A DNA stretch of 64,000 bases from Chachezhania sediminis (lineage in GTDB: Bacteria; Pseudomonadota; Alphaproteobacteria; Rhodobacterales; Rhodobacteraceae): contig NZ_VOPH01000002.1 in NCBI RefSeq assembly GCF_009765275.1, positions 682,001-746,000 of the forward strand, given 5' to 3'. A program made the translations under genes and the position numbers. Below are positions 1-64,000 of this stretch, piece after piece; position 1 is the first letter of the stretch, and each line of letters opens with the position of its first letter. Below the pieces are notes generated by a model that saw only the letters and a program-made list of their open reading frames with translations, searched no databases and had not been told where the DNA came from.

Positions 1-359
1 CCACTGGTCTTCGACAGCAACCTGACGCTGGTGCCGTCCTTCGGCGGGACATGGGCTTCGGTCCAGTCCACGATCGCGACGAAGGCCGGATAGAATGCCT
101 TCCCGGCCTCGGTCAGCCGGTATTCGTGGCGCAACGGACGTTGCTGATAGGGCTCGCGCCGCAGGATGCCCGACGCTTCCAGCGATTTCAGCCGGTCAGA
201 CAGAACGTGGCGTGTGATGCCCAACCGTTCCTGGAAATGATCGAAGCGGCGGATGCCGAAATAGCAATCCCGCAGGATCAGCAGGGTCCAGCGGTCCCCC
301 ACCACCGAAAGGGCGCGGGCGACAGGGCAGCTCTGGTCTCTCAGTTCAGTCCATTTCAT
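1..359 (-). CDS. HxlR-family transcriptional regulator (3' end cut off by window)
   Basis: The minus strand reads open from an ATG at 359 to the left edge, about 119 residues, with the stop outside the window. It starts MKWTELRDQSCPVARALSVV and continues with a winged helix containing GDRWTLLILRD, DHFQERLGITRHVLSDRL and LRHEYRLTEAG. These are the conserved blocks of the HxlR/MarR-like family, including the N-terminal Cys (C11) that some members use for redox or electrophile sensing. The gene is divergent from a MATE pump. The shared 91-base gap carries an inverted repeat overlapping a promoter, so I infer that this protein represses the pump and perhaps itself. Confidence 0.88.
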   Translation of the reverse strand, partial: MKWTELRDQSCPVARALSVVGDRWTLLILRDCYFGIRRFDHFQERLGITRHVLSDRLKSLEASGILRREPYQQRPLRHEYRLTEAGKAFYPAFVAIVDWTEAHVPPKDGTSVRLLSKTS

Positions 360-378
360 GGCCCGACCCTAGCAGAGA

Positions 379-407
379 TTGACGGGTTCCAAAAGGGAAC
401 CTAATGT
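379..407 (+). promoter_or_regulatory. Promoter of the MATE gene
   Basis: TTGACG (379-384) and TAATGT (402-407) are separated by exactly 17 bases, a good sigma-70-type match. The spacer itself is the palindrome GGTTCC-AAAAG-GGAACC, so a bound regulator would block RNA polymerase. Confidence 0.6.
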
Positions 408-425
408 CAGTTCTGTTTTGGAACC
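385..425. promoter_or_regulatory. Probable HxlR operator (nested inverted repeats)
   Basis: The arms GGTTCCAAAA (385-394) and TTTTGGAACC (416-425) are perfect reverse complements. A third copy of the half-site, GGAACC (396-401), faces the first one across five bases. The repeats sit between the divergent regulator and pump genes and overlap the pump promoter. Assignment to the HxlR protein is inferred from position only. Confidence 0.55.
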
Positions 426-450
426 TATTATCGCTCAAGGGAGGCGGGCC

Positions 451-1884
451 ATGAACCGCGCATTGAACCATCCGCCCAAAGGGGCGGCCGCGCCCAATGC
501 TGCGGCCAATGCCCCACGCACCGGCGCCGCCGTGCGGTCCGCTGCGCGCACGAAGCTGCTGCTGGACGGGCCCATCGGCCCGACGCTGGCGCGGCTGGCC
601 TTCCCCAATGTCCTGTCGATGCTGGTCATGGCGATCTACTCAATTTCCGAGGCCTATTTTGCCGGTCGCCTGGGGGTCGAGGCGCTGGCGGGGCTGGCGC
701 TGGTCTATCCGCTGGCCATGTTCACCCAGATGCTGTCGGGGGGATCCTTCGGCGGGTCGATGGCTGCGGCGGTGGCCCGCGCGCTTGGGCGGGGCGACAC
801 GACCGCAGCGGCGCGGCTGGTCTTCGCGGCCTGGGGCATCGCCATCGGCGTTGCAGTCCTTTCGGCCGTGCTGATGGCGGTACTCGGCGCGCCGATCTTC
901 CGCCTGCTGGGCGGCCAGGGCGGCGCGCTGGATGCGGCGCTGGGCTATGCCGCGATCTACTTCCCGCTCTGTATCGCGATCTGGCTGGCCAACGCGTCGT
1001 TCAGCCTGATGCGGGGCACCGGCGACATGCTGACCCCGTCGCTGGTCCTGACCGCGGTCTGCGCCGTCTCGGTGCCCTTGTCGGGTGCCCTGTCGCTGGG
1101 CTGGGGCCCGTTTCCCGGCCTCGGCATCGCCGGACTGGCCCTGGGCCAGACGTCGGCCTTCGGCGTGGGGGCGCTCTTTTCCGTGCTCTATGTCCTGTCG
1201 GGGCGCACGGGGCTGAACCTTGCCGGCGCGCTTCGCGGTGTGACCCGCGCCCATGTCCGGGAAATCCTGCGGGTGGGTCTGATGGCCTCGCTCAGCCCGG
1301 TGCAGACGGTCCTGACGGTGGTCGTGATGGTGGGCCTCGTCGGCCGTTTCGGGGCCGAGGCGCTGGCAGGCTATGGCCTGGGCGCGCGGCTGGAATTCCT
1401 GATGGTTCCGGTGGCCTTCGGGATCGGCACGGCGATGACCGCCATGGTCGGCGCCAATATCGGCGCGGGCCACCGGGCGCGCGCGCTTCGTATCGCCTGG
1501 ACCGGCACCTTCGGCGCTGCCGCCATCGTGGGGGCCATCGGCCTTCTGGTGGCACTGATGCCAGACCTGTGGCTGGGCCTCTTCCTCGACCCCGCCGCCA
1601 GCGGCGCGTGGAAGGCCGGGCGCGCCTATCTTCACATCGTGGGCCCGGTCTATGCCTTCTTCGCGCTGGGGCTCGCGCTCTACTTCGCGTCGCAGGGGGC
1701 CGGTCATGTGGCCTGGCCGGTGATCGCGGGCTTTGCCCGGCTGATCGTGGCCTTTGGCGGCGCGGCGCTGCTGGTGGCCACGACGTCCATGGGCGTCACG
1801 GGCATCTTCGCTGCCATCGCCGCGGGCATGCTGACCTATGGCGTGATCACCGCCGTGGCGGTCCGCCTGACCGGCTGGCGATAG
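451..1884 (+). CDS. MATE-family multidrug efflux transporter
   Basis: 478 residues, predicted to form about 12 membrane helices in two MATE repeats. The family blocks are visible: GPIGPTLARLAFPNVLSMLV near the N-terminus, then ISEAYFAGRLG and the second-half block VGLMASLSPVQTVLTVVVM. MATE proteins export drugs or metabolites using a Na+ or H+ gradient at the inner membrane. I chose ATG 451 because AAGGGAGG lies 6 bases upstream; a longer frame from a TTG at 379 would start inside the promoter. The first 40 residues are Ala/Pro-rich and cytoplasmic. It is divergent from an HxlR regulator that probably controls it. The substrate cannot be told. Confidence 0.9.
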   Translation: MNRALNHPPKGAAAPNAAANAPRTGAAVRSAARTKLLLDGPIGPTLARLAFPNVLSMLVMAIYSISEAYFAGRLGVEALAGLALVYPLAMFTQMLSGGSFGGSMAAAVARALGRGDTTAAARLVFAAWGIAIGVAVLSAVLMAVLGAPIFRLLGGQGGALDAALGYAAIYFPLCIAIWLANASFSLMRGTGDMLTPSLVLTAVCAVSVPLSGALSLGWGPFPGLGIAGLALGQTSAFGVGALFSVLYVLSGRTGLNLAGALRGVTRAHVREILRVGLMASLSPVQTVLTVVVMVGLVGRFGAEALAGYGLGARLEFLMVPVAFGIGTAMTAMVGANIGAGHRARALRIAWTGTFGAAAIVGAIGLLVALMPDLWLGLFLDPAASGAWKAGRAYLHIVGPVYAFFALGLALYFASQGAGHVAWPVIAGFARLIVAFGGAALLVATTSMGVTGIFAAIAAGMLTYGVITAVAVRLTGWR

Positions 1885-1891
1885 CACAACG

Positions 1892-1922
1892 AAAAGGGCC
1901 CCAGCTTTGCAGCTGCGGCCCC
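1892..1922 (-). terminator. Intrinsic terminator of rpsO
   Basis: On the minus strand a stem of 11 positions with one mismatch (GGGCCGCAGCT pairing with AGCTGGGGCCC) closes a short loop and is followed by TTTT. It lies 36 bases after the rpsO stop. Confidence 0.75.
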
Positions 1923-1958
1923 CAAGGTCCGTCCGGACCGACCGTTAAGGTGCGCGTC

Positions 1959-2228
1959 TTAGCGGCGGATACCCAGGCTCTGGATCAGGCTCGTGTAGCG
2001 CGCCTCGTCCTTCGCCTTCAGGTAGTCCAGCAGCTTCCGGCGCTGGGCGACCATCTTCAGAAGGCCACGGCGACCGTGGTTGTCCTTCTTGTGGATCTTG
2101 AAGTGTTCCGTGAGCGTGGTGATCCGCGAGGTCAGGATGGCCACCTGGACTTCCGGCGAACCGGTGTCGCCTTCCTTGGTGCCGTATTCCTTCATCAGGC
2201 GGGTCTTTTCTTCAACCGTGATCGACAT
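1959..2228 (-). CDS. rpsO: 30S ribosomal protein S15
   Basis: 89 residues, the standard S15 length. The signature [20 protein letters not shown] and the C-terminal [12 protein letters not shown] are present. S15 binds the central domain of 16S rRNA early in 30S assembly and in several bacteria represses its own mRNA. The ATG at 2228 follows a GAGGAGA Shine-Dalgarno sequence. The gene has its own promoter about 120 bases upstream and a terminator downstream. It lies after rbfA and truB on the same strand, a common order in Proteobacteria, here with two extra genes in the run. Confidence 0.97.
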
Positions 2229-2350
2229 CGGGGTCTCCTCGTGTTCGAATGGGATAAGGTCATGGCGCAGGCCGGGATGTCGTCCAGCTCAGGCCCGTGG
2301 AGAATATCTGCCGGCAAACCGCGAAAACGCGACTCGCCCGCAGAACGGCG

Positions 2351-2379
2351 CGTATAGGGCCATCTCCCCCCTTTGGCAA
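2351..2379 (-). promoter_or_regulatory. Candidate rpsO promoter
   Basis: On the minus strand TTGCCA (2379-2374), 17 bases, then TATACG (2356-2351). It would give a leader of about 115 bases, long enough for S15 autoregulation. The leader holds a small CGCG-TTTT-CGCG hairpin. Confidence 0.4.
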
Positions 2380-2550
2380 TCCCGCATCACCTTGCGCAGA
2401 CTTGGCGGTCCTTCCGGTGGACAGCGCATTCGGCTTCGCCCGGCAAGCGACCCGGGGCATCGCACCACTCCCGGCACGGTGCGTGGAGACCACGCACCCT
2501 GGGCGCTTTGGCAATTGCGCAAACCATCAACGCCGGCGCGCGCCGCCCCC

Positions 2551-2615
2551 TTCTTCTCTTCGCAAATACTTCCGGGGGAGTCGCGCCAAAGGCGCGGCCG
2601 GGGGCAGAGCCCCCG
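2551..2615 (+). repeat. Dispersed double-hairpin repeat, copy A
   Basis: The order is TTCTTCTCTTCGCAAATACT, a GGGGGAG box, a GCGCC-AAA-GGCGC hairpin, and a CGGGGGC-AGA-GCCCCCG hairpin. The same element recurs at 4186-4250 (opposite strand) and, more diverged, at 29744-29793. This copy lies in the 436-base gap between the rpsO start and the DUF1643 stop. That gap otherwise holds only the rpsO promoter and leader; I see no gene in it. Confidence 0.7.
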
Positions 2616-2664
2616 TCCAAGGCCGACAAGACCCCGGCCACAAACGTCCCAGGCCAACATTGTC

Positions 2665-3186
2665 TCAGGCCGGCAGCCAGCCCACCGGCCCGACGGCATA
2701 GCCCACATAGAGCGGATGGCGCGGATGCCCGTCCTTGGTCAGGCCCAGATGCCCGATGGCGACGCCGGTCTCGCCCAGCAGCCGGCAGACCTCGGGGCCG
2801 CGGCCCCTGTACACGCCGTGCACACCCCAGGCCGCGATCACCCGGTCGGCCCATTCGGCGCAGTCCCGCAGAGCCTCGTCGTTCAGGGGCCCGACCGGAT
2901 CGCCAGCCAGCTTCAGGTCCTTCGGATCCGTCGCGCGAAAGGCAAAGAGGTTCGTCACCCGGAACGCGCCATAGCCCCAGGCCCGCGCCCGCCGCTCGCA
3001 GCGTTCGACCGTGGGATCGTTGCGCAGTTCCGACGCCGTGGACGGGTTCAGCATGACGAAGGCGACCTTCGGCAGGCCCGCATCCCATTCCCTCGTCAGC
3101 GCATAGCGATAGGTTTCGCAGTCGGAATAGACCGCGGTCGACAGGGTTCCCTCTGCCCCGTGCTCCCTGGTGACGGTACCGTTCAC
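2665..3186 (-). CDS. DUF1643 family protein
   Basis: 173 residues. The middle contains the DUF1643 hallmark [20 protein letters not shown] followed by [19 protein letters not shown], and the end has [11 protein letters not shown]. The family is widespread in bacteria and some phages, is small and cytoplasmic, and has no established reaction. I start it at GTG 3186, which overlaps the truB stop as GTGA, so translation is probably coupled to truB. No ATG occurs before the conserved core, which supports this start. The truB neighbourhood makes an RNA-related role possible, but that is only an inference from position. Confidence 0.85.
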
Positions 3187-4085
3187 TCCTGCACGAAGAC
3201 CCGGCTGGGGTGGAGCTCGCCCGACCTGTAGATGCCCACTGCCACGGCGCGCCCGTTTTCCGAGGCCCAGGCCTCGTCGCCGTATTCGACATCGCCCGGC
3301 AGGACCTGGCCCGGATTGCCGTTGCGCAGGCGTGTGGCGCCGGCGCCGGTGGCCTTCAGCTCGGGCAGGTCGGCCAGACCCTCTTCCAGAGGGCGCAGCT
3401 TTTCGTCGAGTTCCGGCGTGCGGGCCAGCGCCTCGATCTCTTCCATGGTGATGCCGTCGGTGGCTTCGAACGGGCCGGACCAGATCCGGCGCAGGCACTT
3501 CACGTGACCTTCGCAGCCCATTGCCCGGCCCAGATCCCGGGCGATGGCGCGGACATAGCCGCCCTTGCCGCAGATCATCTCCAGCTCGACATGGTCGGCA
3601 TCGGGGCGGTCGGTCATCACCAGTTCCTCGACCCAGAGGGGCCGGGCCGCGATCTCGACCTCCTCGCCGTCGCGGGCGCGCTTGTAGGCGCGTTCGCCGT
3701 CGATCTTCACGGCCGAGAAGGCGGGCGGCACCTGCATGATGTCGCCGACAAAGGCGCCGAGCGCGTCCTTGATCTGATCGTCGGTGGGCCGCAGGTCGGA
3801 CCGTGCGACGACCTCGCCCTCGGCATCGTCTGTATTGGTGGATTCGCCCAGCTTCACGGTGAAGCGATAGGCCTTCAGCGCATCGGTGATGTAGGGCACG
3901 GTCTTCGTGGCCTCGCCCAGGGCAATCGCCAGGACGCCGGTCGCCTCGGGGTCCAGCGTGCCGGCATGGCCGGCCTTCTTGGCGTTCAGGGCCCAGCGGA
4001 CCTTGTTTACCACGGCGGTCGAGGTCGGGCCGGCCGGCTTGTCCACCACCAGCCATCCGGAAATGTCGCGCCCCTTGCGTGCCAT
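3183..4085 (-). CDS. truB: tRNA pseudouridine(55) synthase
   Basis: 300 residues. TruB makes pseudouridine 55 in the T loop of elongator tRNAs and has a separate tRNA-chaperone activity. The catalytic motif [14 protein letters not shown] is at residues 39-52, with D45 the expected nucleophile. The N-terminal block [13 protein letters not shown] is typical of the family. It lies downstream of rbfA and the glycosidase gene, with repeat B in the 190-base gap before it. The DUF1643 gene overlaps its stop codon. Confidence 0.96.
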
Positions 4086-4185
4086 CCTGTCGCCCCTTGC
4101 CCATTGTTCGAGAGGTCGGCGCTGTAGCGCCGGGGCTTTTGTGGGTCAACCTTTATCGGATGGCGCACCTGGTGGCGGGGGTCGT

Positions 4186-4250
4186 CGGGGGCTCTGCCCC
4201 CGCCGCGCCCTTGGCGCGACTCCCCCGAGATATTTGCAGACCGAAGAAGC
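4186..4250 (-). repeat. Dispersed double-hairpin repeat, copy B
   Basis: This is the reverse complement of the element at 2551-2615, nearly identical through the AAATA tract, the GGGGGAGTCGCGCC block and the CGGGGGC-AGA-GCCCCCG hairpin. It lies between the glycosidase stop and truB, in the same direction as both genes. The stable stem could slow or end transcription, but it is not followed by a T run. Confidence 0.7.
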
Positions 4251-4275
4251 GGGGGCGGGGCGCTTTGGGCGCGCG

Positions 4276-5076
4276 TCAGTCGAGCGGGGCGACGGTGCCG
4301 ACGATGGGGCCCAGTTTCCAGCCGGGATCGCTGCGGCCGATGGCAGGCGCGTGGAGGCGCGAGACGTTGCCGTCGAAGTAGAGCGCATCGGGGAGGCCCA
4401 GTTCGTCCCGGAAGAGGCTGGCGAAATCGTGGAAGTTCACCAACTGGCGCGAGATCGCGAAGACCACGCGCCTGCCGTCTGCGGAGGTGCCGACGCCGTT
4501 GCGGATATGGCGGGACGTGCTGTCGGGCAGGAAGCGCGGGTGCAACTGGCCGTCGATGACCAGCATCGGCCCGGACTGGGTGGCGAAGCGGCAGGCGGGT
4601 TTCCGTTTCAGGAAGTCCTCGGTCTCGTAGACCCGGGCGGTGCCCTCGCCGATGCAGAAGACGCCGTTCGGGACCATGCCGAAATTGCCGGGGCCGGGTC
4701 CGGGGATCACGCGCATGATCTCGGCCCCGTCCTCGACATAGTGGCCCACGGGCGCCCGGTCCTCGTGGTACATGCCTGCATTCATCGCGAAGGACAGCCG
4801 CTTGCCCTGTTCCGCCAGCGCCGCGTCGATGGCCGAGAACTGGCCAAAAGGCTGGCCTGTGCCGTCATAGAGGAAAAGGCGGAGTTCCTCCTGCGCCGGG
4901 TCGACCTCGCAGATCGTGTAGTCGGCATTGCGGAACGTGGTGTCGGTGCACGTCACGGCCCCGGCCTGGGACGCGGTGACGAATAAGCCGACCGAGGCCG
5001 CGCAGGCCAGCCGCAGAAGGATGGAACGGCCCGGGCGGCGTCCGGAACCGTCGGCGCACCGCGCCGACCCGGTCAC
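4276..5076 (-). CDS. Secreted phosphodiester glycosidase-domain protein (DUF2233)
   Basis: 266 residues. After a signal peptide (residues about 15-40, [20 protein letters not shown]) the mature part carries the NAGPA/DUF2233 fold blocks: [50 protein letters not shown] and [15 protein letters not shown]. Members related to the mammalian uncovering enzyme cleave sugar-phosphodiesters, and bacterial ones are exported to the periplasm or cell surface. The natural substrate is unknown. GTG 5076 overlaps the rbfA stop (GTGA) and gives a full signal peptide, so I prefer it. Why an exported enzyme sits inside an RNA maturation run is unclear. Confidence 0.87.
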
Positions 5077-5477
5077 GATTCGATATCGCGGCGCACCGCC
5101 TCCTGGTTCAGGAGCCGGCGAGTGTCGTCCATACGGTCGAAGGTCTCGTCCAGCTTGAACCGCAGCTCGGGCGCGAATTTCAGCGCCATCTTCTTGGCCA
5201 CGGCACGGCGCAGTTCCGCGCGGTTGCGGCGCAGCAGATCCAGCGCGTCGTCGCGGCCTTCGCCGCCCAGGGGCAGCACGAAAGCCGTCGCGACTTTCAG
5301 GTCGGGCGAGGTGCGGACCTCTCCCACCGTGATTGACAGTCGGTTCAGGTCGGGATCGTGCACGTCGCCGCGGGCCAGCACCTCGGACAGAGTCCGACGG
5401 ATCAGTTCGCCCACGCGCAGCTGGCGCTGGGACGGACCGTGTGCTCCGGGAGTGTCGTGCGTTCGGGACTTCGCCAT
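5073..5477 (-). CDS. rbfA: Ribosome-binding factor A
   Basis: 134 residues with the single KH-like domain of Rbf[40 protein letters not shown] and [18 protein letters not shown]. RbfA binds immature 30S subunits and helps process the 5' end of 16S rRNA. In many bacteria rbfA precedes truB; here the two are separated by one gene. It is divergent from dapB across 101 bases that must hold both promoters. Confidence 0.96.
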
Positions 5478-5578
5478 TTCTCTCCTCTACGCCCTCGTCG
5501 GGGCTTTGCCAAGGCAGGCAAGATTGGGTAGGCAGGCCCGGCTTGCAAGGGGCAGGCGCGAAATTCGGGAGAGACGTC

Positions 5579-6388
5579 ATGGCAGAGCTGCCGGGGATCG
5601 TGGTGACGGGTGCGTCGGGCCGCATGGGACAGATGCTGATCCGCGAGACGGTGGCCTCCGACAAGGCCCGCCTTGTCGGCGTCGTCGAACGTCCGGGACA
5701 TGACTGGATCGGCCGCGACGTGGGCGAGGCGATGGGTGGCGCCCCTATCGGGGTGATCGTGTCGGACGACCCGGCCGCAGCGTTCAGGGGCGCGCAGGCG
5801 GTGCTGGATTTCACCGCGCCGGCCGCGACCGTGGCCTTTGCGCGGATGGCTGCCGAGGCCGGGGCCGCGCACATCATCGGCACCACGGGGTTCGAGGAGG
5901 CGGACATCGCCGCCCTGGCAGAGCCTGCGAAGGTGATTCCCATCGTGCGGGCCGGGAACATGAGCCTGGGCGTCAACCTGCTGGTGCAGCTGACCAGGAC
6001 CGTGGCCGCCGCCCTGGACGAGGATTTCGACATCGAGATCGTCGAAACCCATCACAACCGCAAGGTCGACGCGCCGTCGGGCACGGCGCTGATGCTGGGC
6101 GAGGCCGCGGCCGAGGGCCGGGGCGTGTCCTTGAAGGAAATGTCGGACAGCGGCCGCGACGGGATCACCGGACCCAGGGGCCGGGGCCGGATCGGCTTTG
6201 CCGCGCTGCGGATGGGCGATGTCGTGGGCGAACACGACGTGACCTTCGCCGCCGCCGGCGAACGCATCACGCTGCGCCACGTGGCGACCGACCGGGCGAT
6301 CTTTGCCCGCGGAGCGCTGAAGGCCGCGCTTTGGGCGCAAAATCGCGCTCCGGGAGAATATTCGATGCTGGATGTGTTGGGACTGTGA
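5579..6388 (+). CDS. dapB: 4-hydroxy-tetrahydrodipicolinate reductase
   Basis: 269 residues. DapB reduces hydroxy-tetrahydrodipicolinate with NAD(P)H in the lysine and meso-diaminopimelate pathway. The N-terminal nucleotide-binding motif [14 protein letters not shown] and the catalytic/substrate motif [15 protein letters not shown] are both intact. ATG 5579 is placed directly before the Rossmann fold; an upstream extension would overlap the rbfA promoter region. Confidence 0.97.
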
Positions 6389-6391
6389 TCC

Positions 6392-6423
6392 AGTTCACAT
6401 ATTTTCCGCGACGGAGGTGAACT
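6392..6423. repeat. Inverted repeat between dapB and a microprotein gene
   Basis: AGTTCAC (6392-6398) and GTGAACT (6417-6423) pair perfectly. The 18-base interior contains a second small stem, TCCG-CGA-CGGA. The structure starts 4 bases after the dapB stop and ends about 50 bases before the small gene. There is no T run, so it could be an mRNA-stabilising stem or an operator rather than a terminator. Confidence 0.5.
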
Positions 6424-6476
6424 GATCTCCCGTGTCAGACGTAGTAATCTCTGAACACAGGACAGGGGGATTGGAC

Positions 6477-6581
6477 ATGATCGGATTTCGCAAGGGCCTG
6501 AGGGGCCTGGTTCCCGAAGCCGTGCTGGTGCCGCTGACCACGGTGCTGATCGTGGTGGTCGCACTTATCGGCTGGACCTGA
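6477..6581 (+). CDS. 34-residue single-span membrane microprotein
   Basis: An ATG at 6477 with AGGGGGA 6 bases upstream opens a 34-codon frame. The product has a basic start (MIGFRKGLRGL) and a hydrophobic helix (VLVPLTTVLIVVVALIG) ending in WT. The layout suggests an N-in, single-span inner-membrane peptide. I recognise no family. The good ribosome-binding site, the positive-inside pattern and the position in an otherwise empty gap support it as real. The upstream inverted repeat may belong to its leader. Confidence 0.6.
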   Translation: MIGFRKGLRGLVPEAVLVPLTTVLIVVVALIGWT

Positions 6582-6585
6582 GGGA

Positions 6586-7050
6586 TCACATGCGCGGTTC
6601 GGGCCTTGCCCGGGCCGAAGCGCCTTGATGGTCGATCCTCGACAGGTAACGCGCGGCCCGCGAGATCGGGTCGTGCAGGTACTGGTCGGGGCCAAGCATC
6701 TTCCGCGCGTTCAGCGCGGGCGTCGACAGAAGGTCGAAGCCGACCGTTTCGACCGAACAGTGCCAGCCGTCATGCCGTGCGGACCAGCCGCGTGCATGAT
6801 GAGCCAGCAGGTTTTCCAGAATCGAATAGCCGTGGTAATCGAAGGCAATCTGGCCATCGGTGAGATAGACATGGTTGCCGGGCAAGCCTTCGGCCGGAAT
6901 GATTCGTTCCGCGTGAAAGCCGGGCAGGGGCGGATCGCGCAGCCACGTCCCGGCCAGGATCGCGCAGGCGCCGTGGCCGAAAAAGATCCGGTCGGGCAGC
7001 GCCCAGCGGCGGACGGGGTCGCGCTTGATCCCGGGTTTCAGGACATACAT
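6586..7050 (-). CDS. Conserved alphaproteobacterial protein of unknown function
   Basis: 154 residues, no signal peptide and no membrane segment. Distinctive blocks are LKPGIKRDPVRRWALPDRIF near the start, CAILAGTWL, GLPGNHVYLTDGQIAFDYHG and a C-terminal LGPDQYLHDP. I recall similar unnamed proteins in Rhizobiales and Rhodobacterales but no function. The conserved H, D and Y residues of NHVYLTDGQIAFDYHGY could be an active site, which is speculation. ATG 7050 has no strong ribosome-binding site; the gene lies 23 bases after the SdhAF4-like gene and may be co-translated with it. Confidence 0.75.
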   Translation of the reverse strand: MYVLKPGIKRDPVRRWALPDRIFFGHGACAILAGTWLRDPPLPGFHAERIIPAEGLPGNHVYLTDGQIAFDYHGYSILENLLAHHARGWSARHDGWHCSVETVGFDLLSTPALNARKMLGPDQYLHDPISRAARYLSRIDHQGASARARPEPRM

Positions 7051-7073
7051 GGGATGACCAGGGCCTGGCCCGA

Positions 7074-7283
7074 TCAGAAATCGATGGCCAGGCCCTTCTT
7101 TTCCCAATCTCCGTAACGCACCGGTTCCGGGCCATCCCGGCCGCCCAGTTCCAGGGGCAGCGGCGCGGCCGCTTCGGCGGCCTTGCGACGCTCGGCGGCT
7201 TCGGCCAGGGCACGCAGGGCGGCGGGCGACAGCTCTTTCTTCGGGGCGTCTTCGGGGATCGGGTCGGGCGAATGCTCTGCCAT
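7074..7283 (-). CDS. DUF1674 / SdhAF4-like succinate dehydrogenase assembly factor
   Basis: 69 residues ending in the invariant DUF1674 tail PEPVRYGDWEKKGLAIDF. In mitochondria and alphaproteobacteria this family (SDHAF4/Sdh8) binds FAD-loaded SdhA and protects it before complex II is complete. The N-terminal two thirds are low-complexity (KELSPAALRALAEAAERRKA). It is divergent from the RsmB-like methyltransferase gene and is not near sdh genes. Confidence 0.85.
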   Translation of the reverse strand: MAEHSPDPIPEDAPKKELSPAALRALAEAAERRKAAEAAAPLPLELGGRDGPEPVRYGDWEKKGLAIDF

Positions 7284-7372
7284 TTGGCTTCCTTTCGTTG
7301 ACGTCCGTGATATACGCCGCGCGCCGCTGCTGGCAAGCTGGTGGCAGACCGTGGGAACGAAAGGGGCCGCGC

Positions 7373-8650
7373 ATGACGAAAACCGGCGCAAAATCCGGCC
7401 TGGCCGCGCGCGAAGGCGCGGCGTTCCTGCTGAACCAGGTTCTCGACGACCGGCAGCTGCTGTCGTCGGCGCTGGGCGCGCCGCAGATCGCGCGGCTGGA
7501 CCCGGCCGACCGCGCCCGCGCGCAGAGGCTGGCCACCGATACACTGCGGGGGCTGGAACGGGCCGACCGCCTGCTGGAAACCCACCTGCGCAAGAAGCCG
7601 GATGTGCCGGTCCTGAACCTGCTGCGGCTGGGGACGGTCGAACTGGCCGGGGGCGAGGCGGCGCATGGTGTCGTCGACGCGATGGTCGAACTGGCCGGGA
7701 AGTCGCCCCGCCACGCGCGGCAGAAGGGACTGGTGAACGCCGTCCTGCGCAAGGTGGCGGTCGAGGCGCCCGGAGCCTGGCCCAGGATGCGCGTGCCGCG
7801 CCTGCCCGACTGGCTGCGCGATCCGCTGACCGAGGCCTGGGGCAAGGATGCCATCACGGCGATGGAGCGCGCCCATTTCGCCGGCGCCCCGCTGGATCTT
7901 TCCACCAAGCCCGGGGCGACCGCCCTGCCGGAAGGTGCCGAACGGTTGCCGACCGGGTCGCTGCGGCTGACGGACCCGGGGCAGGTGACCGCCCTGACCG
8001 GATACGACAAGGGCGACTGGTGGGTGCAGGACGCGGCGGCGGCGCTGCCGGCCATGGTCCTGAAGCCGCAGGCGGGCGAGACGATCATCGACCTTTGCGC
8101 GGCCCCCGGCGGCAAGACGCTGCAACTGGCGGCCGCCGGCGCCAAGGTGACTGCCGTCGATACCGCCGAACACCGGATGGAAATCGTGCGCCAGAACCTG
8201 GCGCGGACCGGCCTGTCCGCCACGCTGATCGTGGGCGATGCGCTGGAACAGGGGGGCCAGTACGATGCCGTCCTGCTGGACGCACCCTGTTCGGCCACGG
8301 GCACGATCCGGCGTCACCCGGACCTGCCCCATGCCCGCGACGGCAGCGGCATCGGCGAACTGATCGAGCTTCAGGCGCAGATGCTGGCCCATGCCTGGAC
8401 GCTGGTGAAGCCCGGCGGGCGGCTGGTCTATTGTACCTGCTCGCTGATCCCGGACGAGGGCGAGGTCCAGGTCGAGGAAGCCCTGGACATGTTCCCGGAC
8501 ATGGAAATTGACCGCGCGGCGCTGGGCCTGCCCGGCATCGATCCGGCGTGGATCGCGGAAGAGGGCGGCCTTCGCCTCAGGCCCGACTATTGGGCGGACC
8601 GGGGCGGGATGGACGGCTTCTACATCGCCTGCCTCAGAAAACAGGGCTGA
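7373..8650 (+). CDS. RsmB/NOP-family rRNA cytosine-C5 methyltransferase
   Basis: 425 residues. Residues about 5-135 form a NusB-like RNA-binding domain (AREGAAFLLNQVLDDRQLL ... HARQKGLVNAVLR). The SAM-dependent methyltransferase domain follows: QDAAAALPAMVL, the SAM motif DLCAAPGGKTLQLA, motif IV LLDAPCSATGTIRRHPDL and motif VI YCTCSL. The two cysteines (PC and TC) are the catalytic pair of m5C RNA methyltransferases. The layout matches RsmB (m5C967 of 16S rRNA). ATG 7373 has AAGGGG upstream. Specificity is inferred from architecture. Confidence 0.9.
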   Translation: MTKTGAKSGLAAREGAAFLLNQVLDDRQLLSSALGAPQIARLDPADRARAQRLATDTLRGLERADRLLETHLRKKPDVPVLNLLRLGTVELAGGEAAHGVVDAMVELAGKSPRHARQKGLVNAVLRKVAVEAPGAWPRMRVPRLPDWLRDPLTEAWGKDAITAMERAHFAGAPLDLSTKPGATALPEGAERLPTGSLRLTDPGQVTALTGYDKGDWWVQDAAAALPAMVLKPQAGETIIDLCAAPGGKTLQLAAAGAKVTAVDTAEHRMEIVRQNLARTGLSATLIVGDALEQGGQYDAVLLDAPCSATGTIRRHPDLPHARDGSGIGELIELQAQMLAHAWTLVKPGGRLVYCTCSLIPDEGEVQVEEALDMFPDMEIDRAALGLPGIDPAWIAEEGGLRLRPDYWADRGGMDGFYIACLRKQG

Positions 8651-8742
8651 GTCGCGCGAAGGACATGACGAAGGGCATGACTCGGGCCCCGTCCGGCGTT
8701 AAAGTTTCCCCAACGCGCCTCAGAGCGCCCGGGGCAGATCGC

Positions 8743-10485
8743 ATGTCGACCACCAGCGCCAGTTTCAGCCGTCAGAACAGGCTGTTGGACCGCCATTATG
8801 CTTGGCGGAGCCGCAACAAGGCGGCCGGGCACGGTTTTGCCCGCGCGCCCGAACCCCGCACCATCGGCAATGCCGTGCGCGGTCAGGAACTGGTGCAGGG
8901 CAACCTGCTGTTCGCCGGATACCTCGTCACCTCGGACGATACCGACCTATGGGACGTGGCCGCCCCCGACGCAGCTTTCGAGCAGGAACGCCAGGGGTTC
9001 GACTGGCTGGACGACTTGGCGGCCGTGGGCGGTTTCAGGGCGCGGCAGAAGGCGCAGCGCTGGCTGAAGGTCTGGATCGACCTTTACGGACGCGGCAGCG
9101 GGCCGGGCTGGACGCCGGAACTGACCGGGCGCCGGATGATTCGCTGGATCAACAACGCGCTGTTCCTGCTGCACGGGATGCGGGCCGAGGAACGCGAACG
9201 GTTCCACGCGGCGCTGTCGCGGCAGGCCTGGTTCCTGTCCAAGCGCTGGAAGGCGGCCCGGCCCGGCGTGCAGCGGATCGAGGCGCTGTGCGGCCTGATC
9301 TATGCGGCCCTGTCGCTGGAAGGCCATGCGCAGCTGGCCGACCTGGCGGTGCCGGCGCTGGCGTCCGAATGCAACACGCGGATCGACCGGTCGGGGGGCC
9401 TGCCCTCGCGGCGGCCCGAGGAACTGCTGGAGGTGCTGGTCCTCTTGAACTGGGCCGCCGCAGCCCTTCTGGAAGCGGGCCGGGGCACGCCGCCCGCGCT
9501 GCACGAGGCTATCGAGCGGATCGCGCCGACACTGCGGGCGCTGGCCCATGGCGACGGATCGCTGGCGCGGTTTCATGGCGGCGGCCGCGGGCTGGAGGGC
9601 CAGCTGGAACATGCGCTGGCCGATGCCGGCGGCAAGCGGCGCGTGCACGAAGGTCTGGCCATGGGGTATGCCCGGCTGGCCGCGGGGCGCACGACCGTGA
9701 TCGTCGATGCGGCGCCTCCGCCGACCGGGGCCGCGGCGGTGGAGGCCCATGCCTCGACCCTTGCGTTCGAACTGACCTCGGCCCGGCGGCCGCTGATCGT
9801 GAACGCCGGGTCCGGCACCAGTTTCGGGCCCGACTGGCGGCGCGCGGGGCGGGCCACGGCCGCGCATTCGACGCTGTGCCTGAACGGAACCTCCAGCGCC
9901 GGGCTGTCGGCGCCGGACCCGGACACGGGGCTGGAGGCGCTGACCGGCGGTCCCCGCGACGTGCCCACGGAAATCGCCCGTGCCACCGGCTCCACCCGGT
10001 TCGACGGCGGGCACGAAGGCTATGTCCCGTCCTACGGGCTGACCCATGCGCGGTCTCTGGAGCTTTTCAACGACGGCCGCACGCTGGAGGCCGAAGACAT
10101 GCTGTTCGCCGTCGACAAGGCGAACGAGGCGCGGTTCCGTGCCGCCGGCGGCGGGCGCGAAGGCGTGGGCGTTCCGGTCGACATCCATTTCCACCTGCAC
10201 CCCGACGTGGTGCCCGAGGTGGATGAATATGCCGGTTCCGCCGAACTGAAGCTGCCCAATGGCGAGGTCTGGCTGTTCACCCATGACCGCCATTTCGCGC
10301 TGAGCGTCCAGCCGGGGTACTACCTGGAACGGGGGCGGCTGGAACCGCGCGCGACAAAACAGGTCGTTCTCTCCGGCCGGGCTTCGGAGTATGCGACGCG
10401 CGTCCGATGGGTGCTTGCGAAATCGGCCGAAACCGCTGTAGCGGTGCGGGACGTCGACCGCGAGGATGCAGAGACCGGCGAATGA
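8743..10485 (+). CDS. Heparinase II/III-family protein
   Basis: About 580 residues. The N-terminal half is an alpha/alpha-toroid-like region ([48 protein letters not shown]). The C-terminal half is the beta-sandwich of the heparinase II/III family ([49 protein letters not shown]). Some family members are polysaccharide lyases, but this alphaproteobacterial type, found next to rsmB-like and purH genes, has no proven substrate. I see no clear signal peptide. The start is uncertain: ATG 8743 is chosen; an ATG at 8665 would add 26 residues. Confidence 0.82.
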
Positions 10486-10570
10486 CCGTCTGCCGCCCCC
10501 GGGGCGACGACCGGAAGACCGATGGATGACCCTGCGCCGGGGCCTGCGCGAAACGAAAAGGAGACCCGAG

Positions 10571-12160
10571 ATGACCGACCTGCAGCCGATCCGGCGTGCG
10601 CTGATCTCTGTGTCCGACAAGGACGGGCTGATCGATCTGGGGCAGGCACTGGCCGCCCGCGGCGTAGAACTCTTGTCGACCGGCGGCACGGCCAAGGCCC
10701 TGCGCGATGCCGGCCTGACGGTGCTGGACGTGTCCGAGGTGACCGAGTTCCCCGAGATGATGGACGGTCGGGTCAAGACCCTGCACCCGCGCATCCACGG
10801 CGGCCTGCTGGCGCTGCGGGACAAGGACGATCACGTTTCGGCCATGGTGGAGCACGGGATCCCGGAAATCGATCTGCTGGTCGTGAACCTTTACCCGTTC
10901 GAAGAAACCGTCGCGAAGGGCGGCGACTACGAGACCTGTGTCGAGAACATCGACATCGGCGGCCCGGCGATGATCCGCGCGGCGGCCAAGAACCACGGTT
11001 TCGTGTCGGTGGTCGTGGATGCCGAGGATTACGCCGCCCTGCTGACCGAGATGGAGGCGCATGACGGCGCCACCTCCTATGCGTTCCGGCAGCGGCTGGC
11101 GCAGACGGCCTATGCCCGCACGGCGGCCTATGACGCGGCGGTGTCGGGCTGGATGGCGGCGGCGCTGGGCCAGGCGATGCCGCGGCGGCGCGTGTTCGCG
11201 GGCCACCTGGCGGCCAAGATGCGCTATGGCGAGAACCCGCACCAGGACGCGGCCTTCTATTTGGACGGCACCGGCCGGCCCGGCGTGGCCACCGCGCAGC
11301 AGCACCAGGGCAAGGAGCTGTCCTACAACAACATCAACGACACCGACGCGGCCTTCGCGCTGGTCAGCGAGTTCCGCCCCGAGGACGGGCCGGCCTGCGC
11401 GATCATCAAGCATGCCAATCCCTGCGGCGTGGCCCGTGGCGCGACGCTGGAGGAAGCCTATCGTCGTGCCTTCGACTGCGACCGGACATCGGCCTTCGGC
11501 GGGATCATCGCGCTGAACCAGCCGCTGGACGTGGCGACGGCAGCGGCGATTTCCGAGATCTTCACCGAGGTCGTGATCGCGCCTGACGCCGAAACCGCGG
11601 CGATCGAGCGGCTGTCGAAGAAGGCCAACATGCGGATCCTGACCACCGGCGGCCTGGGCGACCCGCTGGCGCCTGTTCTGGCGGTCAAGCAGGTGTCGGG
11701 CGGGTTCCTGGTGCAGGATGCCGATGCCGGCCATATCGGCCGCGAACACCTGAGCGTGGTGACCAAGCGTGCACCGTCGGAAGAGGAAATCGCCGACATG
11801 CTGTTCGCCTGGACCGTGGCCAAGCATGTGAAGTCGAATGCCATCGTCTATGCCAAGGGCGGCGCCACCGTGGGGATCGGCGCGGGCCAGATGAGCCGGG
11901 TCGACAGCACGCGCATCGCGGCACGCAAGGCCCTGGACATGGCCGAGGTGCTGGGCCTGTCCCAGTCGCCGACCGTCGGCTCTGTCGTCGCATCCGACGC
12001 GTTCTTCCCCTTTGCCGACGGACTGATTACGGCTGCCGAGGCCGGCGCCACGGCGCTGATCCAGCCCGGCGGGTCCGTGCGGGACGAGGAAGTGATCGCG
12101 GCGGCCGACGAACTGGGCCTGGCTATGGTCTTCACCGGCATGCGTCACTTCCGGCACTGA
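10571..12160 (+). CDS. purH: Bifunctional AICAR formyltransferase / IMP cyclohydrolase
   Basis: 529 residues, the usual PurH length. It catalyses the last two steps of purine synthesis: formylation of AICAR with 10-formyl-THF and ring closure to IMP. The N-terminal MGS-like cyclohydrolase domain has [11 protein letters not shown] and [12 protein letters not shown]. The AICAR transformylase domain has [18 protein letters not shown] and [11 protein letters not shown], with the catalytic Lys-His pair in [15 protein letters not shown] lies 7 bases before the ATG. Confidence 0.97.
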
Positions 12161-12297
12161 GATGAACCACGCCCTGTCCCTTTCGGCGATGCGCCCGGCG
12201 GCCTATGGCGGGATCGCGCCCTCGGGGGCCCGCCCGCCCGCCCTCGCCGGATCCATGCGGGATCCGGCGCACCTGCGCCGCGGGCGGGGCTGAGCCG

Positions 12298-12837
12298 ATG
12301 CGCCTGCTGTTCTGGGCCTCGTTCTGGGCCTTCCTTCTGGACCAGATCTCGAAATACTGGGTGATCCACGGGCTGGGCCTGTCCCGGATCCGGGCCATCG
12401 ACGTGCTGCCGCCCTTGCTGAACTTCCGCTACGGCGAGAACACCGGCATCAATTTCGGCCTGTTCGGCGATGACAGCGACCTGTTGCGGTGGGGGTTGAT
12501 CGGCTTTTCCGTGCTGGTCGCCGTGCTGATCTGGTACTGGGCGCTGCGGCGCGAGCGTGGCTGGGCCTCGCTGATCTCTGCCGGCCTGCTGATTGGTGGC
12601 GCGCTGGGCAACGTGGCGGACCGGCTGCTTTACGGCTATGTGCTGGATTTCCTGAACGTGTCTTGCTGCGGCATCGATAATCCGTTCGTCTTCAACCTGG
12701 CGGATGTCTTCATCTTTGCCGGCGCGGCCGGCGTGATCCTGTTCGAACCGGCCACCCCGGCCAAGCCCGGGACCGGCGCCAAGGGCCCCGGGCAGAAGGG
12801 CGCTGGCCCGAAGGGCACCGGGCAAAAGGGACCGTGA
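12298..12837 (+). CDS. lspA: Lipoprotein signal peptidase (signal peptidase II)
   Basis: 179 residues with four membrane helices. LspA cleaves prolipoproteins in front of the lipidated Cys. The conserved blocks LLDQISKYWVI, ENTGINFGLF, GNVADRLLYGYVLDF and FNLADVFIF are present; D117 and D136 are the expected catalytic aspartates, 19 residues apart as in the E. coli enzyme. An odd C-terminal tail (residues about 151-179) is built from short Pro/Gly/Lys units such as AKGPGQKGAGPKGTGQKGP. A lipoprotein gene follows directly. Confidence 0.95.
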   Translation: MRLLFWASFWAFLLDQISKYWVIHGLGLSRIRAIDVLPPLLNFRYGENTGINFGLFGDDSDLLRWGLIGFSVLVAVLIWYWALRRERGWASLISAGLLIGGALGNVADRLLYGYVLDFLNVSCCGIDNPFVFNLADVFIFAGAAGVILFEPATPAKPGTGAKGPGQKGAGPKGTGQKGP

Positions 12838-12908
12838 CGCCCCGGGCGAAATGGGCTAAACCTCTGCGAAACGTGATGAACCGGGCCCAAGGGGCAGGAG
12901 AGCGACGG

Positions 12909-13424
12909 ATGAAGGTCAGGACGGCCGTGCTTGCGCTGATTGCGCTTTCGGTGGTGGCAGGATGCAGCGGCAAGAACGGCCTGCGGCAGCTGCGCGCGCC
13001 GGGCCGCGGGCCGGACGAGTTCATGGTGATGCCGGCCAAGCCGCTGACCGAACCGAAATCCTATTCGGAACTGCCGCCGCCGACCCCGGGCGGGGCCAAC
13101 CGCACCGACCGCGACCCCGAGGCCGAGGCGATCCTGGCCCTGGGCGGGAAGCCGCAGGCGGCAACGGCCGTCCCGTCTTCGGACAGCCAGCTGGTCGCGC
13201 AGGCGGGCCGCTACGGCATCGACAGCTCCTCGCGCCAGTCGCTGGAGGTCGAGGACGAGAAGTTCCGCAAGCGCAAGGCCCGCGCATCCAGCTTCAAGCT
13301 GTTTCCGGTCGACCGCTACAGCCAGGCCTACAAGCGTCAGGCCATCGACCCGTTCAAAGAAAACGACCGCTGGCGCCGGGCCGGCGTGCCCACGGTTACC
13401 GCTCCGCCGGAGAAGCTGAACTAG
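12909..13424 (+). CDS. DUF3035-type lipoprotein
   Basis: 171 residues. The signal peptide ends in a lipobox, VVAGC, with C19 as the lipidation site and Ser at +2. The mature protein is polar and Pro-rich (LPPPTPGGANRTDRDPEAEA) with a basic region KFRKRKARASSFKLFPVDRY. I assign DUF3035 from the conserved layout and the lspA-lipoprotein-M16 gene order seen in Rhodobacterales. Its function is unknown. An outer-membrane location is likely. ATG 12909 is chosen because it starts the signal peptide. Confidence 0.8.
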   Translation: MKVRTAVLALIALSVVAGCSGKNGLRQLRAPGRGPDEFMVMPAKPLTEPKSYSELPPPTPGGANRTDRDPEAEAILALGGKPQAATAVPSSDSQLVAQAGRYGIDSSSRQSLEVEDEKFRKRKARASSFKLFPVDRYSQAYKRQAIDPFKENDRWRRAGVPTVTAPPEKLN

Positions 13425-13613
13425 CAATCAGCTAGCACTGTTTCGTGAGCGGTGTTTCCGATCACGAATTGCTAACCATATTGTGCCAGCCACGTTCTTG
13501 ACCTTGCCCGTCCAGGCGCAGAAGTGCCGCGGGTGTGGTCGGGCCATGTGCGCCCCGGTCTTGTGACCCGGGGCCACGCCCCGCTGCCGGATGATGGAGG
13601 ACCGATACCGCCG

Positions 13614-15020
13614 ATGAACCGACTTTCCGGAACCCTTGCCGCCCTTGCCGCGGCATTCCTCGCGACAGGCATCGCGACCGCCGCCCCGGCGGCCGACCGG
13701 CCCGACCCAGTTTCCACCTTCACGCTGGACAACGGCCTGCAGGTCGTCGTGGTCGAGGATCACAGCGCCCCGGTCTTGCAGCACATGCTGTGGTATCGCG
13801 CCGGATCCGCGGACGAACCGCTGGGATCCTCGGGCGTGGCGCATTTCCTGGAACACCTGCTGTTCAAGGGCACCGACACGCTGGCGCCCGGCGAATTCTC
13901 GGCCACCGTCGCAGCCAACGGCGGGCAGGACAACGCCTTCACCAGCTACGACTACACCGCGTACTACCAGCGCGTCGCCGCCGACCGGCTGGAGCTGATG
14001 ATGCGGATGGAAGCCGACCGGATGAAGAACCTGAAGCTGAGCGAGGAGGACATCGCCACCGAACGGGACGTCATCCTGGAAGAACGCAACCAGCGGACGG
14101 AAAACGAACCCCGGGCGCTGTTCAGCGAACAGATGGGCGCGGCGCAGTACCTGAACCACCGTTACGGCCTGCCCGTGATCGGCTGGCGGCACGAGATGGA
14201 GGCGCTGGACCGCGACGCCGCGCTGAATTTCTACCGGACGTATTATTCGCCCAACAACGCGATCCTGGTCGTGGCCGGCGACGTGACGCCGGAACGGGTG
14301 CGCGAACTGGCCGAAACCTATTACGGCCCGATCCCGGCCAACCCGGACCTGCCGGAACGGCTGCGCAGCCAGGAACCGCCCCAGACCGCGGCCCGGCGCG
14401 TGATCTTCAAGGATCCGCGCGTGGCGCAGCCCTATGTCAGCCGGTCCTACCTTGCGCCCGAACGCGACAGCGGCGCGCAGGAAAAGGCGGCGGCGCTGTC
14501 GCTTCTGTCCGAGATCCTGGGCGGCGGTTCGACCTCGTACCTGGCCGACAAGCTTCAGTTCCAGAACCAGGTGGCGATCTATGCCGGAGCCCATTACGGC
14601 GGCACCTCGCTGGATGCCACGACCTTCGATTTCACGATCGTCCCTGAAAACGGCGTCTCGCTGGAGGAGGCCGAGGCGGCCCTGGACGCGGCCTTGGCGG
14701 ATTTCCTGAAGGATGGCGTGGATCCGGAACAGCTGGAGCGGATCAAGACCCAGTACCGCGCGGCCGAAATCTATGCCGGCGACAGCCTGAACCGGATGGC
14801 CGACCGTTATGGCCGCGCGCTGAGTTCCGGCCTGACGGTCGAGGACGTGAAGGCCTGGCCCGCGGTGGTGCAGGCGGTGACGGCCGAAGACATCATGCAG
14901 GCCGCGCGCGACGTGCTGCGGCCCGAGGCATCGGTGACCGGCTGGCTGATGCGGGCCGAGCCGCCCGAGACGGTGACCGAAGCGGCAACTGAAACCCCGG
15001 CAGAGGAGGTGAACCAATGA
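13614..15020 (+). CDS. M16 zinc metallopeptidase, catalytic subunit
   Basis: 468 residues with a signal peptide (LAALAAAFLATGIATAAPA). The inverted zinc motif HFLEH occurs at residues 77-81 and the downstream glutamate region (ERDVILEERNQRTENEPR) supplies the third ligand. The second, inactive-type M16 lobe follows. Such exported M16B peptidases degrade peptides in the periplasm and work as a pair with a non-catalytic homologue. That homologue is the next gene, which overlaps this one as ATGA. GGAGG lies 13 bases before the ATG, a rather long spacing. The 189-base gap upstream shows no gene. Confidence 0.93.
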   Translation: MNRLSGTLAALAAAFLATGIATAAPAADRPDPVSTFTLDNGLQVVVVEDHSAPVLQHMLWYRAGSADEPLGSSGVAHFLEHLLFKGTDTLAPGEFSATVAANGGQDNAFTSYDYTAYYQRVAADRLELMMRMEADRMKNLKLSEEDIATERDVILEERNQRTENEPRALFSEQMGAAQYLNHRYGLPVIGWRHEMEALDRDAALNFYRTYYSPNNAILVVAGDVTPERVRELAETYYGPIPANPDLPERLRSQEPPQTAARRVIFKDPRVAQPYVSRSYLAPERDSGAQEKAAALSLLSEILGGGSTSYLADKLQFQNQVAIYAGAHYGGTSLDATTFDFTIVPENGVSLEEAEAALDAALADFLKDGVDPEQLERIKTQYRAAEIYAGDSLNRMADRYGRALSSGLTVEDVKAWPAVVQAVTAEDIMQAARDVLRPEASVTGWLMRAEPPETVTEAATETPAEEVNQ

Positions 15021-16369
15021 TGCGGTTCGCGACATGGATCAGGGCCGGTGCTGTGGCCGGCTTTCTGGCCGCGGGCCTGGCCCTTCCGGCCGGCGCTGCA
15101 GTCGAGATCGAGGACGTCACCACGCCCGCCGGCATCTCGGCCTGGCTGGTCGAGGATCATTCCAACCCGTTCACGGTCCTGGAAATCCGGTTCCGCGGTG
15201 GCACGTCGCTGGACCAGCCGGACAAGCGCGGCGCGATCTACCTGATGATGGGCCTTCTGGAAGAAGGCTCGGGCGATCTGGACAGCCGTGCCCATGCCCG
15301 CGCGCTGGAAAGCATCGCGGCCTCGGTCGACTACGATGCCTCGGACGACGAGGTGTCGATCACCGCGACCTTCCTGACCGAAAGCCGGGACGAGGCGATG
15401 GCGCTTCTGCACGATGCCCTGCACGATCCGCATTTCGACCCCGACGATATCGACCGCGTGCGCCGGCAGGTGCTGTCGTCGCTGGCGTCCGACCTGCAGG
15501 ATCCGAACGCGATCGCGGGCAAGACCTTTTCGGCCATGGCCTTCGGCGACCACCCCTATGGCAGCCCGGGCGAAGGCACGATCGAAAGCGTTTCCGCCCT
15601 GACCCGGGACGATATCGTGGCGGCCTATGACGCGGTCTTCGCGCGCGACCGCCTGTATGTGGGCGCCGTGGGCGACATCACCGCGCCGGAACTGTCCGAA
15701 ATCGTGGACGGCCTGCTGGCGGACCTGCCGGAAACCGGCGCGCCCCTGCCGGGTAAAGCCGATTTCCAGATGACCGGTGGCGTGACGGTGGTCCCGTTCG
15801 AGACGCCGCAGTCGGTGGCGATCTTCGGGCAGAAGGGGCTGGACCGGGACGATCCCGATTTCTTCGCGGCCTATGTGCTGAACCAGATCCTGGGGTCCGG
15901 GGGGTTCGAAAGCCGCCTGATGAACGAAGTGCGGGAAAAGCGCGGCCTGACCTATGGCGTTTATTCCTATCTGGTGCCCAAGGACCACGCGGCGATCTAC
16001 ATGGGCAGCGTGGCATCGGGGAACGACCGCATCGCCGAAGCCGTGGAGGTGATCCGCGACGAATGGCGCCGCATGGCCGAAGAGGGCGTGACTCAGGAGG
16101 AACTGGACAAGGCCAAGACCTACCTGACCGGGGCCTTCCCGCTGCGTTTCGACGGGAATGGCCGGGTCGCGTCGATCATGGTCGGCATGCAGATGGAAGG
16201 CCTGCCGGTCGATTACATCGCGACCCGGAACGACAAGGTGAACGCGGTCACGCTGGATGACGTGAACCGGGTCGCGCGCGAATTGCTGGATCCGGATGGC
16301 CTGCACTTCGTCGTCGTGGGTCAGCCGATCGGCATGACCTCGACCCCGGTTCCGGGCAGCGAGGGCTGA
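15017..16369 (+). CDS. M16 peptidase-like protein without zinc site (partner subunit)
   Basis: 450 residues with a signal peptide (GFLAAGLALPAGAA). It shows the M16 fold (GISAWLVEDHSNPFTVLEIR, EVREKRGLTYGVYSYL), but the HxxEH segment is replaced by IYLMMGLLEEGS, so no zinc can be bound in the normal way. In M16B pairs the inactive subunit completes the chamber and contributes an Arg/Tyr pair for substrate binding; RGLTYGVYSY fits that element. The overlap with the upstream gene suggests equimolar production. Confidence 0.92.
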   Translation: MMRFATWIRAGAVAGFLAAGLALPAGAAVEIEDVTTPAGISAWLVEDHSNPFTVLEIRFRGGTSLDQPDKRGAIYLMMGLLEEGSGDLDSRAHARALESIAASVDYDASDDEVSITATFLTESRDEAMALLHDALHDPHFDPDDIDRVRRQVLSSLASDLQDPNAIAGKTFSAMAFGDHPYGSPGEGTIESVSALTRDDIVAAYDAVFARDRLYVGAVGDITAPELSEIVDGLLADLPETGAPLPGKADFQMTGGVTVVPFETPQSVAIFGQKGLDRDDPDFFAAYVLNQILGSGGFESRLMNEVREKRGLTYGVYSYLVPKDHAAIYMGSVASGNDRIAEAVEVIRDEWRRMAEEGVTQEELDKAKTYLTGAFPLRFDGNGRVASIMVGMQMEGLPVDYIATRNDKVNAVTLDDVNRVARELLDPDGLHFVVVGQPIGMTSTPVPGSEG

Positions 16370-16384
16370 AACCCGGTGCACGGC

Positions 16385-16474
16385 AAGGCGCTTTTCAAGC
16401 GCCTTCGCCGCCCGGCCGGCAGCTCCGGGCGACCGGCAATGGAACCGCAAGGAAGCCGCTTGCAAGGCGGCTTC
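16385..16474. repeat. Tandem stem-loops between convergent genes
   Basis: Two perfect stems, AAGGCGCTT-TTC-AAGCGCCTT (16385-16405) and GAAGCCGC/GCGGCTTC (16452-16474), flank a weaker GCCCGG/CCGGGC stem. They occupy the 118-base gap between the M16 gene and the convergent SDR gene. They may end or insulate transcription on both strands. A similar cluster is at 49193-49260. Confidence 0.55.
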
Positions 16475-16487
16475 GCGGCCGCGCCCG

Positions 16488-17309
16488 TCAGCGCCCGGCG
16501 ACCTGGCGCAGCATGGTGCCCAGCTGCTGGCTCAGCATTCCCAGCCCGCCCTGGTACAGCGCCCCGTCGACCGCGATCACGGTACCGCTGACATAGGACG
16601 CCAGCGGCGAGGACAGGAACAGACACATCCCGGCAATATCGGCCTTGGTCCCGAACCGGTTCAGGGGGATCGCGGCCATGGTGGCCGCCTTTGCCTCATC
16701 CGTCGGGGCCAGACGCTCGGCGCCTTCGGTCTCTTCGATGAAGCCCGGGACGACCGAATTGATCCGGATCCCCTCGTGCCCCCATTCCATCGCCAGCGTC
16801 CGGGTGATCTGGTCCACCCCAGCCTTGGCCGCGCAGACATGGACCTGGCCCTCGCAGGGCAGATAGGCCTGCGGTGCGGAAATCGAGATCACGGACGCCC
16901 CTGGCCGCCTCAGAAACGGATAGGCGGCCTTCATCACGTGGACAGTGCCCATCAGGTCGATATCGACGACGGTCTTGAAGGCGTTGTTCGACATCTCGGA
17001 CATCAGAGCCGGGAAGTTCCCTGCCGCGCCCGAGACCAGCACGTCGAAATCCCCCAGCTTCGCCTGGAAGCTTGCCAGCCCTTCGGCCACGCCCACGGGA
17101 TCGCGCACGTCGAAGGACGTGCCCATGGCGACCTCGGCCCCCGCGGCCTCAAGCGCCTTGACGGTATCGGCGACCTTTTCCGGGTTGCGACTGGCCACGG
17201 CCACCTTCGCCCCCGCGGCGGCAAAGCCTTCGGCCACGCCCCGGTTGATGCCGCTGGTGCCGCCCACGACCACCACCGTCTTGCCTGCGAAATCCAATGT
17301 CAGGTTCAT
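16488..17309 (-). CDS. SDR-family oxidoreductase (2,4-dienoyl-CoA reductase-like)
   Basis: 273 residues. The Rossmann motif VVVVGGTSGINRGVAEGFAA and the NAG-equivalent region VSGAAGNFPA are clear. The usual YxxxK is absent: the conserved lysine lies in HVCAAKAGVDQITRTLAMEW, and the nearest tyrosine is 13 residues earlier (QAYLPCEGQ). This resembles the dienoyl/trans-enoyl-CoA reductase branch of the SDRs rather than classical alcohol dehydrogenases. It lies 24 bases after the aldehyde dehydrogenase gene on the same strand, so it probably belongs to the deoC-aldehyde unit. The substrate is unknown. Confidence 0.85.
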   Translation of the reverse strand: MNLTLDFAGKTVVVVGGTSGINRGVAEGFAAAGAKVAVASRNPEKVADTVKALEAAGAEVAMGTSFDVRDPVGVAEGLASFQAKLGDFDVLVSGAAGNFPALMSEMSNNAFKTVVDIDLMGTVHVMKAAYPFLRRPGASVISISAPQAYLPCEGQVHVCAAKAGVDQITRTLAMEWGHEGIRINSVVPGFIEETEGAERLAPTDEAKAATMAAIPLNRFGTKADIAGMCLFLSSPLASYVSGTVIAVDGALYQGGLGMLSQQLGTMLRQVAGR

Positions 17310-17333
17310 TTGCTCCCCTCTCTTTTGCGAAAA

Positions 17334-19670
17334 TCATTCCCCGTAGGGGATCCAGACCGTCCGGACCTCGGTCGCTTCCTCCAGGAACGGCCGCAGGTCG
17401 CGGTCCGTCCAGTCGGTCGCCAGGCCATGGTTCACCCAGGTCCGCTTCAGGTTCCCGGCCGAGGCCCGTTCCACCACGCCCGACAGGTCTGCGGCGGAGA
17501 AGGACCAGACCGCGTCCACGTCCAGATGCGCGGCCATCACCGGCGCCAGGTCCGCCTGGGCCCCGGTCAGGATGTTCGCCACGCCCCCCGGCACGTCGGA
17601 GGTATCGAGAACCTGGTAGAACTCCGTCGCCACCAGCGGCGCGCCTTCGCAGGCGGCCAGCACGACCCGGTTCCCCATCGCCATGGCCGAGGCCAGCGCA
17701 GTCACCATCCACAGCAGCGGCGCCTCTTCCGGGCACAGAATGCCCAGGACGCCCACCGGAACCCTGGTCGCCAGCGCCACGCCCTTCAGCGGCACGCCCG
17801 CGATCCGGCCGTCGAACTTGTCGGCCCAGGCGGCGGCCGTGAACAAACGGTCCAGCGTCGCCTCGACCTCTGACACACCATCGCCCCGGCCGGAGGCCGC
17901 ATCCAGCAGCCCGGCGAAATCCCCTGCCCGGGCGCCAAGGTTTTCGGCCATGTAATACAGCACCTGCGCCCGCTGGTGCCCCGACATCGACGCCCAGCCC
18001 GATGCGGCATGGGCCGCCTCGACCGCATTCCGCACGTCCTTGCGGCTGCCCATGCCGACATGGCCCAGGAGTGCACCGCCGGCCCCGTGCACCGCGCGGA
18101 CATAGCCGCTGTCGGGTCGGGCCTGCTTGCCGCCGATGTAGAGCTTCGGTGTCCGGTCGATGCCCGGCGAAAGCTCTGCCACCGTCTTGCCGGCGGCGGG
18201 TACCTTCAGTGGCGCGGGTTCGACCGCGGGCCTGGTATAGGCCGAAAGCCCTTCCCAACCGCCTTCGCGGCCGAAGCCGCTTTCCCGCACGCCGCCGAAT
18301 CCGGCCGCCGCATCGAACAGGTTGGTCGCGTTCACCCAGACCACGCCTGCCGCCAACCTCGGCGCGATGTCGAGCGCGAGGTTCACGTTCTCGCTCCATA
18401 CCGTGGCGGCCAGCCCGTAGCGGGTGTTGTTGGCCAGCTGCACCGCCTCGGCCTTGGTGCGGAAGGTGGTCGACACGAGCACGGGGCCAAAGATCTCCTC
18501 CTGCATCAGGGGATCTGCGGGCTCCAGCCCCTCGATCAGGGTCGGGGGATAGAAGCAGCCGGTGCCGGGCAGGGGGGACGCCGCGCGGTGGATCAGCCCG
18601 CCCGCGCAGCCATCGACCATCGCTGCGACGCGGGTCAGCTGTTCGGGCGCGACCATGGCGCCGACGTCGATGCTCTTGTCCAGCGGATCGCCGATGCGCA
18701 GCTTGTCCATCCGGGCCTTCAGTCGGGCGTGGAAGTCGTCGGCCACGCTTTCCTGCACGATCAGGCGGGATCCGGCACAGCAGACCTGGCCCTGGTTGAA
18801 CCAGATCGCGTCCACCAGACCTTCGACAGCGCTGTCCAGGTCCGCGTCCTCGAAAACGATGTAGGGGGACTTGCCGCCCAGCTCCAGCGTCAGGCGCTTG
18901 CCCGTCCCGGCGGTGGTTTCGCGGATCCTTCGCCCGACCTCGGTCGATCCGGTGAAGGCGATCTTGTCGACCTTCGCGCCCACGATCATCTCGCCCACCG
19001 CCCCGTCGCCGGTCACGATGTTGACGACGCCCTTGGGCAGGCTGGCCTGCTGGCAGATATCGGCGAACAGAAGCGCGGTCAGGGACGTCCACTCCGCCGG
19101 CTTCAGCACCACGGTATTGCCCATGGCCAGCGCCGGCGCGATCTTCCAGGCCAGCATCAGCAGCGGGAAGTTCCACGGCACGATCTGGCCGCAGACACCG
19201 ACGGCGCGACGACCGGGTAACTCGGTCTCCATCAGTTGGGCCATACCGGCGTGGTAATAGAAATGCCGCTGCGCCAGCGGCACGTCGATGTCGCGGCTTT
19301 CCCGGATCGGCTTGCCGTTGTCCATCGTTTCCAGCACCGCGAACAGCCGCGCGTGTTTCTGCAACAGGCGCGCCAGCGCATAGAGGTATCGCGCCCGGCC
19401 AGCGCCGCCCAGGCCTTCCCACGCAGGCTGCGCCGCGCGGGCGGCGGCAACGGCGGCATCCACGTCCCCGGCGGTCGCCTGTGTCAGGGTCGCCAGCACC
19501 TCGCCCGTCGCGGGGTTGACCGTCTCGAACGCGTCGCCCGGGGCCGTGAAGCCACCGTCGATGAAATGCCCGAACCGCCCGTCACGGGCGGCGATCCAGT
19601 CCCGCGCTTCGGCAGTACTTTCCGGGGCGGTTCCATAGCTCATGGTGGCGAAGATCTCGGCGATGCTCAC
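17334..19670 (-). CDS. Tandem (double-domain) aldehyde dehydrogenase
   Basis: 778 residues: a complete ALDH domain (about 1-490) joined to a second, degenerate ALDH domain (about 515-778). The first has VPWNFPLLMLAWKIAPALA, the NAD+/Glu region LTLELGGKSPYIVFEDAD and the nucleophile region NQGQVCCAGSR (C297 expected). The second keeps ALDH blocks such as ILCPEEAPLLWMVTALASAM but has no cysteine at the catalytic position. It follows deoC, whose products are acetaldehyde and glyceraldehyde-3-phosphate, so acetaldehyde oxidation is a plausible role (inference). GTG 19670 overlaps the preceding stop as GTGA. Confidence 0.9.
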   Translation of the reverse strand: MSIAEIFATMSYGTAPESTAEARDWIAARDGRFGHFIDGGFTAPGDAFETVNPATGEVLATLTQATAGDVDAAVAAARAAQPAWEGLGGAGRARYLYALARLLQKHARLFAVLETMDNGKPIRESRDIDVPLAQRHFYYHAGMAQLMETELPGRRAVGVCGQIVPWNFPLLMLAWKIAPALAMGNTVVLKPAEWTSLTALLFADICQQASLPKGVVNIVTGDGAVGEMIVGAKVDKIAFTGSTEVGRRIRETTAGTGKRLTLELGGKSPYIVFEDADLDSAVEGLVDAIWFNQGQVCCAGSRLIVQESVADDFHARLKARMDKLRIGDPLDKSIDVGAMVAPEQLTRVAAMVDGCAGGLIHRAASPLPGTGCFYPPTLIEGLEPADPLMQEEIFGPVLVSTTFRTKAEAVQLANNTRYGLAATVWSENVNLALDIAPRLAAGVVWVNATNLFDAAAGFGGVRESGFGREGGWEGLSAYTRPAVEPAPLKVPAAGKTVAELSPGIDRTPKLYIGGKQARPDSGYVRAVHGAGGALLGHVGMGSRKDVRNAVEAAHAASGWASMSGHQRAQVLYYMAENLGARAGDFAGLLDAASGRGDGVSEVEATLDRLFTAAAWADKFDGRIAGVPLKGVALATRVPVGVLGILCPEEAPLLWMVTALASAMAMGNRVVLAACEGAPLVATEFYQVLDTSDVPGGVANILTGAQADLAPVMAAHLDVDAVWSFSAADLSGVVERASAGNLKRTWVNHGLATDWTDRDLRPFLEEATEVRTVWIPYGE

Positions 19671-19915
19671 GCGGCTTTCCCGCAACCTTCGGGATGGAAG
19701 ACCCGCGTGGTCGAGGCCGGGTGCCTGGCCAGCATGTTGACCGGACGGATCGGGCGGGGGACGAAGTTGCCGCCGCAATTGGGGCAGACGCCGCCCAGCA
19801 CATCGTCCACGCAATCCGCGCAGAAGGTGCATTCATAGGTGCAGATCCGCGCGTCCGGGCTTTCCGGGGGCAGGTCCTTGTTGCAGCATTCGCAGTTGGG
19901 CTTCAGTACCATCAT
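19667..19915 (-). CDS. DUF1272 small zinc-ribbon-like protein
   Basis: 82 residues (80 if the second ATG at 19912 is used). It has cysteine clusters NCECCNKDLPP, CTYECTFCADC and GVCPNCGGNF, typical of DUF1272, a small family presumed to bind zinc. The function is unknown. It lies 5 bases after deoC and overlaps the aldehyde dehydrogenase start, so it is in the same operon. Confidence 0.88.
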   Translation of the reverse strand: MMVLKPNCECCNKDLPPESPDARICTYECTFCADCVDDVLGGVCPNCGGNFVPRPIRPVNMLARHPASTTRVFHPEGCGKAA

Positions 19916-19920
19916 TGCGC

Positions 19921-20910
19921 TTACCCCATCGGATGGCGCCACGCGGCGGAATAGGCGCCGGTGACATGGTGTTCCAGTTGGCGTTCGATATCGCCCAGAA
20001 GGGACGACGCCCCGAAGCGGAAGAGGTGGGGGGAAAGCCAGTCGTCCCCAAGCTCTTCCTTGATCATCGACAGGTAGACCAGCGCGTCCTTCGCCTTGGA
20101 TATTCCGCCGGCGGGCTTGTAGCCGACGCGGAACCCGGTCGCCGCGTGATAGGCCCGGATGGCGCGCAGCATGACCAGCGTGACGGGAAGCGTGGCATTG
20201 ACGCTTTCCTTCCCCGTGGACGTCTTGATGAAATCCGCCCCGGCCATCATCGCCACCAGCGAGGCCTTGGCGACATTGCGCAGCGACCCCAGTTCGCCGG
20301 TGGCCAGGATCGCCTTCAGATGGGCCTCGCCACAGGCGGCGCGGAAGGTGCGGACCTCGTCGTATAGCGCCTGCCAGTCGCCGGTCAGCACGTGCCGGCG
20401 GGAAATGACGATGTCGATCTCGGCTGCGCCCGCGGCGACGCTTTCGCCGATTTCCGCCACCCGCAGATGAAAGGGCGACAGGCCCGCCGGAAAGCCGGTG
20501 GAGACAGCGGCGACCGGGATGCCCGATCCGTCCAGTGCCTGAACGGCGGGCGCGATCATGTCGTGATAGACGCAGACCGCGCCGACGGTGATGGGGCCCA
20601 TGCCCATCGCATCCAGCAGGTCGATCCGGACCGGGGCCCTGGCCTTGGCGCACAGGCGCCGCACACGGCCCGGCGTGTCGTCGCCCGATAGGGTCGTCAG
20701 GTCGATGCAGGTCACGGCTTTCAGAAGCCAGGCCGCCTGATGATCCTTTTTGACCGACCGTCGGCCCGGCAAGGTCGCTGCGCGGCGTTCGATGGCAGGC
20801 GTGTTGGCCTGTGCCGACCGGACCCAGCCCATGTCCAGCGCCATGCCGGGATTGCGCGGTTCGCTGTGCGCCGGAACGGCGCCTGCACCGGTGGCGGATT
20901 CCATCTTCAT
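19921..20910 (-). CDS. deoC: Deoxyribose-phosphate aldolase
   Basis: 329 residues, the long DeoC type. DeoC cleaves 2-deoxyribose-5-phosphate to acetaldehyde and glyceraldehyde-3-phosphate in deoxynucleoside catabolism. The Schiff-base lysine is K229 in GADFIKTSTGK, and the second active-site lysine is K265 in VGYKPAGGI. ATG 20910 is preceded by GGAAGGGAGG, which fixes the start. It heads the deoC-DUF1272-ALDH-SDR run and is divergent from the metal importer operon. Confidence 0.95.
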   Translation of the reverse strand: MKMESATGAGAVPAHSEPRNPGMALDMGWVRSAQANTPAIERRAATLPGRRSVKKDHQAAWLLKAVTCIDLTTLSGDDTPGRVRRLCAKARAPVRIDLLDAMGMGPITVGAVCVYHDMIAPAVQALDGSGIPVAAVSTGFPAGLSPFHLRVAEIGESVAAGAAEIDIVISRRHVLTGDWQALYDEVRTFRAACGEAHLKAILATGELGSLRNVAKASLVAMMAGADFIKTSTGKESVNATLPVTLVMLRAIRAYHAATGFRVGYKPAGGISKAKDALVYLSMIKEELGDDWLSPHLFRFGASSLLGDIERQLEHHVTGAYSAAWRHPMG

Positions 20911-21030
20911 GCCGGCCTCCCTTCCATGGCCGGGACGGTGGCATGGGCCCGGCATCAAGGCAAGGCCCGGCCCGTGGTCCGTCTCCGTATCGCGGCCCGC
21001 CGAATCGGGTGCCGCGGGCCCGCCGGGGCA

Positions 21031-21076
21031 TTCGGAGTTCCGAATTTCGCCCGAATTCTGTGCAAAATGCACGGAA
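21031..21076. promoter_or_regulatory. Two palindromes upstream of deoC and the metal importer
   Basis: TTCGG-AGTT-CCGAA (21031-21044) and the longer TTCTGTGCA-AAA-TGCACGGAA (21056-21076, 8 of 9 arm positions pairing). Both lie in the 303-base divergent gap, closer to deoC. They look like binding sites for dimeric regulators. I cannot name the regulators. Confidence 0.4.
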
Positions 21077-21130
21077 ATCATGGATCGGACGCCGGTCCGG
21101 GATGTGTGGTTTGTCCGTTCCGGGGCCTTC

Positions 21131-21147
21131 TTGCGAATAAGTCGCAA
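21131..21147. promoter_or_regulatory. Candidate metal-regulator operator
   Basis: TTGCGA-ATAAG-TCGCAA is a perfect palindrome that ends 5 bases before the -35 box of the importer promoter. A second TTGCGAA half-site lies in the promoter spacer (21162-21168). A Fur/Mur- or Zur-type repressor is a reasonable guess from the genes controlled, not from a clear consensus match. Confidence 0.45.
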
Positions 21148-21152
21148 AAACA

Positions 21153-21181
21153 TTGACAGAGTTGCGAACGGCTCTCATATT
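21153..21181 (+). promoter_or_regulatory. Promoter of the metal importer operon
   Basis: TTGACA (21153-21158), 17-base spacer, CATATT (21176-21181). It lies 33 bases before the first start codon and contains a TTGCGAA half-site. Confidence 0.6.
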
Positions 21182-21213
21182 CGTTCTAACATAGAGCCAG
21201 GGATCTGTTAGCC

Positions 21214-22209
21214 ATGTGGACGCCAGCGCGCCGAACCGGCCGCCGCGGAATACTGAAGAATGTCGCCGCCGCGGTGACGCTTGTTGCCTTGTCGGTCTTT
21301 TCCACCGAAACCCGGGCCGGGGACGCGACCCTGAACGTGGTCGCCACCACCGGCATGATCGCCGACGCGGCCCGCCAGATCGGCGGCGATGCGGTCGAGG
21401 TGAAGGCCCTGATGGGGCCGGGGGTCGACCCCCATTCCTATCGTCAGACCCGGTCGGACATCGTCGCCATGACCCGGGCAGATATTGTGCTGTACCACGG
21501 GCTGTACCTTGAAGCGCAGATGGAGCAGTTCCTGCAGGACCTGGCGCGCAACCGGAACGTCGTGCCGGTGGCCGATGCGCTGCCCAAGGATCTTCTGCGC
21601 GCCAATATCGACTATGAAAACAAGTTCGACCCCCATGTCTGGATGGCGCCGGAGCTGTGGTCCGGCGTGGTGGTCGAGGTGGAGCGCGCGCTGAGCGAAG
21701 CCCGCCCCGAGATGGCAGAAACCTTCGCCGCCAATACAGAGGCCTATCTGGAACAGATCGACCGCCTGCACGACTATGCCGTGGAAACCCTGTCTAAGGT
21801 TCCGGCCCAGTCGCGGGTGCTGGTCACCGCCCATGACGCCTTCGGGTACTTCGGCGAGGCCTACGGTTTCGAGGTGCTGGGGATCCAGGGCGTCTCGACC
21901 GAGAGCGAGGCCGGGCTGAACCGGATCCGGACGCTGGTCAATGCGCTGGTGGACAACGACGTCCGTGCGGTCTTTGTCGAAAGCTCCGTCTCGGACCGCA
22001 ACATGCGGGCGCTGGTCGAAGGGGCAGAGGCCCGGGGGCACGAGGTTGCCATCGGTGGCGAACTTTTCAGCGACGCCATGGGCCGGGACGGGACCTATGA
22101 AGGGACCTATGTCGGCATGATCGACCACAACGTCACGACCATCGCCAGTGCACTGGGGGCCGACGTGCCCGCCGGCGGCATGGACGGCAAGCTTTCCCCG
22201 GGGATCTGA
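21214..22209 (+). CDS. Zn/Mn ABC transporter, periplasmic binding protein (TroA/SitA-like)
   Basis: 331 residues with a signal peptide (VAAAVTLVALSVFSTETRA). It is a cluster A-I binding protein that delivers metal to the permease. The four ligand positions are visible: H74 (DPHSY), H141 (DPHVWM), H207 (VTAHDAFGYF) and D304 (GMIDHN), together with GIQGVSTESEAGL. There is no His-rich loop, unlike ZnuA. A third His ligand, not Glu, is shared with TroA, which takes Zn and Mn, so I do not choose one metal. It is the first gene of a four-gene operon. Confidence 0.92.
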   Translation: MWTPARRTGRRGILKNVAAAVTLVALSVFSTETRAGDATLNVVATTGMIADAARQIGGDAVEVKALMGPGVDPHSYRQTRSDIVAMTRADIVLYHGLYLEAQMEQFLQDLARNRNVVPVADALPKDLLRANIDYENKFDPHVWMAPELWSGVVVEVERALSEARPEMAETFAANTEAYLEQIDRLHDYAVETLSKVPAQSRVLVTAHDAFGYFGEAYGFEVLGIQGVSTESEAGLNRIRTLVNALVDNDVRAVFVESSVSDRNMRALVEGAEARGHEVAIGGELFSDAMGRDGTYEGTYVGMIDHNVTTIASALGADVPAGGMDGKLSPGI

Positions 22210-22210
22210 C

Positions 22211-23014
22211 ATGCTGGAACTCGCAACTGCCGACGGTCGCGTGCCGGCCGATGACGCCCGCAAGGACAGCCCGCTGGCGGTCCGCGGCCTGACCGTGTCC
22301 TACGGTGAAAAGCCGGCCGTCTTCTCGGTCGACATGACGGTGCCGAAAGGATCGATGACCGCGATCATCGGACCCAACGGTGCCGGCAAGTCGACCATGC
22401 TGAAGGCGGTGTTGGGCATCGTGAAACCCCTGTCGGGCCAGGTAGAGGTCTTTGGCTGTCCGCTGGCCGATCAGCGGGCCAGGATCGCCTATGTGCCCCA
22501 GCGCGCCAGCGTCGACTGGGATTTCCCGACCAGGGTGATCGACGTCGTGCTGATGGGCCTGTACCGCGAGGTCGGACTGCTGGGCCGCCTGCGCGGCGCC
22601 CATGTCGACCGCGCGCGGTCCTGCCTGGACCGGGTCGGCATGGCGGCATTTGCCGACCGCCAGATCGGCCAGTTGTCCGGCGGCCAGCAGCAGCGGGTCT
22701 TCCTGGCCCGTGCCCTGGCGCAGGACGCCGACCTCTATCTTCTGGACGAACCCTTCGCCGGTGTGGATGCCGCGACCGAAAAGGCGATCATCGCCGTCCT
22801 GAAATCGCTGAAATCCGAAGGCAAGACCGTCGTTGCCGTGCACCATGACCTGGCGACCGTGCGGGACTATTTCGATCATGTCTTCCTGATCAACGTCCGC
22901 CGCATTGCCGAAGGCCCCGTCGACGAGGCCTTCACCGCCGAAACCCTGCAAGAGGCCTATGGCGGGCGGCTGGCCAGCACGCAGGTGGACCAGCTTTCGG
23001 CCGTCCTGGCCTGA
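22211..23014 (+). CDS. Zn/Mn ABC transporter, ATP-binding protein
   Basis: 267 residues. Walker A is GPNGAGKST, the signature is LSGGQQQR, Walker B is LYLLDEPFAGVD and the H-loop is VAVHHDLATV. It drives import by the two permeases encoded next. It starts one base after the binding-protein stop. Confidence 0.95.
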   Translation: MLELATADGRVPADDARKDSPLAVRGLTVSYGEKPAVFSVDMTVPKGSMTAIIGPNGAGKSTMLKAVLGIVKPLSGQVEVFGCPLADQRARIAYVPQRASVDWDFPTRVIDVVLMGLYREVGLLGRLRGAHVDRARSCLDRVGMAAFADRQIGQLSGGQQQRVFLARALAQDADLYLLDEPFAGVDAATEKAIIAVLKSLKSEGKTVVAVHHDLATVRDYFDHVFLINVRRIAEGPVDEAFTAETLQEAYGGRLASTQVDQLSAVLA

Positions 23015-23035
23015 CTGAACTGAAGGATCCGACCC

Positions 23036-24241
23036 ATGCTGGCCGACGCGCTGCTTCTGCAGCTTGGCTACAACGCCACCCTGGTGGCCATCGGGGCGAC
23101 GCTTCTGGGCGTGGCCGCCGGCATGACGGGCGCGTTCCTGTACCTGCGCAAGCGCGCGCTGGTCAGCGACGCGATTTCCCATTCGACTTTGCCAGGCGTG
23201 GGTCTGGCCTTCATCGTCATGGTGGCGCTGGGCGGTGACGGGCGGGCACTGCCCGGCCTGTTGCTGGGATCCGCCCTGTCGGCCTGGGCCGGGCTTCTTT
23301 GCCTGGGCTGGCTGGTCCGCCGCACGCGACTGGCGGAAGACGCGGCGATCGGCGCGGTGCTGTCGGTCTTCTTCGGCGTGGGCATTGTCCTTCTGACCGT
23401 GATCCAGACCATGTCCGCGGGCAAGCAGGCGGGGCTGGAGAACTTCCTTCTGGGTTCGACCGCCGGAATGCTGCGGACGGACGCGATCGTCATCGCCGTG
23501 GGGGGGCTAGCGATCCTGGCCGCGATCTTCGTCCTGCGCCGCCCGATGCTGGAGGTGGCTTTCGACCCCGAATATGCCGCCGCGCGGGGCGTGAATGTCG
23601 ACCGGGTGGATCTGGCGATGATGGGTCTTGTCATGGCGGTGACGGTCGTGGGCCTGAAAGTCGTGGGCCTGATCCTGATCGTGGCGCTGCTGATCATCCC
23701 GTCGGTGACCGCCCGGTTCTGGACCGAACGCGCCGACCGGGTGATCCTGATCGGCGGTCTGGTGGGCGGTCTGGCAGGCTATGCCGGCGCGGCCCTGTCT
23801 GCGGCAGAACCCAAGGTGCCCACGGGCCCGATCATCGTGCTGATGGCCTTTGTCCTCTTCCTGCTGTCACTGATGCTGGCCCCCGGCCGCGGCGTCCTGG
23901 CGGCGCTGATCCGCCACCTGCGGTTTCAGCAGCGCGTCCACCTGCGGCAGGGTCTTCTGGCGCTGGCGCAGGCCCAGCCGATCTACGAGGTGCGCACCCG
24001 CCGCCTGTTGCGGCGTGCCGGCCTGGCCCGGGCCGATGGCGTGGCGACCGAGGCGGGGCGCGCCCGTGCCGCCCGGGCGCTTCGCGACGAGAAACGGTGG
24101 GAGATCGTGCGCACCGACCCCGCGCACGAGGCGGCGGCCGAATTCTATGACGGGCTGACCGATATCGACACCGTCCTGACCTCCGACCAGATCGCCGAGA
24201 TCGACGCAAGGATCGGTGCACCAAAGGGGGTCCCTGCATGA
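23036..24241 (+). CDS. Zn/Mn ABC transporter, permease with C-terminal extension
   Basis: 401 residues. The first about 285 form the ABC-3 type permease (RKRALVSDAISHSTLPGVGL, AAARGVNVDRVDLAMMGLVM, VALLIIPSVTARFW). About 115 extra, mostly helical, cytoplasmic residues follow (HLRFQQRVHLRQGLLALAQA ... VRTRRLLRRAGLARADGVAT). The extension resembles a winged-helix/DtxR-like segment known from some metal permeases, but I rate that as weak. The partner permease lacks it. Confidence 0.92.
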   Translation: MLADALLLQLGYNATLVAIGATLLGVAAGMTGAFLYLRKRALVSDAISHSTLPGVGLAFIVMVALGGDGRALPGLLLGSALSAWAGLLCLGWLVRRTRLAEDAAIGAVLSVFFGVGIVLLTVIQTMSAGKQAGLENFLLGSTAGMLRTDAIVIAVGGLAILAAIFVLRRPMLEVAFDPEYAAARGVNVDRVDLAMMGLVMAVTVVGLKVVGLILIVALLIIPSVTARFWTERADRVILIGGLVGGLAGYAGAALSAAEPKVPTGPIIVLMAFVLFLLSLMLAPGRGVLAALIRHLRFQQRVHLRQGLLALAQAQPIYEVRTRRLLRRAGLARADGVATEAGRARAARALRDEKRWEIVRTDPAHEAAAEFYDGLTDIDTVLTSDQIAEIDARIGAPKGVPA

Positions 24242-25167
24242 TGGGCGCCGAATTCGTTCCGCTGTCGCTGCCGCCGATGCTGATCGGCACCTTTGCCGCC
24301 ATCGCCTGCGCGCTGCCCGGCAACTTCCTTCTGCTGCGCCGTCAGGCCCTGATCGGCGACGCGATTTCCCACGTGGTCCTGCCAGGCATCGTCGCGGCCT
24401 TCCTGCTGACCGGTATGGTGTCGACATGGCCGATGATGCTGGGCGCCATGGCCGCGGCCGTCCTGGCCGTCCTGCTGATCGAGACGATCCGTCGTCTGGG
24501 CAAGATCGAACCCGGCGCCGCGATGGGGGTGATCTTCACCTCGATGTTCGCGGGGGGCGTGCTGCTTCTGGAGATGACCGATACATCGGCCGTCCACCTG
24601 GATGTGCAGCACGCGCTTTACGGCAATCTTGAAAGCCTGATCTGGCTGGATGCGACCGGCTGGTCCTCGCTTCTGGACCCGGATGCCCTGCGGTATCTGC
24701 CGGCCGAGCTTCCGCGGATGGCGATCACGCTGGTCGTGGTCGCGCTGTTCATCGCGGCGATCTGGCGGCCTCTGAAGATTTCCACCTTCGACGAAGGCTT
24801 TGCCCGCACGCTGGGCATCCCCACGGGTCTGATCGGCATGGCGCTGGTGACGGTCGCTGCGGTGGCCGCGGTGGCGGCCTTCGATGCCGTGGGATCCATC
24901 ATCGTGATCGCCATGTTCATCTGCCCGCCCGCCGCCGCGCGGATGATGACCAACCGGCTGGAACGCCAGATCGGGTGGAGCGTCGTCTTCGCAACGATCT
25001 CGGCCGTGCTGGGGTACGTTCTGGCAGGCTATGGCCCGCTGTGGCTGGGTGCACAGGACGCGGTCAGCGCCGCAGGGATGATTGCCACCGTTTCGGGCCT
25101 GATCCTGGGGATCACGGCGCTGGCCGGTCCCTGCCGGACCCGTTCCGGCGCGCCCGAAGGCGCCTGA
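24238..25167 (+). CDS. Zn/Mn ABC transporter, second permease
   Basis: 309 residues of ABC-3 permease (RRQALIGDAISHVVLPGIVA, FDEGFARTLGIPTGLIGMAL, AMFICPPAAARMMTNRL). It overlaps the first permease as ATGA. Two different permease genes with one ATPase and one binding protein is the SitABCD/TroABCD layout. The 131 bases after it contain a GGACCGGCCGGTCC palindrome but no T run. Confidence 0.94.
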   Translation: MMGAEFVPLSLPPMLIGTFAAIACALPGNFLLLRRQALIGDAISHVVLPGIVAAFLLTGMVSTWPMMLGAMAAAVLAVLLIETIRRLGKIEPGAAMGVIFTSMFAGGVLLLEMTDTSAVHLDVQHALYGNLESLIWLDATGWSSLLDPDALRYLPAELPRMAITLVVVALFIAAIWRPLKISTFDEGFARTLGIPTGLIGMALVTVAAVAAVAAFDAVGSIIVIAMFICPPAAARMMTNRLERQIGWSVVFATISAVLGYVLAGYGPLWLGAQDAVSAAGMIATVSGLILGITALAGPCRTRSGAPEGA

Positions 25168-25298
25168 CCCGGCAGCCTTCAGGACGGCGTTCCGGACCGG
25201 CCGGTCCTGCGGCGCCCGGTCGCTGTCTGGGCCTTTGACCGAAGGGCCATCGTCCCCCATATTAAAATTTCCTTCCGAAACACTAACCCACGGTTGAC

Positions 25299-26357
25299 AT
25301 GGACGTCCTCCTGCTGGCCCGGACGCAGTTTGGGATTCTGGCCTCCTTCCACGCTCTGTTCCCGGCGATCACCCTGATGCTGGGCTGGGTGCTGTTCGGG
25401 CTTTACGCCCGTGCCCTGCGGCAGCGGGACAGCGGCGGTGCGTCGGCACGGGACAAGCGCCGCGTGCGGGCGTTCTGGACGCGGGTCCATGCGCTGGCCT
25501 TCATGCTGAGCGGGATATCGGCCCTGGCGCTGTCTGCGCAGGCCGCGGTGCTGCAGGGGACCGAGGCGGTGTTTTCCCCACTGGCGGGTCTTGGGTTCCT
25601 GGTGGCCTTCGGCATGCAGGCGCTGGGTCTTGTCGTCCTGCTGGCCCGCCGGATGGTGGTGCGCCGCCGCGTGCAGGCGGCGGGTGCGCTGCTGGTGGCG
25701 TTGGGCGGCACGCTCTGGTCCGCGGAACTGGCGATCCTCGGCTACCTGGTGGGCGGGGCCGCGGCCGGCGTCACGCTGCTGCAAAGCGGGCTTCTGGCGC
25801 TCCTGATCTCGAACCTGACGGTGGGCAGCCTGCTGTCGGGTCTGTCTTCGCTGCGGATCCTGACGGGCGAACGGACGCGGGCGCAACGCGCGATGCTGCG
25901 GACCGGTCTGTGGATGACGGCGCTGTCGGCGCCCCTGATTGTCCTCTTCTGCGCCCGGCTGGCCCGGCTGGACGGCACCCAGGCGACGGTCTTTGCCGTG
26001 GCGCTGGTGGCGCTGGCGCTGCTGTCCTGGGCCACGCTCAGCCTACAGCCGCGCCATGGCAGCCAGGTGGCCGTGGGCCTGCCTTCGCCCGGCCTGCTGA
26101 CGGGCCTTCTGGGGGCCAGCTTCGCCGGCTGGCCGGTGACGCTAATCCTGCTGCACGGCGCGGTGCCGCTGCGGGCGCTGATGCCGCTGCCCCTGCCAGC
26201 GGGCGTCGCCGGGGACCTGCCGCAGACCATGGTGGCCTATGCAGCCGTGACCGTCCTGCTGGTCGCCTTCTTCTGTGCGGCCATCGTCGGCATGGCCCGG
26301 AATGCCGCTGTCGAACGGTCTGCCAGGATCGGCATGGGGCTGCTGCCGGCCGAGTGA
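25299..26357 (+). CDS. Divergent, shortened CydA-like membrane protein (cytochrome bd subunit I homologue)
   Basis: 352 residues and about eight membrane helices. The start [25 protein letters not shown] follows the CydA N-terminus, including the His (H18) that binds heme b595 in true CydA. Later blocks also align: [40 protein letters not shown] and MVALGG-like [19 protein letters not shown]. Yet the two glutamates of CydA helix III (AYEVLTAFFLEA) are G and Q, the b558 His helix reads [12 protein letters not shown], and the Q-loop and GRQPW region are missing. No cydB follows. It is probably not an oxidase. No good ribosome-binding site precedes the ATG. Confidence 0.65.
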
Positions 26358-26433
26358 TCGCGGGCAACCATTCCGCAGGATCCGGGCCCAGGGCCGCTGG
26401 CAGAATCGCGGCAGCGGTGCTAGGTCTTGGGGC

Positions 26434-28326
26434 ATGTCTCAGCCAGACCCCAATATCGGCGACCTGCCTGCACGATCCGTGATCCGTCAGCTGGACGATG
26501 CCGCAATCAACCGCATCGCCGCGGGCGAGGTCGTGGAACGCCCGGCGTCAGCCGTGAAGGAACTGGTGGAAAATGCCATCGACGCGGGTGCGCACCGGGT
26601 GACAGTGGACATCGCCGATGCCGGCAAGACGCTGATCCGGGTGATGGACGATGGCTGCGGCATTCCTGCAGCGGAACTGCCGCTGGCGCTTTCGCGCCAT
26701 GCCACGTCCAAGATCGACGGGTCGGACCTTCTGAACATCCACACCTTCGGCTTCCGGGGCGAGGCGCTGCCGTCGCTCGCCGCCGTCGGTCGCCTGACCA
26801 TCACCAGCCGCGTCGCGGGGGAACCGGCGCATGCCCTGTCCGTCACCGGCGGCCGCATGGGCGATGTCCGGCCGGCGGCCCACAATCCCGGCACCACGGT
26901 CGAACTGCGAGAGATCTTCTACGCCACGCCCGCGCGCCTGAAGTTCCTGCGGTCGGACCGGGCCGAGGCGCAGGCGGTGACCGATGTCGTGAAGCGCCTG
27001 GCGATGGCCGAACCGGCCGTGGGTTTCGTCCTGCGCGACGTATCCGGCGGGGATGCGCGCGAACTCTTCCGCGCGGATGCCGAACAGGGGGACCTGTTCG
27101 AGGCGCTGTCGTCCCGCCTTGGCACCGTGATGGGCCGCGCCTTCGTGGAAAACGCCCTGCCCATCGACGCGCTGCGCGAAGGCCTGCACCTGACCGGGCT
27201 GGCCGCGCTTCCCACCTATTCGCGCGGCGCCGCCGTGGCGCAGTACCTTTTCGTCAACGGCCGTCCGGTCCGGGACAAGATGCTGACCGGCGCCCTGCGT
27301 GCGGCCTATTTCGATTACCTTTCCCGCGACAGGCACCCGGCGGCGGCGCTCTTCATCGACTGCGATCCGGAACTGGTCGACGTGAACGTCCACCCGGCAA
27401 AGACCGAGGTGCGGTTCCGCGATCCCGGCCTGGCTCGCGGGCTGATCGTCTCGGGCCTGCGCCATGCCCTGGCGCAGGCCGGGCACCGCGCCTCGACCAC
27501 CGTCGCTGGCGCCACGCTGGGCGCGATGCGGCCCGAAGCGCGCCACGAATCCTTTGGCCATGAACCCGTTGGCCAGGCACCCCAGCCTACGGCCCGCATC
27601 TACCAGATGGACCGTCCGTCCGAATCCGCGCGGCGCATGTCCTACCAGATGCAGGCGCCGGCCCCCGGTTTCGACGGCATGGCCGAAGCCTATAGCGGCC
27701 GGGTCGTCGTACCCGAGGACCCGGAACGCGAAGCCCCTCGCGAACAGCTGCCGCTGGGCGCCGCTCGCGGCCAGGTGCACGAAACCTACATCATCGCCCA
27801 GACCGCCGACGGCATGGTCATCGTCGATCAGCACGCGGCGCACGAACGTCTGGTCTATGAACGGCTGAAGGCCCAGATGGCGGAAAAGGGCGTGGCTGCC
27901 CAGGCCCTGCTGATCCCGGACATCGTCGACCTGCCCGCTGCCGACTGCTCCCGCCTTCTGGAGGTTGCCGAAGACCTTCACCGCATGGGTCTGGGCATCG
28001 AACCCTTCGGCGGAACGTCGATCGCCGTGCGCGAGACGCCCGCGATCCTCGGTCCCGTGAATGCCGATGCGCTTCTGCGCGACATCGTCGACGAACTGGC
28101 CGACCAGGACGGATCCCTGACCCTTCAGGCCCGGATCGAGGCGGTGCTGAGCCGCATGGCCTGCCACGGTTCCGTCCGTGCCGGCCGCCGTATGGGCGCG
28201 GAAGAGATGAACGCCCTTTTGCGCGAGATGGAGGCCACGCCTCATTCCGGCCAGTGCAACCACGGCCGCCCGACCTATGTCGAACTGAAGCTGTCGGACA
28301 TCGAAAGGCTTTTCGGCCGCGCATGA
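26434..28326 (+). CDS. mutL: DNA mismatch repair protein MutL
   Basis: 630 residues. The N-terminal GHKL ATPase has [35 protein letters not shown] and [12 protein letters not shown]. The C-terminal domain has the endonuclease motif [12 protein letters not shown] (D465 the metal ligand), plus ACHGSVRAG and CNHGRP near the end. It is therefore the nicking type of MutL used by bacteria without MutH. The last motif usually reads CPHGRP; here N replaces P. rmuC overlaps the stop codon as ATGA. Confidence 0.96.
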
Positions 28327-29609
28327 TTCAGATCGGCGAATATGTCATCGACCCGGCCCAGCCGGAAGGCCAGCTGATCCTGGGCGGGGCAGGGCTGGTC
28401 GTGCTGGTCCTTCTGCTTCTGGTGCTGACCATCCGGGCCTCGGCCCGGTCGGCACGGATGGCGGCGCCCCTGGCGCGGCAGATGGCGATGATGGGCGAAA
28501 CGCTTCGCGCGCTGGGGCAGGGGCAGGAACAGCTGCGCGGCGGTCTTCAGCAGGTCTCCGACACGCAGGCCAATGCCCAGGTACAACTGATCCAGACGGT
28601 CGAGGCGCGGCTGAGCCATGTCCAGCAGCAGATGTCGGACCGTCTGGCGGGGGTGCAGCAGAACATGGCCGACCGGCTGGCCGACAATGCCATGCGCTCG
28701 TCCCGTGCCCTGACCGAGATGCACGAGAAGATGAACGCCTCGCTCTCCGGCGCGTCGAAGCAGACGGTCACCTCGCTGACCCGGCTGCAGGAACGGCTGG
28801 CGGTCATCGACAAGGCACAGGACAATATCACCAAGCTTTCGGGCGACGTCCTCGGCCTCCAGGACATCCTGTCGAACAAGCAGACCCGTGGCGCTTTCGG
28901 GGAAATCCAGCTGAACGACATCGTCTCGAAGGCGCTGCCGGCGGGCAGCTATACCCTTCAGGCGACGCTGTCGAACGGCAGGCGGGCCGACTGCCTGATC
29001 CACCTGCCGAACCCGCCGGGTCCCATCGCGATCGATTCGAAGTTCCCGCTGGAAGCCTACGAGGCGATCCGCGCCGCCCATGGCCCGGCCGAAGCGAAGG
29101 CCGCTGCTCAGGGTTTTCGCGCGGCGGTGCGCGCCCATATAAAGGCGATCTCGGAGAAATATATCCTCGACGGGGAAACCGCCGACGGCGCCCTGATGTT
29201 CCTCCCGTCCGAAGCGGTCTATGCCGAGCTTCACGCCAATTTTCCCGAAGTGGTGCGCGAAGGATTCGCGGCGCGGGTCTGGATCGTCTCGCCCACCACC
29301 TGCATGGCCACGCTGAACACGATGCGCGCGATCCTGAAGGACGCCCGCATGCGCGAACAGGCCGGCGCCATCCGCCGCGAACTGGGGCTGTTGCACAAGG
29401 ACGTGGAACGGCTGGGCGACCGGGTCGAAAACCTGGATCGTCACTTTCATCAGGCGTCCAGGGACATCTCGGAAATCAAGATATCGGCCGACAAGGCTGG
29501 CCGCCGTGCCCAGCGTCTCGACAATTTCGACTTCGAGGATATTGCCCCCGAAGCGCCCGACCTGAAGCTCTCGCCCGCAGGCGCCGAGCCGGCCGAACCG
29601 GCGGAGTGA
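28323..29609 (+). CDS. rmuC: DNA recombination protein RmuC
   Basis: 428 residues. An N-terminal membrane helix ([18 protein letters not shown]) is followed by a long coiled coil (about 45-190) and the RmuC nuclease-like core ([70 protein letters not shown]). RmuC limits inversions at short repeats and has a PD-(D/E)XK-like fold. Overlap with mutL joins two genome-stability genes. Confidence 0.94.
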
Positions 29610-29743
29610 TCGCGTCCCCGACGGGCCACCGCTGGCCGGCCGGCCAGTGCCGCCCTTGCCAGCGACCCCCTTACGGGCTCCGCCGAACCGCCTCGGGCGC
29701 GGTGCCGTGCGCGCCGCACCGGGGGGCCGGGACCGACCCTCTG

Positions 29744-29793
29744 CCTTCTTCTCTTCTAAAATACTCCAGGGGTCCGGGGACAGCGTCCCCGGC
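29744..29793 (+). repeat. Dispersed hairpin repeat, copy C (diverged)
   Basis: CCTTCTTCTCTTCTAAAATACT, shortened here to its key parts TTCTTCTCTTC and AAATACT, is followed by a GGGG box and the stem CCGGGGAC-AGC-GTCCCCGG. The order is the same as in the copies at 2551 and 4186, but the middle GCGCC hairpin is lost. It sits between convergent rmuC and a minus-strand gene in a 228-base gap with no other feature. Confidence 0.55.
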
Positions 29794-29837
29794 CGGCCGG
29801 CCGCAGGGCCCGCGGCCGGGCTCTTGCCGGCGGGCGC

Positions 29838-30704
29838 TCAGAACCACTGCCCGGGCTCCATCAGCCCCATGTCCAGCAGCTGCCTGGAATTCCACTCGAA
29901 GGGGATCGAGTTCAGCCAGCGGAAGGTCTCGATATCATAGGTCGAGCCCGGGTTGCGCTTCAGCGCCTTGGCCGTCCGGAACGAACATATCGCGGCCGTC
30001 AGATTGTGGTGCCAGGGGCAGGAATAGGTGTTGTATTCCTCGATGTTGAAGGTGTGGTCGGGCCGGATCTGCAGGCCCTCCTTCGCCTTGAACAGCGCGA
30101 TCCGGTCGATCTTGCGGCTGCGGGGCGGAATGTGCTCCTCGAACCGCCAGCGCAGGCCGCCATAGAAGTCCAGCTGCCGGTCCTTCGCGTCGCCGCTGAC
30201 GGTGTCCTTGCGTGCCTGCGCGTAATAGCCCGACCGGTCCAGCAGCGCATGTTCCAGCGACACGGCTTCGGGAAAGCGGTGCAGGTCCCCGGCGTAAAGG
30301 TCGACGACATAGGTCAGCATCGCGTCGCGGCGTTCTTCCGTGTGGAAGGTCAGCATCTCGCCCACCGTCCGCGACTCGCAGAACGGATAGAACAGGTATT
30401 CGGCGTTGTAGCAGTAATAGAACCAGGTGCCGTGCGCGGCCGGGATCAGGCGGTTGATCGTCTCGAACACCGTTTCGGGCCGCGGCACCTCGTAGGGGAT
30501 GCGGTGGACTTTCTCCTCGATATCCGGGGGCAGGGTGAAGCTGTCGGGCATGAAGGCCAGGACCGACCGGAAGCCCGATCCCAGGTGATGGGCCAGGGTC
30601 GTCACGACCTCGACGTCGTCTTCGACGAAGATCAGCGCCACCGGCCCGCGGGCCAGGACCGCCACGCCCCGGCGCAGGAAATCGTCAAGCGATGCGTACT
30701 TCAT
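29838..30704 (-). CDS. Conserved protein of unknown function, possibly glycosyltransferase-like
   Basis: 288 residues, cytoplasmic, no membrane segment. It begins [17 protein letters not shown] and has [20 protein letters not shown] followed by [10 protein letters not shown], which recalls the start of a nucleotide-sugar-binding fold with a DD motif. Aromatic-rich blocks [39 protein letters not shown] and [18 protein letters not shown] follow. I have seen similar unnamed proteins in Rhodobacteraceae. A glycosyltransferase role is a guess from the fold impression only. Confidence 0.8.
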
Positions 30705-30891
30705 ACCCGGGCCACGGCCTCACCATTTCAACGCCCCGGCCCGCATCCACGCGCGGGGCCGGTCCTGCCTATGGCCAGTGTCTGGCCTTTTCCAGCAAAT
30801 TCCGCTAACTGCGGCCCCAATGCAAGCCGACCGCCCCGTCCATTCCAGGGCATGTCGGCCAAGACCTCCCATCCCTCGACCGGACCGATCC

Positions 30892-32217
30892 ATGACGGCG
30901 CACAAGAAACTCTTCATCAAGACCTATGGCTGCCAGATGAACGTCTACGACAGCGAGCGCATGTCCGAGGCGATGGAGAAGGCGGGCTATCGGCCGACGG
31001 ATTCGGCCGAAGATGCCGACATGATCCTGCTGAACACCTGCCATATCCGGGAAAAGGCCGCGGAAAAGGTCTATTCCGAACTGGGCCGGTTCCGGGGGCT
31101 CAAGGCCGACAAGCCCGATCTGAAGATCGGCGTTGCCGGCTGCGTCGCCCAGGCCGAGGGCGAGGAGATCGTGCGCCGCCAGCCGCTGGTCGATCTGGTC
31201 GTGGGGCCGCAAAGCTATCACCGCCTGCCGGAAATGGTCGCCAAGGTCGACAGTGGCGCCCGCGCGCTCGACACGGACTTCCCGGCCGAGGACAAGTTCG
31301 AGCACCTGTCCGCCCGCCCCAAGGCGGCCCGCGGCCCGACTGCCTTCCTGACGGTGCAGGAAGGTTGCGACAAGTTCTGCGCCTTCTGCGTCGTGCCCTA
31401 TACCCGCGGGGCCGAGGTCAGCCGCCCCGCCGACCGCGTCCTGACAGAGGCCCGCGACCTGGTCGACCGCGGCGTACGGGAAATCACGCTGCTGGGCCAG
31501 AACGTGAACGCCTATCACGGTGCCGGCCCCGACGGCGACTGGTCGCTGGCCAGGCTGGTGCGGGAACTGGCCCGCGTCGACGGGCTGGAGCGGATTCGCT
31601 ACACGACTTCGCACCCCAACGACATGGAAGACGACCTGATCGCCGCCCATGGCGACGAGCCGAAGCTGATGCCCTACCTGCACCTGCCGGTTCAGTCCGG
31701 GTCCGACCGGATCCTGAAGCGGATGAACCGCAGCCATACCGCCGAATCCTATCTGCGCCTGATCGAACGGATCCGCGCCGCGCGGCCCGACATCCTGATG
31801 TCCGGCGATTTCATCGTGGGATTCCCGGAAGAGACCGAGGCCGATTTCCAGGCCACGCTCGACCTGGTTCAGGCGGTGGGCTATGGCTATGCCTATACCT
31901 TCAAGTACTCGACCCGCCCCGGCACGCCGGCGGCGGAACGCCCCCAGGTCGATCCGGCCGAGGCAGACGACCGCCTGCAGCGCCTGCAGGCCTTGATCCA
32001 CCGCCAGCAGCACGAGGTGCAGGACGCGATGGTCGGCCGCACCGTCAAGGTCCTGTTCGAAAAGCCCGGCCGCAAGGATGGGCAGATGGTCGGCAAGTCC
32101 GAGTACCTTCATGCCGTCCATGTCGACGAAGCGGGGCCCCAGACCGGCCAGATCCGGACGGTCGAGATCGTGAAGTCCGGGGCCAATTCGCTTTTCGGCA
32201 AGCTTTCCGGGACCTGA
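30892..32217 (+). CDS. miaB: tRNA-2-methylthio-N6-dimethylallyladenosine synthase
   Basis: 441 residues. MiaB is a radical-SAM enzyme that adds the methylthio group to i6A37 in tRNA. Domain order: UPF0004 ([31 protein letters not shown]), radical SAM with the cluster motif [15 protein letters not shown], and a C-terminal TRAM domain ([19 protein letters not shown]). The three N-terminal cysteines for the second Fe-S cluster are present. It heads the miaB-phoH-ybeY-corC-lnt block. Confidence 0.97.
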
Positions 32218-32472
32218 TCGGGGTAAAATGAAGGCGAGTCGGCTTTGGGGCCTTTCTTGGGGTCAAAATCGAAGGTTTCTTGCGGCCCGTTTGCGACAAG
32301 AGCCCGAAAATCATGGATCTGATGACTGTCGGGTGACGATTTGACGTTTTTTAATCTTCTTTTTGGACAGTTCCTTTCATATGGATGATGTAGCAATGGC
32401 CTTCGCGGTCTGCGGGCGTCCCGGCATGGGATCCGGCGCGGGCGGCTGTGGTGAAATGTGGGGAATGTAACG

Positions 32473-33042
32473 GTGATCAGACTGGCAAGAATGATCGTGG
32501 CGGTGATGGCGCTTTGCGGCGCCATGACGGCCGGGTTTGCGGGCATGGCGTCAGCTCAGGGTAACAAGGCGGTCAAGGGTGTGGGCGAAATCTACGAACC
32601 CACCATCTGGGTCGATCCCGACGGATGCGAACACTGGGTGATGGACGACGGCGCCGAAGGTTTCATGACGCCGCATGTGCGCCGCGACGGAACGCCGGTC
32701 TGCCGGCGGATCAAGGCCTGCGGCACGCTGGCGGCGGACCAGTTCTTCGCCGATGGCAGTGCCACGATTTCCGCGGCAGGGCGGCAACGCCTGGCCAAGT
32801 TCTTCCGCAACCAGAAGGCCGAGGGCTTCATCGTCAGTGGCCACACCGACAGCGCCGGCGCATCCCAGGCGAACCGCAAGCTGTCGACCGAACGCGCAGC
32901 CGCCGTGGCTGCCGTCGGCCAGGCGGTCGGGGCCAAGATCATCTCGGTCAAGGGGTACGGTGAGCTTCAGCCGCGGGCGTCGAATGCCAGCGAAACCGGC
33001 CGGGCGCAGAACCGGCGTGTCGACATCGTTTGTGTGAACTGA
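32473..33042 (+). CDS. Exported OmpA-family protein with an N-terminal WVDPxGC module
   Basis: 189 residues. A signal peptide (MIVAVMALCGAMTAGFAGMASA) precedes a module of about 35 residues, WVDPDGCEHWVMDDGAEGF ending in GTPVC (residues 46-77). A C-terminal OmpA-like peptidoglycan-binding domain follows: FFADGSATIS, FIVSGHTDSAG and YGELQP, then RAQNRRVDIVC. The same module occurs in the next gene, a lipoprotein. Both cysteines are conserved, 25 residues apart, and may form a disulfide. GTG 32473 has GGGG 10 bases upstream; ATG 32491 is the alternative. The 255-base gap before it shows a small CCCGA/TCGGG stem and no gene. Confidence 0.82.
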   Translation: MIRLARMIVAVMALCGAMTAGFAGMASAQGNKAVKGVGEIYEPTIWVDPDGCEHWVMDDGAEGFMTPHVRRDGTPVCRRIKACGTLAADQFFADGSATISAAGRQRLAKFFRNQKAEGFIVSGHTDSAGASQANRKLSTERAAAVAAVGQAVGAKIISVKGYGELQPRASNASETGRAQNRRVDIVCVN

Positions 33043-33053
33043 GGAGAAGACAG

Positions 33054-33353
33054 ATGCGTAAAGTTACGGCCCTTCTTCTTCTTGGTGCGGCGGCAGGTCT
33101 TGCTGCCTGCGACACGGCCACGGTGAACAAGACAGTCGACCACGGCCTGGACCGCAAGGACCTCAGCCAGCTGGAAGCGGGGATCTGGGTCGACCCCACC
33201 GGGTGCGACCACTGGATCATCGACGACGGCTTCGAAGGCTACCTGTCGCAGCGGCTGTCGCCGGAAGGCAAGCCGGTCTGTTCGGGAATCGCCCCGCCGG
33301 GAGTGGCCACCGGTCCCTACAAGGGCGACAGCTGGGTTTCCGACATCCTGTAA
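33054..33353 (+). CDS. Small lipoprotein with a WVDPxGC module
   Basis: 99 residues. The signal peptide ends in a lipobox, GLAAC, with C19 lipidated and Asp at +2 (a residue that favours inner-membrane retention in E. coli). The mature part is mostly the module IWVDPTGCDHWIIDDGFEGY ... GKPVC (residues 44-76), matching the preceding OmpA-family protein in sequence and in Cys spacing. GAGGAGA lies 6 bases before the ATG, and the gene starts 11 bases after its partner. The two proteins probably act together at the cell envelope. No family is known to me. Confidence 0.85.
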   Translation: MRKVTALLLLGAAAGLAACDTATVNKTVDHGLDRKDLSQLEAGIWVDPTGCDHWIIDDGFEGYLSQRLSPEGKPVCSGIAPPGVATGPYKGDSWVSDIL

Positions 33354-33501
33354 AGGGTGCCGGTTGGCCCATATGGCGTCCAAGGAACGGGCAATACACT
33401 GCCTGTAGTGTTTCAACTTCGTGAAATGTGCGGTTCCGTGCTTGCGCGATGGCCCCTGAAACTGGCACGCTCGTCCCATAGACCCGAGCGAGGAGAGCGG
33501 A

Positions 33502-34512
33502 TTGGCCATTCGTGCCCTTACCCCACCGCCTAACGAGATTGCGCGTCCTGACGTGCAGATCGAATTCCCCGACAATCGTCTGCTGATAGACCTGTGTGGC
33601 GAGCACGACCGGAACCTGGTCGCGATCGAAAGCGCATTGTCCGTCCAGCTGGTCCGACGCGGCAACGTCATCGCCGTGATCGGAGAGCCTGCGGCCCAGA
33701 CCCGTGCGGCCGAGATCCTGAACGCGCTTTACGCGCGGCTGGAAGCCGGCCGCCCGCTGGAACCGGGGGATCTGGACCGCGAGTTCCGGATGGGCCGCCC
33801 AGCACCCTTCGATCCGGATCAGGACGCGGACGACCAGCTGGAGATGTTCAACGGCGACCACGTGGAAATCCGAACCCGAAAGAAGATCGTCGAGCCCCGG
33901 ACCGAGGCGCAGAAGGCCTATGTCCGTGCGCTGTTCGACAATGAACTGGCCTTCGGCATCGGCCCGGCGGGCACCGGCAAGACCTATCTGGCGGTGGCCG
34001 TGGGCGTGTCGATGTTCGTGACCGGCCAGGTCGACAAGATCATCCTGTCCCGCCCCGCCGTCGAGGCGGGCGAGCGCCTGGGCTTCCTGCCCGGCGACAT
34101 GAAGGACAAGGTCGATCCCTACATGCAGCCGCTTTACGATGCGCTGAACGATTTCCTGCCGGGCAAGCAGCTTCAGAAGATGATGGAGGAAAAGCAGATC
34201 GAGATCGCGCCGCTGGCCTTCATGCGGGGGCGGACGCTGTCCAATGCCTTCGTCGTGCTGGACGAGGCGCAGAATGCCACCACCATGCAGATGAAGATGT
34301 TTCTGACCCGCCTGGGCGAAGGCAGCCGCATGGTGATCACCGGCGACCGCAGCCAGGTCGACCTGCCGCGGGGCGTGGCATCGGGCCTTGCGGATGCGGA
34401 ACGGTTGCTGAAGGCGATCCCGCGGATCTCGTTCAACTATTTCACCTCGAAGGACGTGGTCCGGCACCCGCTGGTCGCCGCGATCATCGAGGCCTACGAA
34501 GCCGACGCGTGA
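33502..34512 (+). CDS. phoH: PhoH-like ATPase (YbeZ)
   Basis: 336 residues. Walker A is GPAGTGKTYLA and Walker B is FVVLDEAQNAT, followed by GDRSQVDLPRG. YbeZ partners YbeY, the next gene, in rRNA maturation and ribosome quality control. The start is a TTG at 33502: GAGGAG lies 7 bases upstream, the frame has no ATG before the conserved core, and the N-terminal residues IRALTPPPNEIARPDVQIEF match the family. A CGCTCG/CGAGCG stem lies just before the ribosome-binding site. Confidence 0.94.
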   Translation: MAIRALTPPPNEIARPDVQIEFPDNRLLIDLCGEHDRNLVAIESALSVQLVRRGNVIAVIGEPAAQTRAAEILNALYARLEAGRPLEPGDLDREFRMGRPAPFDPDQDADDQLEMFNGDHVEIRTRKKIVEPRTEAQKAYVRALFDNELAFGIGPAGTGKTYLAVAVGVSMFVTGQVDKIILSRPAVEAGERLGFLPGDMKDKVDPYMQPLYDALNDFLPGKQLQKMMEEKQIEIAPLAFMRGRTLSNAFVVLDEAQNATTMQMKMFLTRLGEGSRMVITGDRSQVDLPRGVASGLADAERLLKAIPRISFNYFTSKDVVRHPLVAAIIEAYEADA

Positions 34513-35013
34513 ATGGTCGCCGACGTCCAGCTTGAAGATCCGCGCTGGGAAGCCTGCGACCTGGAGGCCATAGCCGAGGCGGCGGCGGCCGCCGTCTGCA
34601 TCTGGGCGGGGCTGGACCCGGACCTGGTCGAAGTGGCGGTGCTGGGTTGTGACGATGCGCGCATCGCCGAACTGAACGGCGATTTCCGCGACAAGCCGCA
34701 GCCCACCAACGTGCTGAGCTGGCCGGAAGAGGAACTGGGCGCGGACCAGCCTGGCGGAAAACCATACTCGCCCTCGCCGGACCATGACGGGCAATATGCC
34801 CTGGGCGATATCGCGATCGCCTGGGAGACGTGCGAACGGGAAGCGCTGGAGGCCGGCAAGCCGATCAAGGACCATGCGACGCATCTGGTCGTTCATGCGA
34901 TGTTGCATCTTCTGGGTTACGATCACGTCCAAGATGCAGATGGCGACTTGATGGAGGCCATAGAGGTTGAAATACTTTGGAAATTGGGTATCGCGAACCC
35001 ATATGCGGACTGA
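34513..35013 (+). CDS. ybeY: Endoribonuclease YbeY (16S rRNA 3' maturation)
   Basis: 166 residues. The zinc motif HLVVHAMLHLLGYDH (H-x3-H-x5-H) and the upstream NVLSWP block identify the family. YbeY matures the 3' end of 16S rRNA and helps remove defective 70S ribosomes. The ATG follows the phoH stop without a gap, so the two are made together. Confidence 0.96.
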   Translation: MVADVQLEDPRWEACDLEAIAEAAAAAVCIWAGLDPDLVEVAVLGCDDARIAELNGDFRDKPQPTNVLSWPEEELGADQPGGKPYSPSPDHDGQYALGDIAIAWETCEREALEAGKPIKDHATHLVVHAMLHLLGYDHVQDADGDLMEAIEVEILWKLGIANPYAD

Positions 35014-35066
35014 TGAATTGATTTGACGGTGAAGGGGCACGCGCCCCGACATGCCGGACAGGAAAA

Positions 35067-36122
35067 ATGGGCGATAACGACGGTAGTTCTGGCGCGGCGC
35101 AGGGCGCGCAGGCGAAGGCCCCCACCGGGGCCACATCTTTAAGACCGACAGAGGCCACGCGGCCCCGGGCGGTCGCACCTTCAACGATGCAGTCGCCCCC
35201 GGCGACGGTCCAGCCCCTGCGGCCGGGCGTGATGCCGATGGTCCAGGCGGCTACGCAGCCGGTCCAGCCGCCCGCGCCCGCCGCGGTGACGCCGCTGCCG
35301 GCATCGGCCCCCGGCACGGGCGTGTGGAAGCGGCTTCTGGGCAAGCTGCGCCCCGATGCGGCACAGTCCGGTTCCACCAATGGCAGCCCGGCGGCACAGC
35401 CCCCGCGGCACGGTATGATCAACCTGCGCAGGATGCGGGTCGAGGACGTTGCGATCCCGACCGCCGACATCGTGGCCCTGCCGATCACTTCCAGCCGCGA
35501 GGACCTGGTCCATACCTTCCGGGAAAGCGGCTATAGCCGGATCCCGATCTATGACGGCACGCTGGACACGCCGCTGGGCTTCGCGCACCTCAAGGACTTT
35601 GCGCTCAGCTACGGGTTCAATGGCAACGGGTCGGATTTCGACCTGCACGCGATGCTGCGGCCGCTGCTGTTCGTGCCGCCGTCCATGCCCATCGGTGTGC
35701 TGCTGACCAAGATGCAGACCCAGCGGCGCCACATGGCGCTGGTGATCGACGAATATGGCGGGGTCGAAGGCCTGGTCACGATCGAGGACCTGATCGAACA
35801 GGTCATCGGCGAGATCGAGGACGAGCACGACACCGACGAAAGCCAGACCTGGCGCAAGGAAAAGCCCGGCGTCTATGTTGCGCTGGCCAAGACGCCGCTG
35901 GACGAATTCGAAGCCGCCATCGGCCGGTCGCTGACCGATCACGAGGACGTGGCTGAGGAAGAGGTCGACACCCTGGGCGGACTGGTCTTCATGTTGTCCG
36001 GACGGGTGCCGACGCGCGGCGAGGTGATCCCCCATCCCGACGGCCCCGAATTCGAGGTGATCGATGCCGATCCCCGCCGCATCAAGCGCCTGCGGGTCCG
36101 GTTGAAGGAAGAGACCGCCTGA
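35067..36122 (+). CDS. corC: CorC/YbeX-type CBS-domain protein
   Basis: 351 residues. About 100 Pro/Ala-rich residues precede a CBS pair (VEDVAIPTADIVALPITSS, GYSRIPIYDGTLDTPLGFAH, MALVIDEYGGVEGLVTIEDL) and a C-terminal CorC_HlyC transporter-associated domain. The DUF21 membrane domain is absent, as in YbeX. The family is linked to Mg/Co efflux and, in E. coli, to ribosome function. The gene lies between ybeY and lnt as in many Proteobacteria. The long disordered N-terminus is unusual. Confidence 0.92.
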   Translation: MGDNDGSSGAAQGAQAKAPTGATSLRPTEATRPRAVAPSTMQSPPATVQPLRPGVMPMVQAATQPVQPPAPAAVTPLPASAPGTGVWKRLLGKLRPDAAQSGSTNGSPAAQPPRHGMINLRRMRVEDVAIPTADIVALPITSSREDLVHTFRESGYSRIPIYDGTLDTPLGFAHLKDFALSYGFNGNGSDFDLHAMLRPLLFVPPSMPIGVLLTKMQTQRRHMALVIDEYGGVEGLVTIEDLIEQVIGEIEDEHDTDESQTWRKEKPGVYVALAKTPLDEFEAAIGRSLTDHEDVAEEEVDTLGGLVFMLSGRVPTRGEVIPHPDGPEFEVIDADPRRIKRLRVRLKEETA

Positions 36123-36150
36123 AGGCCGCTGTTCACGATGATCCCCAGCC

Positions 36151-37695
36151 ATGACTGACGGACCCAAGCTCCGGCACGGCCGGCGCCGCCTTGCGCTTCT
36201 GGCGGGCGGGTTGATCCTTGGCGCCCTGGGTGCCCTGGGGCTGGCGCCGCTCTACCTGTGGCCGGCGACCGTCATCATGCTTCTGGGCGTGGCTTTTGCG
36301 TTCGACCGCTGCCGCACGGCGGGGCAGGCGGCGCTGTTCGGCCTGGCCCTGGGGGGCGGCTGGTTCGGTATCGGCCTGTCCTGGATCGTCGAGCCGTTCT
36401 TTGTCGATGCCGCGCTGACCGGCTGGCTGGCGCCCTTTGGTATCTTCTTCATGGCGGGTGGCATGGCGCTGTTCTGGGCGGCCGCCTTCTGGATCGCCTT
36501 CCGGATGGGGCGGACGCTGAACGCACGCATCTGGGCGCTGTGCCTGACCTGGACGCTGACGGGCCTTGCCCGCGGTTACATCCTGACCGGCTTCCCCTGG
36601 GCGGGCCCCTCGCAGATCTGGGTCGACAGCGCGCCCGCGCTGCTCCTGGCCTGGATCGGCCCCTATGGTCTGACGCTGGCGACCTTCGCGGCCGTCCTGC
36701 CGCTGGGTGTATTCCTGCTGGGCCTGTTGCAACGCCGCCCCGACCTGAAGATGGCCCTGCCGGCCTGCGCCGGGGCCGCCGCCGTCGCCGCGGCCGTCCT
36801 GACGGCGCCCGAGGTCACGATGACCGGGCAGACCGTCCGGGTGGTCCAGCCCAATGCGCAGCAGGACCTGAAATGGGATCCGCTGTTCCGGGACATCTTC
36901 TTCGACCGCCAGATCGACTTTACCGCAGCCGAAGGAGAGACGGGGCGCCCGGACCTGATCGTCTGGCCGGAAACCGCGCTGCTGGCGCTGCTGGACCGGG
37001 CCCAGTCCGATCTGGCCCGCATGGCCGGGGCCGCCGCCGGCGTGCCGCTGGCCTTCGGCGCCGTGCGGGACCAGTTCGCCGAAGACGGCGTGCGCTACTA
37101 CAATACGCTGGCCGTGATGGACGATGCGGGCGACGTGACCGAGCTTTACGACAAGCACCACCTTGTCCCCTTTGGCGAATATCTTCCCTTTCGCGGGCTG
37201 ATGTCCCGCATCGGCCTGCGCGGCCTGGCCGAGAACATGGGATCGGGCTATTCCTCGGGCCCCGGCCCGGCGCTGATCGACCTGGGGCCTGCGGGCCAGG
37301 CGGTGCCGCTGATCTGTTACGAGGCGGTGTTCCCGCAGGACGTGGGCGGCGCGCCGGGCCGGGCGGACCTGCTGTTGCAGGTGACGAACGACGCCTGGTT
37401 CGGGTCGCGTTCGGGCCCCTATCAGCACTTGGCGCAGGCGCGGATGCGGGCGGTGGAACAGGGCCTGCCGATGGTACGTGCGGCCAATACCGGCGTGTCC
37501 GCCATGATCGACCCGCTGGGCCGGATCCTGGCGCAGATCCCCCTGAACGAGGCGGGCTTTTTCGACGCCGCGCTGCCTGCGCCATTGCCACCCACGCTCT
37601 ATGCCCGGTCCGGCGACTGGCCGGTCTTCCTGGGGGCGCTCGGGCTGGTCCTCATGTGGATGATGAGGATTTTGGGTAGAAAACGAAGGACATAA
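36151..37695 (+). CDS. lnt: Apolipoprotein N-acyltransferase
   Basis: 514 residues. N-terminal membrane helices are followed by a nitrilase-like periplasmic domain. The catalytic triad is visible as E274 (WPETALL), K335 ([10 protein letters not shown]) and C389 (CYEAVFP). Lnt adds the third acyl chain to lipoproteins after LspA has cut them; two lipoproteins are encoded in this window. A final membrane helix closes the protein. The metK promoter begins directly after the stop. Confidence 0.96.
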
Positions 37696-37698
37696 GTG

Positions 37699-37727
37699 TT
37701 GACCGGGGGGGCGTGGGGGCGTACCGC
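37699..37727 (+). promoter_or_regulatory. metK promoter
   Basis: TTGACC (37699-37704), a 17-base G-rich spacer and TACCGC (37722-37727). The expected transcription start lies just before the riboswitch, so the leader would be almost entirely aptamer. Confidence 0.45.
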
Positions 37728-37736
37728 GGCTTGATG

Positions 37737-37784
37737 ACCGCCACAACGGCTTCCTGGCGTGGCGGGTATACACCTAATGGAGCG
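37737..37784 (+). promoter_or_regulatory. SAM/SAH riboswitch controlling metK
   Basis: The stem CGCCAC (37739-37744) pairs with GTGGCG (37759-37764) and encloses AACGGCTTCCTGGC, the conserved core of the SAM/SAH class. GCTTCC in the loop can form a pseudoknot with GGAGC (37779-37783). GGAG is the Shine-Dalgarno sequence of metK, 8 bases before the ATG, so ligand binding would hide it. The class is known almost only upstream of metK in Rhodobacterales. I identify it from the motif and position, without a covariance-model search. Confidence 0.9.
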
Positions 37785-37790
37785 TTTCTC

Positions 37791-38972
37791 ATGGCCCGCA
37801 AGAACTATACTTTCACCTCGGAATCCGTTTCCGAGGGTCACCCGGACAAGGTCTGCGACCGGATTTCCGATGCCGTCCTGGACGCCTTCCTGACCGAGGA
37901 GCCCGAAGCCCGCGTCGCGTGCGAGACCTTTGCCACGACTGGCATGGTGGTCATCGGCGGCGAGGTCGGTCTGTCGGACCAGGAGAAGCTGAAGAACTAC
38001 ATGGGCCGCATCGGCCAGATCGCCCGCGACTGTATCAAGGATATCGGCTACGAGCAGGAGAAGTTCCACTGGAACACCTGCCACGTGCTGAACTTCCTGC
38101 ATGAACAGTCCGCCCACATCGCCAAGGGCGTGAACGCGGCCGAGAACAAGGACGAAGGCGCGGGCGACCAGGGCATCATGTTCGGCTACGCCGTGACCGA
38201 AACGCCGGAACTGATGCCGGCGCCGATCACCTACAGCCACAAGATCCTGAAGCGCCTGGCCGAGGTGCGGAAATCGGGCCAGGAACCCGATCTGCGCCCC
38301 GATGCGAAAAGCCAGATCTCGCTGCGCTACGAAGACGGCAAGCCGGTCGAGGTGACGTCGATCGTGCTGTCGACGCAGCATGCCGACGAAAGCCAGGATT
38401 CCGACGTGATCCGCGGCATCGTCGAACCCTATATCCGTGAAGTGCTGCCGACCGAATGGATCACGGAAAAGACCGAATGGTGGATCAACCCGACCGGCAC
38501 CTTCGTGATCGGCGGGCCGGACGGTGACGCGGGCCTGACCGGCCGCAAGATCATCGTCGACACCTATGGCGGTGCCGCCCCCCATGGCGGTGGCGCGTTT
38601 TCGGGCAAGGATCCCACGAAGGTGGACCGTTCGGCGGCCTATGCAGCGCGCTATCTGGCGAAGAACGTCGTGGCCGCGGGCATCGCGGACCGCTGCACTG
38701 TGCAGCTGTCCTATGCCATCGGCGTGTCGAAGCCACTGTCGATCTATGTCGACACCCACGGCACCGGCGAGGTTCCGGAAGAGGTGATCGAGAAGGCCCT
38801 GGGCCAGGTCATGGACCTGTCGCCCCGCGGCATCCGCGAGCACCTGCAGCTGAACAAGCCGATCTACCAGCGCACCGCGGCCTATGGCCATTTCGGGCGC
38901 GAGCCCGATGCCGATGGTGGCTTCTCGTGGGAAAAGACCGATCTGGTCGAGGCCCTGAAGAAGGCCGTCTGA
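37791..38972 (+). CDS. metK: S-adenosylmethionine synthase
   Basis: 393 residues. MetK makes SAM from methionine and ATP. The signatures [20 protein letters not shown], the [12 protein letters not shown] segment and [19 protein letters not shown] are present. ATG 37791 lies 8 bases after the GGAG inside the riboswitch. Any earlier start would fall in the aptamer. SAM feedback at translation is the expected control. It is followed on the other strand by two genes unrelated to methionine metabolism. Confidence 0.97.
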
Positions 38973-38994
38973 CGGATGCGGCCAGGCGGGACGC

Positions 38995-39684
38995 CTAGTC
39001 CCGCCGCAGTGCGAATTCCGCCCAGATCGGCAGATGATCGGAAGCGGTCCGGCTGACCGGATCGCTTTCCACGCCCGAATTCGTGACCTGAAGCCCCGGA
39101 CCATGGGCCAGCCGGTCCAGCGCCGCCACCGGGTAGGCGGCCGGAAAGCTTGCGACATGGGGCACAGGGCTGAACGACGGCGCCAGGGGTTCATGCGCGT
39201 GGCGCGCCGACCATTCGTTGAAATCGCCGCCGATGACCGTCCGCGGAGCGTTGTCGTCCTCCAGCAGGGTCCGGATCGTTTCCAGCTGCTTGCGGCGCGA
39301 CGGGCGCAGCAGGCCAAGGTGCACGCCCACCACCCGGACCGGCGTCCTGCCCTTCACCTCGACCGACACGGCGCCCCGGGGTTCCAGCCCCGGCAGGTCG
39401 AAACGCTGGATCTGTCCGATGTCGATTCCGTTCCGGACCAGAACCGCGTTGCCGTGCCAGCCGATGCTGACATCGTTTTCGGCAAGCGGAGCGACGTGAT
39501 AATCCGTCTCGCGCTCGATCAGTTCGCGGGGCAGGGCGGTGGGGCGGGGCCCCAGGCGCAGGTCGGCCTCCTGCAGAAGGACCACGTCGGCGCCCATTTT
39601 CGAGACGACATCAAGGATACGTTCCGGCGCGCGCTTCTGGTCCAGGCCGCGGGCCTTGCGGATGTTGTAACTGGCAATCTTCAT
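38995..39684 (-). CDS. Endonuclease/exonuclease/phosphatase (EEP) family protein
   Basis: 229 residues from ATG 39684 (a GTG at 39693 overlaps the cls stop as GTGA and would add three residues). EEP motifs: MKIASYNIRKARGLD, VVLLQEADLRLG, VVGVHLGLLRP, GGDFNEWS and SDHLPIWAEF, with the catalytic Asn, Glu, Asp and His in place. The family hydrolyses phosphodiesters in DNA, RNA, phospholipids or inositol phosphates. It is probably co-transcribed with cls, which favours a lipid-related substrate, but that is inference. Confidence 0.88.
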   Translation of the reverse strand: MKIASYNIRKARGLDQKRAPERILDVVSKMGADVVLLQEADLRLGPRPTALPRELIERETDYHVAPLAENDVSIGWHGNAVLVRNGIDIGQIQRFDLPGLEPRGAVSVEVKGRTPVRVVGVHLGLLRPSRRKQLETIRTLLEDDNAPRTVIGGDFNEWSARHAHEPLAPSFSPVPHVASFPAAYPVAALDRLAHGPGLQVTNSGVESDPVSRTASDHLPIWAEFALRRD

Positions 39685-39689
39685 CGGGC

Positions 39690-41105
39690 TCACAGGATCG
39701 GGGCGAACAGCCTTGCAACGGGGGCGCCATAGCGGATCTTGGGCGGCTGCTGGTCCAGGGTCTTTTCCAGCAGCACGGCCCGTTCAAGGTCGCGCAGCAG
39801 CATCGTTTCGACCGCCTGCGCGGCGCGTTTATCGAACAGGACCGCCATCGTCTCGAAGTTCAGGCGGAAAGACCGGTTGTCCATGTTCATGGATCCCACG
39901 GCCGCCATACGGTCGTCGACCAGCACCGCCTTCTGGTGCAGGAACCCGTCGTGATAGCGCCAGATTTCCACGCCCGCGGCGCGGCATTCGTCGAAGACGG
40001 CGAAGGCGGCCAGCCAGGGCAGGGTATGGTCGATCATGTCGGGGACCATGATCTTTACGTCGACGCCCCGAAGGGCGGCCTGTTTCAGCGCGCTCAGCAC
40101 GTCGATGTCCGGCACGAAATAGGGCGAGGATACCCAGATCCGTTCCTTGGCTGCGACGATGGCCGACAGGAAGAACAGCGTTCCCGTTTCCATGTCGTCG
40201 GCGGGACCGGCGGGCAGGATCAGCCCGGTCATGTCGGCCTCGGCCCTGGCCGGGTCCCAGTGCAGGGGCTTGATCAGCACCTCGCCGGTCGCCCAGTGCC
40301 AGTCCTCGGCATAGGCAACCTGCAATTGCGAGACCATGGGCCCCCGAAGCCAGATGAAGGTGTCCCGCCAGTTCCCAAAAGCCGGGTCGCGGCCCAGGTA
40401 TTCGTCGCCCACGTTCAGCCCGCCGGTAAAACCGTGGATCCCGTCCACGATCAACGTCTTGCGGTGATTGCGGTAATTCATCTGAAGCCGCCCGCTGCGG
40501 TGGTTCAGGCTGCGCCGGCTGGGGACGGTGATCCCGGCCTCGCGCAGGTTTTCCAGATAGGCCTCGGGCAGCGAGTGGCTGCCGACGGCATCGTAGATCA
40601 GCCGGACCTTCACACCGCGGTCTGCAGCCGCGATCAGGTGTTCGGCGAATGCCTTGCCGATGTCGTCGTCGTGGATGATGTAGAACTGCGCCAGGATGTA
40701 GTTCTGGGCTCCGTTGATGGCCTCGAACAGGGCGGCAAAGGTTTCGTCGCCGTCCACCAGCAGCGTCATGTCGTTGCCCGAGGTGGCGCCAAGTGCTGCC
40801 AGCTTCTCGAACGGCCTGGGGTCGACATCGCCCCGGGACAGGCCCGGCGGAAACCGCTGGGCGAATTCGCTGGCCGCTTCGATCACGCGACCCGTCTCGC
40901 GCCGCGAGACCAGGTAGTTGCGATAGCGGTGGTGGCCAAGGAACAGGTAGCTCAGCAAGGCGACATGGGGGGCCGACATCAGGAACACCACCCAGCCCAC
41001 CGCGCCCTGCGGGGTGCGGGATTTCTGGATCGCCCGCCACGAGGCGACGATGGCCGCGAAGAAAAGCAGCGTCGCGATGGTGGACAGGATCAAGGCGATG
41101 TTCAT
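39690..41105 (-). CDS. cls: Cardiolipin synthase (PLD family)
   Basis: 471 residues. Two N-terminal membrane helices (ALILSTIATLLFFAAIVASW, GAVGWVVFLMSAPHVALLSY) precede two PLD domains with HKD motifs HRKTLIVDGIHGFTGG and HQKAVLVDDRMAAVGSMNMD. Cls joins phosphatidylglycerol molecules to form cardiolipin at the inner membrane. GGGAG upstream of ATG 41105 supports the start. It and the EEP gene lie between metK and trmB. Confidence 0.93.
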   Translation of the reverse strand: MNIALILSTIATLLFFAAIVASWRAIQKSRTPQGAVGWVVFLMSAPHVALLSYLFLGHHRYRNYLVSRRETGRVIEAASEFAQRFPPGLSRGDVDPRPFEKLAALGATSGNDMTLLVDGDETFAALFEAINGAQNYILAQFYIIHDDDIGKAFAEHLIAAADRGVKVRLIYDAVGSHSLPEAYLENLREAGITVPSRRSLNHRSGRLQMNYRNHRKTLIVDGIHGFTGGLNVGDEYLGRDPAFGNWRDTFIWLRGPMVSQLQVAYAEDWHWATGEVLIKPLHWDPARAEADMTGLILPAGPADDMETGTLFFLSAIVAAKERIWVSSPYFVPDIDVLSALKQAALRGVDVKIMVPDMIDHTLPWLAAFAVFDECRAAGVEIWRYHDGFLHQKAVLVDDRMAAVGSMNMDNRSFRLNFETMAVLFDKRAAQAVETMLLRDLERAVLLEKTLDQQPPKIRYGAPVARLFAPIL

Positions 41106-41213
41106 TCTTTTCTCCCTCGGGTCGGTCGAGGTGCATCAAACCTCATTCCGGGCCCGTTGTCTTGTCGTGTGGCCCCGTTGCCCCCGAACCCGTTGCACGC
41201 TAAACGCGCGCCC

Positions 41214-41912
41214 ATGACATCGACCCGTCCTTTCCGCAATTTCTACGGCCGCCACAAGGGCAAGACCCTGAAGGCCAGCCAGAAGACCTATCTTGACGAA
41301 GACCTGGCGCAACTGTCGCCGGGCCCGGTCGGCTGGGAAGAAAATCCCGACCGCGCGCCCCTGGACCTGAAGGGGCTGTTCGGCGACCGTCCCGTCTGGC
41401 TTGAAATCGGCTTCGGCGGGGGTGAACACATGGTGCACCAGGCGGCCGGGAACCCGGACGTGGGCATCATCGGGGCCGAACCCTACATAAACGGTGTGGC
41501 GATGCTTCTGGGCAAGATCCGCAAGGCCGGCGTGACCAACCTGGCGGTCCATCCGGGCGACGCGCGCGATCTGTTCGACGTGCTGCCCGAAGGATCGATC
41601 GACCGGGCCTTCCTTCTGTACCCGGACCCCTGGCCCAAGACACGCCACCATCGTCGCCGCTTTGTCACGCCGGAACACCTGGATCCCTTGGCAAAGGTCC
41701 TGAAACCCGGCGCGATCTTCCGCGTGGCCACCGACATCCCCGACTACGTCCGTCAGGCACTGATCGAGATCCCGAAGGCCGGTTTCGAATGGCTGGCGGA
41801 AAAACCGCAGGACTGGCGCGAACCCTGGGCCGACTGGTTTTCGACCCGGTACGAACAGAAAGCCCTGCGCGAGGGTCGCAGTCCGCATTACCTGACTTTC
41901 CGCAAAGGTTGA
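41214..41912 (+). CDS. trmB: tRNA (guanine-N7)-methyltransferase
   Basis: 232 residues. TrmB makes m7G46 in tRNA. Motifs: FYGRHKGKTLKASQKTYLDE, the SAM motif WLEIGFGGGEHM, FLLYPDPWPKTRHHRRRFV and the C-terminal WFSTRYEQKALREGR. The ATG at 41214 lies 108 bases from the divergent cls start; the gap must hold both promoters. Confidence 0.96.
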   Translation: MTSTRPFRNFYGRHKGKTLKASQKTYLDEDLAQLSPGPVGWEENPDRAPLDLKGLFGDRPVWLEIGFGGGEHMVHQAAGNPDVGIIGAEPYINGVAMLLGKIRKAGVTNLAVHPGDARDLFDVLPEGSIDRAFLLYPDPWPKTRHHRRRFVTPEHLDPLAKVLKPGAIFRVATDIPDYVRQALIEIPKAGFEWLAEKPQDWREPWADWFSTRYEQKALREGRSPHYLTFRKG

Positions 41913-41953
41913 TCGCGCGCTACCATGGGCTGAAACGGGATCGGGGTCAGTCC

Positions 41954-43030
41954 ATGAAGCATATTCGCATCACCAATTGTCATACGCATCTTTTCACCTC
42001 GGCCCATGTGCCGGACAGCTACCCCCACTGGGCCCTGCGGCCGCTGAAGAGCAGCCCCAACCTGGTCACCTTCATCGCCTGGATCCTGTCCCTGCTGGGC
42101 TTTGACGAGGCGGCCGTCCAGGTTCGCCGCCTGCGACGATTCCAGGAAGAGACGGCCTCCTCCAGCCAGCAGGAAGTGCTGGAGCACATGCGTCTGCATT
42201 ACCCGACCGACACCCGCTTCGTCGTGCTGCCCATGGACCTGTCGCAGATCGGCTATGGTGCGCCGTCCGTTCCGCTGGCCGACCAGCATGACGACCTGCA
42301 CCGGCTGGCGACCAGCGCGGACTTCGGCCCCAGCCTGATCCCCTTCGCCACTATCGATCCGCGCGCGGACCCGCAGGCAAAGGAGCTTTGGCGCGCCATC
42401 GACTCGCTGGGCTTCAAGGGCATCAAGATCTATCCGCGGCTGGGCTTTTCGCCCACCGACCCGGTGCTGATGGAACATGTCTACCCCCGGGCCGAACAGC
42501 TTGGCCTGCCGGTCATGACCCATTGTTCCCGCGGTGGCGTGAAGCAACATGGCCTGCCCGACCGGATCGCGGACCATTACACCGATCCGATGACCTATCT
42601 GCCGGTGCTGAAGCGGTTCCCCGACCTGAAGGTCTGCCTGGCCCATTTCGGCGGGCAGCGCGACTGGGAGGCCTACGTGAATCCGGAATTGCCGTCGCCC
42701 TATCACGACGAACGGGTGCGGAACTGGCAGGTGATGATCCGCCAGATGATCTGCAGCGGCGACTATCCGAACCTCTGGACCGACATCAGTTACACGTTGT
42801 TCGATTTCGAGGAATACATCCCCTTCCTGCGGACCTTCCTGACCGGCGATGACGAAGGCACGGAACGGTTGCGCAGCCGGGTGCTGTTCGGGTCCGATTT
42901 CTACATGACAAGGCAAGAGGCGCTGTCGGAACGCGCGGTCTGCATCCGGCTGCGGAACGCCCTGGGAGAGGAGCTGTTCCACCGCATCGCCGAGGTGAAC
43001 CCCGAGGTGTGGCTGGGCGAGCGGGCCTGA
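41954..43030 (+). CDS. Amidohydrolase-family (TIM-barrel) protein
   Basis: 358 residues. Metal-binding signatures of the amidohydrolase-2 group are seen: NCHTHLFTS at the start, [48 protein letters not shown] and the late Asp in [14 protein letters not shown] hydrophobic stretch ([14 protein letters not shown], about 35-48) is unusual. Members decarboxylate or hydrolyse small ring compounds; the substrate here is unknown. ATG 41954 lies 41 bases after trmB. Confidence 0.87.
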
Positions 43031-43115
43031 GCGCCGAAAGGTCATTGGATCTGGACCGACGCGGCCGAATTCGGTAGGCGCGGGGGTTGAAACTGGACCT
43101 CGGGGGAGAAGTCAC

Positions 43116-44483
43116 ATGTCCGGCCATGGCCAACCGATTGCTATGCGGTCCCGCCCGCGCGGCCCCCTGTCTGGCACCGCCAATGTGCCGGGGGACAAGT
43201 CGATTTCGCACCGGGCCCTGATTCTGGGCGCCATGGCGGTGGGCGAGACGAAGATCACCGGCCTTCTGGAAGGCGAAGACGTGCTGGACACGGCCAAGGC
43301 CATGCGCGCTTTCGGGGCCGAGGTCTACAGGCACGAGGATGGCAGCTGGTCGGTCCACGGCGTGGGCACGGGCGGTTTCGCCGAACCCTCGCAGGTGATC
43401 GACTGCGGCAATTCCGGAACCGGCGTGCGGCTGATCATGGGCGCGATGGCGACCTGCCCGATCGCCGTGACCTTCACCGGCGACGCCAGCCTGGTGAAAC
43501 GTCCGATGGCGCGGGTGACCGATCCGCTGGCGCTGTTCGGGACGCAGGCCGTGGGCCGGGCGGGCGGACGCCTGCCTATGACCATCGTCGGCGCGGCCGA
43601 ACCGATCCCGGTGACCTATACCGTCCCCGTGCCGTCGGCACAGGTGAAGTCGGCCGTCCTGCTGGCGGGCCTGAACGCCCCCGGCAAGACCGTGGTGATC
43701 GAACGCGAGGCGACACGGGACCATACCGAACGGATGCTGACGGGCTTCGGCGCCGACCTGACGGTCGAGGAAACCGAAGAGGGCCGCGTCATCACCCTGA
43801 CCGGCCAGCCCGAACTGAAACCGCAGACCATCGTCGTGCCCCGTGATCCGTCCAGCGCGGCCTTCCCGGTCTGCGCGGCGCTGATCGTGCCGGGGTCGGA
43901 CGTGCTGGTCCCCGGCATCGGCCTGAACCCGACGCGGGCCGGCCTGTTCTATACCCTGCAGGAGATGGGCGCCGATCTGACCTTCGAGAACATGCGCGAA
44001 GAGGGGGGCGAACCTGTCGCCGACCTTCATGCCAGGTACTCGCCCGACATGAAGGGGATCGACGTGCCGGCAGACCGGGCGGCCAGCATGATCGACGAAT
44101 ACCCCGTGCTGTCGGTGGTCGCGTCCTTCGCCACTGGCGCGACCCGGTTTCTGGGCGTGGCAGAACTGCGCGTGAAGGAAAGCGACCGGATCCAGGCCAT
44201 GGTCGACGGGCTGATCGCCTGCGGCGTGGCCGTCGATGCGGGCGACGACTGGATGACCGTGAACGGCGACGGCCCCGGCAGCGTCAAGGGCGGCGCGACC
44301 TGTGTCAGCCACCTGGACCACCGGATCGCCATGTCCTTCTTGGTACTTGGGATGGCCGCGCGCGAAGGCGTGGGCGTCGACGATGGCAGCCCCATCGCCA
44401 CCTCGTTCCCGATCTTCGAGCCGCTGATGCAAAAACTGGGCGGCGACATCGCCCGCGAGACACTGGGCGCCGTTCCGGCATGA
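43116..44483 (+). CDS. aroA: 3-phosphoshikimate 1-carboxyvinyltransferase (EPSP synthase)
   Basis: 455 residues. AroA transfers enolpyruvate to shikimate-3-phosphate in aromatic amino acid synthesis. Blocks [42 protein letters not shown] and [12 protein letters not shown] place it close to the class II (CP4-like) enzymes. The PEP-site segment reads GNSGTG, with Gly101 where CP4 has Ala100, the residue linked to glyphosate tolerance. cmk overlaps the stop as ATGA. Confidence 0.97.
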
Positions 44484-45097
44484 GCGGGCCTTTCACGGTT
44501 GCCATCGACGGGCCGGCGGCCTCGGGCAAGGGGACCATCGCCCGGGCGGTGGCCGAAAGGTTCGGCTTTGCCCATCTGGATACCGGGCTTCTCTACCGCG
44601 CCGTCGGTGCCCGGCTTCTGGACGGAGAGGAGCCGGTGGCAGCCGCCCGCGCGCTGACGCCCAAGGACCTGGACCGCCCGGGCCTGCGCGGCGCCGACGT
44701 GGCCCAGGCGGCGTCGAGGGTCGCCGTCATCGCCGAGGTGCGGCAGGCGCTTCTGGATTATCAGCGCGCCTTTGCCCGGCGTGCCGCCGGTGCGGTGCTG
44801 GACGGGCGCGACATCGGGACGGTGATCTGCCCCGAGGCGGAGTTGAAGCTTTACGTAACTGCCAGCGCCGAAACCCGCGCTGCACGCCGGTTCAAGGAAC
44901 TGCAGGCCTCGGGCGGCGATACGACCTATGAAGCGGTACTGGAGGACGTGCGCATCCGCGACGCCCGCGACAGCGACCGGGTCCATGCGCCGATGACCGC
45001 TGCGCCGGATGCGATTCACCTCGATACCACCGAGATGAGTATCGAGGATGCGGTGGCGCGCGCCGTAGCCCTGGTCGAGGACCGCCGCGGAGCCTGA
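44480..45097 (+). CDS. cmk: (d)CMP kinase
   Basis: 205 residues. The P-loop is [19 protein letters not shown], followed by [11 protein letters not shown] and [12 protein letters not shown], all typical of cytidylate kinase, which makes (d)CDP. The order aroA-cmk-rpsA-ihfB is shared with many Proteobacteria. The 409-base gap after it holds the rpsA promoter and a structured leader. Confidence 0.96.
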
Positions 45098-45215
45098 CCG
45101 ACGCAGACCGGCACGAAGATGCGCAGGATGGGCCGGAACGGTACTGCTGGCCCGATTCGGGACCGTCGAGGCCCCCTGGGGCGCGGAATATGTGCGGATT
45201 CCGCAACGCAGTGTC

Positions 45216-45244
45216 TTCAAAAAACGAATGAGCGGGTGTATAGT
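45216..45244 (+). promoter_or_regulatory. rpsA promoter
   Basis: TTCAAA (45216-45221), 17 bases, TATAGT (45239-45244). The same -10 hexamer is used at ihfB. It would give an rpsA leader of about 255 bases. Confidence 0.5.
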
Positions 45245-45290
45245 CCGAGTCAGAGTTTCATTCACACACCTCCATAAACTCGACAAGGGG

Positions 45291-45322
45291 CGGGCGGCAC
45301 GTGCGGGTTGCACAGCCGCCCG
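45291..45322 (+). promoter_or_regulatory. Strong hairpin in the rpsA leader
   Basis: CGGGCGGC (45291-45298) pairs perfectly with GCCGCCCG (45315-45322), and inside it GTGC pairs with GCAC around GGGTT. It lies about 50 bases after the predicted transcription start and 185 bases before rpsA. S1 represses its own mRNA in E. coli; this stem could serve a similar role here, which is inference. No T run follows, so it is not a classical attenuator. Confidence 0.5.
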
Positions 45323-45506
45323 TCCTGCGTTATGAGGCGCCGGTCAACAAGGCGCGAAAAGCCGCAGGATATCGAGCATTTGCAGGGTCGGGAACAACCG
45401 GCCCTTCTTGCTTTGCGGCTGACCCGCGGACCAACAAGCCATCAAGACCGGCGGAGACAACCGCTCGGCCAGTTAAATCGAAGAAAAAAGGATACCGAGA
45501 CCGCTC

Positions 45507-47186
45507 ATGGCTCAAACCAATTCGATGGAGGAATTCGAAGCCCTCCTGAACGAAAGCTTCGAAATCGACACGCCCCAGGAAGGGACCGTTGTCAAAGGCA
45601 AGGTCATCTCGATCGAGAACGGCCAGGCCGTCATCGACGTAGGCTACAAGATGGAAGGCCGCGTCGAACTCAAAGAATTCGCAAATCCCGGTGAAGCGCC
45701 CGACATCTCGGTCGGCGACGAGGTCGAAGTCTACCTTCGCCAGGTCGAGAACGCGCGCGGCGAGGCTGTCATCAGCCGCGAGATGGCGCGCCGCGAGGCT
45801 GCCTGGGATCGTCTGGAAAAGGCTTACGCCGACGATGCACGCGTCGAAGGCGCGATCTTCGGCCGCGTCAAGGGTGGCTTCACCGTCGATCTGGGCGGTG
45901 CCGTGGCCTTCCTGCCGGGTTCGCAGGTTGACGTCCGCCCCGTGCGCGATGCCGGCCCGCTGATGGGTCTGAAGCAGCCGTTCCAGATCCTGAAGATGGA
46001 CCGCCGCCGCGGCAACATCGTGGTTTCGCGCCGTGCGATCCTGGAAGAATCCCGCGCCGAACAGCGCGCCGAGGTCATCGGCAAGCTGCAGGAAGGCGAT
46101 GCGGTCGACGGTGTCGTCAAGAACATCACCGAATACGGGGCCTTCGTGGACCTGGGCGGTGTCGATGGCCTGCTGCACGTCACCGACATGGCATGGCGCC
46201 GTGTGAACCACCCGTCCGAGATCCTGTCGATCGGCGAGACCGTCAAGGTCCAGGTCATCAAGATCAACAAGGAAACCCACCGCATCAGCCTGGGCATGAA
46301 GCAGCTGCAGGAAGATCCGTGGGATCTGGTGGCCGCCAAGTACCCGCTGTCGACCGTGCACACGGGCCGCGTGACCAACATCACCGACTACGGCGCATTC
46401 GTCGAGCTGGAGCCGGGTGTCGAAGGTCTGGTCCACGTGTCGGAAATGTCCTGGACCAAGAAGAACGTCCATCCGGGCAAGATCGTGTCGACCAGCCAGG
46501 AAGTGCAGGTCATGGTGCTCGAGATCGACGGTGCCAAGCGCCGCGTCTCGCTGGGTCTCAAGCAGACCATGCGCAACCCGTGGGAAGTCTTTGCCGAGAC
46601 TCACCCCGAGGGCACGCAGGTCGAGGGCGAGGTCAAGAACATCACCGAGTTCGGCCTGTTCATCGGTCTCGACGGCGAGATCGACGGCATGGTTCACCTG
46701 TCCGACCTGTCCTGGGACGAGCGTGGCGAGGATGCGATTCAGAACTATCGCAAGGGCGACATCGTCCAGGCCGTGGTTTCGGAAGTCGACATCGACAAGG
46801 AGCGGATCTCGCTCTCGATCAAGGCGCTGGGCGGCGACAAGTTCGCTGAAGCGGTCGGCGGCGTGCGTCGCGGTTCGATCGTCACCGTCGTCGTGACGGC
46901 GATCGAGGACGGTGGCATCGAGGTCGAGTACGAGGGCATGAAGTCCTTCATCCGTCGCTCGGACCTGTCGCGGGATCGTTCGGAACAGCGTCCGGAACGC
47001 TTCTCGGTCGGCGACAAGGTCGACGTGCGCGTCACCAATGTCGACTCGAAGACCCGTCGTCTGGGCCTGTCGATCAAGGCACGCGAGATCGCGGAAGAGA
47101 AGGAAGCCGTGGAACAGTACGGCTCGTCCGACTCGGGCGCATCGCTGGGCGATATCCTGGGCGCGGCGCTGAAGGGCGACAACTAA
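45507..47186 (+). CDS. rpsA: 30S ribosomal protein S1
   Basis: 559 residues, the usual size for a six-domain S1. Repeated S1/OB folds are seen, for example VVKGKVISIENGQAVIDVGY, DGVVKNITEYGAFVDLGGVD, HTGRVTNITDYGAFVELEPG and EGEVKNITEFGLFIGLDGEI. S1 binds mRNA leaders and is needed to start translation of most mRNAs in Gram-negative bacteria. It is essential. A strong terminator follows 38 bases after the stop. Confidence 0.98.
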   Translation: MAQTNSMEEFEALLNESFEIDTPQEGTVVKGKVISIENGQAVIDVGYKMEGRVELKEFANPGEAPDISVGDEVEVYLRQVENARGEAVISREMARREAAWDRLEKAYADDARVEGAIFGRVKGGFTVDLGGAVAFLPGSQVDVRPVRDAGPLMGLKQPFQILKMDRRRGNIVVSRRAILEESRAEQRAEVIGKLQEGDAVDGVVKNITEYGAFVDLGGVDGLLHVTDMAWRRVNHPSEILSIGETVKVQVIKINKETHRISLGMKQLQEDPWDLVAAKYPLSTVHTGRVTNITDYGAFVELEPGVEGLVHVSEMSWTKKNVHPGKIVSTSQEVQVMVLEIDGAKRRVSLGLKQTMRNPWEVFAETHPEGTQVEGEVKNITEFGLFIGLDGEIDGMVHLSDLSWDERGEDAIQNYRKGDIVQAVVSEVDIDKERISLSIKALGGDKFAEAVGGVRRGSIVTVVVTAIEDGGIEVEYEGMKSFIRRSDLSRDRSEQRPERFSVGDKVDVRVTNVDSKTRRLGLSIKAREIAEEKEAVEQYGSSDSGASLGDILGAALKGDN

Positions 47187-47223
47187 GTCCTGACAGCGTT
47201 TCGCTGACGCTTCTGCAAGATCC

Positions 47224-47256
47224 GGCCCCGCAGCCTACACGGTTGCGGGGCCTTTT
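47224..47256 (+). terminator. rpsA intrinsic terminator
   Basis: GGCCCCGCA (47224-47232) pairs perfectly with TGCGGGGCC (47244-47252), followed by TTTTCTGTTT. It separates rpsA from ihfB. The rest of the 441-base gap to ihfB holds only the ihfB promoter as far as I can see. Confidence 0.85.
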
Positions 47257-47552
47257 CTGTTTCAGGCCGCGGCTAGGTCCGCCCGGCCCGCGCCGCCTCC
47301 ACCCACCCATCCCCGTCGGATGCGGTGCCTGCCCCCGACGCTGTCCAAGCCGGGGGCGGACGGACCCTGTCAGGGGCCGGGGAATCGGGACGGGAAGGTC
47401 GGGCCGAATCAGCACCGGCAGACCTGTGGATAACCCGGGATCCGGTGCGGCAGGGGGGTGGGCGTCCTGTCAAAGGCCCTTCCGGGCGTGCCGCATCGGC
47501 CACGGCATGGACGCAGTGCCCTGATTTCCGTGATTTTTCCGACAGTTCGTGT

Positions 47553-47580
47553 TTGAGAAGTGAGGTAACATTCGTATAGT
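47553..47580 (+). promoter_or_regulatory. ihfB promoter
   Basis: TTGAGA (47553-47558), 16 bases, TATAGT (47575-47580), 47 bases before the start codon. It shares the TATAGT box with the rpsA promoter. Confidence 0.5.
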
Positions 47581-47627
47581 CCCGCACGAGCGCAGCTGGG
47601 ATTGCTCTGCGAGGGAGGTGAGCGCCG

Positions 47628-47909
47628 ATGATCCGGTCGGAACTGATTGCAAAGATTGCCGAGGAGAATCCTCATCTCTACCAGCGCGACGTCGAGCGCA
47701 TCGTGAACACCGTCTTCGAAGAGGTGACGGACGCGATGGCGCGGGGCGACCGGGTGGAACTGCGGGGCTTCGGCGCATTTTCGGTTAAGAAGCGCGACGC
47801 GCGGATCGGTCGCAATCCAAGAACCGGCGAAACGGTGCATGTGGAAGAGAAGTTCGTGCCCTTCTTCAAGACGGGCAAGCTTCTTCGGGACCGACTGAAC
47901 GGGAAATAA
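47628..47909 (+). CDS. ihfB: Integration host factor subunit beta
   Basis: 93 residues of the HU/IHF fold: [37 protein letters not shown] and the DNA-clamp loop [14 protein letters not shown] bends DNA as an alpha/beta heterodimer; ihfA is not in the window. GGGAGGTGAG precedes the ATG. A LapA-like gene follows after 3 bases. Confidence 0.96.
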
Positions 47910-47912
47910 TTC

Positions 47913-48275
47913 ATGCGCTATGTCCGCTATGCCATCCTTGCGATCCTTGCCATTGTCTTCGTGTCGATCGCGATGGCGAACCGAGATCAGGTGACGGTGG
48001 AACTGCTGGCGCCCGCGTTCGAGAATGTCGTGGGCCGGAACTGGGAGATCACCCTGCCGCTGTTCCTGGTGATGCTGATCAGCGCCCTGGGCGGGCTGGT
48101 CTTCGGTTTCGTCTGGGAATGGATCCGCGAGCACAAGCACCGTCGCGAGGCCGGTCGCCGGCGGCGCGAGGTGAAGCGGCTGGAACGTGAAGTGGGCCGC
48201 CTGACCGACGAGAAGCACGCCGGCAAGGACGAGGTGCTGGCGATCCTCGACGAGGCGGATCGCCGCCGGGCATGA
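47913..48275 (+). CDS. LapA-domain (DUF1049) membrane protein
   Basis: 120 residues. Two membrane helices ([20 protein letters not shown] and [20 protein letters not shown]) flank the conserved [10 protein letters not shown] loop, and a basic coiled-coil tail follows ([20 protein letters not shown]). LapA in E. coli assists LPS assembly and FtsH/LapB control. Here it lies between ihfB and trpF, the usual place in Rhodobacterales. The trpF start overlaps its stop. Confidence 0.87.
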
Positions 48276-48928
48276 TGTCCGACATCAGGGTCAAGATCTG
48301 CGGGTTGTCCGATGCGGCGACCTTGTTCGCCGCTGTCGATGCCGGCGCGGCCTATGTGGGCTTTGTCTTCTTCCCGAAATCGCCACGCTGCGTGACGCCG
48401 GAGCTTGCTGCCGAACTGGCGGCACAGGTGCCGCCGGGCGTGTGCAAGGTGGCGCTGACCGTCAACATGGACCCGGCAGAGCTGGAAGGGCTGGCGGCCC
48501 GGGTGCCGCTGGACATGCTGCAGCTTCACGGGTCGGAATCGCCGGAACAGGTGGTCGAGGTTCGCGCGCGAACCGGCCTGCCGGTGATGAAGGCCGTGGG
48601 CGTGGCCGAGGCCGCGGACCTGGCGCGGCTGGAAAGCTATTGGCCTGTGGCGGACCAGATCCTGGTCGATGCCAAGCCCCCCAAGGGGGCGGATCTGCCG
48701 GGCGGCAACGGGCTGGCCTTCGACTGGCAGCTGCTGGTCAAGCGGCGCTGGCCTGTGCCGTGGATGCTGGCGGGCGGGCTAACGGCCGATAACGTCGCCG
48801 AGGCGATCCGGCTGACGGGGGCCAAGCAGGTCGACGTGTCGAGCGGCGTGGAAGGCGCGCCGGGCGTGAAGTCTATCGACAGGATCCGGGCCTTCATCGC
48901 ATCTGCGCAGGGCGCGGTCGCGCGTTAA
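48272..48928 (+). CDS. trpF: Phosphoribosylanthranilate isomerase
   Basis: 218 residues. TrpF carries out the third step of tryptophan synthesis. The catalytic Cys is in [16 protein letters not shown] and the catalytic Asp in [25 protein letters not shown] and [14 protein letters not shown] bind phosphate. Two ATGs (48272 and 48275) are possible. trpB lies two genes downstream; trpA is absent from the window. Confidence 0.96.
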
Positions 48929-48962
48929 TCGCCCCTTAACCCTGTTCTGCGACAGCAGGGGC

Positions 48963-49205
48963 ATGGCTTCCATCACTGACATGATGACGGGCGACCGCTG
49001 GCTGGCACAGGTCTTCGCCTCGACCGAGGCGCGGAAGGGCGGGATCGTGAAGCGGCAGATCCGGGATGTGGACCGGTTCGTCGGCCGCGAGGAATTCCTG
49101 GACGAGGTGCACAGGCGGGGGTTCCAGGTGCTGGAAAACGGCCGGCACTATGTCGTGTTCTGCAACGATTACCCGATACGCCCGCCACGGGCGAAGGGCC
49201 TTTGA
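48963..49205 (+). CDS. Small conserved protein between trpF and trpB
   Basis: 80 residues, soluble, basic. Sequence blocks: LAQVFASTEARKGGIVKRQI, RDVDRFVGREEFLDEVHRRG and FQVLENGRHYVVFCNDYPIR. It is found between trpF and trpB in related bacteria, as far as I recall, but I know no function and it has no enzyme motif. The stop codon lies in a perfect 10-bp stem, the first of three tandem hairpins. Confidence 0.8.
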   Translation: MASITDMMTGDRWLAQVFASTEARKGGIVKRQIRDVDRFVGREEFLDEVHRRGFQVLENGRHYVVFCNDYPIRPPRAKGL

Positions 49206-49260
49206 AAAGGCCCTTCCAAAGCCGCCGAAGGGCGGCTTCCAAGGCGATTTAAATCGCCTT
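49193..49260. repeat. Three tandem stem-loops before trpB
   Basis: GAAGGGCCTT/AAGGCCCTTC with a TGAA loop (49193-49216), AAGCCGCC/GGCGGCTT with a GAAG loop (49219-49238), and the perfect 20-base palindrome formed by AAGGCGATTT and AAATCGCCTT (49241-49260). All are perfect. None is followed by a T run. They resemble the cluster at 16385-16474 and may modulate trpB expression relative to trpF. Confidence 0.65.
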
Positions 49261-49321
49261 GCGCTTGCCCTTGGGGCGGTGCCCTACTAGACCTTGGGGA
49301 ACGCGCGGAAGGGCAGAGCAC

Positions 49322-50569
49322 ATGGCCAACGATCTTTTCAATTCCTTCATGTCGGGACCCGACGAGAACGGCCGCTTCGGCCTGTTTGGCGGGCGTTTCG
49401 TCAGCGAGACGCTGATGCCGCTGATCCTGGACCTGGAAGCGGAATACGAGAAGGCCAAGACCGACCCGACCTTTTGGGCCGAGATGGACTATCTCTGGAA
49501 GCACTATGTCGGCCGTCCCAGCCCGCTCTATTTCGCGGAACGCCTGACCGAGCATTTCGGCGGCGCCAAGATCTACATGAAGCGGGACGAGCTGAACCAC
49601 ACCGGCGCGCACAAGATCAACAACGTGCTGGGCCAGATCATCCTGGCCCGCCGCATGGGCAAGACCAGGATCATCGCCGAAACCGGCGCAGGCCAGCACG
49701 GCGTGGCGACCGCCACCGTCTGCGCCAAGTTCGGCCTGAAATGCGTGGTCTACATGGGCGCCCACGACGTCCAGCGCCAGTCGCCCAACGTCTTCCGGAT
49801 GCGCCTTCTGGGGGCCGAGGTGATTCCGGTCACATCGGGCCGCGGGACGCTGAAGGACGCGATGAACGACGCGCTGCGGGACTGGGTGACCAATGTCCAC
49901 GACACGTTCTACTGCATCGGCACCGTCGCCGGGCCGCACCCCTATCCGGCCATGGTCCGCGACTTCCAGTCGATCATCGGCAAGGAAGCGAAGGAACAGA
50001 TGGCCGAAGCCGAGGGCCGCCTGCCGGACACGCTGGTCGCCGCCATTGGCGGCGGGTCGAACGCCATGGGCCTTTTCTACCCGTTCCTGGACGACCCGTC
50101 GGTCAACATCATCGGCGTCGAGGCCGGCGGTCGCGGCGTCGACGACCGGATGGAACACTGCGCCTCGCTGACCGGCGGGCGTCCGGGGGTGCTGCATGGC
50201 AACCGGACCTACCTGCTGCAGGACGATGTGGGGCAGATCCTGGAAGGCTACTCGATCTCGGCTGGTCTGGATTACCCGGGCATCGGGCCGGAGCACGCCT
50301 GGCTGCACGACACGGGGCGCGCACAATATGTCTCGATCACCGATGCCGAGGCGCTGGAGGCGTTCCAGCTCTGCACCTCGATGGAAGGGATCATCCCGGC
50401 GCTGGAACCCAGCCACGCCCTGGCCCATGTCGCCAAGATCGCGCCCGATCTGCCGAAGGATCACCTGATCTGCATGAACCTGTGCGGACGGGGCGACAAG
50501 GACATCTTCACCGTTGCCAAGCACCTTGGCTTCGACATGAGCGACACAGAAGGGCGCGAGGCCAAGTGA
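49322..50569 (+). CDS. trpB: Tryptophan synthase beta chain
   Basis: 415 residues. TrpB condenses indole and serine using PLP. The PLP lysine lies in [18 protein letters not shown], with [20 protein letters not shown] and the phosphate loop [15 protein letters not shown] also intact. Channel partner trpA is not adjacent. ATG 49322 has GGAAGGGCAG upstream; the next gene overlaps the stop as GTGA. Confidence 0.97.
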
Positions 50570-51030
50570 GCCTGCGCCTGCGTCTGGCCCGGTCCGACGA
50601 GGCGGATACGGTCCGGGCGCTGGCGCGCGTCTCTTACGCCCGTCATGTGCCGAACATCGGTCGCGAACCCGCGCCGATGACGGAAGATTACACCGCCCGG
50701 GTCGCCGAGGGCACCGTGCAGGTGCTGGTCGACGGCCCGGAGGAGACGGGCGGGATCCTAGGTTACCTGATCCTTTTCGACGAACCAGATGCCCTGATGC
50801 TGGACAATGTCGCCGTGGCCGAACATGCGCAGGGCAGGGGGCTGGGACGCTATCTGGTGGAAGCGGCCGAGGCCGAGGCACGGGCCCGCGGATATGACCT
50901 TGTCCGGCTTTACACCAATGCGAAGATGACGGGGAACATCGCGCTCTACACCCATCTGGGCTTCGAGGAGACGGCGCGCGTGACCGAGAAGATGTTCGAG
51001 CGCGTCTACATGGAAAAGCGCCTCGGCTGA
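50566..51030 (+). CDS. GNAT-family N-acetyltransferase
   Basis: 154 residues. The acetyl-CoA loop [20 protein letters not shown] and the late [16 protein letters not shown] define the GNAT fold. The target is unknown. GTG 50566 overlaps the trpB stop (GTGA), so it is coupled to trpB. Its last codons form half of the bidirectional terminator stem shared with the convergent gene. Confidence 0.88.
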
Positions 51031-51038
51031 GGCGCTTT
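51015..51038. terminator. Bidirectional terminator between convergent genes
   Basis: AAAGCGCCTC (51015-51024) pairs perfectly with GAGGCGCTTT (51029-51038) around GGCT. A-rich and T-rich ends let it act in both directions, for the GNAT gene (plus) and the heme-oxygenase-like gene (minus). Confidence 0.65.
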
Positions 51039-51050
51039 CCCGAGGTTGGA

Positions 51051-51377
51051 TCAGCCTTCGCGGACCACGGTTTCGAACAGTTCGACCTGCGGCGGGCCCA
51101 TCAGGGCATCCCGGGTGCCGTTGTTGCCGGCGTTCTTGTGGGCGTCGCGGAACTGTTCCGACCTGGTCCAGGCGGTAAAGTCGTCCTTGCTGCCCCAGAT
51201 GGTGTGGCTGGAATAGAGGGTATAGCCCTCTTCCTCGTTCGCCGCACCCTTCAGCAGACGGAATTCGACAAAGCCGTCCATCTCCTTCAGGCGGCTTTCC
51301 CGGCTGGTCCAGATGTTTTCGAAATCGGCTTCCTTGCCGGGTTTCACCTTGAATCGGTTCATGGCGATGAAGGCCAT
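51051..51377 (-). CDS. IsdG/HmoA-like heme-degrading monooxygenase (ABM fold)
   Basis: 108 residues with the dimeric ferredoxin-like ABM fold. The catalytic residues of IsdG-type enzymes appear at matching places: N7 (MAFIAMNRFKV), W70 (FTAWTRSEQF) and H80 (FRDAHKNAG), with W and H ten residues apart as in IsdG. It may open heme to release iron. AAGGAG lies upstream of ATG 51377. Generic ABM proteins share the fold without this triad, so the triad is the main argument. Confidence 0.75.
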   Translation of the reverse strand: MAFIAMNRFKVKPGKEADFENIWTSRESRLKEMDGFVEFRLLKGAANEEEGYTLYSSHTIWGSKDDFTAWTRSEQFRDAHKNAGNNGTRDALMGPPQVELFETVVREG

Positions 51378-51490
51378 GGCGCGCTCCTTCCTGATTGGGT
51401 TCGGGCAGGCTGGCATTCGGCCCGTGACGGGCACCGCGGCTGGCTATCGGGCCTAAGTGACACGTTCAGGGGGCCAAGGGCAACCGCCGA

Positions 51491-51868
51491 TCAGGCCGGC
51501 TTGGCGTCGTATTGCTGCAGGATCTCCAGCGGCACGATGTCCAGCGCGCGGGCATGGGTGGCTTGAAGGTGGACCAGCGGCGCACAGCCCTCGTCGTGGG
51601 CTTGAAGAAACCGGGCGGCACACAGGCACCAGCTGTCGCCGGGCTTCAGCCCGGCGAAGCGGTATTCCGGCCGGGGCGTCGACAGATCGTTGCCCACATA
51701 TTTCGAGTAGGCCAGGAATTCGGCTGTCATGACGGCGCACACGGTGTGGCTGCCGGTGTCCTGGTCGCAGGTGTTGCAATGTCCGTCGCGGAAGAAGCCG
51801 GTCACCGGATCGGCGGAACAGGACACGAGGGACTGGCCAAGGACGTTCAGGCTGGGGTCCGGGGTCAT
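51491..51868 (-). CDS. DUF2237 family protein
   Basis: 125 residues. Typical blocks: LNVLGQSLVSCSADPVTGFF, RDGHCNTCDQDTGSHTVCAV, PEYRFAGLKPGDSWCLCAAR and HARALDIVPLEILQ. Several Cys are conserved. The function is unknown. The second ATG (51868) is preferred because AGGAG lies 7 bases before it; the first (51874) is only 1 base from it and overlaps the DUF2332 stop. Confidence 0.87.
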   Translation of the reverse strand: MTPDPSLNVLGQSLVSCSADPVTGFFRDGHCNTCDQDTGSHTVCAVMTAEFLAYSKYVGNDLSTPRPEYRFAGLKPGDSWCLCAARFLQAHDEGCAPLVHLQATHARALDIVPLEILQQYDAKPA

Positions 51869-51870
51869 CG

Positions 51871-52911
51871 TCATTCTCCTTCCGGGCGGGCCAGCCACTT
51901 GATCCAGTGGCCATGAAAATCGACCCGGGCCAGTTCCGTATCGGTATCCCCGGGCCAGAGACGAAGGCCCAGCCGCGCGCTGCCCTTCGTTGCGTCCGCC
52001 TCCATCGAGAGCCATGCCAGCGGCGCATCGTCGGTGGCCCGGGCGCCGGCGGCTTCGATCAGGGCGGTGGCCCGCGCGCTGACGTCGGCCGGGAAGTACT
52101 GCCAGGCGATGGTGTGATAGATCAGATGGACATGGCCCGGAAAGGTCGAGGCCAGTTGCGTTTCCAGCCAGTCGGCGGCATCGCCCGCCTCGACCTTCGT
52201 GTCGATGGCGGCCATGGCGGCCGTCGTCAGTTCTACCCTGTGGGGCTGATCGGCCCACAGATAGGCCTTCATCCGCAAGGCCTGCGCCGGGTCAGTCAGG
52301 TCGACCGGCCGCAGGTCCACGGCGGCCTTCCGATCGACACGGATATCCCGGGCGGTGGGGACCGGACCATCCCAGTCCGGCGTCAGGGTCAGGACCGGGT
52401 TGGCGGGCCCCAGGCGGGTGTCGCCGGCCTGAAGGGCGTACCGGTCCCAGTTCGTGTTCAGCCCGCCCGAGGCGCCCAGTTCCGAGGTCACGAAGGGCAG
52501 GGGATGGCGCGCGGCCACCCAGTGCGCCCCGGCGATCAGGGCCGCGCTGCGACGTACCTCGTTCGTCTGGGGCGGGCTTTTCATCCATTCGGTGAAAAAG
52601 TCCCGGTGCCGGTCCATGGCGGCAATTGCCTGCGGGATCAGCGTTGCGGCCACCACCTCGTTCGGCGGATACTGCGCGGCCAGCGCGTCGTCCTGCCCTG
52701 TCAGCACCAGCGCATGAAGGCCACCGGCCACCCGCAGCGGCAGAGAGTGGCCGTTGGGTCCGGTGTCGCCGTCGAAGCCGCGGCAGATCCTGTCGATATG
52801 GGATCCCTCGGGCCAGTTGTCGGCCAGCCCCTCCAGCAGGATGCCCATGAAGGGCGACCCCAGCCCGGTACAGGCCCGGGCCTGGCCGCGGAAATCGTCA
52901 AGCAAGCTCAT
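51871..52911 (-). CDS. DUF2332 family protein
   Basis: 346 residues, soluble. Blocks: [54 protein letters not shown] and [14 protein letters not shown]. The [10 protein letters not shown] segment resembles a SAM- or nucleotide-binding loop, but no reaction is known. It overlaps pth (ATGA) upstream and the DUF2237 gene downstream, making a pth-DUF2332-DUF2237 run. Confidence 0.85.
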
Positions 52912-53603
52912 TTGAACCGGTCCATTAATCGTTCAAGGGGGGATCGTGTGTCGGGTGCGGGCTCTGCCGGTTTCGGGGCGGGCCTTTCCGTCGCCGGCTT
53001 CGGTGCGTCGTCCTTCGCGGTCTTCGACGACCGCGGCGGCGCGGTCCGTTGCGACACCGCGTTCATGAAGCGCCCGGCATCGCCATTGGCCAGGTGCGCG
53101 GCCCCGTCCGAGACGCCGCGCATCAGGTCGTCCAGCCAGTCCTCGTCCGCCTTGGCGAAATCGTGCAGGACATAGCCCGCGACCAGTTCCTTGCGCCCCG
53201 GATGGCCGATGCCCAGGCGGACCCGGTGATAGGCCTCGCCGATATGGGAATGGATCGAGCGCAGGCCGTTGTGACCCGCATGGCCGCCGCCGGTCTTCAC
53301 CTTCAGGCGGCCGGGGGCCAGATCCAGTTCGTCGTGAAAGACGGTCACTTCGTCCGGTTCCAGCTTGTAGAACCGCATCGCCTCGCCCACCGACTGGCCG
53401 GAGAGGTTCATGAAGGTCTCCGGCTTCAGCAGGATGACCCGGTCGCCCCCCAGCCTTCCTTCGCTGACCTGGCCCTGGAACTTGGAGCGCCATGGCGCAA
53501 AGCCGTGGTCGGCGGCAATCCGGTCCAGGACCATGAAGCCGATATTGTGCCGGTTTTGTGCGTATTTCGCCCCGGGATTGCCGAGACCGACGAAAAGCTG
53601 CAT
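52908..53603 (-). CDS. pth: Peptidyl-tRNA hydrolase
   Basis: 231 residues; the core (about 1-185) has [20 protein letters not shown] with the catalytic His, [24 protein letters not shown] with the Asp, and [12 protein letters not shown]. The last about 45 residues are a Pro/Lys-rich extension ([20 protein letters not shown]). Pth recycles peptidyl-tRNA released from stalled ribosomes. It lies after rplY, the standard order. Confidence 0.95.
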
Positions 53604-53682
53604 GGCGCGCCCCCTGAACGTTCGGGTTCAGCGCCCGTCTTGCCCGGTTCTCGCGGGAAAATCCAGCCCGGGGCCCGCAACG

Positions 53683-53706
53683 AAAAACGGGGCCCGATGG
53701 GCCCCG
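53683..53706 (-). terminator. rplY intrinsic terminator
   Basis: On the minus strand CGGGGCCC-ATC-GGGCCCCG is a perfect 8-bp stem followed by TTTTT. It lies 41 bases after the rplY stop and before pth, so pth needs read-through or its own promoter. Confidence 0.8.
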
Positions 53707-53746
53707 CTTCATCGTTCGATGTATCGTCCGACGGACGGAAAGCCGA

Positions 53747-54367
53747 TTATTCCTCGGCTTCGCCTTCGTCTTCCTCGGCGGCATCGGCCGACCGCAGGCC
53801 CGAGGGCGCCGCGATGTTGGCGATGACGAAGTCGCGGTCGATGGTCGGCTTGGTGCCGTCCGGCAGCGTGATCGACGAGATCGTGATCGTGTCGCCGATG
53901 GTCAGGCCCGACAGGTCCACCGTCAGGTGATCCGGGATCTCGCTGGCGGTGACGACCAGTTCGACTTCGGGACGGACCACGGTCAGCACGCCGCCGCGCT
54001 TCAGGCCGGGGCAGGCTTCGTGGTTGATGAACTCGACCGGGATGAAGAGGTTGATCTTCGTCGTGCGGCGCAGGCGCAGCAGGTCGAGGTGCGTCGGCAG
54101 GTCCTTGACGACGTCGCGCTGCACGTCGCGGCAGATGACGCGGACGTCTTCGTGACCTTCAACCTTCAGGTTGAACAGCGTTGCCTTGAACCGGCCGGCC
54201 TTCAGCTTGTGCAGAAGGACGTTGAACGGAATCTGGATCGGCAGCGGATCTTTGTCGCCACCGTAGACAACCCCGGGAACCATGCCATCGCGGCGTGCCT
54301 GACGAGCGGCGCCCTTGCCTGTCCCCGTGCGTTCCTGGGCTTCGAGATCGGGAATCTCATTGGCCAT
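53747..54367 (-). CDS. rplY: 50S ribosomal protein L25/Ctc
   Basis: 206 residues, the long CTC form with an added C-terminal domain. The N-terminal 5S rRNA-binding part has [20 protein letters not shown] and [14 protein letters not shown], and the C-terminal part has [20 protein letters not shown]. An acidic tail ([13 protein letters not shown]) closes it. AGGAG lies 10 bases before ATG 54367. Confidence 0.95.
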
Positions 54368-54478
54368 GTTGATATCTCCTGGTAGGGGCGGGCATCCTCC
54401 AAGGCTGTATGCCCGCATGAAGGCCGCCCCTTAGGCGATTCCGCGCCAAAAGGAAAGGGCCTTCGGTCCCTGCCCGGG

Positions 54479-55645
54479 TCATGGCTGCCAGTTGCCTTCG
54501 AAATCGGCCGGGACCAGAAGGTTGTGCCGCCCCAGGTCGTTGACCGAGGTTTCGCCGCACAGCGCCATGGACGTGTCCAGCTCCTTGTGGATCACGTTCA
54601 GCGCGGCGGTCACGCCTTCCTGGCCCATGGCGCCCAGACCATAGATGAAGGACCGCCCGATAAAGGTGCCCTTCGCGCCCAGGGCCATGGCTTTCAGCAC
54701 GTCCTGACCCGACCGGATACCACTGTCCAGGTGCACCTCGACCCTGTCGCCGACGGCGTCCACGATCGATGGCAGCATCCGGATCGAACTTAGCGCGCCG
54801 TCCAACTGGCGGCCGCCGTGGTTCGACACGACGATGGCATCGGCGCCTGCATCGGCGGCCATCTTCGCATCTTCCGGGTCCAGGATGCCCTTCAGGATCA
54901 CCTTGCCGCCCCACTGGTCCATCAGCCGCTTGACCTTGTCCCAGTCCAGCGTCGGGTCGAACTGTTCCGCCGTCCATGCGCCCAGCATCCGCGTGTCGGA
55001 AATGCCGTCCACGTGACCCACGATGTTGCCGAAATTGCGCCGCTTGGCGCCCAGCATCCCGATGCCCCAGCGCCACTTGGTCGCCAGGTTGGCGATGGTC
55101 CTGGGCGTCATCTTGGGCGGGGCGGACAGGCCGTTCTTCAGGTCCTTGTGCCGCTGGCCCAGGATCTGCAGGTCCAGCGTGATCACCAGCGCCGAACAGC
55201 CGGCCGCTTTCGCCCGTCCGATCAGGCGCGCCGTATAGTCGGTGTCCTTCATGGTATAAAGCTGGAACCAGAACGGCCGCGACGTCGCCTCGGCCACGTC
55301 CTCGATCGAGTTGATGGACATCGTCGACAGCGTGAAGGGCACACCGAAGGCCTCGGCCGCGCGGGCGGCCTTGATCTCGCCATCCGCGCATTGCATGCCG
55401 GTCAGCCCGACCGGGGCCAGGGCCACCGGCATTGCCACGTCCTGTCCGATCATCTGCGTTTTCGTGGTTCGACCAGACATGTCGACGGCCACACGCTGCC
55501 GCAACCTAATCTTTTCGAAGTCAGTGGTGTTTTCACGGAAAGTCTGCTCGGTCCAGCTGCCGCTTTCCGCGTAGTCAAAGAACATGCGCGGGGCGCGCCG
55601 TTCATGGATCCGTTTCAGATCCTCGATACAGGTAATGACCGGCAT
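54479..55645 (-). CDS. lldD: FMN-dependent L-lactate dehydrogenase / alpha-hydroxy-acid oxidase
   Basis: 388 residues, FMN TIM barrel. Motifs: RMFFDYAESGSWTEQTFREN, RPFWFQLYTMKD, LVITLDLQILGQRHKDLKNG and the active-site VVSNHGGRQLDG with the catalytic His. The family oxidises L-lactate or related acids and feeds electrons to quinone. It is divergent from a marR gene across an AT-rich gap; the MarR protein may control it. Glycolate or mandelate are alternative substrates. Confidence 0.9.
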   Translation of the reverse strand: MPVITCIEDLKRIHERRAPRMFFDYAESGSWTEQTFRENTTDFEKIRLRQRVAVDMSGRTTKTQMIGQDVAMPVALAPVGLTGMQCADGEIKAARAAEAFGVPFTLSTMSINSIEDVAEATSRPFWFQLYTMKDTDYTARLIGRAKAAGCSALVITLDLQILGQRHKDLKNGLSAPPKMTPRTIANLATKWRWGIGMLGAKRRNFGNIVGHVDGISDTRMLGAWTAEQFDPTLDWDKVKRLMDQWGGKVILKGILDPEDAKMAADAGADAIVVSNHGGRQLDGALSSIRMLPSIVDAVGDRVEVHLDSGIRSGQDVLKAMALGAKGTFIGRSFIYGLGAMGQEGVTAALNVIHKELDTSMALCGETSVNDLGRHNLLVPADFEGNWQP

Positions 55646-55740
55646 GATGCGCGTCCTCCAACCGTCCCCCGCTGCTGCAGGTAAGCTAGCCTTATCAATG
55701 CGTCACGGGCTTCTCAACCGCTCCGACGTCCTCTGCATAA

Positions 55741-55920
55741 GATCCGACGCAGAATAAATTGGTTCTATTTCGAATATCTATGCTGATGGTATTTTCTAGT
55801 TCTTTTTCGAAATTGATATTACTCTGAAGATACAATGTGCACTTTGGATATTCCAACGGCGCTATACAGTTTCTGATAAACAATTTAATCGGTATGTATA
55901 AACTGAACTTTCAATTGCAG
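55741..55920. other. AT-rich divergent regulatory region
   Basis: By hand count these 180 bases have about 33% GC, far below the neighbouring genes. They lie in the 349-base gap between divergent lldD and marR. I see no convincing gene. The region has many A/T tracts and TATA-like words (GATATTAC, GATACAAT, GCTATACAG), suitable for promoters, IHF or nucleoid-protein binding. Confidence 0.6.
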
Positions 55921-55994
55921 ATGGCGTCGCGGTATGGTCGAGTTCCACGGAACGGCCGTACGATGAACGCAGGGAGACGTTTGCGAAAACGACT

Positions 55995-56483
55995 ATGAAT
56001 AGTGATGACCCCTCAAGACTTCTGGACCTTTTCAACGAGATCTCGGTGATCGAGCAGCTGGGGCGTATCCTGGTGGATGCCCGGTTGCCGGCGGACCTGA
56101 TAGGGCCCCAGTTCCGAGTTCTGGACTATCTGGTTCGGGTTGCCGACGGTCGTACGCCAGTCGAGTTGGCGCGTGCGTTCCAGGTGCCCAAGACGACGTT
56201 GACCCACACGCTGTCGCGGCTGGACCGGCAGGGGCTTGTACGCACCCTGCCGAACCCGAACGACCGTCGGTCAAAGTGCATATGGACCACGGAAAAAGGA
56301 CGTGCGGCCCGGGCCCAGGTGGCGGCGGAACTGTCGTCGGACCTGGAAAAGCTTGCACAGACTTTCGGGGCCGAGCGGATGTCCAATCTGCTGACCCAGC
56401 TGAAGGCCATGCGCGATATCCTGGTGGAATCGCGCACGGCGGAATTGCCCCGCGACAGCCAGTTTGCCATCGCCGACGACTAG
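55995..56483 (+). CDS. MarR-family transcriptional regulator
   Basis: 162 residues. The winged helix is LIGPQFRVLDYLVRVADG, PVELARAFQVPKTTLTHTL and SRLDRQGLVRTLPNPNDRRS, with the wing DRRSKCIWTTEKG. It probably binds in the AT-rich region upstream and could control itself and lldD. The ligand is unknown. A CCGGGCGC/GCGCCCGG stem lies after the stop. Confidence 0.92.
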   Translation: MNSDDPSRLLDLFNEISVIEQLGRILVDARLPADLIGPQFRVLDYLVRVADGRTPVELARAFQVPKTTLTHTLSRLDRQGLVRTLPNPNDRRSKCIWTTEKGRAARAQVAAELSSDLEKLAQTFGAERMSNLLTQLKAMRDILVESRTAELPRDSQFAIADD

Positions 56484-56542
56484 GCGAAGACCGGGCGCCG
56501 CAGCGCCCGGACTGGCCAGCCCACGATTGCGGAATCCGACCC

Positions 56543-57322
56543 TTAGCTTCCGGTGAATTTGGGCGACCGCTTTTCCAGGAAGGCGGCGACACCTTCCTTG
56601 AAGTCGGCCGACTTCGCCAGCTGGGTCTGTTCCAGGCCTTCCGCCATGATCGCGTCGCCGAAGCTCATCCCGTCCATCTGGCGCAGCAGCCGCTTTACCG
56701 CGCTGGCGGCCATCGGTGCGCCGCCGGCAAGCTTGGCCGCCAGGGCGCGCGTTTCGCGGCCCAGTTCGTTCATCGGATGCGTGCTGTTCGCCAGCCCCAG
56801 GCGCAGCGCCTCGGCCGCCGGGATCTTGCGACCTTCCAGGATGGTCTGCATGGCCCGGTGATAGCCCAGCCCTTTCAGTAGCAGCCAGCAATTGCCGCCG
56901 TCGGGGACCAGCCCGATGGCTGCGAAGGCCATGTAGATCGACGCGTCTTCCGACATGGTGACCAGATCGCAGTTCATGGCGAGCGCGGCCCCGATACCCG
57001 CGGCCGAACCGTGGACCTGCGCGATCCAGATCTTCGACGAATTCGCGATCCCGGTCAGGATCGGGCGGTATTCCTCCTCGATCATCTGGTGGGTAGGCTG
57101 GTTCAGCCCCGCGGTTTCCGTCAGGTCGGCCCCGGCACAGAATCCGCGGCCTTCGCCTTTCAGGATCACGACGCGGATGTCGGATTTGACCTCAAGCTCG
57201 CTGATCGCGGTGCGCAACTGGCGGCGCAGCGAGCCGTTCAGGGCGTTGTACGATTCCGGACGGTTCATGGTCACGGTCGCGACGTGGCCGTCGCGTTCGA
57301 TCAGCACGGAAGTTTCGGCCAT
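56543..57322 (-). CDS. Enoyl-CoA hydratase/isomerase family protein, PaaG-like
   Basis: 259 residues of crotonase fold (FCAGADLTETAGL, HGSAAGIGAALAM). The two glutamates of true hydratases are absent; instead an Asp lies in IGLVPDGG (D141), matching D136 of PaaG, which is an isomerase. I therefore expect isomerisation of an unsaturated acyl-CoA rather than hydration. It is the last gene of the tetR-thiolase-fadJ-racemase run. Confidence 0.88.
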   Translation of the reverse strand: MAETSVLIERDGHVATVTMNRPESYNALNGSLRRQLRTAISELEVKSDIRVVILKGEGRGFCAGADLTETAGLNQPTHQMIEEEYRPILTGIANSSKIWIAQVHGSAAGIGAALAMNCDLVTMSEDASIYMAFAAIGLVPDGGNCWLLLKGLGYHRAMQTILEGRKIPAAEALRLGLANSTHPMNELGRETRALAAKLAGGAPMAASAVKRLLRQMDGMSFGDAIMAEGLEQTQLAKSADFKEGVAAFLEKRSPKFTGS

Positions 57323-57340
57323 CTTGTCTCCTCCTCGGGA

Positions 57341-58468
57341 TCAGGTCAGCGCGCCGGCAGCACGAAACCGGGCAATGGTGTCGTCATCGCAACCGGCGGC
57401 CCGAAGGACCTCTTCCGTGTCGCTGCCGGGTGCGTGGGGCGGTTCCGGCATCGTGGCCGGCGTGCGGTCGAACCGCGGCGCCGGGGCTGCCTGCATGACA
57501 TCGCCTATCTTCGTAAAGATTCCCCTCGCAGCCATGTGCGGATGGGTTGCCGCCTCGGACCACGTCAGGACAGGTGCCACGCAGCCGTCGGTTCCGTCGA
57601 AGATCGCGGCCCATTCGTCCCGGGTCTTCGTCTTGAAGACGGCCGCGTACTCCTCGCGCCGGGGCGCCCAGGTGGCGGTGTCGTTCTGGTCGGCCCTGTG
57701 TTCGGCCGGCAGGCCCGCCTTTTCCACCAGCACCGCGAAGAACTGCGGCTCCAGCGGTCCGACCGAGATGAACTTGCCGTCGGCGCATTCATAGGTCCGG
57801 TAATAGGGCGCGCCGCCGTCCAGCCAGTTCGATTCGCGCTGTTCGGTCCAGTGCCCTTGCGCGATCATCGAATGGATCAGGGCCATCAGGGCGGAAGCCC
57901 CGTCGACCATGGCCGCATCCACGACCTGTCCCTTGCCGGAGGTCTGGCGTTCCCAGAGGGCCGCGAAGATGCCGAACAGCAGGAACATCGTGCCCCCGGC
58001 ATAATCCGCGCCGATGTTCAGCGGCGGCGTCGGCACGTCATTTGCCTTGCCGATGGCGTTCACGAAGCCGGTCAGACCCAGATAGTTGAGGTCGTGACCC
58101 GCCATCTGGGCCATGGGGCCGGTCTGGCCCCAGCCCGTCATGCGGCCATAGACGACACCGGGCGCACGGGCGTGCACCTCGGCCGGGCCCAGGCCCATGC
58201 GTTCCATCACGCCCGGACGGAAGCCCTCGATCAGGACATCGGCCTTTTCGATCAGGGCGAAGGCGGCCTGGATCCCTTCGGGGGTCTTCAGGTTCAACGC
58301 CGCGGACTTCTTGCCGCGGTCGTTGATCTGGGTCGGATCGGCGGCGCCGGATTTCCGCGTGATCAGGATCACCTCGGCGCCCAGGTCCGCAAGGAATTGC
58401 CCTGCCAGGGGGGCAGGGCCTATCCCGGCCATCTCCACGACCCGAAGGCCGTTCAGGGGTCCGCTCAT
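57341..58468 (-). CDS. Alpha-methylacyl-CoA racemase (CaiB/BaiF family)
   Basis: 375 residues. The family contains CoA-transferases and racemases. Here both racemase residues are present: H125 in MAGHDLNYLGLTG and D155 in NIGADYAGG, aligning with H126 and D156 of the mycobacterial enzyme. Other blocks: VVEMAGIGPAPLAGQFLADL and ADVLIEGFRPGVMERMGLGP. It would convert (2R)- to (2S)-methylacyl-CoA for beta-oxidation of branched chains. It overlaps fadJ as ATGA. Confidence 0.87.
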   Translation of the reverse strand: MSGPLNGLRVVEMAGIGPAPLAGQFLADLGAEVILITRKSGAADPTQINDRGKKSAALNLKTPEGIQAAFALIEKADVLIEGFRPGVMERMGLGPAEVHARAPGVVYGRMTGWGQTGPMAQMAGHDLNYLGLTGFVNAIGKANDVPTPPLNIGADYAGGTMFLLFGIFAALWERQTSGKGQVVDAAMVDGASALMALIHSMIAQGHWTEQRESNWLDGGAPYYRTYECADGKFISVGPLEPQFFAVLVEKAGLPAEHRADQNDTATWAPRREEYAAVFKTKTRDEWAAIFDGTDGCVAPVLTWSEAATHPHMAARGIFTKIGDVMQAAPAPRFDRTPATMPEPPHAPGSDTEEVLRAAGCDDDTIARFRAAGALT

Positions 58469-60609
58469 GCAGCTTTCGCCTTTTCGTTGCGAAGTTTATC
58501 AAGCGCCGCGGCCGATACCGTGAACCGTTCGCCATAGGCGTCTGCCAGTTCCTTGGCCCGCGCCGCGAAGGCGTCGATGCCGATGCCGCGGATGAACTGG
58601 ATCGCACCGCCGGTGTGGGCGGGGAAACCGATGGCGAAGATGCCGCCAAGGTTGGCTTCCACTTCCGTCCGCAGCACGCCTTCGTCCAGACAACGCAGCG
58701 TCTCGATCGCTTGCCGGTACAGGATCCGGTCGACCGCATCCTCAAGCGAGACCTGGGCATTGCCTTCCGCGAATTGCGACAGACCCGGCCACAGCGATTT
58801 CGACCCGTCGGCGGCATAGTCGTAGAAGCCGCCGCCATAGTGGCGCCCGCCGCGACCCTGTTCCAGCATCGCGTCGACGATCTTGGCCGAGGCAGTGTTG
58901 AACTTGCCGAAGTCCGACGTGACGCCCAGACGCTTGTCCAGCGCCTCGTGCGTCTTGCGGACCTTCTGCGACAGGACCAGCGACACCTCGTCATGGACCG
59001 CCAGCGGCCCCACCGGCATGCCGGCCAGCCATGCGGCCCGTTCGATGGCCACGGGTGCCATGCCGTCGACCAGCAGCGCCTCGCCTTCGTCCATGAAGGT
59101 TCCGAAGACACGGCTGGTGAAGAAGCCGCGGCTGTCGTTCACGACGATGGGCATGTAGCCGATCTGCTGGACGTAATCGTAGGCTTTGCGAAGCGTCTGT
59201 TCCGACGTCTTCTCGCCCATGATGATCTCGACCACCTTCATCTTGTCGACGGGCGAGAAGAAGTGGAGGCCGATGAAACGCGTGGGATCCGGGCAGAACT
59301 CGGCCAGGACCGAAATCGGCAGGGTCGAGGTGTTGGAGCCGTAGATCCCCGTGTCCGACAGCTGGCCGAAGGTGGCGCCGATGACCTTTTCCTTCAGGTC
59401 GACGTCTTCGAACACGGCTTCGATGATGATGTCGGTGCCGGCATAGGCCGCGTCGTCGGTGGCGGGCGTGATCAGCGACAGCAGCGCGTCCTTCTTGGCG
59501 TCGTCCATGCGGCCGCGCTTGATCAGCTTGTCCGCCAGTCCGGCCGAATAGGATTTGCCCTTCTCGGCCTTCTCCATCTCCGTGTCCTTGAGGACGGTGG
59601 GCAGCTTGGCCTGTGCATGGGCCCAGGCGATGCCCGATCCCATCATGCCGGCGCCCAGAATGGCGGCCGATCCGGCCTTCCACTTGTCGCCTTCGGGGCG
59701 GACCTTGCCACCCTTGATCGCCTGCGTGCCGAAGAAGAAGGTGCTGATCGACGCCTTGCATTCCGGCGTGGGGATCAGGGCCGCCAGCCCGCGGCTTTCC
59801 ACGCGCAGCGCGCTTTCAAAGCCCATGCGCATCGAATTGACGGCAATATCCAGGATCTTTTCCGGCGCCGGCAGCAAGCCCCGGGTCTTCTGGAACAGCA
59901 TCGCGGACGAGGCCTGGATGATCTGCCGGTTCTTCGGCGCGGTCGTGTCGCCGCCCGGATACCGGAAACCCTTCTGGTCCCACGGCTGGGTATGCGCGTC
60001 GGGGTTTGCCTTGATCCAGGCCTTGGCGGCGGGAACCAGGTCGTCGACCGTTTCGACGATCTCGTCCACCATGCCGATCTTCAGCGCGGCCTCGGGTTTG
60101 ACCTGCTTGCCTTCCAGGAGGAAGGGCAGGGCCTTTTCCAGACCCAGAAGCGCGGTCAGGCGGACCACGCCGCCGGCGCCGGGCAGCAGGCCCAGCGTCA
60201 CCTCGGGCAGACCCACCACGGCCCGCGGGTCATTGACCACGATGCGATGGTTGCAGGCCAGGCACATCTCGTAGCCGCCGCCCAGGGCCGCGCCGTTGAT
60301 GGCGGCAACGATGGGAACGGGCAGCTTCTCCATCTCGCGATAGGGGGCCTTGTTCGCTTCCAGATAGTCGAAGATCTTCGGATCGGCTTCCATGCCCAGC
60401 AGCAGGTGCAGGTCGCCGCCGGCAAAGAAGGTCTTCTTGGCCGAGGTGAAGATCACGCCGGTCAGGCCGTCCTCGGCCTTCAGCTTCGCCAGTACCTCGT
60501 TCATGCCGGGCACATAGCGTTCGTTCATCGTGTTGGCGCCCTGGCCCTGCATGTCCATCGTGATGGTGACGATGCCGTCGGCGTCTTTTTCGTAGTTGAA
60601 ATCGCTCAT
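58465..60609 (-). CDS. Multifunctional enoyl-CoA hydratase / 3-hydroxyacyl-CoA dehydrogenase
   Basis: 714 residues, FadB/FadJ architecture. The N-terminal hydratase has catalytic E114 (GGGYEMCLACN) and E136 (GLPEVTLGLLPGAGG). The NAD domain has ILGAGMMGSGIAWAHAQAK and GLHFFSPVDKMKVVEI with the catalytic His. The C-terminal dehydrogenase domains follow (DSRGFFTSRVFGTFMDEG). It carries out two beta-oxidation steps, with the thiolase encoded just upstream. ATG 60609 has a GGGGGG-type ribosome-binding site. Confidence 0.95.
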   Translation of the reverse strand: MSDFNYEKDADGIVTITMDMQGQGANTMNERYVPGMNEVLAKLKAEDGLTGVIFTSAKKTFFAGGDLHLLLGMEADPKIFDYLEANKAPYREMEKLPVPIVAAINGAALGGGYEMCLACNHRIVVNDPRAVVGLPEVTLGLLPGAGGVVRLTALLGLEKALPFLLEGKQVKPEAALKIGMVDEIVETVDDLVPAAKAWIKANPDAHTQPWDQKGFRYPGGDTTAPKNRQIIQASSAMLFQKTRGLLPAPEKILDIAVNSMRMGFESALRVESRGLAALIPTPECKASISTFFFGTQAIKGGKVRPEGDKWKAGSAAILGAGMMGSGIAWAHAQAKLPTVLKDTEMEKAEKGKSYSAGLADKLIKRGRMDDAKKDALLSLITPATDDAAYAGTDIIIEAVFEDVDLKEKVIGATFGQLSDTGIYGSNTSTLPISVLAEFCPDPTRFIGLHFFSPVDKMKVVEIIMGEKTSEQTLRKAYDYVQQIGYMPIVVNDSRGFFTSRVFGTFMDEGEALLVDGMAPVAIERAAWLAGMPVGPLAVHDEVSLVLSQKVRKTHEALDKRLGVTSDFGKFNTASAKIVDAMLEQGRGGRHYGGGFYDYAADGSKSLWPGLSQFAEGNAQVSLEDAVDRILYRQAIETLRCLDEGVLRTEVEANLGGIFAIGFPAHTGGAIQFIRGIGIDAFAARAKELADAYGERFTVSAAALDKLRNEKAKAA

Positions 60610-60626
60610 TGTCTTTTCCCCCCGGT

Positions 60627-61835
60627 TCAGACGCGTTCGATGATGGACGCGATGCCCATGCCGCCGCCCACGCACATGCAGATCAGCGCGCGCTTCAGAT
60701 TCCGGCGTTCCAGTTCGTCCAGCATGGTCGACACAAGCGCACCGCCCGTGGCACCCAGCGGGTGGCCCATGGCGATGGCGCCGCCGACGACGTTCAGTTT
60801 CTCGTCCGGGACATTCAGGTCCTTCTGCAGGCGCAGCGCAACCGATGCGAAGGCCTCGTTGATTTCCACCAGATCGATGTCGTCGATGGTCAGCCCGGCC
60901 TTGGCCAGTGCCTTTTCCGATGCCGGTCCGGGGCCGGTCAGCATGATCGTGGGATCGGTCGCCGTCAGCGCGATGGACACGACGCGGCCGCGGGGCGTCA
61001 GGCCCAGATCCTTGCCGACCTTTTCGTTGCCCAGCATGATCAGCGAGGCGCCGTCGACGATGCCCGACGAATTGCCGGGCGTGTGGACGTGGTTGATACG
61101 CTCTACCTCCGGGTACTTGGCCAGCGCCACGGCGTCGAAACCGATGGATCCGGGAAGCGCGAAGGACGGCTTCAGCGCGCCCAGCTTCTGCATGTCGGTG
61201 TCGGGCTTGATGAAGTCGTCCCGCTCCAGGATCACGACACCGTTTTCGTCCCGGACCGCCACGACCGACCGGTCGAACCAGCCGCTGTCACGGGCGTGCG
61301 CGGCCTTCTTCTGGCTGTTCAGTGCGAATTCGTCGACATCGTCGCGGGACCAGCCCTCGATCGTGGCGATCAGGTCGGCGCCGATGCCCTGCGGCACGAA
61401 GCCGGTCTGGATCGCGGTGCCGGGATCTTCGGCGAAGGGGCCGCCGTCGGCGCCCATCGGCACACGCGACATGGATTCGTAGCCGCCGGCGCAGACCAGG
61501 TCTTCCCAGCCCGACGCGATCTTGGCGGCCGCGGTGTTAAAGGTGTCGAGGCCGCTTGCACAGAACCGGTTGACCTGCGCGCCCGCGACCTTCTGGTCCC
61601 AGCCGGCCTTCTGCAGCGCGATCTTGGGCAGCACCGAGCCCTGTTCCATCACCGGCGCCACGCAGCCCAGCATCACGTCGTCGACGCGGGACGTGTCCAG
61701 GTCATGGCGTCCCTGCATTTCGGTCAGGAGCGTGGTGACGAGGTCGATGGGCTTCACCTCGTTCAGGGAACCGTCCGCCTTGCCCTTGGAACGGGGGGTG
61801 CGGATGGCATCGTAGATATAGGCAGCTTCCGTCAT
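60627..61835 (-). CDS. Acetyl-CoA acyltransferase (thiolase)
   Basis: 402 residues. The nucleophile Cys is in [18 protein letters not shown]; the C-terminal catalytic motifs are [18 protein letters not shown] and [11 protein letters not shown]. It completes beta-oxidation with the fadJ-type enzyme encoded 17 bases downstream. FadA-like and AtoB-like roles cannot be told apart by sequence reading alone. Confidence 0.95.
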
Positions 61836-61872
61836 TTGGATCTCCTCCAGATCAGGTCATTGCAACGCGGGC

Positions 61873-62493
61873 TCAGGCCGCGTCGAACATCGTCATGCGC
61901 GGCAGCGGGTCGAAATCTGCCGAGGCCAGCCTGCGGGCCTCGGTCGGGTCGATCCCGATGCCGCGCAACATCACTTCGGCCGTGTCGCTGGCGGCCTGCC
62001 GCCAGGACCGGTGGCCCTGCAGCACAAGGGTCATGGCGCCGAAGGCCGCCCCGCCTATCGCCGCGGCGACGGATGCGACCTGTTCGGCCTTAAGATCGAA
62101 GCGTCCGGTGGCGATTCCACGCTGCAGCTCTCGCGCGGGATAGCGGCCCCAGAAGTCGCCCAGCCGGTGTTCGGTCACGGCATAGCGCGCCAGGAACTGG
62201 CCCCAATGGGGTTCTTCATGCACCCGGCGGATGCACAGGCGCACAACGTTCGACAGCCGTTCGGCCGGGTCGCTGATACCGGACAGGCTGGCCTGCACGG
62301 TCGAGGCCATCTCGTCCGCGACCATGTCGCAGACCGCATCGAACAGGCCCGCCGGGTCTTCGAGGTTGTTGTAGATCGTCCCGCGCGACAACCCGGCCTC
62401 GCGCGCGAGGTCGCTGATCGCCACCGTGCGGCCGCCCTGGTCGGAAAAGATCCGCATTGCGGCCTCGTGTATGCGGCATCGGGCGCTGGACAT
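61873..62493 (-). CDS. TetR-family regulator of the acyl-CoA cluster
   Basis: 206 residues. The N-terminal helix-turn-helix reads IHEAAMRIFSDQGGRTVAIS, DLAREAGLSRGTIYNNLEDP. The C-terminal ligand domain is all helical. It is the first minus-strand gene, upstream of the thiolase, and divergent from an acyl-CoA dehydrogenase. I infer that it senses an acyl-CoA or fatty acid and represses both directions. Confidence 0.9.
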   Translation of the reverse strand: MSSARCRIHEAAMRIFSDQGGRTVAISDLAREAGLSRGTIYNNLEDPAGLFDAVCDMVADEMASTVQASLSGISDPAERLSNVVRLCIRRVHEEPHWGQFLARYAVTEHRLGDFWGRYPARELQRGIATGRFDLKAEQVASVAAAIGGAAFGAMTLVLQGHRSWRQAASDTAEVMLRGIGIDPTEARRLASADFDPLPRMTMFDAA

Positions 62494-62517
62494 CGTTCCC
62501 TCCTCGGTCGCCGAGGT

Positions 62518-62535
62518 TTGAGCACGAGTGTTTAA
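62518..62535. promoter_or_regulatory. Candidate TetR operator
   Basis: TTGAGCAC-GA-GTGTTTAA is an imperfect palindrome (6 of 8 positions). A further GTGTTCAA half-site lies at 62548-62555. The sites lie in the 111-base gap between the divergent tetR and dehydrogenase genes. On the plus strand TTGTCA (62539-62544) could be a -35 box. Confidence 0.4.
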
Positions 62536-62604
62536 TTCTTGTCAACTGTGTTCAATGGTGGAACAACGCGGATGACCCGGGGAGAATGGGAGGAGAACCA
62601 AGCC

Positions 62605-63762
62605 ATGATAAGACGGTCCATCTACGAAGAAGAACACGAAATCTTCCGACGCAGCGTCAGTGCATGGGCAGAGAAGGAAGTGTTCCCCCACGCCGAGGCG
62701 TGGGCCGACGACGGCGTGATCCCGCACGAGGTCTGGCGCAGCGCGGGCGAACAAGGCTACCTGGCCATGTTCGCGGATGAAAAGTACGGCGGCCTTGGCG
62801 TCGACGATTTCCGCTATGACATGATCCTGAACGAGGTTCTGGCCGCGCGCGAGTCGGGGCTGTTCCTGACGCTGCACAACCGCATCGTGGCGCCGTACAT
62901 CCACAAGTTCGGCACCGACGATCAGCGCGAACGCTATATGCCCGGCATCGTGTCGGGCGATACGGTGCTGGCCATCGCGATGACCGAACCCGGCACCGGG
63001 TCGGACCTGGCCGCCGTGTCGACCCGCGCAGTGGAACACGACGATCACTGGGTGCTGAACGGGTCCAAGACCTATATCTCCAACGGGATGCTGGCGGGGC
63101 TGGTGGTGGTCGCCGCCAAGACCAACCCGCAGGCCAGCCACGAAGTGGGGCTGTTCCTGGTCGAACCGGGCATGGAAGGGTTTGCCCGGGGCCGCAATCT
63201 GAAAAAGCTGGGCCTGCCGTCGCAGGACACGTCGGAGCTTTTCTTCGACAACGTGAAAGTGCCGAAGGCCAACGTGCTGGGGGATCCGACCAAGGGCTTC
63301 CGCATGATGATGACCAACCTGGCCGAGGAACGGCTGATCGGCGCGGTGGGCTTCATGGCGCGGGCCGAACGTGCCTTCGAGATCACGCTGGAGTATATCC
63401 AGGAGCGCCGCGCCTTCGGGAAACCGGTCGGCACCTTCCAGAATTCGCGCTTCAAGATGGCGTCGATGCGGACCGAACTGGACGCGGGCTGGGCCCTGAC
63501 CGACCACTGCGCCCGGTCCCACATGGAAGGCGAGCTGTCGGGCGAGATGGCGGCCGAAGTGAAGCTGTTCACCTCCGAGGTCGAGGGCCGCGTGGTCGAC
63601 GAATGCCTGCAGCTTCACGGCGGCGCGGGTTACATGGAGGAATACGAGATCAGCCGGCTGTACCGGGACGCGCGGATCAGCCGGATCTATGCCGGCACGT
63701 CCGAAATCATGCGCGAGATCATCGGCCGCGGCCTGGGCCTGGACGATCGCGGCCGCAACTAG
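62605..63762 (+). CDS. Acyl-CoA dehydrogenase
   Basis: 385 residues. FAD and substrate motifs: AIAMTEPGTGSDLAAVST, RRAFGKPVGTFQ, LQLHGGAGYMEEYEISRLYR and IYAGTSEIMREIIGR. The usual YEGT glutamate is replaced by Ala (YAGT), while AEERLIGAVGF keeps a Glu (E242) at the place used by isovaleryl-CoA and long-chain enzymes. A branched- or long-chain substrate is therefore likely. GGGAGGAG lies about 10 bases before the ATG. Confidence 0.94.
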   Translation: MIRRSIYEEEHEIFRRSVSAWAEKEVFPHAEAWADDGVIPHEVWRSAGEQGYLAMFADEKYGGLGVDDFRYDMILNEVLAARESGLFLTLHNRIVAPYIHKFGTDDQRERYMPGIVSGDTVLAIAMTEPGTGSDLAAVSTRAVEHDDHWVLNGSKTYISNGMLAGLVVVAAKTNPQASHEVGLFLVEPGMEGFARGRNLKKLGLPSQDTSELFFDNVKVPKANVLGDPTKGFRMMMTNLAEERLIGAVGFMARAERAFEITLEYIQERRAFGKPVGTFQNSRFKMASMRTELDAGWALTDHCARSHMEGELSGEMAAEVKLFTSEVEGRVVDECLQLHGGAGYMEEYEISRLYRDARISRIYAGTSEIMREIIGRGLGLDDRGRN

Positions 63763-64000
63763 GTGGGCTGAAGGACCAGGCCCCGGGCGCCGGTTTCGGC
63801 CAGCGCCCGGGCCTGCACCTCCTGGGCGCGGCGGAAGGCGTCGCGCCTTGAAAGGGTCTCGAACCAGGCCAGGCAGGATGGGGGAAGCGCGTCCCGGCCC
63901 GGCAGTTTCACGGCCACCTGCATGGCATATCCCACGGCAATGTCAGCCATGGTGAAGCCTTCCTTCAGTAGGAAGGGCCGCCCGTCAGCCAGCGTCGCCT
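63759..64000 (-). CDS. Glutathione S-transferase family protein (5' part outside window)
   Basis: The minus strand reads open from the right edge to a stop at 63759, about 79 C-terminal residues. The segment ADGRPFLLKEGFTMADIAVG holds the GST C-domain N-capping box (FTMADI) and is followed by the helical C-terminus (LPPSCLAWFETLSRRDAFRR). Its stop shares the CTAG palindrome with the acyl-CoA dehydrogenase stop on the other strand. An internal Met in this segment is not a start. Confidence 0.8.
   Translation of the reverse strand, partial: ATLADGRPFLLKEGFTMADIAVGYAMQVAVKLPGRDALPPSCLAWFETLSRRDAFRRAQEVQARALAETGARGLVLQPT

Follow-up and report, generated by a model that had tools for sequence, protein, structure and literature searches.

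Two exported proteins between miaB and phoH

In this study, we analysed two adjacent genes in a stretch of 64,000 nucleotides of Chachezhania sediminis DNA, the whole of which is referred to here as the window. The genes are separated by 11 bases and encode an exported OmpA-domain protein and a predicted lipoprotein, here termed O and L, which carry the following features:

32473..33042, + strand: O, exported OmpA-domain protein of 189 aa with a GTG start (open reading frame and PF00691 match)
32473..32556, + strand: putative type I signal peptide of O, ending in ...MASA (assigned by eye from the sequence)
32608..32703, + strand: O copy of the shared module, W through second Cys (W-V-D-P...P-V-C; sequence and profile alignment)
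32743..33015, + strand: predicted OmpA-like peptidoglycan-binding domain of O (PF00691 match, invariant Asp and Arg)
33054..33353, + strand: L, predicted lipoprotein of 99 aa (open reading frame and lipobox LAAC)
33108..33110, + strand: codon of the lipobox Cys of L, the putative lipid anchor (sequence; Cys invariant in the alignment)
33186..33281, + strand: L copy of the shared module, W through second Cys (sequence and profile alignment; modelled as a three-stranded meander)

Upstream of O lies miaB (open reading frame 30778-32217), and downstream of L lies phoH (33502-34512), which is followed on the same strand by ybeY, corC, lnt and metK. These names were assigned by similarity and from the annotated locus of Ruegeria pomeroyi, which in strain DSS-3 contains the pair as SPO_RS19800 and SPO_RS19805. 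The original prediction had placed two adjacent genes with a common motif at this site, inside the miaB-phoH interval, one with an OmpA domain and the other with a lipid anchor. The open reading frames and sequence of the window bear out the genes and their motif, the position between miaB and phoH was found again in relatives, and both expected ends are present, as a PF00691 match in O and a lipobox in L. No paper naming the pair, its R. pomeroyi tags or the motif was found in the open-licence literature.

The OmpA domain of O was recognized by PF00691 with 51.8 bits against a cut-off of 27.2 (1.1e-13, residues 91-181), and all 45 aligned O sequences match this model. As in other PF00691 proteins such as YiaD, YfiB and MotY, O has the domain with its Asp (D86, in GHTD) and Arg (R101, in LSxxRA), both invariant in 45/45 sequences; we take these two residues of OmpA domains to be the contacts to the diaminopimelate of peptidoglycan. 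The N-terminal module of O, on the other hand, is not part of the NCBIfam OmpA-type models, none of which reached its cut-off on O among the best 25 of 38 matches. With the Pal model TIGR02802 the score was 40.9 bits (cut-off 125.35), and the O chain opens with a type I signal, with no lipobox Cys ahead of the module. Since a true Pal, scoring 139 bits, is encoded elsewhere in the genome, O is not the Pal of this cell. In Pal, a lipid anchor and an OmpA domain form the two ends of a link from the outer membrane to the wall, and the same two ends are found in the pair; however, Pal unites them in one chain, whereas O, which lacks a lipobox, and L are two chains with a third part in common. The OmpA-domain proteins of PMC7901474, as far as the accessible part of that paper describes them, could not be mapped onto the pair.

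L has the lipobox LAAC, the Cys of which is invariant in 14/14 sequences of alignment A2, and L is thus predicted to be a lipidated protein. The residue at position +2 after this Cys varies among 80 relatives (Asp in 19, Glu in 15, Val in 13) and does not point to one membrane for the sorting of L. No Pfam or NCBIfam model scored above its cut-off on L. The Omp10 model NF041251 resembles L in its lipoprotein N-terminus and a WVDP-like stretch, but the match is weak (15.9 bits, cut-off 100; residues 1-51), stops short of the Cys-His-Trp part of the module, and was not seen in any of 45 mature L sequences.

The shared module and a probable remote relative

The module common to O and L comprises about 36 residues (IWVDPxGCxHWxxDDGxEG...GxPVC) and reads IWVDPDGCEHWVMDDGAEGFMTPHVRRDGTPVC in O and IWVDPTGCDHWIIDDGFEGYLSQRLSPEGKPVC in L, and its pattern across relatives is W-[VI]-D-P-x-G-C-x-H-W-x-x-D-D-G-x-E-G-[YF]-...-G-x-P-V-C. 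An identical cysteine spacing had been predicted for the two proteins and was confirmed, the distance from Cys to Cys being 25 in both. When the whole genome was searched with L, O was the second match (E 7e-13), the family profiles of O and L align over 38 columns (E 1e-20), and both module Cys are kept in both proteins in all of 80 named relatives, which are the top 80 among 545 confirmed matches. For these reasons the likeness goes beyond chance, and the two modules are, judged by their sequences, homologous. The proposal that the genes arose by duplication holds in so far as the modules are homologous, but not as a duplication of whole genes, since only about 36-38 residues are common; O has no counterpart of the N-terminus and tail of L, and L none of the OmpA domain. 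As far as can be read from the sequences, the relation between O and L is therefore that of a duplicated or shuffled module.

In each protein conservation is highest in the module, where the mean pairwise column identity is 0.88; the corresponding value is 0.67 in the OmpA part of O and 0.62 in the L tail (averages over the 76 and 78 of 80 sequences that are of equal length). The module residues W, D, P, G, C, H, W, DDG, EG, G, P and C are invariant in O and L across the 80 named loci, and in a mixed alignment of both proteins 15/38 columns are invariant. The number of cysteines is even in 80/80 relatives, L having two besides the lipid Cys and O four from the module onward, two of them within the module and two bracketing the OmpA domain; these counts fit the presence of disulfides. 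The two extra Cys of O, at the start and end of the OmpA domain (window 32743-33039), are themselves kept in 80/80 relatives and probably form a second disulfide that closes this domain.

The Cys pair, the His and the acidic residues, which vary little or not at all among the 80 loci, are also what one would expect of a two-part envelope sensor or regulator, in which the module senses redox through the Cys pair, or a metal through the His and acidic residues, and reports the distance between wall and membrane or stress. We consider this the least likely of the readings discussed here; a simple structural disulfide would account for the Cys pair, and neither a sensor kinase nor an anti-sigma factor nor a transcription regulator belongs to the conserved neighbourhood (miaB, phoH, ybeY, corC, lnt and metK).

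AlphaFold2 models were made of O and L as single proteins, so that neither shows a complex. For L (45 sequences in the alignment; mean pLDDT 71.9, pTM 0.57), the module and tail were modelled as a three-stranded meander with strands at residues 22-27, 33-38 and 43-47 and a pLDDT of about 81-91. For O (mean pLDDT 81.8, pTM 0.71), the OmpA part was modelled well and the module poorly (about 60). Comparison of the L model with solved folds gave 75 Foldseek matches at E <=10 and none at 0.001, and in a second fold comparison the best Z was 2.3, which identifies no fold and excludes none. By sequence, L had no match in the PDB and O had 52 at E <=0.001; those inspected lie in the OmpA part, with the exception of three designed 'Cake' chains aligned to O residues 46-77, which were taken as chance.

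The module had been called undescribed, and no model in Pfam, NCBIfam or PHROGs exceeded its cut-off on it (best in PHROGs, phrog_11767 of unknown function, 0.0084); there is, however, a probable remote relative in DUF6440 (PF20037). To our knowledge, this is a Bacillota family without known function. At E <1, DUF6440 was matched weakly by 29/45 L sequences (best 0.0091) and by 5/45 O sequences (best 0.059), and by neither L nor O of the window; the best score, 16.2 bits against the Pfam cut-off of 26.5, came from a hand-made consensus-like string. The two families align in the same register over 33-45 columns. Six DUF6440-like sequences were retrieved, and Pfam confirmed four. With natural sequences only, hhalign gave a probability of 89 and a score of 29.2, as compared with a mean of 8.4 (sd 2.2, maximum 22.0) in 600 column shuffles; the pairwise value of 2.3e-6 becomes about 0.06 after allowing for some 25,000 Pfam families. 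In contrast to the module, the DUF6440 proteins inspected have Val or another residue at both Cys places, no counterpart of the DD and E, and no visible signal peptide. On balance, these alignments make it reasonably likely that the module is a remote relative of DUF6440 with a putative disulfide of its own.

Conservation of the pair and its exceptions

With a 38-column profile (A1), the module was found at E 1e-5 in 260/390 Rhodobacterales genomes, in two copies in 239 of them, one copy in 20 and four copies in one; 130/390 genomes had no module at this threshold. A broader profile (A5; 26 sequences, one of them a hand-made consensus-like string) was positive in 203/292 genomes at E 1e-3 and narrows no gap; the module-less genomes are therefore not due to a narrow profile. 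Sampling of the class (385 and 327 genomes in two samples, with 5 and 4 members of the family) gave only 2 and 3 weak hits outside the family (E 0.003-0.01), and a phylum sample of 398 genomes gave 3. In these searches the best 19-25 first-look candidates were scored per genome and the samples overlap, so that absence holds at that sensitivity; the five out-of-family hits inspected, all from the class samples, are chance-like in appearance. A phage origin was considered, and none of 52 pattern matches in viral contigs was confirmed. Eight plasmid records, from Ruegeria, Thioclava and Tritonibacter, contain the module, and in both plasmids inspected the whole miaB-O-L-phoH block is plasmid-borne. 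The pair is old.

Gene order was followed in the 80 named loci, which, as the best 80 of the 545 confirmed matches, are close relatives. In all 80, L follows O directly on one strand, most often with a spacing of 10-12 bases (54/80), and miaB lies upstream in 78/80 and phoH downstream in 79/80. Two of the flank exceptions (L072 and L097) are contig ends and one (L075) is a genuine exception for miaB; L111 has wider gaps on both sides. Together with the two copies in 239/260 genomes, this adjacency means that the two genes do co-occur in other genomes, and the original prediction, which would have been contradicted by their separation, stands in this respect. In 24 module-less genomes (of 28 chosen), miaB and phoH are less than 300 bases apart in 14, separated by 0.7-1.1 kb with no module inside in six, and in four the 1.5 kb covered contains no miaB. 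Because these gaps are short or module-free, O and L are absent together: the two genes come and go jointly, and the original prediction was correct in describing them as an interruption of the miaB-phoH order.

A promoter-like box, TTCACA-N16-18-TA, was seen 234-268 bases before the Trp of the O module in 24/79 loci (L033 among them; L072 was too short and was left out) and in no shuffled sequence. The pattern was drawn after viewing 8 of the loci, and the window has no such box.

In genomes without the pair, four larger miaB-phoH gaps hold other open reading frames (among them L147:2668-3432, L150:518-1351 and L152:2644-3174), some of which look exported and two of which resemble outer-membrane barrels. 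Envelope genes may thus occupy this gap recurrently. Other envelope-like reading frames filling the same gap, together with the conservation of the whole block from miaB to metK, would also be expected if O and L were neutral or loosely linked paralogues that stay together because the block is conserved and that have separate, ordinary structural roles. We regard this as unlikely, as such paralogues would not be expected to have the module as the best conserved part of both proteins, nor to be found together away from the miaB-phoH block. The latter is the case in one genome (G020), where a divergent O-L pair is present in addition to the first and on a different contig (L184:4001-4878). Its proteins have 203 and 82 aa, the genes are separated by 17 bases, and the module matches are 1.7e-11 and 6.2e-9. 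No miaB or phoH hit lies within the 9 kb inspected, and hence the pair is able to stand as a unit outside the block.

Not all module proteins are paired. In one genus (g4), 20/21 module-positive genomes have a single module protein, and one (G084) has the usual pair. In the six genomes inspected (L185, L186, L187, L188, L193 and L194), this protein is a relocated lipoprotein with an L-like start (DGGxDGGxL...ANIW) and an altered module end (PRC or PVC); its gene lies away from miaB and phoH with no O beside it, which argues that here the module does something without O. The reading frame upstream of it in L117/L185 is presumably glutamine synthetase-like, and in two genomes of this genus (G003 and G028) miaB and phoH are about 195 bases apart. 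In another genome (G058, L190:3712-4053), O ends directly after the module and lacks the OmpA domain, which could be a genuine loss or an assembly error; as it stands, the grip on the wall would be dispensable or in the course of being lost there. These two cases speak against a strictly two-part device. Smaller changes occur in divergent loci: DGG replaces DDG in O of L175-L183, L189 and L191, and one residue is added before PVC in O and L of the same loci and in L only of L190, a change of loop length that reflects few events and was not counted as evidence.

The history of the two modules was examined through their identities, which are 88% for O-O and L-L comparisons, and for O-L comparisons 57.5% within a genome and 57.5% between genomes (sd 2.6 and 2.7). 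Gene conversion between the O and L modules was considered; likeness within genomes equals that between genomes, and these loci show no sign of conversion. In a tree built from 75 modules (35 from O, 35 from L and 5 from lone lipoproteins; 22 random loci of the 80, the window and 12 divergent loci), O and L are not separated by a supported split; the best split places 4 L and the 5 lone modules on the O side with support 0, which gives no order of events.

Several of these observations would also be accounted for if the module bound a single ligand or some third protein of the envelope, such as a lipid or an outer-membrane protein, with O and L acting independently and making no contact. A common ligand would explain why the same residues are invariant in O and L, in 15 of the 38 mixed columns, and independent use is in line with the lone lipoprotein that keeps its module without O, with the O that has lost its OmpA domain, and with modules that do not track each other's changes (similarity 0.575 within genomes as between them). 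The strict pairing of the genes and the second pair of G020 are less expected on such grounds, and overall we hold this reading to be rather unlikely.

A possible two-protein link between outer membrane and wall

The conserved adjacency of O and L suggests that the two proteins work jointly in linking outer membrane and cell wall. We propose, as a tentative reading with somewhat less than an even chance of being right, that they form a split linker from the outer membrane to peptidoglycan, joined directly or via one partner. According to this proposal, the O and L genes would constitute a small operon-like unit of Rhodobacteraceae. L would be lipidated and held in a membrane, in all likelihood the outer membrane, and O would be soluble in the periplasm, where its OmpA domain, by analogy with the family, would grip peptidoglycan; the anchor and grip roles are assigned because the lipobox and the OmpA residues are present, and the joint task because the genes are strictly paired. 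The module itself may be a small beta-meander, stabilized by a putative disulfide and with an invariant acidic face (D, DD and E). Finally, the modules would couple O and L, either by pairing directly or by docking on the same third partner, and this coupling is the least certain part of the proposal. The lone lipoprotein and the truncated O indicate that the parts are separable.

In a more specific form, the pair would be a split Pal-like tether of Rhodobacteraceae, joined by a duplicated, secreted and disulfide-bearing fold of the DUF6440 type, so that the link could be made and broken; this version is speculative, and we would not favour it at present.

Proteins with a comparable task have been described. 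Most Alphaproteobacteria are without Braun's lipoprotein, and in Rhodobacter sphaeroides DalA (RSP_1200), an outer-membrane lipoprotein, binds peptidoglycan and has been reported with the L,D-transpeptidase of the neighbouring number, RSP_1199; DalA is present in 93% of Rhodobacterales genomes and also outside the class (PMC10470522). Like the proposed O-L device, DalA is a peptidoglycan-binding outer-membrane lipoprotein of Rhodobacterales, but it is described as a single lipoprotein, unlike the two-chain pair. By analogy, DalA would be the nearest described kin in function.

If the split linker that we propose is correct, O and L would form a conserved component of the envelope in a large and mostly marine family that is without Braun's lipoprotein, and they would show how a connection from outer membrane to wall can be split between two proteins. 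DUF6440, a domain with no known role, would at the same time gain a possible secreted branch with a context.
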